Program-made: the position numbers and the translations under genes | Shown here: positions 1 to 33,838 of the stretch, in pieces | How the letters are laid out: each line of letters starts with the position of its first letter | Numbering within the stretch: the first letter of the stretch is position 1 | Notes under the pieces: generated by a model | Seen by the model: the letters and a program-made list of their open reading frames with translations, nothing else | Told to the model about the DNA's origin: nothing | The model's database searches: none | Source: a virus | DNA length: 33,838 bases | Reading direction: 5' to 3' (one strand) | IMG/VR virus record: IMGVR_UViG_3300042549_001991 | Span: 1-33,838 of that record

Positions 1-67
1 GTTTATACACCGCACGCTTGAAAACATTTACACCCCTACGGAGTATTGCCACGGGGGATGTGGTGTG
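1..67. other. Left end, non-coding
   Basis: This short stretch lies downstream of the HNH endonuclease gene. No gene is seen. If the molecule is circular it joins the right end and forms the leader of the nuclease-terminase operon. A TATAAA-like box lies on the minus strand at 2-7 but has no convincing -35 partner. The ends of the window do not visibly repeat each other. Confidence 0.3.
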
Positions 68-373
68 CTATGAGTTACCTTTGCGACTGTTGTGCATACG
101 ACAAAGAACTTTTAAGTTAGAAATTTCCAAGCGCAGATAAGGCGCTTCACTTAAAGGAATTATATGATCGACTGTTAAATCTTTGTTAGTGCAACCTGGA
201 ATAGAACAGAAAGGTTGTTGCTCTCTTAGTTGCTTGCTTAACTTGTTCCAACTGTAATCGTAACCACGCTGGGTGCGGGTAGGTCTAGCTCTTTCTTTTA
301 TTCGCTGACACTCAACACATCTTGATGCTCGCACTACTCGACCACATCCTGCACACGGTCTAGGCAATACCAT
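68..373 (-). CDS. HNH endonuclease
   Basis: A 101-residue HNH nuclease. The N-terminal zinc ribbon has C7-x2-C10 and C19-x2-C22. The HNH core has C56/C61, the D69-H70 pair (VDHIIPL), N86 and a final C91-x2-H94-N95. Small HNH proteins of this type sit beside terminase genes in many HK97-like phages and assist genome cleavage during packaging; that is family knowledge. Here TerS is at the opposite end of the window, so the expected adjacency is restored only if the ends join. I chose the ATG at 373 because GAGAAG lies just upstream and the longer upstream reading adds unrelated residues. It overlaps the endonuclease VII gene by 14 nt, so the two are probably co-translated. Confidence 0.88.
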   Translation of the reverse strand: MVLPRPCAGCGRVVRASRCVECQRIKERARPTRTQRGYDYSWNKLSKQLREQQPFCSIPGCTNKDLTVDHIIPLSEAPYLRLEISNLKVLCRMHNSRKGNS

Positions 374-734
374 CGTGCTTCTCCAAATATTCAATAGCAT
401 ACGATAAGAACACAACAGAATCTTTGAACTGACCTAATCCTAAGTTACAACTGTTGCACAACAATCCACGCACTTGATTAGTTTCGTGGTTATGGTCAAC
501 ACTTAACTTTCGTACTGTGTCGGTTTGATTGATTCCACAAATAGCGCAAGAGTTGTTTTGTTCTTTAAGCAAATCTTTTCTATGACCTGATGAAATGTTG
601 GTAACTCTTTTGTGTAAGTTTCTGCAATCATTGCAAGTAGTTCTTCTTTTGTTAGGTGTTCGATTATCGTGATGAAATCTTGTTATTGGTTTTGCTGTCT
701 TACATTTTTTACAAACCTGCGTGTTAGTCATCAT
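360..734 (-). CDS. Recombination endonuclease VII family protein
   Basis: A 124-residue protein of the T4 gp49-like endonuclease VII family, which resolves branched DNA and Holliday junctions before packaging. The C-terminal half carries the family signature: C63-x2-C66, then D80-H81-N82-H83, R89-GLLC-x2-C96-N, and the LG..D..V..L..AI.YL helix. The N-terminal part adds a second zinc ribbon (C8/C11/C34/C37), seen in many phage members. Two ATG codons are in tandem at the start (734 and 731). GAGG directly abuts the first, so the second is equally likely to be used. It overlaps the 59-residue gene upstream by 11 nt. Confidence 0.9.
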   Translation of the reverse strand: MMTNTQVCKKCKTAKPITRFHHDNRTPNKRRTTCNDCRNLHKRVTNISSGHRKDLLKEQNNSCAICGINQTDTVRKLSVDHNHETNQVRGLLCNSCNLGLGQFKDSVVFLSYAIEYLEKHDGIA

Positions 735-903
735 CCTCTGTTAAAGATTCCAAATCCTCATTTACAACCACATAACGATTGTAAGCATCAAGAGTTGAGT
801 TAGTCGCTCTTAACAATAATGTTTCAATTCCTTCAAATGACATTGGTTGATCTGTCACAATGTCTGTTGACACATCACCGACTGTTACCGCAATGCTTAG
901 CAT
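724..903 (-). CDS. Small acidic hypothetical protein (59 aa)
   Basis: A 59-residue ORF beginning MLSIAVTVGD and ending with an acidic tail (LESLTEDDD). Its ATG (901-903) overlaps the end of the gene upstream, whose stop lies at 897-899, and its own end overlaps the endonuclease VII start. That continuous overlap chain is the main support for it being real. No motif or membrane segment is recognised. It may be a small regulatory or accessory protein, but no function is assigned. Confidence 0.6.
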   Translation of the reverse strand: MLSIAVTVGDVSTDIVTDQPMSFEGIETLLLRATNSTLDAYNRYVVVNEDLESLTEDDD

Positions 904-1043
904 TTAGTCAGCTCCAATCGGCTATCAAGTAGATCGTCAATGAACTTATCAACGATGTGTTTCTTGGAATCAATTGTCTTGGCGCGAGTATCTACGGCGT
1001 GTGATAACGCCTCATCTATCTCTTGTATTGTCTCGGTATCCAT
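897..1043 (-). CDS. Small charged hypothetical protein (48 aa)
   Basis: A 48-residue helical, charged ORF (MDTETIQEID... ending RLELTKC). It is preceded by GGGATAGG close to the ATG and is the first gene after a hairpin terminator and a possible promoter. It overlaps the next gene by 7 nt. No family is recognised. Confidence 0.55.
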   Translation of the reverse strand: MDTETIQEIDEALSHAVDTRAKTIDSKKHIVDKFIDDLLDSRLELTKC

Positions 1044-1060
1044 ACCTATCCCATAAACGA

Positions 1061-1087
1061 ATAAAGCCCAAACCTATTGGCTGGGCT
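1061..1087 (-). terminator. Probable rho-independent terminator or attenuator
   Basis: On the minus strand, AGCCCA and TGGGCT pair across an 11-nt loop (1065-1070 with 1082-1087) and are followed by TTTATT. It lies between the zinc-ribbon/HTH gene (ending 1155) and the 48-residue gene (starting 1043). A promoter-like sequence lies just upstream, so it could act as an attenuator rather than a simple end point. Confidence 0.55.
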
Positions 1088-1118
1088 AATTAAGTGGATG
1101 GCAATACCTGTTAACGAA

Positions 1119-1151
1119 AGTGTAGCAAAGCAATTAGAACTTTTCTGTCAA
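1119..1151 (-). promoter_or_regulatory. Possible promoter for the HNH/endonuclease VII end of the operon
   Basis: On the minus strand a perfect TTGACA (1151-1146) is followed by TGCTACACT (1127-1119), which fits an extended -10 (TGn-TACACT). The spacer to TACACT is 21 nt, longer than ideal, so the extended -10 would have to compensate. It sits in the only sizeable gap of this part of the operon. Confidence 0.35.
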
Positions 1152-1154
1152 GTT

Positions 1155-1886
1155 TTATCGGTGAGCGATGACTGCTGCCAAGTCATACATCTTGCCATTC
1201 TTGGCGATGCCATTGGCTTTGATAATCTTATGCACCTGCCGTTGGCTGATGCCTAACCATAACGCTATCGCCTCTGCATCTAAAAAGAACTTACGACTTG
1301 GATTAGACATTGCTAAAGCTACAAGGCGCAACACTGTCCACGATTGCTTGCACCCAAAGCAACTCACATCACTCATAAGGTTTTCTGCATCAATGACAAC
1401 ATACTTACCGCAATCATCTGTTGGGCAAGGAATCCGTCTAGGTTGCTCAACAAATTGCTTAGCAGCAGCCATCCCTTTTGCGTGCTGCTCTTTGATCTCA
1501 CCATAGAAATCTGCTGCCCATTCTTGGCCTAGTGTCCATTCAAGGTGGGCAAGTTGAAAGTCGCAGGCAACCTGAACTTCCATATCTGTTGTTCGTTCCT
1601 TCTTGAGCAGCGCGGGCGGTGTCAACTGCCTAGCGCTTCGAATCTCTGACTCCCAACTGTGAAGGATGCCTAGTAACTCAATTGCCATTGAATAATCTAA
1701 GGCGTTGACATTGACACCGATTGAGCGCTCGGCGCTGACTGCGCCACTGCCTGATCTGCCTGGTTCAATGTAAAAGCCTGCCTGATACTGCAACTCAGGG
1801 ATACTTGTGAGCCACACAATTATTGCCTTGTGACATCCTCGGCAGGTGGTTGTATCTGTTGGGCGCAGGCAGATGTTGCAGTTCAA
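1155..1886 (-). CDS. Zinc-ribbon and helix-turn-helix DNA-binding protein
   Basis: A 243-residue protein with an N-terminal zinc knuckle (C3-x2-C6 and C15-x2-C18), a long middle part, a second ribbon (CPTDDCGKY... CFGC) and a C-terminal helix-turn-helix (DAEAIALWLGISQRQVHKII) resembling excisionase/MerR-type DNA binding. Related proteins occur in many actinophage replication modules, usually as hypothetical or DNA-binding proteins. The likely start is TTG at 1886: the ribbon begins there, AGAAGGTG lies just upstream, and TTG overlaps the TGA of the preceding gene. It may regulate the early operon; this is inference. Confidence 0.7.
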   Translation of the reverse strand: MNCNICLRPTDTTTCRGCHKAIIVWLTSIPELQYQAGFYIEPGRSGSGAVSAERSIGVNVNALDYSMAIELLGILHSWESEIRSARQLTPPALLKKERTTDMEVQVACDFQLAHLEWTLGQEWAADFYGEIKEQHAKGMAAAKQFVEQPRRIPCPTDDCGKYVVIDAENLMSDVSCFGCKQSWTVLRLVALAMSNPSRKFFLDAEAIALWLGISQRQVHKIIKANGIAKNGKMYDLAAVIAHR

Positions 1887-2224
1887 AATGGCACCTTCTC
1901 ACTGGTTGTGGATAACTTTACCCGATTGAAGTAATCAGATGCTTGCTCGGCAAATACAGTCAATGGCCTGCAGGTGTGGGTGGCAAGCACGATTGGCGCT
2001 GCCACCTTCATCCGCGTTGCCGTTCTTCGGGTTGCCTCAAATGATTGGGCAGTGCGGTGGATTTCGTAGGTGGCTAGGCCAGCAGTCAATGCCAACACTT
2101 CTTCAGGCAGGTTGAGTCGGTTCGTATCAAGTTTGATGTCGCATCGGCTGGTTGCACTAACCCCTGCCCAAATAAGATTGCCGCAGGTTCGGCAGTTCAT
2201 TGGTTTGAAATCAAGGTAGCTCAT
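1883..2224 (-). CDS. Small zinc-knuckle protein
   Basis: A 113-residue protein with an N-terminal CRTCG knuckle and a later HTC triplet. A long helical stretch occupies the middle (VLALTAGLATYEIHRTAQSF). It overlaps the TTG start of the zinc-ribbon/HTH gene by 4 nt, so the two are probably made together; both carry zinc-binding N-termini, which suggests a joint nucleic-acid role. It is the first gene after the palindromic intergenic region. No family is recognised. Confidence 0.6.
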   Translation of the reverse strand: MSYLDFKPMNCRTCGNLIWAGVSATSRCDIKLDTNRLNLPEEVLALTAGLATYEIHRTAQSFEATRRTATRMKVAAPIVLATHTCRPLTVFAEQASDYFNRVKLSTTSEKVPF

Positions 2225-2228
2225 TGAG

Positions 2229-2320
2229 TCGGTACCATCATTCTTATTATGCCACCCTTATATAGGGTGGCCTTAATAAGGTAAAAAGTTACCTTAATAA
2301 GGTAATTTTTTATGGTACTA
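2229..2320. promoter_or_regulatory. Palindrome-rich intergenic control region
   Basis: Between the primase-helicase gene (ends 2331) and the next gene (starts 2224) lie several nested inverted repeats. GCCACCCT/AGGGTGGC (2251-2271) has 8-bp arms around TATAT. TTACCTTA/TAAGGTAA (2289-2305) has 8-bp arms around one A, and a second copy of its core, CCTTAATAAGGTAA, lies at 2271-2284. GTACCAT near 2232 is matched by ATGGTAC near 2312 as an outer inverted pair. The palindrome at 2289-2305 is followed by a T-run on the plus strand. The layout fits operators, a replication-control site or a termination/re-initiation point. Confidence 0.55.
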
Positions 2321-2330
2321 GAATTCACGC

Positions 2331-4460
2331 TCAATTTGCCACCTGGTCTTGTTGCCAATCTCCGAAGTGATCGGCGGCAAACCACACTACAGTTCGGCCA
2401 ACCTCGCGTGTTTTGACCTTGTGATTTCGTAGGGCAGCATCACGGCCAGCCTTCAATCCTTTATCGTCATAACGCTTTCCCAAGATGTCAGACAACTGAG
2501 AGGTGTTCAAACCAGGGTTGGCGGTGACGGCTTCAATCCACATATCTTCAAGGCCACGCTTCTTGGCCATCCGTGAGTCAACACCGCCAAGAGTTAGTGA
2601 GCGGGTTGTCTCGTCAAAGGTCAACTGTTGTTCCTCTTGAAGCACATCACGGCCATCGGCTGAGAAGAATCGGCCTTCATTAGTCTTTTTGAGTAGCCAA
2701 CGCACATCTGCCCAGTCATCAAGGCGTGTAGCTCCACGGGCGCGATCTATGCCGTTTTCCTGCGCTCTACCTGTGTGGATTGGTAAAACAAGGTTTGAGA
2801 CACCTGCACGCTCTTTGATGACATCGAGCGTGTCTAGGAACACGCCAACATCGCTGTTTGAGTTTTCATCGCCACATCCTGTGAAGGCGCGGGCAAATGG
2901 GTCAAGAATCCAAGTTTGGGCATCTAAGTCTTTTAAGATGGAAACAACTAAATCCTCAACACGACTAACGATAAGTGGCAATCGCTTGCCTCTAAGGTGA
3001 ACTAGGGTAATTTTGTCACTGTTCTCAATTGCCACATCATTCATCCAGCGGCGATACTGGTTCTCTGAAACTTCATAGTTAAAGATAACAACGCGACCCT
3101 TATGTTCAGGTTGGGCAAAGTAATTAAGGAACTGTGTGCCATCTGCCAGTGAGCGTGCTAGTGAGTTGATTAAGGTGGTCTTTCCAGCCTTGTATTGGGC
3201 AGTCAAGGTCACATTGGCCCCTGTTGGGAATACATCCTTGATTGTCCACTTAACTTCCTCTATGGGCAGTTTCAGCTCGTCTGTGAGTGTCTTTACATAA
3301 GTTGGCTGGTGATAATTACTTGCCGCTTCTTCTTGGTCAAGTAGTTTCTTGGCGGTGCGCTTGGCGCGGGCTAGTTTGATTTCCTGTTGTGTGAGGTAAT
3401 CAATGTCAATGCCATCGCCTACGCCACCCGCAACGCCTGATTCAATGATCTCTCCAGTTACAGGTGAGTAAGTGTATTCAGCCAAATCGCTCGTGTTAGC
3501 GCCATTGCCATATCCCAAGAATCTCAATGCTTGTGCGGCTTGCTTGAAGTCATCGTGATGATGAAGGTGAGCATAGACTGCAAACTTTGAGTAGGACTTA
3601 TTGGCCTCAAATGTGGTGCTGGTTGAGAACACATAGAAAGTGTCGTAACCACCGTGGTTGGTACTTGCGCTGATGCCTTCATCTTTATTGGGTCTGCGCC
3701 AAAGAGTCTTTTCGGCTTGGGTGAATACCTTTTTCCAGCCAATAGGCTCAAGGATTTCTTCCCAAGTCATTCGTGCGTTGTAATCATCGCCAGGTAACGC
3801 TGGGTTAAATTCGCGCTTGGTCAACTCTTGCTTGGTAATTTCAGCTTTTGGCATTTCATCAAAAGTTGCCAAGATTGTGAACAATTCATTCATTTCATCT
3901 GTTGTGATGGTTGGAATTGTCTCAATTGAACCTGCAATCATTGACCACGATTTACCTGACGGGTGGGCGGTGCCACCTGACGGTGCGCAGATGCTAAAAC
4001 CACCCGCAGCGCGTGTTTCAATCAGGCAACCGCCATCTTCACCAGGCTTTGATGCCAGTTTTGTGTTTCCGTCAATTGCAGAGCCATCTACCTTAACAAG
4101 AAAGTGAATTCCACCTGACGGTGTTGCCTCTGTGTAGCCGTCAACAATGCTTTGCCATAAATCTTCAAGCCCAGCCAATTTAATTGCCTCTGCAGCTCGT
4201 AAATGCAGTTTCTGTTCCACTGCTCGGCCTTCAAACTCAATCATCAAAAGATTGCCTGAAATAGGACCAGTGACAACGCCTAAGCCTTGAACAGTGTCAT
4301 TGTTAAACCAAGTCAGTAGCTCGTCTTGGGTTGGCTGGCGATCTTGAAACTCTTTCCAAGAAGATAAGCCTGGGCGCTTAGAGCCGTCAGGTGCTACGGG
4401 TACAACAACAATGCCTTGTGTAGCAAAGCGAAGTGCAGTTGTTAAGATTTCATTGGTCAT
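2331..4460 (-). CDS. Bifunctional DNA primase/polymerase fused to RepA-like helicase ATPase
   Basis: A 709-residue replication protein. The first ~230 residues resemble the archaeo-eukaryotic primase (prim-pol) domain: a conserved N-terminus, GVVTGPISGN and an acidic E75-x-E77 pair where many relatives have D-x-D, then GGIHF with the likely catalytic histidine. The C-terminal half is a RecA-fold RepA/DnaB-like ATPase with Walker A AQYKAGKTT near residue 420, a FNYEVSENQ segment and a WILDPFARAF Walker-B-like strand near 517, ending in a winged-helix-like tail. Known relatives prime and unwind phage DNA. I prefer the ATG at 4460, which is preceded by GGGGGAAG and gives an 11-nt overlap with the methyltransferase part; the in-frame ATG at 4496 lacks a site. 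It is the only polymerase-like gene seen. Confidence 0.88.
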   Translation of the reverse strand: MTNEILTTALRFATQGIVVVPVAPDGSKRPGLSSWKEFQDRQPTQDELLTWFNNDTVQGLGVVTGPISGNLLMIEFEGRAVEQKLHLRAAEAIKLAGLEDLWQSIVDGYTEATPSGGIHFLVKVDGSAIDGNTKLASKPGEDGGCLIETRAAGGFSICAPSGGTAHPSGKSWSMIAGSIETIPTITTDEMNELFTILATFDEMPKAEITKQELTKREFNPALPGDDYNARMTWEEILEPIGWKKVFTQAEKTLWRRPNKDEGISASTNHGGYDTFYVFSTSTTFEANKSYSKFAVYAHLHHHDDFKQAAQALRFLGYGNGANTSDLAEYTYSPVTGEIIESGVAGGVGDGIDIDYLTQQEIKLARAKRTAKKLLDQEEAASNYHQPTYVKTLTDELKLPIEEVKWTIKDVFPTGANVTLTAQYKAGKTTLINSLARSLADGTQFLNYFAQPEHKGRVVIFNYEVSENQYRRWMNDVAIENSDKITLVHLRGKRLPLIVSRVEDLVVSILKDLDAQTWILDPFARAFTGCGDENSNSDVGVFLDTLDVIKERAGVSNLVLPIHTGRAQENGIDRARGATRLDDWADVRWLLKKTNEGRFFSADGRDVLQEEQQLTFDETTRSLTLGGVDSRMAKKRGLEDMWIEAVTANPGLNTSQLSDILGKRYDDKGLKAGRDAALRNHKVKTREVGRTVVWFAADHFGDWQQDQVAN

Positions 4461-5088
4461 CTTCCCCCACCATTCTTGAAATAATCCACTCAACAACAGG
4501 CACCGCTACCGCGTTGCCCATTTGCTTATAGCGGTTTGAATCTGCCTGTCCATCTGTCCAGTTATCAGGAAACCCTTGAAGGCGCTCACATTCAACTGGT
4601 GTCAATCTGCGCACGACTGATTCAGTTGCTACACCGTGACCACTTACGCGATCAAGTGTGAACATTGGTGAGCCATCTTCGCTAAAACCTTTACCTTGTG
4701 GCCCTGATGTATCAGCTCGACCAATTACTGTTCCTTGAATTGGAATTGCAACAGATTGCCCACCAGTGCGATCAAGAGTGTAGGCAGGTGCATCTTGCTC
4801 ACCAATGCCTAAACCATTTTGATTTTTTTCAATCTCTCTGCCGTCTTGTATAGGAAATACCATAGGCACATTCCCACCCCCTGTTCCGTATCGTGAAATA
4901 ACTGTTGGCACAATGCCATCTTCATATACCCGCACATCATTTACACGGGTGCCATCAATAATTAAAACTGTTGCGTAAGCCTCACCATTGTTATCCATTG
5001 CGTTCAATGTTGGCACTACCCCCCCCGCTATCCAAGATTCATAATCTGTAACACTTTGCGCTCTCTTAGCTTTCGTGAAGAACAACAT
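4450..5088 (-). CDS. DNA cytosine-5 methyltransferase, C-terminal part
   Basis: A 212-residue ORF with the end of a C5-cytosine methyltransferase: motif IX (RRLTPVECERLQGFPDNWT, residues 160-178) and motif X (YKQMGNAVAVPV, from 187). Before these are several ~30-residue units of the form x-TL-x-R-x-GG...V, which continue the target-recognition region begun in the upstream gene. It lies in the +1 frame relative to the N-terminal ORF and overlaps its end by 23 nt. It cannot be active alone because it lacks the cofactor site and catalytic cysteine. It is either made from its own ATG (5088) as a second subunit, as in two-chain enzymes such as M.AquI, or joined by frameshifting. A run of eight G lies at 5019-5026 but cannot by itself restore one frame. 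Confidence 0.85.
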   Translation of the reverse strand: MLFFTKAKRAQSVTDYESWIAGGVVPTLNAMDNNGEAYATVLIIDGTRVNDVRVYEDGIVPTVISRYGTGGGNVPMVFPIQDGREIEKNQNGLGIGEQDAPAYTLDRTGGQSVAIPIQGTVIGRADTSGPQGKGFSEDGSPMFTLDRVSGHGVATESVVRRLTPVECERLQGFPDNWTDGQADSNRYKQMGNAVAVPVVEWIISRMVGEDDQ

Positions 5089-5947
5089 TATCTTCAGGCC
5101 TTTTGTAAGAGGTAGCAGTAAGTGTTGTTACACCTTCGGTGTATTTTGCAAATCCTGATTGACCATAAACTGCGCTATCAATCAAAATAGTTTCACTACC
5201 ACCACCTAGATCACCGCCACCTGCTCGCAATGTGGCTGATACTTTTTCATTTTCTGTATATTCAGCAAAACTTGATGGACTAAATGAAGTTACTGCTGCG
5301 CTACTGTCTCCAGCGCCTGTTGTAATTGCGGTGGCAGTGTCTTTTCTCGGCGATTTGCTCTGCGCAAGATACCCTGCGCGGCTTTGGGCGATAGCGAGTA
5401 TTTCTTCAGGTGATCTCCCTGAGTTTCCAAAACATCCGACAATGAACACTCTACGGCGGCGTTGGGGTACTCCGAAGTGTTGAGCATCAAGCACCCTGTA
5501 TGCGACACGATACCCGCGCTCGACCAACGCTTCAAGAACAACGGCCATATCTTTTCCTTGATTGCTGGAAAGTAAACCAGGGACATTTTCGAGGATAAAA
5601 TTTTGCGCTCTTGTTTCGTCAAGCAATCGGCAGATTTCCCAGAATAATCCTGATCTAGCACCACCCAATCCTGCTCGTTTTCCAGCCACTGATAAATCTT
5701 GGCAGGGGAATCCGCCCGTGATGATTCCAGTTCTAGGTTCAAATCCTGCTGCAATGAGTTGTTCACCTGTTACCCCCGTTATATCTCCGAATATGGTTGA
5801 TTGTGGAAAATGCTTTTTCAATACTTCTTGTGCTTTTTTATCTATCTCTACTGATGCAACTACTTTCACACCATTGCGTTCTAGTGCTAAATCAAAACCA
5901 CCTACACCTGCGAATAAACTAACTGCAGTTCTCACTTGCTCCCCCAT
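5066..5947 (-). CDS. DNA cytosine-5 methyltransferase, N-terminal part
   Basis: A 293-residue ORF with C5-methyltransferase motifs I (LFAGVGGFD, 11-19), IV (GGFPCQ, catalytic C82), VI (ENV, 120-122) and VIII (QRRRR, 162-166), followed by the first part of the target-recognition region. That region has repeat-like units (FAEYTENEKVSATLRAGGG; FAKYTEGVTTLTA) resembling the serial target modules of multispecific phage methyltransferases. The frame ends at TAA (5066-5068) before motifs IX and X, which lie in the next ORF. The enzyme would protect phage DNA from restriction or mark it. Its ATG at 5947 lies inside the end of the FmdB-like gene. Confidence 0.9.
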   Translation of the reverse strand: MGEQVRTAVSLFAGVGGFDLALERNGVKVVASVEIDKKAQEVLKKHFPQSTIFGDITGVTGEQLIAAGFEPRTGIITGGFPCQDLSVAGKRAGLGGARSGLFWEICRLLDETRAQNFILENVPGLLSSNQGKDMAVVLEALVERGYRVAYRVLDAQHFGVPQRRRRVFIVGCFGNSGRSPEEILAIAQSRAGYLAQSKSPRKDTATAITTGAGDSSAAVTSFSPSSFAEYTENEKVSATLRAGGGDLGGGSETILIDSAVYGQSGFAKYTEGVTTLTATSYKRPEDNVVLHES

Positions 5948-6099
5948 CCGTCACCCTTGAGAATAATGCCACCCAATGAATACTTGCGTTGCATTAACTT
6001 CTTCTTGCAACCTTCGCAGATAATGCGTTTCTCATCATCCATTTCAAAAAACACTTCAGCAATATGCCCACAATCGCAATTGAATTCATAAAAAGGCAT
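5932..6099 (-). CDS. FmdB-type zinc-ribbon protein
   Basis: A 55-residue protein starting MPFYEFNCDCGH, the hallmark of the FmdB-type regulatory zinc-ribbon family (usual form MPxYEYxCxxCG), with a second cysteine pair ICEGC and a C-terminal IILKGDGW matching the family's FxGSGW. C8 and C10 are one residue apart rather than two, a small deviation. Such proteins are putative regulators or zinc carriers of unknown mechanism. It overlaps the methyltransferase start by 16 nt. Confidence 0.8.
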   Translation of the reverse strand: MPFYEFNCDCGHIAEVFFEMDDEKRIICEGCKKKLMQRKYSLGGIILKGDGWGSK

Positions 6100-6101
6100 T
6101 T

Positions 6102-6386
6102 TTAACCTCTCGCAATCTCTGCACTAAGCGTAAGCGCGTGGTTAAACCCATCTTGAAAAGAATTGTCAGGGTATTTATTTAACATTTTTTCAATCTCGCC
6201 CGCTATTTTCTTGCGCAAATTGTTTTCTATTCCTTGAACTCGCGCAGCTTCAAATTCTCTCAATTTGTTCATATTTTCTAAATCTTTAGGAACCAAAACA
6301 ATTGAATCACCATCAAAATAAAATGTGTTTTCAGCATTTCTCAAAAATTCAATTCTTTTAATAAATTCATCTGCCATCTCGCTCAT
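6102..6386 (-). CDS. Hypothetical helical protein (94 aa)
   Basis: A 94-residue, strongly helical and charged protein (AARVQGIENNLRKKIAGEIEKML...), likely partly coiled-coil and soluble. Its first ATG forms an ATGA overlap with the stop of the 66-residue gene upstream, which favours it over the internal ATG at 6377. No family is recognised. It sits between the tRNA-like element and the FmdB-like gene. Confidence 0.6.
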   Translation of the reverse strand: MSEMADEFIKRIEFLRNAENTFYFDGDSIVLVPKDLENMNKLREFEAARVQGIENNLRKKIAGEIEKMLNKYPDNSFQDGFNHALTLSAEIARG

Positions 6387-6583
6387 TTGTTTTTCTCGCT
6401 TTCCTCTAATTGTTTAGTAAGATCGCTCAAGCGCACATTTATTGCATCAGAAATATCTAAAATGGTCATTTCTTTAATTATTTCGTCAGTTAAGCCAAGC
6501 GCGTATGCAAGTTGCTTGTAATCTCGATCATTGATCGCGGTATTTACCTTAAACAACTTTTCAAACAGTTCTAACTTATTCAT
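6383..6583 (-). CDS. Hypothetical protein (66 aa)
   Basis: A 66-residue helical protein (MNKLELFEKL ... QLEESEKNK). The ATG at 6583 is preceded by GGGGG at six nt; an upstream open extension to 6712 would translate straight through the tRNA-like sequence and is rejected. Stop and next start overlap as ATGA. No family is recognised. Confidence 0.6.
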   Translation of the reverse strand: MNKLELFEKLFKVNTAINDRDYKQLAYALGLTDEIIKEMTILDISDAINVRLSDLTKQLEESEKNK

Positions 6584-6612
6584 TTCGTTCCCCCGTTCGG
6601 TTAAGTCTTGCG

Positions 6613-6684
6613 TGGCGTTGCAGGAATCGAACCTGCAGTTGCATCCCCCGATGCAATCCCTCATCTGTGAACCATCACAACGCC
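6613..6684 (-). tRNA. tRNA-like element, atypical or degenerate
   Basis: On the minus strand the 5' GGCGTTG pairs with a 3' CAACGCC, and a canonical T-arm (GCAGG-TTCGATT-CCTGC) lies just before the 3' side. The acceptor and T-arm share one base, so one of them is a base pair short. A middle hairpin (TTGCA...TGCAA) encloses an 8-nt loop TCGGGGGA. There is no normal D-arm: the region instead contains TGTGA-TGGT-TCACA, which would compete with the acceptor. U33 is missing and no anticodon can be assigned with confidence; GGG would be proline. CCA is not encoded. It may be a decayed tRNA, an unusual functional tRNA or a tRNA mimic. Confidence 0.5.
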
Positions 6685-6689
6685 GTTCT

Positions 6690-6718
6690 CTTGGGGTTGA
6701 AAGGAAAAGCACCCCAAG
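6690..6718 (-). terminator. Stem-loop between SSB-like gene and tRNA-like element
   Basis: CTTGGGGT (6690-6697) and ACCCCAAG (6711-6718) form a perfect 8-bp stem with a 13-nt loop, starting 5 nt after the SSB-like stop codon and 5 nt before the tRNA-like 5' end. No clear U-run follows on the minus strand, so a processing or mRNA 3'-end-protecting hairpin is as likely as a terminator. Confidence 0.45.
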
Positions 6719-6722
6719 AAGT

Positions 6723-7181
6723 TTAGTTAACTGGTTTTGCTCCCAGTTGTGCTAACAATGCCTGCACTGCAGGGTCATTGATGTTGGCGGCGGCAGGTGC
6801 CGCTGCAACTGGCGCTGGCGCTGCGCCCGCGTTACCAATAAATGCGTTTGCCTTTGCCACTGCATCTGCATCGCCTGTTGCATCCAATAGAATCCACGGC
6901 GCTGACTTACCAGGCTTTGCCGACCCCTGACCAATGCGTGCCAATACTTTTTGACCAATCTTGTTTTTCAATGCGTTCTTCAAAGCTACATTAAAGAACA
7001 ACACTGATTCGTGATTGAAGCCTGTATCCAAATCATTGATACGAACTTCAATTGCATCGGCATCACCGTGAACTGTTGGGATGCCAGTTTTGTATTCAAC
7101 CGCTTCAAGAATGAGCAAGTGTCCGTTCAAATCGGCAACTTTGACCGATTCTGTGTTACTGCTAGGTGCTGAAAAAGCCAT
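6723..7181 (-). CDS. Single-stranded DNA-binding-like protein
   Basis: A 152-residue protein with a beta-rich N-terminal ~115 residues (DLNGHLLILEAVEYKTGIPT..., VLARIGQG, SAPWILLDATGDADA) and an Ala/Pro-rich flexible tail. This pattern matches a widespread actinophage family annotated as ssDNA-binding or OB-fold protein and normally located beside exonuclease and primase genes, as here. The acidic tail tip typical of SSB is absent, so the binding role is a family-based inference. GGGGGAAA lies 8 nt upstream of the ATG. It probably coats ssDNA for the primase-helicase and Cas4-like exonuclease. Confidence 0.7.
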   Translation of the reverse strand: MAFSAPSSNTESVKVADLNGHLLILEAVEYKTGIPTVHGDADAIEVRINDLDTGFNHESVLFFNVALKNALKNKIGQKVLARIGQGSAKPGKSAPWILLDATGDADAVAKANAFIGNAGAAPAPVAAAPAAANINDPAVQALLAQLGAKPVN

Positions 7182-7219
7182 TTGGCTTTCCCCCGTTTCT
7201 TTTTGGTTTGAGTTTGGTG

Positions 7220-7327
7220 TTAGTTGTTTTCTAACTCTATTGGTGGTGTCAGTTCAGCCAATTCTTTGGCTATGTCATTGATTGTTTTGGCTGGCATATT
7301 ACAGGCGCAACCGTCACGCTCACACAT
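7220..7327 (-). CDS. Very small cysteine-containing protein (35 aa)
   Basis: A 35-residue ORF (MCERDGCACNMPAKTINDIA...) with three cysteines in ten residues that could bind a metal. It overlaps the end of the Cas4-like exonuclease gene by 8 nt and fills the gap before the SSB-like gene. No family is recognised; the support is position and clean overlap only. Confidence 0.45.
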   Translation of the reverse strand: MCERDGCACNMPAKTINDIAKELAELTPPIELENN

Positions 7328-8060
7328 CAGTATCACCATTGCAGGCAACTGATAGATCAGTGCTGAAAGGTCGGTAATACGGACAATACATACACATTCG
7401 AGATGGTGTTGCAGGAATCAACGGCCACATAGCAGGATTTTCCTCAACATCAATAGTAGATAGCAATGAATATACTGAATCAAGGCGAGCAAGTGCATCT
7501 AGTGCTGCCTGCTCGTCATAATCAAATAATTCAATGTGCATATCATCAATGGAACCGCCCGTTGGCAAGAAGATAAGGCCAACCTTATTTACTTCCACAC
7601 CTTGTTGGGCTTTTCCGTAACCGTAAAGCTGAACCTGAGTGATCTGTTGGCTGGTAGCACCTTCACTGCGCTTGGCTTTGACACCAGCAGGTGAAGTGGT
7701 TTTCCAGTCCAATACATAACCCTTTTCAATATCGTAAAGGTCAATGGTGCCTGAAAGATTTGCTCGAATCTTTACTTTCTGCTCAACCTCGTATCGTTCA
7801 GGCATCTTGGCAAAGATTTCTTCAAGAAATGAATGGATGGCGGTGCCGACATTGGCAGCCCAGGAACCGCCACCCGATTCATTTGCCTTATCCCAATCGA
7901 GCAACTTGTAGGCAAGTCTGCGCACACATTCTTGCCCTACTTCAGATGGACCGATGTACACCTGTTGGCTTCGTGGAGACCATTTACTTGCTTCACTAAT
8001 GATGCCACCGAGTTCAACGGCCAACTGTTGTGCTGGATTGTGTAAAGGCGTGAAATTCAT
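7320..8060 (-). CDS. Cas4-like / RecB-type exonuclease
   Basis: A 246-residue PD-(D/E)XK nuclease. Visible elements are GTAIHSFLEE (H76), GTIDLYD (D107), VLDWKTT (D118, K120) and a QVQLYGYG helix. C45 together with C223, C226 and C240 gives the four-cysteine iron-sulfur arrangement of Cas4/AddB-like nucleases. Actinophage members act as recombination exonucleases that resect DNA ends; no CRISPR array is present, so a role in spacer acquisition is not suggested. It lies between the coiled-coil gene (3-nt gap) and a 35-residue gene, in the recombination part of the early operon. Confidence 0.85.
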   Translation of the reverse strand: MNFTPLHNPAQQLAVELGGIISEASKWSPRSQQVYIGPSEVGQECVRRLAYKLLDWDKANESGGGSWAANVGTAIHSFLEEIFAKMPERYEVEQKVKIRANLSGTIDLYDIEKGYVLDWKTTSPAGVKAKRSEGATSQQITQVQLYGYGKAQQGVEVNKVGLIFLPTGGSIDDMHIELFDYDEQAALDALARLDSVYSLLSTIDVEENPAMWPLIPATPSRMCMYCPYYRPFSTDLSVACNGDTDV

Positions 8061-8063
8061 TTG

Positions 8064-8381
8064 TTAATTGTCCTCGTTCACAATAGAGAATCTGCGGGAT
8101 GTAGATACTATCTCAAGAGCCTCTATTACTTGTGCAGGTAGGATTTCACGGGCGCGTTTGGTATCAAAGCGCCTTGATTCAACAAATGAGTAACGAACAA
8201 CAGGGCGGTTCAAGAACATCCCAGTTTCGTTATCGCCTAATGCTCGCTCAATGTGTGCGCGAGCTACATCTGCAACTTCTTGCAGTTCCTTGATCTTGGC
8301 AACGGCAGATTTATACTGCTCCAGCCAAGCGGCAGTGTTGGCATCAAAATCCACCACGCCTGTTTCTATTTCTACGCTCAT
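8064..8381 (-). CDS. Recombination-associated coiled-coil protein
   Basis: A 105-residue protein with a helical middle (WLEQYKSAVAKIKELQEVADVARAHIERALGDNETG) followed by a beta region ending in RRFDTKRAREILP...TSRRFSIVNEDN. The LGD.E.G ... SRRF pattern is commonly found attached to or next to YqaJ/RecB-type phage exonucleases, and the Cas4-like gene follows directly. It may assist that nuclease. I chose the ATG at 8381 because GGGGG lies 5 nt upstream; upstream ATGs lack a site. Confidence 0.6.
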   Translation of the reverse strand: MSVEIETGVVDFDANTAAWLEQYKSAVAKIKELQEVADVARAHIERALGDNETGMFLNRPVVRYSFVESRRFDTKRAREILPAQVIEALEIVSTSRRFSIVNEDN

Positions 8382-8392
8382 ATTGACCCCCA

Positions 8393-8776
8393 TCAATAAA
8401 AATTGTTGCGTTTGAAATGTTCCCACGCTCCGCAAGGACCGCTAGAACCGTACCTTCGGCCAATGTAGGCCAGTGCTGCAATCGTTTGAGCAACAGTTGA
8501 TTTGCTGCGCTTCATTCCAAGATTGCGATAAGTGCCATCCAATAACTGTCCAACACCTGATGCGGTGCTAGTCGGATTATCCTTATCTTGCCAGGCGCTT
8601 TCCTTGCTCATAAGAGCGTTAAAGCACTTGAACTGATGTGCGGTAAGTAGCTCGCGAGCCACTTCCTTTGGATTGACCTGCATTAGATGTGGCCGATCTT
8701 TGTAGATAACCACTTCAGGTATTGCAGGCGGTGCCATTATTGCTTGAACTGTTAATGAAGTTCCTACGCTAACCAC
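8393..8776 (-). CDS. Secreted lytic transglycosylase-like protein
   Basis: The 127 residues read from the GTG at 8776 contain a lysozyme-like core: ...FNALMSKESAWQDKDNPTSTASGVGQLL, an internal QTIAALAYIGRRYGS and a C-terminal GPCGAWEHFKRNNFY. This matches the transglycosylase/aggregation-promoting-factor type with the likely catalytic glutamate in SKESAW. It would cleave cell-wall glycan. The reading frame is open further upstream and encodes RLIRRLALIVVVSVGTSL, a signal peptide, before the GTG. AAGGAG sits 7 nt ahead of an in-frame ATT at 8824, so translation probably begins there (143 residues). The given coordinate is the conventional start only. Its place in the early operon, away from the endolysin, is unusual. 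Confidence 0.72.
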   Translation of the reverse strand: MVSVGTSLTVQAIMAPPAIPEVVIYKDRPHLMQVNPKEVARELLTAHQFKCFNALMSKESAWQDKDNPTSTASGVGQLLDGTYRNLGMKRSKSTVAQTIAALAYIGRRYGSSGPCGAWEHFKRNNFY

Positions 8777-8781
8777 AACGA

Positions 8782-9249
8782 TTAACGCAAGCCTTCGGAT
8801 GAGTCTTTTGTCTGTTGGTGTAATGGTGCTGCTCCTTGTTCAGTTGCCAACCATTTGCTCACAACTCGCTTCGCATAACTAGGCGATGTGTTCAATTGGC
8901 CTGCAATTTCGTTGACAGACAATCCTTTTTTATGTAATTGGATAATTCCAAGTGCCATACCTTTGAAGGTGACACCCCTATCCTTTACAACAAAAGCATC
9001 TCTTTCGGTTGGCGTTGAGCCACCCCAAATGCCGTGGATTATTTGTTTTTCTAGTGCGTACTCCAAACACTCCTTTTCGTGAATACAACTTGAGCATATT
9101 GCTTTGAGTTGGTGCAGTCTTTCTGCCTCTTGTGTGCGATTATCAGGAAAGAATAAATCCTTATCCTCAATCTCTGCACACTTGGCTTCAACAAATCGTG
9201 GTAGATCAACAAAGAAATCAAAAGTTCTCAATGCTTTTCTGCTAACCAT
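8782..9249 (-). CDS. WhiB-family transcription factor with extra C-terminal HTH
   Basis: A 155-residue protein. Residues ~24-87 are a WhiB domain: C24, C52-x2-C55 and C61 to ligate a [4Fe-4S] cluster, then the GIWGG turn (73-77) and TERDAF. WhiB proteins are restricted to actinobacteria and their phages and bind the primary sigma factor. After it, residues ~96-137 form a helix-turn-helix (GMALGIIQLHKKGLSVNEIAGQL) resembling resolvase/sigma region 4 folds; most small phage WhiB proteins lack this. It could therefore contact DNA directly while using the WhiB part to redirect host RNA polymerase. It overlaps the resolvase gene by 22 nt. Confidence 0.92.
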   Translation of the reverse strand: MVSRKALRTFDFFVDLPRFVEAKCAEIEDKDLFFPDNRTQEAERLHQLKAICSSCIHEKECLEYALEKQIIHGIWGGSTPTERDAFVVKDRGVTFKGMALGIIQLHKKGLSVNEIAGQLNTSPSYAKRVVSKWLATEQGAAPLHQQTKDSSEGLR

Positions 9250-9578
9250 TGTTGAAGGTCCTGGATTACCCAGGCTTTTTCAATCCCAGCGTTTCGGCGC
9301 TTGAGAATGATGTAATGCAATGGCACCTCGGATAAACCGCGAGCCTTTGCATAGTTTTCTGCCTCAACTTCAGCTTCACGCCAAAATTCAGGCAAACTTA
9401 TTGTTTTACGATTCTTGAGTTCAAGAATGTATGTTTTGCCAGCAACAACGGCGCACAAGTCACCTTCATCTGCCGACCCAGCCTTCACCAAGCGTTCGCA
9501 CAAAGCACCAGCACTACGAAGCCAACGCATAACATCGGTTTCAAATTGTGCGCCCTTGCGCCCGTTGGGATTAGCCAT
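9228..9578 (-). CDS. Holliday-junction-resolvase-like PD-(D/E)XK nuclease
   Basis: A 116-residue nuclease with the short Hjc/resolvase layout: E13 in the first helix, D40 (EGDLCAVV), and the E53-x-K55 strand (ILELKNRK). Proteins of this size in actinophages are annotated as Holliday junction resolvases or RecB-like endonucleases. It probably processes recombination intermediates, alongside endonuclease VII near the end of the same operon. It begins 4 nt after the 121-residue gene. Confidence 0.75.
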   Translation of the reverse strand: MANPNGRKGAQFETDVMRWLRSAGALCERLVKAGSADEGDLCAVVAGKTYILELKNRKTISLPEFWREAEVEAENYAKARGLSEVPLHYIILKRRNAGIEKAWVIQDLQQWLAEKH

Positions 9579-9582
9579 TGAG

Positions 9583-9948
9583 TTATTTAACCGCTTTCAA
9601 TGATGGGTAGTTGCCTTGAGCCTCGCGCCCAATGCGTGCAAACTTAACTGCTCGAATCAAATCTTCAGCCAAAATCAACGCCTCTTGCTCGCTCATATTG
9701 CAAACCAATGGTGCGTTCTCGCCTAAGTTCTCACGGGCATTATCTAGGTGTTCAAAGTAGTTTTCAGATTTAACTGAGCGATCTGCTGAATGGCGCAATA
9801 AATCCAAATCATCTAATTCGTAGGCGCCCACAACATCTTGGACTAAATCCTTTACAGCATCTTGTTCTTCAAGATATAGGGCAATACTGCCATCTGAATG
9901 ATTATGAATTGAAAACAGCGGTTCGCGTGCTTGCTTTTCAAAATTCAT
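9583..9948 (-). CDS. Hypothetical acidic protein (121 aa)
   Basis: A 121-residue acidic protein with a short beta start (PLFSIHNHSDGSIALYLEE) followed by helices. No family or catalytic motif is recognised. Its ATG overlaps the stop of the 30-residue membrane peptide gene as ATGA, so the two may be coupled. Confidence 0.6.
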   Translation of the reverse strand: MNFEKQAREPLFSIHNHSDGSIALYLEEQDAVKDLVQDVVGAYELDDLDLLRHSADRSVKSENYFEHLDNARENLGENAPLVCNMSEQEALILAEDLIRAVKFARIGREAQGNYPSLKAVK

Positions 9949-10037
9949 TCGCCTTCACCTATTTCAAAAGCTGCAACAATAATTAAATACAGGCAAATGA
10001 TGCCTATAAATCCACAAACTAAACCTAACCAAAACAT
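9945..10037 (-). CDS. Single-pass membrane peptide (30 aa)
   Basis: A 30-residue ORF made almost entirely of one transmembrane helix (FWLGLVCGFIGIICLYLIIV) with an acidic end (EIGEGE). AAAGGAAT precedes the ATG at a good distance and the stop overlaps the next start as ATGA, which supports translation. Function unknown; small early membrane peptides are often toxins, superinfection or envelope modulators, but nothing here proves that. Confidence 0.5.
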   Translation of the reverse strand: MFWLGLVCGFIGIICLYLIIVAAFEIGEGE

Positions 10038-10052
10038 TTGGTATTCCTTTCC

Positions 10053-10092
10053 GTTCAAAGAGTAGGATGACACATACTACACATCTTTGAAC
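10053..10092 (-). promoter_or_regulatory. 9-bp inverted repeat in a gap
   Basis: GTTCAAAGA (10053-10061) and TCTTTGAAC (10084-10092) are perfect inverted copies separated by 22 nt, in the gap between the proteasome-like gene and the 30-residue membrane peptide. No U-run follows, so an operator or RNA-processing stem is more likely than a terminator. Confidence 0.4.
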
Positions 10093-10103
10093 TGCGCGAC
10101 ACG

Positions 10104-10652
10104 CTAAAGGCGCTGAATTTCTATCTGAAAAGGTGGGGCGGTGTTGATGTCGTATTTAGCAGCAATTGCCAGCGCCTCAAGAATCCGATCAGTTGCCCAA
10201 TCCGATTGGGCAAGGTTGGGCAGTTGCCCCGCCAATGCGCCAAGCGCGTAGGCAGAGCCACTGCCAACCCCATAGAGGCCATCGGCGCTTTGGGTCACAC
10301 TCAAGTCATCGCCAATTTCAAATACATTGCCAGCAAATGCCAGCAGGTATGAGTAACTAATTCCCTCTTTAGTGTAATCAAATCCCTGCAACTTAAATGC
10401 GGCAATAATGCTTGGGATGATCTTTCTGCCCATAAAGGTAACTGGGTTGGTGCCATCGTAGGCTGGTGGTGTCCAGTTGTAGGTCAAAACATCCCCTGGC
10501 CGACAGTCACCGCTTACAGCTAACAGGTACTTCTTTAGCTTTATAATCTTGGGTGTGCTGGGCGAAATGATGCGCTTATCCCCATCTGTCACCTGAGAGT
10601 CTGCCCCTAGAATGGCAAAATCAGGCCCCTGGTAGGCGATTAGCGTGGTCAT
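10104..10652 (-). CDS. Proteasome beta/HslV-like Ntn hydrolase
   Basis: A 182-residue Ntn-hydrolase of proteasome beta/HslV type. From the ATG at 10652 the protein begins M-TTLIAYQG; after Met removal Thr1 would be the nucleophile. Counting from it, D17 (GADSQ), K34 at the place of Lys33 (PKIIKL), G47 (SGD), a GVGSGSAYALGALAG segment matching the S129 region, and YDINT matching the D166 region are all present. An in-frame GTG at 10715 would add a 21-residue propeptide, as host beta subunits have, so that start is possible. It heads the leftward early operon behind a 15-bp leader stem-loop. It could degrade or process host or phage proteins, or mix with host proteasome rings; the target is unknown. 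Confidence 0.75.
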   Translation of the reverse strand: MTTLIAYQGPDFAILGADSQVTDGDKRIISPSTPKIIKLKKYLLAVSGDCRPGDVLTYNWTPPAYDGTNPVTFMGRKIIPSIIAAFKLQGFDYTKEGISYSYLLAFAGNVFEIGDDLSVTQSADGLYGVGSGSAYALGALAGQLPNLAQSDWATDRILEALAIAAKYDINTAPPFQIEIQRL

Positions 10653-10669
10653 AGGCCAAGTGTAGGGGT

Positions 10670-10720
10670 AAGGCGTGAAAACCCTAGCAATTCCCCAATT
10701 TCTTCGGGTTTCCACGCCTT
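10670..10720 (-). promoter_or_regulatory. 15-bp leader stem-loop before the proteasome-like gene
   Basis: AAGGCGTGGAAACCC (10720-10706 on the minus strand) pairs with GGGTTTTCACGCCTT (10684-10670) over 15 positions, all Watson-Crick but one G-U, with a 21-nt loop. It begins about where a transcript from the predicted promoter would start and ends 17 nt before the ATG. It could stabilise the 5' end, control translation, or be an operator. Confidence 0.6.
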
Positions 10721-10726
10721 AATCCG

Positions 10727-10755
10727 ACCCTAACACGCCCAAAAAGCGTTATCAA
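10727..10755 (-). promoter_or_regulatory. Predicted leftward early promoter
   Basis: On the minus strand TTGATA (10755-10750) is followed after exactly 17 nt by TAGGGT (10732-10727). The -35 has one mismatch to consensus and the -10 keeps the conserved T-A...T positions. It would place the transcript start near 10720, at the foot of the leader stem-loop. Confidence 0.5.
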
Positions 10756-10791
10756 ATCGTTACCAAAACACCCCCTTTGGATTGGTGTCTG

Positions 10792-10843
10792 TATATACAA
10801 AATGGTAGGGTTGTCTTATTGGAAAACGAACGGGTTTCCAATA
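10792..10843 (+). promoter_or_regulatory. Rightward leader: TATATA box and 9-bp inverted repeat
   Basis: TATATA (10792-10797) is a possible -10 for the rightward genes but lacks a good -35. Downstream, TATTGGAAA (10817-10825) and TTTCCAATA (10835-10843) form a perfect 9-bp inverted repeat with a 9-nt loop, ending 14 nt before the first ATG. It could be an operator for the ribbon-helix-helix protein of this cluster or an RNA stem controlling translation. Confidence 0.4.
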
Positions 10844-10857
10844 GAACGGATAGCAAA

Positions 10858-11043
10858 ATGACTACAAAATGGATGACGATGGTTTGTCCTCAATGTGAGG
10901 CGATAGTTGAATTGACTCCTGAATTTCAGATTTGGAATTTTCAGGATGAAACTTTTGCTCACCCAATTGGGTATTGCTCAATGAAGTGCTGCGAAATAGC
11001 AGGGCAAGTAAAAATGCGCATCAAAGAAAGAGCAGGTGCATAA
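10858..11043 (+). CDS. Small zinc-binding protein (61 aa)
   Basis: A 61-residue protein with CPQC (C10/C13) and CSMKCC (C40/C44/C45), a likely single zinc site. It is the first gene of the rightward cluster. The ATG at 10858 is preferred because the longer frame from 10777 would run through the inverted repeat and add residues without a visible motif. Its stop codon overlaps the next ATG by one base. No named family is recognised. Confidence 0.6.
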   Translation: MTTKWMTMVCPQCEAIVELTPEFQIWNFQDETFAHPIGYCSMKCCEIAGQVKMRIKERAGA

Positions 11044-11213
11044 TGACTACAAGAGAAGAAGCGAGAAAAGAAGCACTAGAACTATTTGATGCAGGAATTC
11101 CAAATGAGATTGAAGATTCATTTTACAAGTCAATGTTGAATGGGCATCGCTGGGGATGGCATCAAACACCATTTATGTTATGTCCAGCTTGTGACAGAGA
11201 GGTGGGTGCATAA
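11043..11213 (+). CDS. Small hypothetical protein with CPAC knuckle (56 aa)
   Basis: A 56-residue helical protein (MTTREEARKEALELFDAG...) ending in MLCPACDREVGA. A single C-x2-C pair could dimerise around zinc. It starts on the last base of the preceding stop codon and is followed directly by the next gene, so the cluster is likely translated as a chain. Confidence 0.6.
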   Translation: MTTREEARKEALELFDAGIPNEIEDSFYKSMLNGHRWGWHQTPFMLCPACDREVGA

Positions 11214-11336
11214 ATGTTCAGTACCAACTACACCTGCACCTGCAATGCGTGCAAAGAAACATTTGAATCAGTTATGAAAGTCAACTTATGTCTGCCTTGC
11301 TTTGAGGCATACCTAGCGAATTTGGAGAATAACTAA
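11214..11336 (+). CDS. Tiny zinc-ribbon protein (40 aa)
   Basis: A 40-residue protein with five cysteines: YTCTCNACKETF and LCLPCFEAYL. This is the core of a minimal zinc ribbon. GGTGGGTG lies upstream of the ATG, which follows the previous stop codon without a gap. Function unknown. Confidence 0.55.
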   Translation: MFSTNYTCTCNACKETFESVMKVNLCLPCFEAYLANLENN

Positions 11337-11337
11337 A

Positions 11338-11511
11338 ATGGGTGCTTACAAAGAATTGGTAATTGATATTGCTGACACAATGTTTCAAATCAGCCGTGAT
11401 CTGAACAATGCAAGTGAATCAGGTGATTTTGATGTTATGAAGGAATCACTGCGTAGGGCAATTGTTAACTCAGCACTGACCATTGCCCACATTGAAGAAT
11501 TGGAGCGTTAA
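11338..11511 (+). CDS. Small helical hypothetical protein (57 aa)
   Basis: A 57-residue all-helical protein (MGAYKELVIDIADTMFQIS...). It has no cysteines or membrane segment. GGAG lies just ahead of the start and the gene lies one base after the preceding stop. No family is recognised. Confidence 0.55.
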   Translation: MGAYKELVIDIADTMFQISRDLNNASESGDFDVMKESLRRAIVNSALTIAHIEELER

Positions 11512-11512
11512 G

Positions 11513-11677
11513 ATGATTACAAAGCGTGGCAAGCGCGTACGAGCAGTTGCAATTGCAGTTGGCATCATTCTAGTTTGGCAGGTTTCTGCAAACCTTTGGT
11601 GGGTTGGCATTGATGCACCTAGCGCAGAGTTTCTTGGCTGGTGTTGGGGTTCAATGACTGAGTGCGTAGTTCTATGA
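11513..11677 (+). CDS. Single-pass membrane protein (54 aa)
   Basis: A 54-residue protein: a basic start (MITKRGKRVR), one hydrophobic helix (AVAIAVGIILVWQVSANLWW) and a short tryptophan-rich tail (FLGWCWGSM). The basic N-terminus predicts a cytoplasmic start and an outside tail. GGAG precedes the ATG. Its end overlaps the ribbon-helix-helix gene by 4 nt. Confidence 0.55.
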   Translation: MITKRGKRVRAVAIAVGIILVWQVSANLWWVGIDAPSAEFLGWCWGSMTECVVL

Positions 11678-11799
11678 CACCACTGCGATCAATCCGCGTT
11701 GATGCTGATTTGTGGCAGTTAGCATTAGAAAAAGCAAAGCAAGAAGGCACCACCGCCACCGCAATCATCATTCAAGCATTGCGTGAATATATTAAGTAA
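11674..11799 (+). CDS. Ribbon-helix-helix DNA-binding protein (41 aa)
   Basis: A 41-residue protein: a beta strand (LRSIRVDADLW) followed by two helices (QLALEKAKQEG and TATAIIIQALREYIK) with the T-A-T-A-I-I turn, the layout of Arc/CopG-type repressors. These bind operators as dimers. It is the best regulator candidate in the rightward cluster and could act on the inverted repeat at 10817-10843; the pairing is inference. Confidence 0.6.
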   Translation: MTPLRSIRVDADLWQLALEKAKQEGTTATAIIIQALREYIK

Positions 11800-11810
11800 T
11801 TGGGAAAGCA

Positions 11811-11850
11811 AGAAGCCCCGCAACCTGGAACGGCAGGTGGCGGGGCTTCT
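11811..11850. terminator. Strong bidirectional terminator
   Basis: AGAAGCCCCGC (11811-11821) and GCGGGGCTTCT (11840-11850) form a perfect 11-bp stem, with an inner ACCTG/CAGGT stem inside the loop. TTTA follows on the plus strand and TTGCTTT on the minus strand. It lies between the convergent rightward cluster (ending 11799) and leftward late operon (ending 11877), so it probably stops both. Confidence 0.85.
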
Positions 11851-11876
11851 TTATGGGGGCGTTTTGCGCCTAAAGT

Positions 11877-12140
11877 TTAATCTGTGGCGATCTCGCCAGC
11901 AATTGAAAAATATGCAGCGCCATCTACAAAACTATCAAGATGATTAGGTGATTCAATCAATCTAGCAACTTTGACAAGTGCAAGGCACATTGCAGCTTGA
12001 GATGGAGAAATCTCTTGTTCTAAATAAATTGACCACAAGCCTGCAATGCGTTGATGATTTGTTAACGGCTTTCCATAATTCTTATTTCTGTCACCGTGAG
12101 TAAGGTGCTTTGCGTGATCTAATATCTCGCCTCTGTTCAT
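11877..12140 (-). CDS. DUF6378-like protein
   Basis: An 87-residue protein: THGDRNKNYGKPLTNHQRIAGLWSIYL, then SPSQAAMCLALVKVARL and DSFVDGAAYFSIAGE. This is the layout of the DUF6378 family common in phages; MazG-like nucleotide hydrolysis has been suggested for such helical proteins but is not shown. It is the last gene of the leftward late operon and its ATG overlaps the stop of the GT4 gene as ATGA. Confidence 0.72.
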   Translation of the reverse strand: MNRGEILDHAKHLTHGDRNKNYGKPLTNHQRIAGLWSIYLEQEISPSQAAMCLALVKVARLIESPNHLDSFVDGAAYFSIAGEIATD

Positions 12141-13204
12141 TCATCCCCCATTTCATACCAACCATCGCCCCAAAGGGTAAGCAAGCGCTTAAAGTATGCC
12201 TCGTATTGAAGGCCGATAGTATCAAGGTTGTAGGTGTCAACTGCACGCTGACGGATAGCGGCGCGGTCTAAATCTTTGACAGATTCAGCAGCCTGCATAA
12301 ATTCTTGCAAGGTGCGGCATCTAAAGCCTGAACCTGCAGGGTTATTTTCTGTGAACGCACCCCAATCAGTTGTGATTGTAGGTGTGCCACAAGCCTGTGA
12401 TTCAATGACCACATTACCGAATGGCTCAACATAAAGGGTAGGGGCAAATGTTGCTATTGCTCCACCCATCAACTTAGCTCGTTGTTCAGGTCCAACTGAA
12501 CCTACAAACTCGCCGTATCCTGATTGCTCACCAGGCCCTGCCAAGATGAGCCGCTTGCCTAAACGCTGGCAAACTTCTTGTGCAATTCTGTAACCCTTGC
12601 GATCAATAAGCCGACCAATAAACAAGTAATACTCGCCCTGCTCGTCTCCCTTGCCATCTCCCAATGGGAACATTTCAGGTTCTAAATACCCTGGAATGAC
12701 TGCATCGTAAAACTGGCCATCGGCAGTTGTCGGGTTTTTCCACCCTGCATAGATTGAGTGCATCCAGGCATAAGACTCAAAGACTCGAAACTTGGCAAAC
12801 ACGCCGCCGTAGCCAACGCCAAACTCCACCGCAGTGTGCGCTGGAAAGGCATCGGCAATTGGCTGTTGTGCGCTGCCACCGATAAGGCAAATGAAATCTT
12901 CTTTTTCAATTCGTGAGGCGATACCAGCAATGGCGTTGGCATTGAACTCATCCCACAATGCACCGTGAAACGGGAATTGCGTGTAGTGAGCAACAGTTGC
13001 CACCGCCTGCGCCCGCGTACTATCTGCAACGCAGGTGATTAGCTCGGTGACTGGTGCCTCAACGGTTTCACCCGCATACAAGAATACTTCGTGGCCTAAG
13101 TCGTGCATCATTATGCAAAAACGGCGCACCTTTTCAGTAAAAGCGCACCCTGCGAACTCTTTTGTTACCTGTGTGTGTGGCAGTGCCACGATGTGAAAAC
13201 GCAT
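12137..13204 (-). CDS. GT4-type glycosyltransferase
   Basis: A 355-residue GT-B glycosyltransferase. The C-terminal nucleotide-sugar domain shows FIGRLIDRKG (K203), LAGPG and the E-x7-E motif EPFGNVVIE (E260/E268) followed by SQACGTP. The N-terminal acceptor domain is divergent. It probably transfers a sugar to a phage fibre protein, phage DNA or the host surface. Its neighbours, two fibre genes, favour a virion or receptor role; this is inference. GGGGG lies 5 nt upstream of the ATG. Together with the GT-A protein near the capsid gene, the phage has two glycosyltransferases within its structural module. Confidence 0.85.
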   Translation of the reverse strand: MRFHIVALPHTQVTKEFAGCAFTEKVRRFCIMMHDLGHEVFLYAGETVEAPVTELITCVADSTRAQAVATVAHYTQFPFHGALWDEFNANAIAGIASRIEKEDFICLIGGSAQQPIADAFPAHTAVEFGVGYGGVFAKFRVFESYAWMHSIYAGWKNPTTADGQFYDAVIPGYLEPEMFPLGDGKGDEQGEYYLFIGRLIDRKGYRIAQEVCQRLGKRLILAGPGEQSGYGEFVGSVGPEQRAKLMGGAIATFAPTLYVEPFGNVVIESQACGTPTITTDWGAFTENNPAGSGFRCRTLQEFMQAAESVKDLDRAAIRQRAVDTYNLDTIGLQYEAYFKRLLTLWGDGWYEMGDE

Positions 13205-13224
13205 TGATTCCCCCGAATCTGTAT

Positions 13225-13362
13225 TTAGAGCGTTGGTTGGTTTTCTTGAGCTGCAATCATTTCGTCATAGGTGCTTTTTAGCATTGAGGTAAATTCCCCG
13301 TTGCCACGGTCTATGACTGCGTACTCTGAACCTTCAATTTCGATGATTTCTACATTTTCCAT
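13225..13362 (-). CDS. Fibre-associated small protein, copy 1 (45 aa)
   Basis: A 45-residue protein with the core DRGNGEFTSMLKSTYDEMIA, nearly identical to that encoded at 14380-14529. GGAG lies 7 nt upstream and the gene starts right after the stop of the second fibre gene. A 32-nt stretch (13280-13311) is identical to 14435-14466. The position directly after a fibre gene in both copies suggests an assembly or fibre-partner role; no function is known to me. Confidence 0.65.
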   Translation of the reverse strand: MENVEIIEIEGSEYAVIDRGNGEFTSMLKSTYDEMIAAQENQPTL

Positions 13363-13363
13363 T

Positions 13364-14383
13364 TTATAGCTCCGCACTTACGCCAATAAATGCACCTGTT
13401 GCATTTGATTGCATCTTGCCACTTTGATCTAACAAAAATACAGGGCTTCCGTGTGTGTATCGCATATAAGCAACATTGTTGTTGCTGCCAAATACTGCCA
13501 CAGTACCACCGCTGACATTGCCAGAAGTAGTAGTGAAAACACGCACCTGAGAGTAATCAACCACCGTTGGGGCAATTCGCATTGAAACAGGCAAGTTCAA
13601 TTGTGCGTCAAAAACTGTAGTGCTAGCAACAAAGCCAATGCCTGCAAGTGGGTTTCCTGCGCCTGCGGTTACAAGGTAGTAATACCGCTGGCACAATGCC
13701 AACTCCCCGCCGATTGAGCCGCCAGCGCGGGCGAATGGGGTTGCTACATTGCCAGCCTCAAGTTGCATACCCCAAAACTGCAAAGTGCCTGTTGCTCCGC
13801 CAGTTGGAAGAATAAATTGAACGGCTAGATTTGAACTTGCCCCAATTGTTTTTCCAGATACGGATGGAATAAGAACGCTATATGTATATCGTTTCCATTC
13901 GTTAGTAAATACAAAACCTGGTGATTGTGTTGTAACCGATGCTGAACCGCCACTGCCAAAGTTTTGGTTGAAGCGTAAATAAGGACCTGTAGTAGTTGGT
14001 CCAGCAGCAACACGCGCCCAAAAACTAAAAGTCACAGTTTGATTTGCAAATGTTCTAACATCTTCAATTGGTTGTTCAAGAGTAAAGTAACTTGTAGTTC
14101 CTACACTTGAACAATTTATTTGCAAAAAATATTGACTTTCATAACCTGTAACTGGCGCGCTTCCAGCGGTAAATGGTTGCTGAGATAATGTGACAGTTCC
14201 GTTGCCATCTCTAAGAGATGCCCACCTGTCAAGCGTGTAAGCACCTGCGCCAAGCGTGAAAGTAGTCCCTCTTTGTGCCCAAGTAAAGTCACCATTTATG
14301 ATGCGATTCTTCCCCGCAACATACGGTGCCACCGCCCCGCCGAGGTTGTCTTGTGTATCGGCTGTATCTCTTGATCTAGTCAT
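13364..14383 (-). CDS. Tail fibre / receptor-binding protein
   Basis: A 339-residue protein beginning with a short linker, then [15 protein letters not shown] and a long beta-rich domain (EDVRTFANQTVTFSFWARV, WGMQLEAG, ELALCQRYYY) ending VSAEL. This is a carbohydrate-binding-like jelly-roll seen at the ends of phage fibres. The same domain forms the C-terminus of the collagen-like fibre (14532-17651), so the two are paralogues. It lacks a collagen shaft, so it may attach to the larger fibre or be an alternative tip. Its ATG overlaps the stop of the small protein upstream. Confidence 0.8.
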   Translation of the reverse strand: MTRSRDTADTQDNLGGAVAPYVAGKNRIINGDFTWAQRGTTFTLGAGAYTLDRWASLRDGNGTVTLSQQPFTAGSAPVTGYESQYFLQINCSSVGTTSYFTLEQPIEDVRTFANQTVTFSFWARVAAGPTTTGPYLRFNQNFGSGGSASVTTQSPGFVFTNEWKRYTYSVLIPSVSGKTIGASSNLAVQFILPTGGATGTLQFWGMQLEAGNVATPFARAGGSIGGELALCQRYYYLVTAGAGNPLAGIGFVASTTVFDAQLNLPVSMRIAPTVVDYSQVRVFTTTSGNVSGGTVAVFGSNNNVAYMRYTHGSPVFLLDQSGKMQSNATGAFIGVSAEL

Positions 14384-14529
14384 TGGTTAGGCTCCAAACT
14401 TTGGTTGGCAATCATTTGATCGTAGGTAGATTTGAGCATTGAGGTAAATTCCCCGTTGCCACGGTCAATGATGGCGTGGGTTTCTGTGATTCCCATTGAT
14501 TCAACTTCAATAAAAGTTACATTATCCAT
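14380..14529 (-). CDS. Fibre-associated small protein, copy 2 (49 aa)
   Basis: A 49-residue protein (MDNVTFIEVESMG... DRGNGEFTSMLKSTYD) paralogous to the 45-residue protein at 13225-13362. It lies directly downstream of the collagen-like fibre, with GGAG 7 nt ahead of the ATG, and overlaps the next fibre gene by 4 nt. The fibre-plus-small-gene pair is thus repeated. Confidence 0.65.
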   Translation of the reverse strand: MDNVTFIEVESMGITETHAIIDRGNGEFTSMLKSTYDQMIANQSLEPNQ

Positions 14530-14531
14530 TT

Positions 14532-17500
14532 TTACAACTCCGCACTAAATCCAACATAGCCACTTGCGCTGCCATTGTTAATTATGAAATAAGGACGATA
14601 TTGGGTTAAACCAGTAATTCCTGAAGCGTTAATTGAACCAACTTGAACGCCTGATTGTTGAGACAATAAGGCTAAAGTTAAACTTGAAGATATAATGCTT
14701 ACACCATCGTATAAAGCAACAGTTGAATAATCAATTGAAGTTGGTACTACTCGCATTTGTACAGGTAATTTCATTTCAATATAGGCTTGGTTGGTTGCGT
14801 TAGCAATTCCCTGACCAATGTGGGAGTACGCATCTCCGCCTGTATTTCGCACATAATACCGCTGACACGCCGCGAGTTCACCCTGGATGGTGCCAGTTGC
14901 AGTTTGGAACGCGGTGGCTACGGTGCCTGCTTCAAGTTGGAATCCCCACAAATCAAAAGTATTTGTTTGGATGCCAAGAGAACCAGTGCGACTATCAAAG
15001 GCAGACCCAGCAGATACCCAAATGTTGTATTCAAGCATTGAATTATTGTTGGTGCCAAGAGTTTTGCCTGTTATTGAAGGCAAGGTGATTGTTCGTGAAT
15101 AACGCACCCAAGATGTTGTTATTGCAAACTTTTGAGTTCCACCAGCGTTTTCAACTGTTGCTGAAGGTGAGCCACCTGTTCCAAAATATTGTCTAAATTC
15201 AAATGACACATTGGGTGTACCACTTGCAGCCTTAGCCCAAAAAGAAACTGTAACCGTTTGACCTGCTAAAGTTCTTACATCTTCAACTGTTTGTCCAAAG
15301 ATTGTTCCTGCGAAACCTGAACTTTGACCAGTTGTAACTGCACGCAAATATTGCTTGGCTTCGTAGCCTGCTACTGGCGCAGTTCCTGGTGTAAATTGTT
15401 GCACCGAGAAAGTAGAACTTCCACTCAATACATTCACACCAGTAAATCTGTCAACAATATAAACAGAGGTTTCTGTTGACAAAGTTTGACTTGAAAAAGC
15501 CCTTTGATTGTAGAAACAATCACCGTTAATGATTCTGTTTTTCCCAGCAAAGAACGAAGAAGTATTCAGCGGATAGCGTGCATCTGCCTCTGCCTGGGTG
15601 TAGGTATTAGCCACATTGAAAGCGCCATAGGCCACTACAACCAAAGTGTCATTTAGGGTTGCAGCAAGTGCCAACACAACTGATGTGCCATTGGTAGCGG
15701 TGTAGTCGGTAGTGCGTACAAGAAGCACACCGTTGAGATAAACCTGCTCGGCACCTACTGTGTAGGCAAGAGTCAATGAGTTTAGATCGCTGCCGCTAAA
15801 TGTTGTTTGTCCAGCGGTGGCACTGTACGAGTATGAAACAGCAGCGGCGGCACCTGCAGCGCCGCTGGCACCTGTAGCACCAGTAGCACCGACTGTTCCA
15901 GTAGCGCCTGTGGCTCCTGCAGGGCCTGTAGCTCCAGCAGGTCCAGTGGCACCTTCAGGTCCAGTAGCACCAACAGGTCCAGTAGCACCCGTAGCGCCAT
16001 CAACACCAGCAGGTCCAGTAGCACCTATCGGTCCAGTAGCTCCAATAGGACCAGTAGCACCAACAGCGCCAGTGGCACCAACAACACCAGTAGGTCCAAC
16101 ATCTCCAGTTACTCCCTGCGGTCCAGTAGCACCAACGGGTCCAGTAGCACCAATTGGTCCAGTGACACCAACTAAACCTTGTTCACCTTGAATTCCTTGT
16201 GGCCCAGTGGCTCCAACAGGTCCAGTAGCACCTGCAGCACCTGATGGGCCAGTGGCACCATCAATGCCTGCAGGCCCTTGTGCGCCAGTGGCACCGATTG
16301 GGCCAGTGGCACCCGTAGCACCATCTGCACCGTTTGCACCGCTTGCACCAGCAGGTCCAGTAGCACCAATTGGTCCAGTTGGACCAGTAGGGCCAGCAAC
16401 GGTTGAAGCGGCACCTGATGCACCAGTAGCACCGATTGGTCCAGTTGGACCTGTAACGCCAGTAGCACCAATTGGTCCAGTAGCACCAGTTGGGCCAGTT
16501 GGGCCGACAGGGCCTTCAACGGCTTGCAGTGAGGTAATTACATAAGAATAATGTTGTGAGCCTTCAGTGTAAAAGTTAATTGTTCGAGCAACGCCATCAT
16601 CATTGCGAGCATATAATTCAACAATCATACGATCTGTTGCAGATACTGCCGAACTTGGCAACACAATTTCAAGCTGCGTAAGCATTGGATTTGCGCCATC
16701 GTAAGGAATTAAAGTTGCATCTGTATCGCCAATTGTGGCAAGAACAGTGCCTGCATTATTTGCTAACTTCAAGCGTGCAAAAGCATAAACATCTGAACCG
16801 TTTGTTGGCTTTGAAAAGAATACTGAAAAGCGCTGAGCGCCTGCAGGAATGAGCGTAAAACCAAATGGCTCGCTGATGTATTGCTGCATCAGTTCAGTTG
16901 AGTTGCCAGCAACAGAGTTTGTGACAGTTGCCATTGCAGCAGTTGTTGGTTCAGTACCTAATTGCTTAAATCCAGCAAGTTCAGTAATTGATTCGTTAAA
17001 ATAATAGTAACGGCCAGTTGTGTAGCCTTGAGGACCAGTAGCACCAGTAGCACCTGTTGGACCGCTAACACCTGTTGCACCAATAGGGCCAGTAGCACCA
17101 GTAGCACCAATTGGACCTGTAACACCTGTTGGTCCAGGAACGATTGAATCTGCACCTGTTGGACCTGTAGAACCTGTTGGACCAGTAACACCAGTTGCAC
17201 CAACTAAACCTTGTGGGCCTGTTGCGCCAACTGGACCTGTAGCACCGATTGGGCCAGTAACACCGATTGGACCAGTAACACCGATTGGGCCAGTAACACC
17301 TACGGCGCCTGTAGCACCTACAGGGCCAGTAGCACCGATTGGGCCAGTAACACCAATTTCACCTTGAATTCCTTGAATTCCTTGTTGGCCCGTAGCCCCG
17401 ATTGGACCTGTTGAACCTGTTGGTCCAACTGGACCTGTAACACCGATTGGACCAGTAACACCAATAGGACCTGTTGCACCTATCGGACCAGTAGCACCTA

Positions 17501-17651
17501 TCGGACCTGTAACACCGATTGGACCTGTGACACCTGTAGCACCTACTGGACCAGTAGCACCTGCAGGCCCCGATGGACCTTGTGGGCCTTGTGCATTAGA
17601 AATAGTGACATCAATATCTTCAGTGTTAATTGTTACAACGCTTGTGGCCAT
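14532..17651 (-). CDS. Collagen-like tail fibre
   Basis: A 1039-residue fibre. After 18 residues, a Gly-x-y collagen-like shaft runs to about residue 208 ([14 protein letters not shown] repeats). A non-collagen domain of about 170 residues follows (~209-378), then a second collagen-like shaft to ~602. Next come a fibre domain typical of phage tails ([12 protein letters not shown] ... [13 protein letters not shown] ...AEADARYP) and the KNRIINGD receptor-binding-like domain shared with the next fibre. Phage collagen-like repeats form triple helices without hydroxyproline. It overlaps the preceding structural gene by one base. Confidence 0.88.
15845..17597 (-). repeat. Gly-x-y coding repeats (two blocks)
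   Basis: The DNA here is a low-complexity array of nine-base units coding GATGPx or GPIGVT, in two blocks of about 17597-17030 and 16510-15845, split by ~515 nt of unique sequence. Unit copies differ mostly at third positions, so the protein repeat is selected while the DNA drifts. Such tracts can expand or contract by recombination and vary fibre length. Confidence 0.85.
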
Positions 17652-17992
17652 TATCGAGTCACCTCTGCAGAAATGTTAAGTTCACCTTGTAGCAAGCGGG
17701 TGACAATGCCACCGCTTGATTGTAGCTCTAAGTCATAAACATATTCACCCTTTGGCAACACGGCAGTTTGTGTTGCGGTTTGATCTAGGCTGATTGTGCC
17801 AGCGGCACCGCCAAGAGTAATGCCAGCACCTGTTGTAAGTGAAAGGATTGTGTCAGTTTCATCAACATCAATGCGTGCTTGTAGGCGGGCAGTATAACCA
17901 GTTAGGTTAACTGCAACATTATCAATTCTCCAAGTCATAAGGAGATTAAAAGTTGCGCCTTGCTCGATTGTGAAGTTGTACTCACCTGCCAT
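17651..17992 (-). CDS. BppU-like baseplate/structural protein
   Basis: A 113-residue beta-rich protein ([21 protein letters not shown]... ARLQARI... [15 protein letters not shown]). Proteins with this IEQG(A/S)TF start and YDLEL end are common just before fibre genes in siphophages and resemble BppU-type N-terminal baseplate domains. It probably anchors the collagen-like fibre, which starts on its last base. GGAG precedes the ATG. Confidence 0.65.
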
Positions 17993-18019
17993 TTATTTAC
18001 TCCAAAATTTAAGGGTGGA

Positions 18020-18205
18020 TTACTTTGAGCCTTTGCCAAAATCTGTTGCTGAAGCATCCAGCCATTTTAGGATTGGACCAGCAGCGCCAGCAATGGCAGC
18101 CATTCCAAGAGTTTCTAAATTAGTCTCGCCTGCAAGATATAGGGCAATTGCTGCCGCTGCTGCTGCGCGAAACCAAGAAAGTGAGATTTGCTTAAATTGT
18201 TCCAT
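18020..18205 (-). CDS. Holin-like small membrane protein
   Basis: A 61-residue protein with two hydrophobic stretches (FRAAAAAAIALYLAG and LGMAAIAGAAGPILKWL) and a basic C-terminus, preceded by AAGGGAG. It follows the endolysin gene after a 56-nt gap. Size and topology fit a small holin, but sequence does not prove it. Confidence 0.55.
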   Translation of the reverse strand: MEQFKQISLSWFRAAAAAAIALYLAGETNLETLGMAAIAGAAGPILKWLDASATDFGKGSK

Positions 18206-18261
18206 TATGTGACTCCCTTGTTGTTTTGACCTGTAAATTGTAAAACAGGCACAAATCGGTA

Positions 18262-18717
18262 TTAGTTTGCTTTTTTTGCAGGAACTGGAACCATTTTAGC
18301 ACCAACCTGCGTAACAATGCTTGGCTTTTTCATCCAACAAAACCACGGTGAAGTGTCATTGGCAAATTCTTCTTTGATTGAAATGTGAAGGTGCTTATGG
18401 TGCTGGTTTGAACCCGTGTATTTGCGGTTGCCTTGCTTGGCCTTTTCCTTTGACCAAATAAAACCGCTGAAAATTAAGTAATCTACTCGCTTATCTTCTT
18501 TTAGCTTTTCGAAGATGTCAGCGCAATCAATACCGTGTTTAGGATCGTGGGTAAGGTCAACGGCCAAACCTGTATTGTGATCTGAATTCGGGCTTTGAAC
18601 CTGATGGGCAGCCGATGGCAATAACCCATCTGATGCCTTCTTGCGCATTGGCTTCAGGGCGGTGGCTTGGCGTAGCACTGCCACTGCCGCTGGTGTTGCT
18701 TTCTTTACTAATTTCAT
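18262..18717 (-). CDS. Endolysin, M15-type peptidase
   Basis: A 151-residue peptidase of the VanY / L-alanyl-D-glutamate endopeptidase type: SDHNTGLAVD (H47, D54 as zinc ligands) and HKHLHIS with H109 or H111 completing the zinc site. It cuts peptidoglycan stem peptides. Neither a signal peptide nor a separate wall-binding domain is obvious, so it probably depends on a holin. It lies between two membrane genes, and its ATG overlaps the stop of the 64-residue membrane protein. Confidence 0.88.
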   Translation of the reverse strand: MKLVKKATPAAVAVLRQATALKPMRKKASDGLLPSAAHQVQSPNSDHNTGLAVDLTHDPKHGIDCADIFEKLKEDKRVDYLIFSGFIWSKEKAKQGNRKYTGSNQHHKHLHISIKEEFANDTSPWFCWMKKPSIVTQVGAKMVPVPAKKAN

Positions 18718-18908
18718 TTTTTCCCCAATAGGTCTAAGACAATTTCCATTTGCGTTTCAAGGCGATTAACCGCATCTTTGAGACTGCTGCCACCGTTGGG
18801 CTTGAGTTCGTTCAAATAATGCTTTACAAGCCATCGAACTGCCCCTGCAAATCCACTTACGATTGCAATGATAGAAACAATTAAGCCTGCCCAGTTTGCT
18901 GGTGTCAT
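18714..18908 (-). CDS. Holin-like membrane protein with coiled-coil tail
   Basis: A 64-residue protein: one N-terminal membrane helix (WAGLIVSIIAIVSGFAGAVRWLV), then a hinge (KPNGGSS) and an amphipathic helix (LKDAVNRLETQMEIVLDLLGKK). This matches single-pass holin-type proteins upstream of endolysins in actinophages. GGGAG lies 10 nt ahead of the ATG at 18908, which I chose because the longer frame adds a non-hydrophobic start without a site. It overlaps the endolysin by 4 nt. Confidence 0.65.
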   Translation of the reverse strand: MTPANWAGLIVSIIAIVSGFAGAVRWLVKHYLNELKPNGGSSLKDAVNRLETQMEIVLDLLGKK

Positions 18909-18924
18909 TTGCGCGGTTCTCCCG

Positions 18925-19038
18925 TTATGAGTTAAGTGATGTGATTTGTGCTTTAAGAACTGCGTTTTCTTGGGCGAGTACGCCGATGGTGTCACGCATA
19001 TTCTTTAGAACTTCTTGAATATCTACTTCTTGTTCCAT
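18925..19038 (-). CDS. Small coiled-coil protein (37 aa)
   Basis: A 37-residue protein (MEQEVDIQEVLKNM...VLAQENAVLKAQI) with heptad-spaced leucines and valines, so a short coiled coil. It directly follows the S74-type fibre gene, with GGGGAAG before its start, and precedes the holin-like gene. It could be a fibre chaperone or a lysis partner; no family is recognised. Confidence 0.5.
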   Translation of the reverse strand: MEQEVDIQEVLKNMRDTIGVLAQENAVLKAQITSLNS

Positions 19039-20856
19039 TTACTTCCCCTCTAGTGCTTGGATTCGTGCTTCTTGTTCTTGTGCCAGTTGTAGCAAAAATA
19101 TAGGCAATTTTTCGTAAGCAAAGTAATCAACTTGGCCTTCTTCGTTATACAGAATCAATGGCAATAAGCCTAATGCTTCAGCTTCTTCGGCAATAAATCC
19201 ATACTGTTGTTCTTGCTTGTCATCAATTTCAGGCAAATACTTAAAAGTTTTAGTTTGCAATTGCAATAATTTGCTAGAATCTATTGCATAAGGTTCCACA
19301 TCGTGTTTTTTGCGCAATGTTGATGCAGTTGTTCCAAAATCACCTGCACTGTTAATTTGCATAGAACGGCCAGTAACGGCTTTGCCGTAGGTAAAAGCCG
19401 AACGCAATGTTCCACTGCTAGATAAATACAGGAATTGATTAGTTATTCCAAATGTCACTGAAGTATCAACAACTAAACCAGACCTTGATGTAATTGTGCC
19501 ACCTGAAACAATAGTGCCATCAATGACCGTATCGCCACCAACTGCCAGTGTTGCAGTTCCTAATGTTGTTCCTGATGCACCGTTAAGTAGCAAACGGCGC
19601 ATAATTCCGCGACCAATGGTTGAATAGGCAACGCCATCACTGCCAGGATTTGAAAACAAAAATGTATCTGCACCGACATTTGTAAAAGAGTCTGTAGTTA
19701 GTGACCAACCTGCAATGGTTCCGCTATTTGTTGTGATTGATGTTCCTGAGATAGCGCCACCAACAATAGTTGCTGAATTAGTGCTAACAAGGCCAGTTGT
19801 ACTTATTGACCAACCATTTGAACCGATTCCAAAAAAGCCTGATTGTGCATTGATTGTGCCAGTAATCGTGGCACCTGTTGCAGTCAAAAGGCCAGTTGAA
19901 TCAATAACTGCCTTGCCAGCAATGTTGAGCGTTCCACCGATTATTGTTGAACCAGTAACGCTGCCTTGAAAGACTGCATTACCAGTTGTGGCGCTAATAG
20001 CCAAAGTTGGTGTTTGAGCTACACCGCTTGCATCGGTAAGTGTTGCAGTTGTTCCATTGCTTACAGTAAATGAGGTATTAGCAACGACTGAGGTAATGAG
20101 AAATGTTCCGTTATAGCCATCAGGTGCTAATCCGCTAACATTTACGCTTGTTCCAACACTATAACCGTGATTACTTGCAGTATATGTAACACTTGAGCCG
20201 TTACCTACTGCATTTGTTATGTTAACCGATCTGCCTGGACCAAAAGCAATACCACTTGCATCAGTAAGCGTTGCAGTTGTTGTATTGGCTACAGTAAATG
20301 TCGAACTTCCTGCAATGGCAGTAACTAAAAATGTTCCGTTATACCCAGCAGGTGCCAAATCACTAACGGTTACGCTTGAGCCAACAGCAAAGTTATGACC
20401 ACTTGCTGTGTATGTAACAGTTGTTCCATTGCCAACAGCGTTTGAAATGGTATATGAATTTCCTGGACCGTAAGCGGCAAGGCCAAGAGAATTAAGAACC
20501 ACGCGAGAACCAGTTGTTGTTGGGTCTGCGCCTGAATAAATAGTAATGCCATTGCCATTGATGCCTGTAATTTGATTGCTGCCGTTAACAATCGTGTTGG
20601 CGCTTTTCTGCAATGAATTAACAGATGCACTGTAAGCAATTCCAGCCTCGGTAAGAGCTGCTGCAGCAGCAGTTTGTGCGGCTGCGGCAGCAGAGGCGGC
20701 GGCTGCGGCTGCTGCGGCGGCGGCGGCCACCTCTGCGTTGGTGGCTGCTAATTGTGTTGTGGTTGCAGCAACTACAGGCAAAACGCTAGAAACTGTGAAG
20801 TCTGCATTTTGAACAACGGTAATTGGCGTATTAGTGATTTGCGGGCAAAGTGGCAT
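19039..20856 (-). CDS. Tail fibre with S74-type intramolecular chaperone
   Basis: A 605-residue protein. The N-terminus carries an alanine-rich helical stretch (~41-72), then beta repeats, including two near-identical units of about 70 residues (NAVGNGTTVTYTASGHNF and NAVGNGSSVTYTASNHGY) that end in TLTDASG. The C-terminus from ~500 matches the peptidase S74 intramolecular chaperone: TASTLRKKHDV, LQLQTKTFKY, GFIAEEAEALG and a final coiled coil. S74 domains trimerise the fibre and then cut themselves off, with the serine in the AST-LRKK segment as nucleophile. GGGGGAGCG precedes the ATG. It is probably the main or a side fibre. Confidence 0.85.
   Translation of the reverse strand: MPLCPQITNTPITVVQNADFTVSSVLPVVAATTTQLAATNAEVAAAAAAAAAAASAAAAAQTAAAAALTEAGIAYSASVNSLQKSANTIVNGSNQITGINGNGITIYSGADPTTTGSRVVLNSLGLAAYGPGNSYTISNAVGNGTTVTYTASGHNFAVGSSVTVSDLAPAGYNGTFLVTAIAGSSTFTVANTTTATLTDASGIAFGPGRSVNITNAVGNGSSVTYTASNHGYSVGTSVNVSGLAPDGYNGTFLITSVVANTSFTVSNGTTATLTDASGVAQTPTLAISATTGNAVFQGSVTGSTIIGGTLNIAGKAVIDSTGLLTATGATITGTINAQSGFFGIGSNGWSISTTGLVSTNSATIVGGAISGTSITTNSGTIAGWSLTTDSFTNVGADTFLFSNPGSDGVAYSTIGRGIMRRLLLNGASGTTLGTATLAVGGDTVIDGTIVSGGTITSRSGLVVDTSVTFGITNQFLYLSSSGTLRSAFTYGKAVTGRSMQINSAGDFGTTASTLRKKHDVEPYAIDSSKLLQLQTKTFKYLPEIDDKQEQQYGFIAEEAEALGLLPLILYNEEGQVDYFAYEKLPIFLLQLAQEQEARIQALEGK
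20657..20735 (-). repeat. GCN-rich polyalanine tract
   Basis: A low-complexity GCT/GCC/GCG run codes an alanine-rich helix of the S74-type fibre, with only a few Ser, Gln and Thr breaks. It probably forms a coiled-coil stem near the baseplate end. Confidence 0.7.
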
Positions 20857-20864
20857 CGCTCCCC

Positions 20865-22007
20865 CTAGATGGTAATGCTGTAAGGGTTAATGTCGGATGT
20901 ATTAAAAGAAATGTTCCAGTTGCTTTGTGTAATTGTGTGTTTCATACCTTCAACCACAAGATTCCACTGCAAAGAACGGCCATCATAAGTTGTGCGCTGA
21001 ACGCTGACCTGATCGGCTAACTCTGTTGATAAGAAGTCAGGGTAAAGCAACCCATTTTGAGCAACCACAAGGCCGTTAAAATCAATGCGCTCGATGTAGG
21101 TATCAGGCAAAGCTAGTTTGCGTGATTCATATAGAGCTAAGTTTGTCGCATTAGTGTCTGTATTTACGGGTGCAAAGATTTCCTTTTTAACTACACCATA
21201 GGCATCTTTGCTAGGAATGAAAGTTGAGGTAATTTGGTTGTTATAGCCACGCATAATAATTGCCTCATTGACCACATACTTTGTGCCTGGGTTAGTAATT
21301 AAATCTGCATAAGCAACTGTATTTGCTGCGCTTGAATCGCTAAAAAGCAATTGAGTTGGGCGGCTAAACTTGTCAGATAGTGGCACCAAAGTAGCCACAT
21401 TTGATTTTGAAATGTAGAAACGGCCAGCAATAGCATCAACGCACTCTGTAACCGCTTCCATACATCCACGGTTTTGTGTAGTTGCAAGCATTGTAACTGC
21501 GCCAGTTAATGATCGGCTTGCACCGCTTGGCCAACCTGCAATAGTCAACATCCGACCAGCGCGACTTGCTGCTGTTTCAGAGTTGGCGGCAATTGGCAGT
21601 GCTGGCGCGAAGCCATCAGCAATAAAGCCAATGCCATCATAAAAAGTCATAGTTACATTGGGCAAAAAGCCTTGATTGGTGAAGTTGTTTTCAAGAAAAC
21701 CGTAGAACAATGGGTAAGCCGTTGAGTTCCAAGTAGCCACAATGCGCATTTGTAAGCCATCACGCAAGATGCTGTTGCCACTGACAACCCACGGGCTAGA
21801 TGCGCTTGTGTTATCAGGGTCGTAATAACCTGATTCATTGTTAAAAATTATGCTTGCAAAACCAGCTTCATCGCGTAGATCGGCACGCTCACGGCCACGG
21901 CGAAAATCAATCTGCACAACATCAGAAATTGTTACCGAAGTCCAAGTTCCACTTTTAAGAAACTGCACCGCAATGCTTGGTGAGGTAACTCCATCAAATG
22001 CTGGCAT
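20865..22007 (-). CDS. Minor tail / distal tail baseplate protein
   Basis: A 380-residue protein following the tape measure gene, where siphophages encode Dit/hub proteins. The start (PSIAVQFLKSGTWTSVTISDVVQIDFRRGRER) and AGFASIIFNNESGYYDP resemble the actinophage minor tail family with a hub-like N-terminus; the remainder is beta-rich. It overlaps the tape measure gene by one base. Confidence 0.75.
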   Translation of the reverse strand: MPAFDGVTSPSIAVQFLKSGTWTSVTISDVVQIDFRRGRERADLRDEAGFASIIFNNESGYYDPDNTSASSPWVVSGNSILRDGLQMRIVATWNSTAYPLFYGFLENNFTNQGFLPNVTMTFYDGIGFIADGFAPALPIAANSETAASRAGRMLTIAGWPSGASRSLTGAVTMLATTQNRGCMEAVTECVDAIAGRFYISKSNVATLVPLSDKFSRPTQLLFSDSSAANTVAYADLITNPGTKYVVNEAIIMRGYNNQITSTFIPSKDAYGVVKKEIFAPVNTDTNATNLALYESRKLALPDTYIERIDFNGLVVAQNGLLYPDFLSTELADQVSVQRTTYDGRSLQWNLVVEGMKHTITQSNWNISFNTSDINPYSITI

Positions 22008-23539
22008 TAGAGAGTTACCATTGCATTACGGCCGCCACCACCACTGCCACCGTTTCGGCGATTTGCAGCTTGTAGCCCTACTTGCACTGCCTGAACAAGT
22101 GCATCGGCTGAACCAATTACATTGCCTGCAAAAAGATTTATATCTATCTTGCCATTTCCATTGCGCACGCTATAAACATTGCTGCCTTTGCCACCAATTG
22201 CAATTGAGCTGCCACCTGAAAGTGCCTTTTGACGGGCTGCAAGTTCCTTCATTGCATTTTCGGTAGCAATGTCCATTACCGACTTGGTGTTTTTCTTAGT
22301 TGCAGTTGTATTTGCATTAAGTGCTGCAAGGAACGCTGACAGTGCATCAGTTCCCCCAATTGTTTTACCAAAATCTATATTGTTTGAATTCCCTCGTGGG
22401 CTAACACCTTTTTTAGTTTGAACACCAGCGCTACTTTTGCCACTTGCAATGTCAAAGAGGTTCTTTGTAACAAGACCAGTTGCACCTACTACCGCAAGAG
22501 CAGTAACTGCAGTTCCAATGCTTACGCCACCTGTTGCAAGGGCAGTTGCAATTGCTGCACCAAGAGCAGTTGTTCGCAGGATTGCCATTGCTGCAGTAAT
22601 TCCTTGAAGCATCAAAATGAATTTTGCACCAGCATTGACTGCAAACATACCTGCGATTAAAATGGCCATAATTTTAACCGAGCCCATATTATTTGAAATC
22701 CAGTTAGTAAAATTGATGGCAGCGGTTAATAAGACAACTGCAGCGTTAGCAGCAAGAGTAAATGAAGCAACCAGTTTGGTTTGATTAGTTTCAACAAACT
22801 CGTTAATTGCAGGCAAGATTTTAGTTGTAACAACAGCAGCAAATTTTTCAAGCACTGGAATTAAGGCATACCCTAATTTGTCGAGGATTTGATTGAAAGC
22901 TAGTTGCAACTTAATCAATCTAAACTCTAAAGTTTGAGCGCGTTTTTCAGCCTGCCCCTTAAATGTTGCGGCGAGTGAAGCCAAAATTGCTTCAAGGTCT
23001 TTTGCCTTTACCGCGTTCTTATCAAGCGGAACGCCTAATTTAGTTAAAGCACCGATATTTCCACCGATGGCCTTTGCAAGCGCCAATGAAACGGTACCTA
23101 AATCTTTTGTTGAACCTGCAGAAATATCTAGTGCAAGGCCCTGCAATTGCTGAGCAACAGTTACATCTTTGGTTGCCTGAGTCAAAATCTGTAAGGAAGG
23201 AATCAACTGATTGTTATCAACACCAACCAATAATTCTAATTTGTCAAGATAAGTAACAGTTGCTGCAATGGCTTCATCGGTTGCACCTGTTGTATTGCGC
23301 AGGGCAGTAGCAAGTGCCACCTGTTGCTTTTGATCTTCAATTGCACCTTGAACTGCATCCTTGCCAATCTTGATTGCAAACGCTGCAGTTGCTGCTGCTG
23401 CAACGCCAAATGCTTTTGCAGATTTGCGACCAAAAGCATCAAAACTTTTACCTAAGTTGTTGATGTCTTTTTGGGCAGCCTTTGAACCTTTATCTGAATA
23501 CTGGGTGAGGATGCGGGCTACAATTGCGCCTGTTGCCAT
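22007..23539 (-). CDS. Tape measure protein
   Basis: A 510-residue protein at the tape measure position. The N-terminal half is helical (QKDINNLGKSFDAFGRKSAKAF...), the middle has hydrophobic helices (LLTAAINFTNWIS, IMAILIAGMFAVNAG, ALATGGVSIGTAVTALAVVGAT) and the C-terminus is Gly-rich. Tail length is set by this protein; at about 0.15 nm per residue it predicts a short tail of roughly 75 nm. No wall-hydrolase domain is visible. Confidence 0.85.
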   Translation of the reverse strand: MATGAIVARILTQYSDKGSKAAQKDINNLGKSFDAFGRKSAKAFGVAAAATAAFAIKIGKDAVQGAIEDQKQQVALATALRNTTGATDEAIAATVTYLDKLELLVGVDNNQLIPSLQILTQATKDVTVAQQLQGLALDISAGSTKDLGTVSLALAKAIGGNIGALTKLGVPLDKNAVKAKDLEAILASLAATFKGQAEKRAQTLEFRLIKLQLAFNQILDKLGYALIPVLEKFAAVVTTKILPAINEFVETNQTKLVASFTLAANAAVVLLTAAINFTNWISNNMGSVKIMAILIAGMFAVNAGAKFILMLQGITAAMAILRTTALGAAIATALATGGVSIGTAVTALAVVGATGLVTKNLFDIASGKSSAGVQTKKGVSPRGNSNNIDFGKTIGGTDALSAFLAALNANTTATKKNTKSVMDIATENAMKELAARQKALSGGSSIAIGGKGSNVYSVRNGNGKIDINLFAGNVIGSADALVQAVQVGLQAANRRNGGSGGGGRNAMVTL

Positions 23540-23542
23540 TTG

Positions 23543-24106
23543 TTATGCTCGCTCTCTGTTCAAATGTATCTGTAATTCAGCTTTTGCTTGTTCCAAAGCA
23601 CGATTTACATTTGCTTGGATTTTATCTTTATCTTTATCTACAACGCGCCATACTACACGCGAAGCCTTGCCAAATCTGTTGCCAAGAGTACGCAGAAATT
23701 GCCCACTTGAAGATTGGGCAGTCATTCGTTTTGTACCCGATGCCACACGGCCAGCAACTTCAAAGATTGAACCTGCTGCAGACTTGTTAAGCAAAGCACC
23801 AGCGCTGGTTGTATAATCGCCACGAACTTTGCCTTCGGCTTTTGTCTTTGTAATTTTGCTTTTGATTTCGCCAGCGTTCCAACCTGGCCAACCTTTACCA
23901 CCACGAACGCGGCCTTTGGCAGCATCTGACTTACTCCAGCCACTCATCGGTGGTTGATCTTGGATAATATTACGAGCATCTCTTTCAGCGCCAGCAAGTT
24001 CAGTATTGATAACCTTGTTAAAGCGTCTTACTGCATCCTTATCAAATTCTTTTAGGTCTGCAATAGTTTCTTTAATTCCAGTAAAAACAATTACTTCATC
24101 AGCCAT
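23543..24106 (-). CDS. HK97-gp10-like tail/head-tail protein
   Basis: A 187-residue protein (VFTGIKETIADLKEFDKDAVRRFNKVINTEL...) with the long N-terminal helix and beta-rich basic middle typical of HK97 gp10-like tail completion or minor proteins. Its position after the assembly chaperone is atypical for gp10 and may reflect a related minor tail protein. It begins inside the end of the chaperone's second frame. Confidence 0.6.
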   Translation of the reverse strand: MADEVIVFTGIKETIADLKEFDKDAVRRFNKVINTELAGAERDARNIIQDQPPMSGWSKSDAAKGRVRGGKGWPGWNAGEIKSKITKTKAEGKVRGDYTTSAGALLNKSAAGSIFEVAGRVASGTKRMTAQSSSGQFLRTLGNRFGKASRVVWRVVDKDKDKIQANVNRALEQAKAELQIHLNRERA

Positions 24107-24251
24107 TGGCCTTAGCTCGTTCCTTTAGATAAATCGTCATTGCTTCAAAGATACCTTCAGGGGCATCAAGTAATTCATTGGGTGAAATACCAGTTTCGCA
24201 GGCCACCGCAGCAACCGTATAAGTTAGGCTGTTGCGGTGGATTCGAAAGAA
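24099..24251 (-). CDS. Tail assembly chaperone, second-frame (T) part
   Basis: After the G-type chaperone frame ends at 24224, a second frame stays open from 24251 to a TGA at 24099 and reads VAACETGISPNELLDAPEGIF followed by EAMTIYLKERAKANG, without a convincing start of its own. This is the usual downstream part of a siphophage tail assembly chaperone, made by a -1 frameshift. The frame can only be entered within 24251-24224. A likely slip site is TCT-TTC-GAA, where tRNA-Phe on TTC can move back one base onto TTT. The classical heptamer is absent. Confidence 0.7.
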   Translation of the reverse strand, partial: FFRIHRNSLTYTVAAVACETGISPNELLDAPEGIFEAMTIYLKERAKANG

Positions 24252-24517
24252 CTATCGGCTTCCAATTCTGCGCTGACAATACTATCTAAATACTCTGGAC
24301 CGAAAAGTTTAACTGGTGTTCCACCATTATTTTGAGCATTAATTTGTTGGCATTTCCACGCCAACCAATAGATGTGTTCAACTTTTTGTTGCTCTCCCAG
24401 TAACTTAGGCATACCAGCGCCAAAGTTTTGTTCAAATGCAACAATGATGCGAGGCGTTAACTTGTAAGAAGCCTCAACACCATCAGTTGTTTTTACCTTA
24501 ACTGCTAATCCATCCAT
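24224..24517 (-). CDS. Tail assembly chaperone (G part)
   Basis: A 97-residue protein (MDGLAVKVKTTDGVEASYKLTPRIIVAFEQNFG...) with the assembly chaperone profile: a small beta start, then IYWLAWKCQQ helices and an acidic tail. It sits between major tail and tape measure genes. The longer G-T product made by frameshifting would chaperone the tape measure protein. GGGGG lies 5 nt upstream of the ATG. Confidence 0.75.
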   Translation of the reverse strand: MDGLAVKVKTTDGVEASYKLTPRIIVAFEQNFGAGMPKLLGEQQKVEHIYWLAWKCQQINAQNNGGTPVKLFGPEYLDSIVSAELEADSSFESTATA

Positions 24518-24535
24518 CTTTTCCCCCTTAGTAGA

Positions 24536-24967
24536 TTATGAAATTGCTTTTGCAATTGGACCTGAGATAGGCCAAGTTGCTGAAACTGTTGCTAATTCTC
24601 CCACAGCACCTGAAACAGGTTGCCATTCTGAGATCAAAGCGTTAAATGTATATTTTGGATTGCTTGCGCTAACTGTTGTATTAACTGGGCGAACTTCCAT
24701 CGCCACAATTAAACCAACAGTTCCGTTTGTTGTTGTTGTTCCGTTAATTAGTTCTTCAAGTGCATTGTCTGCAAAATCTTGATTGAATTCAATTGTTACT
24801 GAGTTATCAGCAAGGCCAGCAACACGAGTACGAGCTGCACCTGTAGTTGAAATTCCAGTAGTATCAATAACATCATAAGATGATGCTAATGAAACCGAAG
24901 TTACATATTGTGAAATGTCGTTGCTTGCATAAACAACATAAGCATTTGTGAGAACTAGGCGCGCCAT
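24536..24967 (-). CDS. Major-tail-like protein, copy 2
   Basis: A 143-residue beta-rich protein paralogous to the one directly upstream: the segments RTRVAGLADNSVT, EFNQDFA and SGAVGELATVSATWPISG are shared. The ATG at 24967 matches the start of the paralogue (MARLVLTNA against MARIVLTDA) and lies 2 nt after its stop. One copy may build the tube while the other makes a decoration, terminator or tip ring, or both may mix in the tube. Confidence 0.75.
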   Translation of the reverse strand: MARLVLTNAYVVYASNDISQYVTSVSLASSYDVIDTTGISTTGAARTRVAGLADNSVTIEFNQDFADNALEELINGTTTTNGTVGLIVAMEVRPVNTTVSASNPKYTFNALISEWQPVSGAVGELATVSATWPISGPIAKAIS

Positions 24968-24969
24968 AA

Positions 24970-25389
24970 TTAAACCGCCTTTGTAATTACGCCCGAGATC
25001 GGCCAAGTTGCCGAAACTGTGGCTAACTCACCAACGGCACCTGAAAGTGGTTGCCATTCTGAGCAAACTGCAGAGAATGTGTAACTAGGATTGCTTGCAC
25101 CTACTGCTGCTGATGTTGGTTTGATTACACAAGTTACATTTGTTCCAACAAGTGATGAACCAACTGCGTTAATTGAGACTTCAGGTGCTAATGAAGCAAA
25201 ATCTTGATTAAATTCAAATGTAACTGAGTTATCAGCAAGGCCAGCAACACGGGTACGCGCCCCTGCTGAACCCATACCTGTAGTATCAACCACATCTTCG
25301 CTAGTTGAAAGTGACACACTCGTAATAAACTCGCTGAGATTAGTGCCGTTGATTACAACTGAAGCATCTGTTAGGACTATACGGGCCAT
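24970..25389 (-). CDS. Major tail protein, copy 1
   Basis: A 139-residue beta-rich protein (MARIVLTDASVVINGTNLSEFITSVSLS...) of the tail-tube family. It lies before the assembly chaperone and tape measure, the standard place. AGGAAAC precedes the ATG. It forms a tandem pair with the next gene. Confidence 0.78.
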   Translation of the reverse strand: MARIVLTDASVVINGTNLSEFITSVSLSTSEDVVDTTGMGSAGARTRVAGLADNSVTFEFNQDFASLAPEVSINAVGSSLVGTNVTCVIKPTSAAVGASNPSYTFSAVCSEWQPLSGAVGELATVSATWPISGVITKAV

Positions 25390-25557
25390 TTATTTTGTTT
25401 CCTCTACTGTTGCTGGTTTAGTTGTTACTGTTTTCTTAAGATACTCACCTGCAACTAAGGCATCAATGTTCAACCCTAGTTCAAGCAATTCTTTTTCGGT
25501 GATTGATTCACCCTTTTTCTTTGCCTCGAAATTGTCCGAGGTAACTGTGTAGCTCAT
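25390..25557 (-). CDS. Small hypothetical protein (55 aa)
   Basis: A 55-residue charged protein (MSYTVTSDNFEAKKKGESITEKELLELGLNIDALV...) between the tail terminator-like and major tail genes. Start at 25557 is chosen because AGGAG lies a few bases ahead. It touches the next gene without a gap. It may be a small head-tail or tail-assembly factor; no family is recognised. Confidence 0.6.
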   Translation of the reverse strand: MSYTVTSDNFEAKKKGESITEKELLELGLNIDALVAGEYLKKTVTTKPATVEETK

Positions 25558-25565
25558 TTTTCTCC

Positions 25566-25964
25566 TTATCCCCAAACGGTGAGACGGTAACGGTATGAAA
25601 GAAACTCAATATCGCCTGATGAGTAATTACCCGCTTCGGCAGATGTGACACGCAAAGTGTTGCAAGCGCCACCAAGAGTTAGGTCAGATTCAATTGCTGC
25701 CTTGATTGAGTAATCCCCGCTACCTGCAAGATACTTATCAAGTTCGTTTTGGCCTGAACGCTCACTAAAGCGCTGAACCAAAACAACAACATCTAGGTTT
25801 GCCTGGTCAAGTCCACGGGCATTGTTCAAATCAAATGTAAAATCTAACTGGCCAACGATGGCCGCTGGTGCCACTGGCACCGTAGGGATTAACTCGTAAG
25901 TACGCATACCTTTAATAGTCTCTAGGTTGGCTTTTAAGCCGTTTCTAACCTCACTGGGTAACAT
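25566..25964 (-). CDS. Tail terminator / minor tail-like protein
   Basis: A 132-residue protein (LPSEVRNGLKANLETIKGMRTYELIP... DLNNARGLDQANLDVVVLVQRF...) with the mixed layout of head-tail joining or tail terminator proteins. Its position between the gp6-like connector and tail tube supports this. The ATG overlaps the connector's stop by one base. Confidence 0.62.
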   Translation of the reverse strand: MLPSEVRNGLKANLETIKGMRTYELIPTVPVAPAAIVGQLDFTFDLNNARGLDQANLDVVVLVQRFSERSGQNELDKYLAGSGDYSIKAAIESDLTLGGACNTLRVTSAEAGNYSSGDIEFLSYRYRLTVWG

Positions 25965-26572
25965 TATACGGCCAAGCCATTGTTCTTGCGTAGGGGGCGC
26001 AGTAGTGCCTCTACATCGGCATCCAATTTGGCAGCCAAACGCACTGTTCCTAAATCTGTATTACCAGCAATTCCAAATGGTGACTGGTTACGCAGGAACA
26101 GGCGAGAGGCTTGAATCTTTGCTGCGGTCTTTACTTCGTATGGCACCTCTGACCATCCAAACACACCCTTAACCCGTATGGATTGAGGCAGGTTAAATGG
26201 GAAAACATAAGAGCCAACTGCCAACAGGCGAGTCATTGGCCACCCGCGAGAAGGATTATTGACTGGTTCAAACATTGCATCACTTGCATCCCAAACGGTG
26301 CCATACAAACGATCAAAGTTATCATCGGTTGCAATCTCGTTGATGCTTACAAAGTCATCAATCGGTGCAATGTAATAGTCGGTTGGTGTGTAATAACGAG
26401 TTGCTGGTGCCTGAGTAGTGCCATCCTTGTAAAAGAAACGACCACAATAATCATCTATTTGGCGTGAAGCGGTTGCAATTGCCATTTCAAGGGCTGCATT
26501 GTCAATTGAATCCTCAAGATTCAAAGCATCCTTAACTTCATTCAGGGTTACATACCCGTTAGTGATCGCCAC
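25964..26572 (-). CDS. Head-tail connector (gp6-like)
   Basis: A 202-residue helical protein beginning YVTLNEVKDALNLEDSIDNAALEMAIATASRQIDDYCGRFFY, the hallmark start of HK97 gp6/phage connector proteins that form a ring below the portal. The C-terminal part is less conserved. It overlaps the 40-residue gene upstream by 14 nt. Confidence 0.8.
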   Translation of the reverse strand: MAITNGYVTLNEVKDALNLEDSIDNAALEMAIATASRQIDDYCGRFFYKDGTTQAPATRYYTPTDYYIAPIDDFVSINEIATDDNFDRLYGTVWDASDAMFEPVNNPSRGWPMTRLLAVGSYVFPFNLPQSIRVKGVFGWSEVPYEVKTAAKIQASRLFLRNQSPFGIAGNTDLGTVRLAAKLDADVEALLRPLRKNNGLAV

Positions 26573-26681
26573 TTTGTCTCTTTTCCACTTTTGTTAGCAT
26601 TGCGCGTTCTAGTTGCGGAACGGCGGTAGCGGTTTCCTTTGATTTTACCTTAATTCTTAAAATTCTTTTTATGCGTTCCAT
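26559..26681 (-). CDS. Very small basic protein (40 aa)
   Basis: A 40-residue basic ORF (MERIKRILRIKVKSKETATAV...) that bridges the gap between the GT-A gene and the connector, overlapping each by 13-14 nt. The double overlap in an otherwise gapless operon supports it. No family is recognised. Confidence 0.45.
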   Translation of the reverse strand: MERIKRILRIKVKSKETATAVPQLERAMLTKVEKRQSGDH

Positions 26682-27346
26682 ATATCGTGCTGCCTATCAT
26701 CTAACCAGTAGCTCTTTGAGTGAGGCAGTATCGCGCCTGTGTTGACATAGATTGGAAATCCAAGTGAACGAACACGGCGGCAAAATTGTAAATCTTCGCC
26801 AATCCATTCACCGTTGATAGGTCCATCCCAAAACCAGCACCAATCTTGCCCCTGGTGTGGGTCGGCATCTGCTCTGATTGCTTCCAACACGCTGCGGTGG
26901 ATTAGCAAACATCCAGTACCTGCAGCATCTACTTGAAAAACTGAATCTTTATCGTACTTGTTAAGTGGCAAGAAACCTTCAGGGGCATCTTGAAAAATTG
27001 TTGGCACTGGTTGCGGGTATGGATAGCCTGTTTCAAAACTAGCAAATACCAACCCTGCTACAACTGGGCGCTCTTTATCGTGTGCTGTTTCAATTAACTT
27101 ATCAAATGCTTCAACAGATAATTGCTCATCTGAATCCATCATTAGTAACCAATCAGATTTGGTTTCTAAGAATTGCTTCACCAAACGATTGCGTTGCTTT
27201 GAAAGCAAGCCTGAACCCTTGATGCGAATAAATGGGCCAAGTCGTGATGATCGTGATTGAGCAACCTGAACCAAACTAAATGCAAACCCGCCGTTAACTG
27301 TTCCTGGGTCGCAACTGCCGATTGAAACTTTATGTGCTGACTTCAT
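26669..27346 (-). CDS. GT-A-type glycosyltransferase
   Basis: A 225-residue glycosyltransferase with a D71-S-D73 metal-binding motif (WLLMMDSDEQL), an N-terminal basic nucleotide-binding region and GEDLQFCRRVRSLG near the end, the usual acceptor-side acidic motif. It lies between capsid and connector genes, where a sugar-transfer role on the capsid or tail is likely; glycosylated virions are known among actinophages. GGGGG lies 5 nt upstream of the ATG, after the capsid gene's terminator-like stem. Confidence 0.75.
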   Translation of the reverse strand: MKSAHKVSIGSCDPGTVNGGFAFSLVQVAQSRSSRLGPFIRIKGSGLLSKQRNRLVKQFLETKSDWLLMMDSDEQLSVEAFDKLIETAHDKERPVVAGLVFASFETGYPYPQPVPTIFQDAPEGFLPLNKYDKDSVFQVDAAGTGCLLIHRSVLEAIRADADPHQGQDWCWFWDGPINGEWIGEDLQFCRRVRSLGFPIYVNTGAILPHSKSYWLDDRQHDIWNA

Positions 27347-27370
27347 AGATTCCCCCGAATCATTTAAGAA

Positions 27371-27412
27371 GTAAGAGGCGGGTTAGTCGGGGGAGAAAAA
27401 CCCGCCTCTTAC
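27371..27412 (-). terminator. Strong stem-loop after the major capsid gene
   Basis: GTAAGAGGCGGGTT (27371-27384) and AACCCGCCTCTTAC (27399-27412) form a perfect 14-bp stem with a 14-nt loop, 15 nt after the capsid stop codon. On the minus strand it is followed by TTCTTAAA, a weak U-tract. It may partly stop transcription or protect the capsid message, letting capsid be made in excess of the genes below. Confidence 0.75.
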
Positions 27413-27427
27413 AATTTTAACTTTCGA

Positions 27428-28774
27428 TTAGAAAGTTGGTGCTACCAAACCAGTGCCTGAAATAATTGAGGCTGCTAGTGGGTAACGCTCTGCTGAGAAG
27501 GCACCGAAGCCGTACACAACAGACTTGATTGTTAGTGATGAAGCACCAGTTGCATCAAATGACAATGCGAATGGTGAACCTGGTTGCTCCCAAAGGTGCA
27601 TTTCAGGTGCTGCTACGCAGTAGATTTCATCCTGGTTTGTTGCTGCGCCGTATGTTGTTCCAACATTTGCATCAGCAATGATTGGCAAGCCCATCATTGA
27701 GTAACCAGTGTTTGCGTATGCTGCTGCGCCTGCGCCTGCTGCTGATGCGTTCATTGGACCGTTAGCAGATGGAACTACTAATGGACGGCCTGTTGTATCA
27801 ACTGCTGCTAGCAAGAAAGCTAGGCGGCGTGGGTGCATAATCCAGTGTGTTGGTGTCTCAAAGACATTGCTTTGAATCTGCTGAATTGCATCAGCCAACT
27901 TTGGATATAGAAGTGCGACTGTTGGTGTTGTCGCAGTAAATGTGATTGCGTTTCCACCTGAGTTACGGATTCCCTTGAACTGGCCGTTTGAGCCTGTTCC
28001 GTTTAGAACCTGAGCATCAACTGTTGTGTGCCAAGAACGAATTAGGTCAGCAACAACGAATGTATCGATGCCTGTTCCGCGCTCGATTGCCTGGCGTGAT
28101 AGGTCCTGCTGTCCAGCGATTGTGCGTACTGGAATTGAAAGTAGTGTGTCATCAGCATCTGTCTCTGAAACTGCAGTGTTCTGAGTTTCTTGAACTGCTG
28201 TTGATGTGCCTGTTGTCATACGGCTAATTTCCAATGACATACCAGCGACAGGCAAAGTGTGCTTGCTTGTTGCGAAGTCTGCAGTTGGACGGCCTGCGCG
28301 TGCAAATGGTGCAGCGAGGTCAACTAGGTACTGAGGAACAACTAATCCAGCGAAGTTTGATGTACCAACATCACGGCGCTCAATTGATTCTTCCTTTGTG
28401 TGGCGAGCAAGGCGCTCTTGTGCTGAGTAATCTCCACGAATCTGAGCGTTGAAAACATCCTTAACGAATGAAACTTCAGCTTCAGGTGCGTATGTGCGTG
28501 CTTCGCGTGTAACTGTTGCTCCACCAACGCGAGGTGTAATTACTGCTGCAACTGATGAGCGCATTTCTGCAACCTTTGCATCTGCTGCTGACTGTGTTGC
28601 GAACTTTTCAATCTTTGCATCTAGTGCGCGTGCTTCTTCTACAAGAGCATCAACCTTTTCGGTTTCCTCTGCAGTAAGGTCGGTGCGAGATTCTGCGGCT
28701 ACTGCCTCAAGAACTGCATCCATTTCTGCCTTAACTGCATCGCGGCGCTCTACTACATTGTCAAAATATGACAT
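27428..28774 (-). CDS. Major capsid protein (HK97 fold)
   Basis: A 448-residue HK97-fold capsid protein. The first ~110 residues are a charged coiled-coil scaffold (delta) domain (VEEARALDAKIEKFATQ) that the prohead protease would remove. The mature part shows the usual features (FAGLVVPQYLVDLAAPFARAGRPTADF, WIMHPRRLAFLL, PIIADANVG, GFGAFSAERYPLA). AGGAG lies 8 nt upstream of the ATG after a 118-nt leader. Confidence 0.92.
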   Translation of the reverse strand: MSYFDNVVERRDAVKAEMDAVLEAVAAESRTDLTAEETEKVDALVEEARALDAKIEKFATQSAADAKVAEMRSSVAAVITPRVGGATVTREARTYAPEAEVSFVKDVFNAQIRGDYSAQERLARHTKEESIERRDVGTSNFAGLVVPQYLVDLAAPFARAGRPTADFATSKHTLPVAGMSLEISRMTTGTSTAVQETQNTAVSETDADDTLLSIPVRTIAGQQDLSRQAIERGTGIDTFVVADLIRSWHTTVDAQVLNGTGSNGQFKGIRNSGGNAITFTATTPTVALLYPKLADAIQQIQSNVFETPTHWIMHPRRLAFLLAAVDTTGRPLVVPSANGPMNASAAGAGAAAYANTGYSMMGLPIIADANVGTTYGAATNQDEIYCVAAPEMHLWEQPGSPFALSFDATGASSLTIKSVVYGFGAFSAERYPLAASIISGTGLVAPTF

Positions 28775-28892
28775 TTAGTGATCTCCTAATGAGTTGTGTG
28801 AATGTGGTTTGAGGTGGTGGCAATGCTCTCCACGGCGCTTTTAGGGTGTGGGATTTGCTCCGACTTCGCTCTGCTACTTTTGCAGCAGAAAC
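28775..28892 (-). promoter_or_regulatory. Leader of the major capsid gene
   Basis: This 118-nt gap is the longest in the head module. No gene is seen. It holds a short stem (TCTGCT/AGCAGA around 28868-28886) just after the protease stop codon and the capsid ribosome-binding site. A separate capsid promoter could lie here, but no convincing -35/-10 pair was found. Confidence 0.35.
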
Positions 28893-29843
28893 TTATTTTG
28901 TGTTGTTGATAATTGCTTGCGCTAGGCGCAGTGAAATTGAACGCGCTGGTGCTGGCATATCTGTTGGCTCTAACTCAACTTCAGGTTCTTCAACTTCAAC
29001 CATTGGTTCAAGTGTGTTAAGTCCAAGAACAACCTCAAGCATTGTTTTGCCTTCTTCAAGTGAATCATAAGAATCTGAAATCTTATCAAGAACTGCTTGA
29101 ACAACAATCATTGATTCGCCATCTAGTGCGCGGCCTTCTTTAACTGCATCAATTGCCTTGCGTAGTGCTTCGCGTGCCTCAACACTTGTTGTTGGGTAGG
29201 CAGGGTATGTAACCACTGAAACATCTCCATCTGCTAGTGAAACCTCTGTTAGTGTGCGCTGAGAACGATCATCATTGTATTTCTGACGAATCACGCGAAA
29301 AGCAAAACTCATTTGGTCAACATCTCCGCGCTCAACTAATTTGTAAAGGTCGCGGCCTTCGCTCGTATCTGCAATTGTTGCATCCATATACAAACCACGA
29401 TCATCTTCAGTAAGGGTTAATGTGCCATTCTTTGTGCGAGCTAGTGGCAAACCTTCGTGGTTAATAAGCAAACGCACATCAGGTGTTTCGGCTAATGTCT
29501 TACGAAACGCGCCAGGGGCGATTGTTTCAATGAATGGTAGTGGAACGCTGGCCTCATTAAATACTGCGGCGTATCCGCGCAAGCGCATTGTTCCATCTTC
29601 GGCCTGTCGTGCTTCAACATCGCGTACTGTAAATGTACGGCGTTCAATCTTTTTCATTTTGCTCCTTGAGTTAACTTCCCCGCCTGGTTCAATATCTTCA
29701 GAAATTGAAACTGCAACCATCTGATCTATTGCATCTTGCTTGTTATCGTGGCAAACAATTGTTGTATATGAACCATCTGATTCTTGTTTTACCGTTGCCC
29801 ATCCTGAACAATCGGATTGATTATTGCTGACAAAGTAAGGCAT
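28893..29843 (-). CDS. Prohead protease
   Basis: A 316-residue protease of the HK97 prohead (S78) family: LRGYAAVFNEASVP, NHEGLPLAR with H129 and MSFAFRV with S179 as catalytic residues. A ~60-residue N-terminal extension (YFVSNNQSDCSGWATVKQ... EPGGE) is found in many actinophage proteases. The C-terminus is acidic and may be trimmed. It overlaps the portal gene by one base. Confidence 0.88.
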   Translation of the reverse strand: MPYFVSNNQSDCSGWATVKQESDGSYTTIVCHDNKQDAIDQMVAVSISEDIEPGGEVNSRSKMKKIERRTFTVRDVEARQAEDGTMRLRGYAAVFNEASVPLPFIETIAPGAFRKTLAETPDVRLLINHEGLPLARTKNGTLTLTEDDRGLYMDATIADTSEGRDLYKLVERGDVDQMSFAFRVIRQKYNDDRSQRTLTEVSLADGDVSVVTYPAYPTTSVEAREALRKAIDAVKEGRALDGESMIVVQAVLDKISDSYDSLEEGKTMLEVVLGLNTLEPMVEVEEPEVELEPTDMPAPARSISLRLAQAIINNTK

Positions 29844-31237
29844 TACTTAACCTCATAAACTGCAGTTGGGTCGGCTGGGTCAATTGTTGAAATTTGTTGC
29901 AACTGACTTGAAGGCAAACCAGTGTGCTTCATATCAGGCAAGCCAACTGCCTGTGTTACTGCTGATGGGTCAAAGCCAACCTGAATCAATGCAGCAGCAA
30001 TTTCGGTGCGTAGCTTGAGGCCAACATCCTTAGCATCTGAAGCATCAATGTTTTGTAATGGCACACGGTACTGATCGCCAGCCTCAATTGGTGCCATATC
30101 TTCGTAAGCGTGAACATCGTTGAGTGAAAGGAATCCTTCACGCAATCCCTTTGTGTAAGCATCGTAACGCTCATTTGTTGTACCGCGTAGCAGTGCATCA
30201 AGGTTAAAGCGAATGAATCCATCAGGTTCAGGCAGCAGTGTTGATAGTGACTGCTCAATTCGCTCCAAGATTGGGCGCAATGAATACTGAACGAATGAAA
30301 GGTTTTGTGCTTCAACTGATGCAAATGACATCGCACCCGCAACTGGATGGCCAAGAAGCGCCAATGGAACACGGTAGATGCGTGCAATTTCTTCCACACT
30401 AAAACGGCGAGTATCTAACAACTGCGCATCTTGTGCGTTGATTGTTAGCGGCTTGAAGGCTGCACCGCCTGAAAGAATACCAATCTTGCCAGCGCGGTAT
30501 GGGCCAGTGTGGGTAAGGTTCCAATCACGGCCAATGTCTGATGCCTGTTCTTCAGTTAACTCACCTGGCACTTCAATGACACCGCCAGGGTTAGCAGCAT
30601 TGCCAAAGTATGAAGCGGCATAAACATCGGCTGCCATTGCTGCGCCAAGTGTGGTGCGGCAAGCGGCGATTGGTGAAAGGCCATAACGCTGACCTGGCAA
30701 ACGGAAATCAGGAATGTGCAAAAGTTCTTTATCTGTTAGGCGTTCTTCATACACGCCTTGTGTGTCTCTAATCTTTACATAATAAATTAAAGGTTCGCCT
30801 GCGCGTGGGCGCTCAATGCGCACACCTACTGGGTCAAGCACATACAGCTCTTGAACATCGCCCATATCATCACGCACTGTCAGAATGTAAGCGTTGCCTT
30901 CAAGTTTGAATGAAGTAACAATCTGCTCGTAAAACTCAAGGCGTGTTGTTTCAGGGTTTGGTCGTGCAACCCACGCTGGTTGATCGCCATAAACAGTTGT
31001 GTAAGAAAGGCGTTCACGGCCACGGCGCACATAAGCACCAATTGGCAAAGATGAAACCGTATCTGACAATAGGCGCACGCAGGAATAAACCGTGGACATA
31101 CGAATTGCAGTTTCTGAATCTACAGTTACGCCAGCAAGAGATTGAAATTGTGGGCGCCCTGGAATCAGTGGCTCTACATATTGATTGTTAGCAGATCGCT
31201 TAGAACCTGACCCCGCCAAACGCTTTGATAAACTCAT
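29843..31237 (-). CDS. Portal protein
   Basis: A 464-residue HK97-family portal: SETAIRMSTVYSCVRLLSDTVSSLP, a PNPETTRLEFYEQIVTSF helix, GNAYILTVRD, YGLSPIAACRTTLG and the crown-side LNDVHAYEDMAPI with the C-terminal acidic tail. It forms the dodecameric DNA channel. AGAAGG lies ahead of the ATG, which overlaps the stop of the small membrane protein. Confidence 0.92.
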   Translation of the reverse strand: MSLSKRLAGSGSKRSANNQYVEPLIPGRPQFQSLAGVTVDSETAIRMSTVYSCVRLLSDTVSSLPIGAYVRRGRERLSYTTVYGDQPAWVARPNPETTRLEFYEQIVTSFKLEGNAYILTVRDDMGDVQELYVLDPVGVRIERPRAGEPLIYYVKIRDTQGVYEERLTDKELLHIPDFRLPGQRYGLSPIAACRTTLGAAMAADVYAASYFGNAANPGGVIEVPGELTEEQASDIGRDWNLTHTGPYRAGKIGILSGGAAFKPLTINAQDAQLLDTRRFSVEEIARIYRVPLALLGHPVAGAMSFASVEAQNLSFVQYSLRPILERIEQSLSTLLPEPDGFIRFNLDALLRGTTNERYDAYTKGLREGFLSLNDVHAYEDMAPIEAGDQYRVPLQNIDASDAKDVGLKLRTEIAAALIQVGFDPSAVTQAVGLPDMKHTGLPSSQLQQISTIDPADPTAVYEVK

Positions 31238-31377
31238 TAGTTAGCCTTCTCTGTAATCCATACTAGAAAAACACCTGCAACAATTAAAGCTAATGGCACT
31301 GAAATCATTGCAAGCCCAGTTGTTGCAAGCGTTACGCCCACAACCTCAACTGCAACTGATAGATCAATCTTCTTCAT
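31237..31377 (-). CDS. Small two-helix membrane protein (46 aa)
   Basis: A 46-residue protein (MKKIDLSVAVEVVGVTLATTG...) with two hydrophobic helices (VVGVTLATTGLAMISV and ALIVAGVFLVWI). Small membrane proteins are frequent between terminase and portal in actinophages. It starts 8 nt after the TerL stop and overlaps the portal start by one base. Confidence 0.6.
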   Translation of the reverse strand: MKKIDLSVAVEVVGVTLATTGLAMISVPLALIVAGVFLVWITEKAN

Positions 31378-31385
31378 TATGCTCC

Positions 31386-32915
31386 CTATACCTGAATTGA
31401 AAAGAATCTTGCAACTGGTGCTGGTGGCTCGGCTGGTTGTGTAGCGCGATCATAGCCAAAGATTGAAGCAACGGCGGCATCCACCTTGCGGCGGCTACTT
31501 GCCTTTGCAACCATAACACCACGGCTTGATTGTTTTGTTACGCAGTTGGCAATATGGCGAGCAAGTCTTTCATCTCCATCGTGGGTAAATGATTCATTCA
31601 CCACGGCTTCATAAAACTTTTGTGTTGCTGGCACCATATTCTGCGCACTGTTTGGATAAGAAACAACTGGCAAACCTTCTTCATCCAAAACCATAAATGT
31701 TCTTTGCCAGCGTGCTGGGTCAAAAACAATCTCTTTAACATTGAAGCGCTCATCGCGGTATGTGTCCACAATTGTTTGCTCAACTTCAGCAACTGGAATA
31801 TGCCAGCCCTGTTCAGCATCATCGGGGCGTTCCCATAATCCAACAACCATTAGGTGAGGCTTGTCTCCACCCAGTAACCACATTACAAGTGCAGTTGAGT
31901 CATTAGAAAAGGCACCATCAAAAGCTAAAATACATTCTTCGCCAGGTTCAGGAAATCTATCTTTATCCTCTAACGCTTCCCACGCACCTGTTGGCAACCA
32001 AGCAACTGAAGTGCTTACCCAACAGTTGAGGCGCTTAGTTCTAAATTCAGCTTCAGGTGTTCGCAATACTGCCGATGCAATTTCCTCTGCATCGAGTAAA
32101 TCGTTATAGCCTGGATTTGATTCAAGCCAAAGTGCTTGGTCACGGTGATCGCCTTCAGGTGTTGTTGGCTCCCACCACGAAAAGAAAAATGATGGGTCTG
32201 TCTTTTCACCCTTAACAACCTGTTGGCCGTATTGGTATAGCGAGTAACAAAGAGAATCTTGGCCGTTGCTTTGTGTCTTAACACCAGCAGTTGTGATGCC
32301 AAGAAGAAGTGAGTCGGCTCTAGCACCACCAGCAAGTGAAAGCACATTCCAAAGTTCCCAAGAAGGCTGGGCGTGGACTTCATCAAAGATAACTAGCGGT
32401 GAAGGGTTCAAGCCTTCTTTTGAATACGCCTCTGCAGACAGTACGCGGTACACGCTGCCTTTATCTTTGAATTCAATTGCATCGCGGTATAGCGTGAACA
32501 TTGAAGATAGTTCATCATCTAGTTCAATCATTCGCTTGGCAGTTCCAAACACAATGCGTGCTTGGTCGCGATCTGCTGCGCAAGAATAAATCTCGGAACC
32601 GTTACCGCCAACTGTTAAACCAGCCAAGCCCATTGATGCGGCTAGTGCGCTCTTGCCGTTCTTTCTCGACATCCCCACCAAAGCGGTACGATGCCGAAAT
32701 CTGCCATCTTCACGGCGGGCAAGAATATGCTTGAGTAATTCTTTCTGCCATCCACGCAGTTCAATTAACTTGCCTGCAGGTGAGGCTACAGAATCTTTAG
32801 TAACTCGGCAAACGGCTTCGGCAAAGTTTGCATACAACTCGCCATCCCCGCGCATCTGATCTATAAGCGGAACTTCAGTTAGCCAACGAGGTGGCCACCC
32901 AGCAACTTCAGACAT
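31386..32915 (-). CDS. Terminase large subunit
   Basis: A 509-residue DNA-packaging motor. ATPase: GMSRKNGKS (81-89, Walker A), VIFDEVHAQ (D178/E179, Walker B) and LLGITTAG (coupling). Nuclease: LAFDGAFSND (D333) and C-terminal KVDAAVA. It drives ATP-dependent packaging and cuts the concatemer. It overlaps TerS by 8 nt; an A-rich stretch, not G-rich, precedes the ATG. Confidence 0.93.
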   Translation of the reverse strand: MSEVAGWPPRWLTEVPLIDQMRGDGELYANFAEAVCRVTKDSVASPAGKLIELRGWQKELLKHILARREDGRFRHRTALVGMSRKNGKSALAASMGLAGLTVGGNGSEIYSCAADRDQARIVFGTAKRMIELDDELSSMFTLYRDAIEFKDKGSVYRVLSAEAYSKEGLNPSPLVIFDEVHAQPSWELWNVLSLAGGARADSLLLGITTAGVKTQSNGQDSLCYSLYQYGQQVVKGEKTDPSFFFSWWEPTTPEGDHRDQALWLESNPGYNDLLDAEEIASAVLRTPEAEFRTKRLNCWVSTSVAWLPTGAWEALEDKDRFPEPGEECILAFDGAFSNDSTALVMWLLGGDKPHLMVVGLWERPDDAEQGWHIPVAEVEQTIVDTYRDERFNVKEIVFDPARWQRTFMVLDEEGLPVVSYPNSAQNMVPATQKFYEAVVNESFTHDGDERLARHIANCVTKQSSRGVMVAKASSRRKVDAAVASIFGYDRATQPAEPPAPVARFFSIQV

Positions 32916-33387
32916 TCTTTTTTTGCTGCTCTAACAACTGGGCTAACTTGCCCTTAGTCGTTACTTCAGCAACCCCCAACTTACTGCGATCAACTGGCGT
33001 TAAGCCAAGCAATGAAAGCAATTTAACAATGTCGTTTTCAACAGTGTTCAACATTCCAAACAAAGGGTTTGCATAGGCATAACCCTTATCAGTAAAAAGC
33101 ACATAGTCAGTAGCGGCTAGTTTTTCTTTTAGCTCGTACTTCTTATCCATCTTTTCACATAGTTCAATGAGCAACTTGGCATCGGTGTTAGCAATCCACG
33201 GTGCCATTGCTCGAACATCTGCCCACATCTTTTGGCCAGCATCGCTTAAATGAAGCGGTGCATCGCCTTTGATTTGTGGCAGTGCAATTACATTCTTGAG
33301 ATCAGGCAGCGGGCGTTTGCCTGGGTTGCCTGTCTTTCGTTTTTGTTCAGTTGGCTTTGCTGGTCTGCCTGCCATTGTTTCATCCAT
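32908..33387 (-). CDS. Terminase small subunit (P27-like)
   Basis: A 159-residue protein with MAGRPAKPTEQKRKTGNPGKRPLPD, the basic N-terminus of the P27-type TerS family, followed by helices that form the ring. It binds the packaging site and loads TerL. An internal ATG at 33375 (MAGRP) is an alternative start and closely matches relatives. Confidence 0.85.
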   Translation of the reverse strand: MDETMAGRPAKPTEQKRKTGNPGKRPLPDLKNVIALPQIKGDAPLHLSDAGQKMWADVRAMAPWIANTDAKLLIELCEKMDKKYELKEKLAATDYVLFTDKGYAYANPLFGMLNTVENDIVKLLSLLGLTPVDRSKLGVAEVTTKGKLAQLLEQQKKNV

Positions 33388-33392
33388 TCGCT

Positions 33393-33791
33393 TCAGTAAT
33401 CTAACGCCCCCGTTAGTTTGATTGCCTTGCTGATTGGTAGAAAGCCAACGACCTTTTCAATCTGCTCGCTCTTGCCAAAATCAGTTGATGCTGGCATCCA
33501 GTGTGTGTGCCATTCAATTTCTTGCAACGATAAGTTCCAAGCATAGATTCCAAGCGGTGTTGAGTTGATATACACGGCGTTGTAAAACAAGGTTTCAGCT
33601 TTAGCGATGAGCGCATCAAACTTTTTCTTTTCAATTGTCATATCGTCATAGTGCGTACGCCTGCATTTGAGTTCAATCACCAGGCGCAATTCATCGCTTA
33701 CGCAATCGTGCGTGCTGAACTGGTTTGGGCTTTTTTTCAAATCGCGCAGGTAGTTAGTTTGCAAAAACTGCAACAGTTCTAATTCGGACAT
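33393..33791 (-). CDS. PD-(D/E)XK-like nuclease candidate
   Basis: A 132-residue protein with a helical start (ELLQFLQTNYLRDLKKSP) and a central DELRLVIELKCRR strand that fits the E-x-K part of a PD-(D/E)XK nuclease, then THYDDMTIEKKKFDAL. It may process DNA ends with TerS/TerL, or be a VRR-NUC/very-short-patch-like enzyme. GGGGGG lies 10 nt ahead of the ATG at 33791; a TTG further upstream (33809) is less likely. It is the first gene of the packaging operon in this orientation. Confidence 0.55.
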   Translation of the reverse strand: MSELELLQFLQTNYLRDLKKSPNQFSTHDCVSDELRLVIELKCRRTHYDDMTIEKKKFDALIAKAETLFYNAVYINSTPLGIYAWNLSLQEIEWHTHWMPASTDFGKSEQIEKVVGFLPISKAIKLTGALDY

Positions 33792-33838
33792 TTGCGACAA
33801 ACCCCCCAACTCCCATTTTGCGGAACCCTGCGTTTGCA
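33792..33838. other. Right end, non-coding
   Basis: This short stretch lies upstream of the nuclease-like gene and contains its GGGGGG ribosome-binding site. No promoter is convincing. If the molecule is circular it joins the HNH side at the left end. Confidence 0.3.

Follow-up and report, generated by a model that had tools for sequence, protein, structure and literature searches.

tRNAs punctuate polycistronic transcripts in organelles and in the tRNA arrays of phage T4, and the bacterial Y RNA YrlA carries a tRNA-like module. The C4 antisense RNA of phages P1 and P7 and the phi80-induced RNA are phage-encoded, are cut by host RNase P and are not decoding tRNAs. The 3' ends of MALAT1 and MEN-beta are structured as a triple helix, and just downstream of this lie mascRNA and menRNA. 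The structural account in PMC11693755 describes these two RNAs as having a small D-arm with two conserved G, a longer middle stem, a compact loop and junction linkers that have been lost; both are substrates of RNase P and RNase Z, and the elbow made by the two D-loop G and the T-loop is taken to explain the processing. The treatment of precursor ends in PMC11143913 gives C-1 as commoner than U-1 in certain high-GC bacteria, e.g. mycobacteria, and describes a phage T4 tRNAPro-tRNASer precursor that lacks CCA and has a spacer of 3 nt. Phage RNAs as targets of RNase P are already a known kind, as are tRNA-like modules at 3' ends, but a conserved non-decoding mini-cloverleaf as the mark of a phage operon was not found in the open-licence literature searched.

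The window, i.e. the whole stretch of DNA analysed, comprises the 33,838 bases of a virus record in IMG/VR, and its identified genes all lie on the minus strand. On that strand a tRNA-like RNA of 73 nt was found, flanked by an SSB-like gene and a variable gene, the order being the SSB-like stop codon (6723), a hairpin H1 (6720-6688), three bases, the tRNA-like RNA (6684-6612) and the next start codon (6583). The features, all on the minus strand, are:

6723..7181, minus strand: upstream gene for an SSB-like protein (phrog_870) of 152 aa (PHROGs match, Foldseek)
7187..7196, minus strand: G-rich ribosome-binding region (ACGGGGGAAA) preceding the SSB-like gene, with CGGGGGA in common with the middle arm of the RNA
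6688..6720, minus strand: upstream hairpin H1, 10-bp stem, TCCTTTC in the loop (predicted fold)
6685..6687, minus strand: leader of 3 nt, base -1 being C (sequence)
6612..6684, minus strand: tRNA-like RNA, G1 to C74 (covariance model R1, covariation)
6679..6684, minus strand: acceptor 5' strand GGCGTT, partner 6614-6619 (fold and covariation)
6667..6678, minus strand: mini D-arm GTGA-TGGT-TCAC, loop with GG (fold and covariation)
6639..6656, minus strand: middle (anticodon-like) arm TTGCATC-GGGG-GATGCAA (fold and covariation)
6620..6636, minus strand: T-arm GCAGG-TTCGATT-CCTGC (fold, covariation, T-loop count)
6612..6619, minus strand: acceptor 3' strand AACGCC with A73 and C74, CCA not encoded (sequence, relatives)
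6383..6583, minus strand: the variable ('cargo') gene downstream, its start codon 28 nt on from the RNA, Shine-Dalgarno GGGGG

A WhiB gene in the window (Pfam), together with the finding that the 80 phage records with relatives of the SSB-like protein (tblastn) each bear an actinobacterial genus name, points to an actinobacterial host, likely among the freshwater Nanopelagicales.

Relatives of the locus were collected by three scans of IMG/VR with the SSB-like protein, the best 80 of 323, 362 and 339 relatives being kept from each. A covariance model (R1) built from the window's clade, with the window as one of 13 seeds, scored 93.9 bits (E 2.3e-21) on the window element and also reached other clades; like a second model (R2), it contains sequences later found by it. 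R2 found the element, with position and orientation unchanged, in 80/80 loci of the first scan and in 71/75 loci chosen from the second and third, a total of 151/155, and the four misses (L132, L143, L170 and L179) all run off contig ends. The 75 loci consist of 68 of the 80 from the second scan, 12 having been omitted as their contigs were already covered, and 7 of the 80 from the third, the remainder of which repeats earlier contigs as judged by eye; among the seven, L339 duplicates L183. A parse by hand, which required GGGG, a D-arm GG and 11 nt, placed 150 of 160 loci. The ten unplaced were six of the L016 type and L112, all seven of which were found by R2, together with L132, L143 and L179, which were truncated at a contig end or beyond reach; L170 had been excluded beforehand, having no stop codon. 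The same arrangement behind the SSB-like stop codon was seen almost everywhere in the first two scans, with acceptor stems that differ widely (GGCGTT/AACGCC, GGAGT/ACTCC, GGAAT/ATTCC, GACATT/AATGTT, GAAAT/ATTTC, GCAGT/ACTGC and GAAGA/TCTTC).

In an alignment of 43 sequences (40 distinct) 96.5% of cells were standard pairs, as against 33-48% when partners were slid, and both-sided changes occurred at 19/22 pairs among the 40 distinct sequences. Cells with double changes numbered 224 versus 66 in shuffles, and the covariation score was 0.579, compared with 0.163 +/- 0.012 for shuffled alignments and 0.06-0.13 with partners slid. A caveat that must be applied to these figures is that the covariance-model alignment (A7) was fitted to its own structure and leaves compact D-arms unaligned, 10-16 of the 40 rows being set aside. 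A chance origin is excluded by the 151/155 loci and the covariation, and on this comparative evidence the element is an RNA structure under strong selection. The earlier note, which had proposed a tRNA-like RNA at this locus and had listed a lack of conserved paired positions in related phages under refutation, was borne out, and the paired positions proved conserved, whereas its suggestion of a decayed tRNA is contradicted by the dense compensatory change. Single folds were less uniform. The window element folds at -30.2 kcal/mol (z -3.0, 1/200 shuffles equally good) and with its surroundings at z -2.1 (7/200 equally good), and four of five compact members folded singly give a cloverleaf, L107 being the exception, with z from -0.35 to -2.6. 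Since the single-sequence folds of compact members are weak, the case rests on covariation.

The acceptor of the window has 6 pairs and with the T-stem makes an 11-bp stack, compared with 12 in a tRNA. The note had described a correct T-arm and an acceptor of 6-7 bp. The stack is 11 bp in parsed members and 12 in L332 and L350 (by eye), and the 11 nt from the T-loop to base 73 in 47 distinct cores is a length fixed by the parse itself. The T-loop is of the UUCRANY type found in tRNAs, with UUCGAUU in 36, UUCAAUU in 3 and UUCGACU in 2 of the 43 sequences (UUCRAYU in 41/43), from which one UGCAAAU and one UGCAAUU depart. The D-arm, which had been described as replaced by TGTGA-TGGT-TCACA, is not gone; it is shrunken to GTGA-TGGT-TCAC and keeps GG in its loop. 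Across the family its stem counts 3-4 pairs and its loop 3-6 nt, and GG is present in the loop of 34/35 hand-segmented sequences, L112 being the exception, once eight D-arms cut one base off (L064, L065, L071, L072, L108, L109, L112 and L176) had been re-read by eye; counted on covariance-model columns alone GG is found in 28/43, since compact D-arms are unaligned there. The linker from D-arm to middle arm is 0-5 nt in compact members and 8-14 nt in the window type (10 nt in the window). Among 107 distinct flanks of relatives, a set that includes some contigs fetched twice and in which two yielded no start codon, G1 and C74 are each present in 107/107, base 73 is A in 105 and G in 2, and base -1 is C in 71, A in 33, G in 3 and U in none.

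Sequence, length and loop size all vary freely in the middle arm, the loop ranging from 4 to 13 nt in relatives by hand segmentation. For the window's arm, a stem of 7 bp capped by a GGGG tetraloop is a better reading than the 8-nt GGGGG loop first described, and 8 nt is no constant of the family. GGGG itself stands between D-arm and T-stem in 43/43 aligned sequences, preceded by C in 32, T in 10 and A in 1, and in the L016/L023 type it lies outside the hairpin, the loop of which is GCAA. The anticodon hairpin of a tRNA, with its 5-bp stem and a 7-nt loop containing U33, was not found, and the absence of U33 was confirmed in the window. An extra base in a proline-type loop had been thought to recall +1 frameshift suppressors; with loops of 4-13 nt and a GGGG that can leave the hairpin this idea fails. 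That the element is any decayed or unusual decoding tRNA, of proline type or a +1 suppressor, is extremely improbable, for although GGG in the middle loop, the acceptor and the T-arm speak for one, the covariation and the lack of U33 and of a fixed 7-nt loop speak against it. So does ARAGORN, one of the tRNA checks suggested earlier, which called no tRNA in the window and the element in 0/32 loci, two 'tRNA-???' calls lying elsewhere.

Nothing in Rfam 15 reached its gathering threshold in the window, RF00005 included; the best match on 6500-6800 was tRNA-Sec at 24.8 bits against a gathering threshold of 47, and relaxed thresholds gave only weak, mixed matches. The mascRNA-menRNA model RF01684 matched neither the window stretch (E<=5) nor any of eight relatives (E<=10). 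A comparison with host tRNA genes, a further check proposed earlier, brought no match of R2 at E<=0.001 in 148 genomes of Microtetraspora's class, which is weak evidence as the filters were stricter, there was no positive control and the genomes may not include freshwater actinobacteria. An SSB profile search of genome contigs gave one distant match, in a Microtetraspora genome in which R2 had no match.

One strong copy was found in 16/17 long records. In the 17th (G018) the whole-record search missed the element, which is present by hand parse and by R2 (L110, 28 bits), and two of the long records carry an extra weak match of 20-21 bits, that in G001 being a tRNA-like sequence across a gene start. 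A pattern scan of IMG/VR for CGGGG followed by a T-arm returned at least seven family members (L082, L232, L225, L243, L250, L214 and L249) and, among the matches listed, many ordinary tRNAs, as judged by R2 on 80 loci and L189 and by ARAGORN on 60. The R2 matches without an ARAGORN gene were L218 and L190 (35.5 bits, by eye the 3' end of a tRNA-Ser). Real tRNAs reach ~35 R2 bits, and below ~36 it is the place behind the SSB gene that decides membership; such low scorers include L072, L105-L106, L108-L112, L117-L118, L121, L123, L180-L183, L332, L339 and L350, the ranges being incomplete. L218, from another phage genome, has two compact tRNA-like sequences preceded by a leader that they share (10106-10164 and ~10240-10325, minus strand), of which the first has a sub-threshold Rfam mascRNA-menRNA match (26.3 bits, gathering 42.5); their folds are unconvincing (z -1.1 and 0.4). 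A DNA search of phage records with the element gave no match. Five cultured actinophages with a related SSB have hairpins behind it and no such element, the only R1 match in them (15.9 bits) lying elsewhere in one, which argues that its function is dispensable.

The upstream stem-loop, which the earlier note had thought might set 5' processing, proved general, as predicted folds of 78 distinct upstream regions each place a hairpin ending 0-6 nt before G1 (mode 3), and some clades have two hairpins upstream of the element. H1 has no T-run after its stem and is not among the predicted terminator sites, so it does not look like an intrinsic terminator. CCTTTC lies between stop codon and element in 85/107 flanks, only CTTCC in 14 and neither in 8, so that one or other motif (CCUUUC or CUUCC) is present in 99/107; the clade of L065, L069 and L071 is without CCUUUC. 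Two roles for the motif were considered. Kissing between the H1 loop and the GGGG loop is plausible by eye (UUCCGU/ACGGGG, UCCUUU/GGGGGA), but in the 73 of 80 distinct sequences scored, the remainder having no usable loop, duplexes were no better than shuffled (mean -4.9 versus -5.5 kcal/mol; by the median, a share of 0.62 of the shuffles did equally well), and kissing was rejected. A putative mimicry of the actinobacterial 16S anti-Shine-Dalgarno by CCUUUC would be indistinguishable from chance, and one clade has no such motif. A small open reading frame (~45-55 aa by eye) lies between the SSB-like gene and the hairpins in L059, L067, L119, L120, L132, L139, L151, L154, L165 and L332, the element staying behind it.

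The observed structure, conservation, position and downstream-gene variability are best fitted by a mimic of a substrate of tRNA-processing enzymes, which was among the proposals of the earlier note. By analogy with human mascRNA the element would be an mRNA-processing signal, a site for RNase P and perhaps RNase Z, and we give this reading a probability of roughly 55%. It is favoured because the features read by these enzymes (elbow, acceptor/T stack, R73-C74 and an unpaired -1) are kept while decoding features are gone, and because base -1 is mostly C, as reported for mycobacterial tRNAs. The early operon would be transcribed through the SSB-like gene, the hairpin or hairpins H1, the tRNA-like RNA and the next gene, and the tRNA-like part would form a mini D-arm and an acceptor/T stack bent into an elbow. 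A cut by host RNase P before G1 would then leave the SSB mRNA with an H1-capped 3' end, a likely obstacle to 3' exonucleases. The other end, near position 73/74, would probably be the work of RNase Z or exonucleases, and the downstream gene would keep a leader of ~25 nt with its own Shine-Dalgarno, so that any gene in this place would be uncoupled from the SSB message. The short leader compares well with the 3-nt spacer of the T4 precursor, and in 101/105 the distance from C74 to the start codon is 21-35 nt, near-constant despite the 15 dissimilar clusters of downstream genes described below. Against processing are the stack of 11 and not 12 bp, the absence of an encoded CCA (of the 3' RCCA of RNase P substrates only RC is encoded), the unmatched Rfam mascRNA model, a window-type linker longer than that of mascRNA and the five cultured actinophages.

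The closest likeness is to mascRNA and menRNA, which share the reduced build and serve RNase P and Z as substrates: a compact cloverleaf with a small GG D-arm, retained acceptor and T-arm and a non-decoding middle arm, just downstream of a structured 3' end, a hairpin in the phage and a triple helix in MALAT1 and MEN-beta. Unlike them the RNA described here comes from phages of bacteria, is intergenic in a coding operon, is a putative processing substrate and has a conserved GGGG loop. Like the C4 and phi80 RNAs it is a non-decoding phage RNA and a putative host RNase P substrate; those RNAs were shown by experiment, whereas the actinophage RNA is a family conserved next to an SSB-like gene, and its cutting would follow from its build. 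As in organelles and T4 a tRNA fold would lie at a boundary between messages, though the phage mark would be a mimic with no decoding role, and as in YrlA there is a tRNA-like module, of which the phage RNA is the module only.

The constancy of the GGGG of the middle arm and of the H1 motif is not accounted for by processing alone. CGGGGGA occurs five times on the coding strand of the window, four times just before start codons and once as the middle-arm loop, and twice on the other strand. The Shine-Dalgarno copies lie at 7189-7195, 6589-6595, 13209-13215 and 27351-27357 (minus strand). The loop thus displays the phage's own Shine-Dalgarno-like motif, which together with GGGG in every aligned sequence would suit a released small RNA acting in trans as a decoy or sponge, e.g. 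on the anti-Shine-Dalgarno or a tRNA-binding enzyme. It is rather unlikely, as there is one strong copy per record beside one gene, the promoter and terminator scan of the window found no sigma-70-like site adjoining the RNA, and a single phage RNA would need ribosome-like numbers. The trans and processing readings are not exclusive, and a combination, in which a whole phage lineage uses a mascRNA-like module as its general punctuation, RNase P frees the SSB message and a tRNA-shaped RNA of 56-76 nt, any gene slots in behind and the freed RNA with its Shine-Dalgarno-like loop acts on translation in infected cells, seems rather doubtful.

A run of at least four G also precedes the SSB start codon in every relative listed, with the preceding C in some clades only, and in one clade it stands 1 nt from the AUG with GGAG in the Shine-Dalgarno place. 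In L072, L107, L172 and similar loci the SSB start reads GGAG-(A/U)CGGGGGA-AUG. Such a run beside a normal Shine-Dalgarno is a possible operator. T4 gp32 and M13 gpV are autoregulated, and the element might likewise regulate SSB synthesis in cis if the SSB-like protein bound G-runs before its start codon and in the 3' element. This is unlikely, since GGGGG is also the ordinary Shine-Dalgarno of several other phage genes and the putative binding depends on an OB fold from a low-confidence model. The protein matches phrog_870 (E 1.1e-22), a PHROGs family whose function is not annotated; the AlphaFold model of a homologue (mean pLDDT 58) has strands and a helix in OB-like order, and its best Foldseek matches were to the PRD1 SSB P12 (E 8e-3 and 2e-2, probability 0.99), none reaching E 0.001.

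The two sides of the SSB-like gene, itself constant by search design, differ greatly. The gene before it falls in 6 clusters, with 114/142 in one that is probably the exonuclease found in the window, while 144 downstream genes form 15 clusters with no mutual BLAST similarity at E 1e-3. Start codons and downstream genes were picked by a script (the first open frame with a preceding G-rich stretch), and partial genes are included. The window's own downstream product is a small protein with no match in PHROGs or Pfam; elsewhere the slot holds Mom and an acetyltransferase (by Pfam) and, judged by eye, several DNA methyltransferases, zinc-ribbon proteins, a primase-polymerase and further kinds. In one locus (L129, 3548-4437) a Mom gene (PF25680) is flanked by an intact element on one side and by a repeat of the element's 3' half on the other, a pattern resembling that left by insertions into tRNA genes, as in att-site duplications. 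The disparity and this repeat would fit a docking site, the tRNA-like sequence being the place where cargo genes insert or are exchanged. This is very unlikely, as the repeat was seen in only 1/150 parsed loci within the stretch examined, no integrase was named among the 39 window proteins scanned and a DNA site needs no compensatory RNA pairing. As a separate observation, in L079 (8338-8415) a tRNA (RF00005, 34.9 bits; by eye Gly/UCC-like with CCA) overlaps the start of the Mom coding sequence and also encodes part of its N-terminus (CGDGVM...GGSIPTS); L065 (6851-6926) and L309 (2582-2651, minus strand) resemble this arrangement by eye only.

If the processing reading is true, the element would be a phage counterpart of mascRNA, and a mini-cloverleaf that ends transcripts by way of tRNA-processing enzymes would have evolved twice. 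It would provide a testable RNA signal for the phages of hard-to-culture actinobacteria, and would explain how genes so unlike each other come to occupy a single slot after an early gene that is highly conserved.

Follow-up and report, generated by a model that had tools for sequence, protein, structure and literature searches.

A proteasome-like Ntn hydrolase at the head of an early-type gene block in a phage genome, and its relatives in freshwater actinophages

Phage homologues of the proteasome subunits, PPH and AAH, have already been described without an assigned function (Fuchs et al. 2021, PMC8665760), and the phage gene analysed here is therefore not a first. The same authors caution against reading self-assembly or proteolysis into the term "proteasome-like". 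PPH is a phage-borne protein of about 140 residues that has no ATPase partner and no propeptide and lacks helix H2. AAH, the alphaproteobacterial and actinobacterial proteasome homologue, is a compact group I-like subunit with helices H1-H4 and no C-terminal extension. It occurs in Actinobacteria and in phages; Fuchs et al. (PMC8665760) found no Actinobacteria-specific phage with AAH. BPH, the betaproteobacterial homologue, is a bacterial chromosomal gene product of group I architecture with no known unfoldase. Actinobacteria are unmarked for HslV in Table 1 of Fuchs et al. (PMC8665760). Connectase, which also belongs to the proteasome-like family (PMC8665760), is without H1-H2 and has two extra helices inserted between strands S3 and S4.

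The window, that is, the whole stretch of DNA analysed, comprises the 33,838 nucleotides of IMG/VR record IMGVR_UViG_3300042549_001991. Its minus-strand open reading frame 10652-10104 encodes 182 residues beginning MTTLIAY. The features of this locus are:

10104..10652, minus strand: gene for a proteasome-like Ntn (Thr) hydrolase, identified by Pfam, PHROG, AlphaFold, Foldseek, VIA and hhalign; its residues, in Met numbering, are T2 (nucleophile), D18, K35, G48 (oxyanion), S131, D168 and T171
10659..10664, minus strand: -10-like box TACACT of predicted promoter P2, for a leaderless mRNA, 6 nt before the ATG, TANNNT being conserved
10670..10720, minus strand: hairpin with a conserved GGGG loop (AATTGGGGAATT), between P1 and P2, RNA fold z -6.44
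10727..10755, minus strand: predicted sigma-70-type promoter P1, TTGATA-17-TAGGGT, conserved in relatives and directly before the hairpin

By its sequence and its predicted structure the 182-residue protein is a proteasome-like Ntn hydrolase with an intact catalytic layout. It scores 28 bits against PF00227 (Proteasome; Ntn clan), above the gathering score of 22.4 (E 2e-6), matches PHROG 1040, "peptidase HslV family", over its whole length (E 3.5e-24), and aligns with E. coli HslV by hhalign (E 2.4e-8), similarities that lie well beyond chance. The AlphaFold model, computed with 36 relatives as input (pLDDT 90.3, pTM 0.87), is predicted to form the four-layer alpha-beta-beta-alpha sandwich of proteasome beta subunits. 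BPH, HslV and 20S beta chains rank top among its Foldseek matches in the PDB, the best being BPH (5ovs, E 1.7e-10). VIA-align superimposed it on an archaeal 20S beta subunit (6z46) over 167 residues with a Z of 19.9 and an rmsd of 2.7, and on BPH with a Z of 19.5; overlays of 20S beta, BPH and HslV all lie at Z ~19-20. In the BPH and beta5 overlays, residue 2 of the model coincides with residue 1 of the target chain. The profile search and the monomer prediction that a preliminary description, made from the DNA letters, had proposed as checks both came out in favour of an Ntn hydrolase, with no different fold seen.

The motifs named in that description are all present: the Thr after Met, D18 (D17 when Thr is counted as 1), K35 (K33), SGD at 47-49 and GSGSAYALGAL at 130-140. 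T2, D18, K35 and G48, equivalent to Thr1, Asp17, Lys33 and Gly47, are invariant among 36 diverse sequences down to 31% identity. The pairing of K35 with Lys33 was given by hhalign, with one residue extra relative to HslV. D168, equivalent to Asp166, is kept in the window clade and not throughout its sister clade. The median dN/dS of the gene is 0.118 and the maximum 0.282 over 1092 pairs, indicating purifying selection.

The assignment to a proteasome beta/HslV subunit held for the fold and the catalytic layout, but did not extend to HslV proper or 20S beta by NCBI curated cut-offs. The protein shares with HslV its fold, the MTT start, the T1/D17/K33/G47 layout and the GSG motif; however, identity is 20-24%, no HslU-type ATPase is found in the window, and the HslV models NF003964 and TIGR03692 score it at 26.7 and 23.6 bits where the cut-offs are 137 and 157.75, respectively. 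For 20S beta, TIGR03634 gives 17.2 bits against 224, and TIGR03690 is not listed for the window protein. BPH, the best structural match, is only ~20% identical. PPH is rejected on architecture, since the window protein is longer, at 182 residues, and does have an H2, 19 residues long (70-88) and preceded by H1 (50-59). All of H1-H4 are present, with no insertions and no extra C-terminal domain, which places the protein in group I and sets it apart from connectase. These are features that AAH shares, and the protein is possibly a member of that group; a difference is that the window clade infects Actinobacteria, whereas the AAH carriers of Fuchs et al. included no Actinobacteria-specific phage. 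It shows no difference from the definition of PHROG 1040 and PF00227, which match both the window protein and its sister-clade counterpart over nearly the whole length, and PHROG lists no tested function. We regard it as a typical member, recognised correctly, of a family that is known but has no functional explanation. A search of a defence-system library gave no match to it.

The longest form of the open reading frame starts at GTG 10715, which could have provided a propeptide. This start was rejected in favour of ATG 10652, since the 5' stretch is non-coding in relatives while the -10 box and Met-Thr-Thr are conserved. Met-Thr-Thr forms the first residues of all 58 extracted relatives, and a TANNNT box lies 6-7 nt 5' of the start codon in 72 of 72 distinct upstream regions. 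In three loci (L014, L020, L024) unrelated sequence replaces the stretch upstream of the ATG. The interval 10104-10755 originally proposed for the gene therefore contains the open reading frame and, beyond its ATG at 10652, ~100 bp that belong to the promoter and 5' region. No Shine-Dalgarno sequence was seen 5' of ATG 10652 in the window, which together with the conserved -10 box predicts a leaderless mRNA. The "good leftward promoter" noted previously corresponds to the conserved P1 (10755-10727), which a generic promoter scan did not pick up, but P1 is not the sole candidate, as the second, leaderless promoter at the ATG is predicted to drive the gene too.

The hairpin between the two promoters was found in 64 of the 72 upstream regions with 53 distinct stems, the GGGG loop being kept while the stem changes completely. 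An Rfam search of the window, hairpin included, gave no match; the element could be a small structured RNA, a leader element or a terminator. Separately, in four loci (L048, L049, L050, L057) the sequence TTATCCACAACCTGTGGATAA or a near variant stands where the hairpin is, upstream of the hydrolase gene. It comprises two DnaA-box-like sequences in inverted order and is possibly a replication origin.

The hydrolase gene is the first of a leftward early-type block, in agreement with the preliminary description, and is followed leftward by g9583, a RusA-like gene, a WhiB gene, a transglycosylase-like gene, a Cas4-type exonuclease and a primase/helicase. The position of the hydrolase in front of g9583-RusA-WhiB is conserved across the window clade. 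The head and tail genes sit away from this block and include a prohead protease of the S78 type. The features referred to below are:

9583..9948, minus strand: g9583, the next gene after the hydrolase, conserved, 121 residues, function unknown
9228..9578, minus strand: RusA-like Holliday junction resolvase (PHROG 244)
8782..9249, minus strand: WhiB-like regulator (PF02467) with an extra C-terminal helix-turn-helix, the helix-turn-helix matches being weak and below cut-off
18020..18995, minus strand: lysis cassette, 71-76% identical to that of Planktophila phage LanE43AprE7
28893..29843, minus strand: S78 prohead serine protease (PF04586, E 4.5e-43), a maturation protease of the phage that is distinct from the hydrolase

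The WhiB-like protein is longer than the usual phage WhiB. As had been noted, no partner of the HslU-type ATPase or alpha-subunit kind was found in the window: AAA_2 (PF07724), a profile that matched 14 of 14 control genomes, has no match there, and the single PF00227 match and single family-alignment match of the whole record are the hydrolase itself.

The WhiB gene marks the host of the window phage as an actinobacterium. Its lysis cassette most resembles the one in the cultured Planktophila phage LanE43AprE7, the lysin being 76% identical and two small neighbours 75% and 71%, and the G+C content of 45.4% compares with 46.5% for the cultured host. Taken together these features make a host in the Nanopelagicales likely, and the host would most likely be Ca. 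Planktophila, very abundant lake bacteria. The records OX376640 and OX376641, of LanE43AprE7 and F5, carry strain names of PMC10202952. A literature search on proteasomes of acI bacteria found nothing.

We compared the hydrolase with its relatives in IMG/VR, where scans gave first 62 loci and then 80 kept of 203 stretches, and a scan with the LanE43AprE7 (E7) protein gave 80 kept of 144. Several hundred freshwater actinophage contigs carry a homologue, in two fixed genomic settings, and further kin are found in the actinophages DSL-LC01, Pumpernickel, Pitbull and Hum25. In the tree, which has long branches and unsure deeper joins, the window clade pairs with the E7 clade as its sister (92/89), and both lie next to the DSL, Pumpernickel and Pitbull proteins (85/83). 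In the separate lineage of DSL-LC01 (DSL-LC01/L126, L132, L133) the hydrolase gene likewise has a WhiB gene no more than ~1 kb away. Pattern scans of GTDB genomes with alignments of the window clade and of the other actinophages, which can miss distant kin, confirmed no bacterial relative.

The hydrolase diverges out of step with its surroundings. In the window clade, locus L059 has a hydrolase that is 60% identical between flanking genes averaging 88%, whereas L051 has one of 76% between flanks of 58%, a pattern that suggests allele exchange. The hydrolase alleles of L036, L051 and L059 appear to have been exchanged independently of the neighbouring genes. The stretch H3-H4 is the most variable part of the protein and falls into three length classes (proteins of 177, 182 and 187 residues), which suggests a changing partner or assembly surface.

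We favour, at about an even chance for the explanation as a whole, an active, ATPase-free Thr peptidase that a lytic-type siphophage infecting Ca. Planktophila / Nanopelagicales would use early on for host takeover or counter-defence. The host methionine aminopeptidase would remove the Met and expose Thr1, as the MT start and the lack of a propeptide suggest. The subunits would probably form a small oligomer and cleave unfolded or specific proteins at peptide bonds, with no ATPase supplied by the phage; self-compartmentalisation and the degradation of defence proteins, both raised in the preliminary description, are inferences. The gene, first in the early-type block, would be transcribed from a leaderless promoter of its own, the early timing being suggested by gene order alone. 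This explanation rests on the fold, the conserved catalytic residues, purifying selection, the operon position, the lack of an HslU-type ATPase in the window and the separate S78 protease, and the WhiB gene near the hydrolase in the DSL-LC01 lineage is in keeping with it. The leaderless promoter and the location in an early-type block among genes for recombination, WhiB and replication make host takeover or counter-defence likelier than virion maturation.

The case for virion maturation comes from the sister clade, to which the cultured Ca. Planktophila phages LanE43AprE7 and F5 belong. Their homologues (OX376640/OX376641) are 33-35% identical to the window protein over the whole length, have the same fold and come from phages of the same host order, but stand behind the portal gene in phages without an S78 protease. 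The predicted E7-type structure (pLDDT 91.6) shows this fold with a Z of 19.2. In 79 of the 80 kept E7-clade loci (L129-L214) the homologue lies 18-97 bp behind the portal gene. None of 13 E7-clade records yielded an S78 protease, whereas all 9 window-clade records tested did, and each record tested for S78 has one hydrolase copy. Searches of nine E7-clade records for ClpP, S49 and S78_2 proteases found none; in a search of this clade for S77 prohead proteases no control was matched. A virion morphogenesis protease, cutting head, portal or internal virion proteins in place of a prohead protease, would fit this setting. For the window phage we consider it unlikely, since this phage and its nine tested clade mates have the S78 protease and their hydrolase gene stands in the early-type block, not in the head module.

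The earlier suggestion that the enzyme processes phage proteins is thus improbable for the window phage but deserves consideration in the sister clade. Since T7, P22 and similar phages do without a prohead protease, absence of S78 proves little by itself, even for the sister clade. One clade has its copy in the head module, the other in the early-type block; this contrast, drawn from two clades, is a correlation that does not prove function, and with the homologue in the head module of the sister clade no single role for the family is obvious. It is conceivable, if doubtful, that the hydrolase of the E7/F5 clade is a head maturation protease, which would be the first prohead protease of Ntn fold, while its homologue works beside S78 from the early operon in the window clade, giving one family two jobs in the same host order.

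The protein might instead be a non-proteolytic or highly specific Ntn enzyme, such as a connectase-like protein ligase or a processing enzyme with one substrate. Connectase's membership of the proteasome-like family and the lack of an ATPase partner in the window are in keeping with this, but the model has H1 and H2 and no two-helix insertion, and hence not the connectase architecture, and we hold this reading to be improbable.

A subunit that assembles together with the host 20S proteasome, blocks it or redirects it would account for the fold match to 20S beta subunits, mycobacterial ones included, and prcBA is known from many Actinobacteria (literature such as PMC8223512). A blocker, however, would not need Thr1, Asp17 and Lys33, all of which are invariant; the NCBIfam scores indicate no close relation to bacterial 20S beta; and an H3-H4 stretch that varies in length and sequence is a poor fit to a conserved host partner. 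We therefore consider interference with the host proteasome very unlikely, and the earlier suggestion that the phage protein replaces host beta subunits finds no support. That the phage adds an HslV-type protease chamber for a host HslU is most improbable of all, for although HslV is among the top Foldseek matches and lends its name to the PHROG, the protein scores 26.7 bits against the 137-bit HslV cut-off, and the lack of a mark for Actinobacteria under HslV in Table 1 of PMC8665760 means that no suitable HslU is expected in the host.

New here are the hundreds of hydrolase copies in freshwater actinophages, located either first in an early operon or adjacent to the portal gene. Their abundance, the two settings and the cultured phages add to the interest of the family: with two fixed settings, and one clade that includes phages cultured on their host, the role of phage proteasome homologues becomes testable in a real infection.

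Two further features of the window were observed. A cytosine methyltransferase extends over two overlapping open reading frames at 4450-5947, with its N-terminal part at 5066-5947 and its C-terminal part at 4450-5088, and its halves are matched separately in many relatives too. A 1039-residue collagen-like protein with GPTG/GATG repeats, probably a tail fibre, is encoded at 14532-17651.
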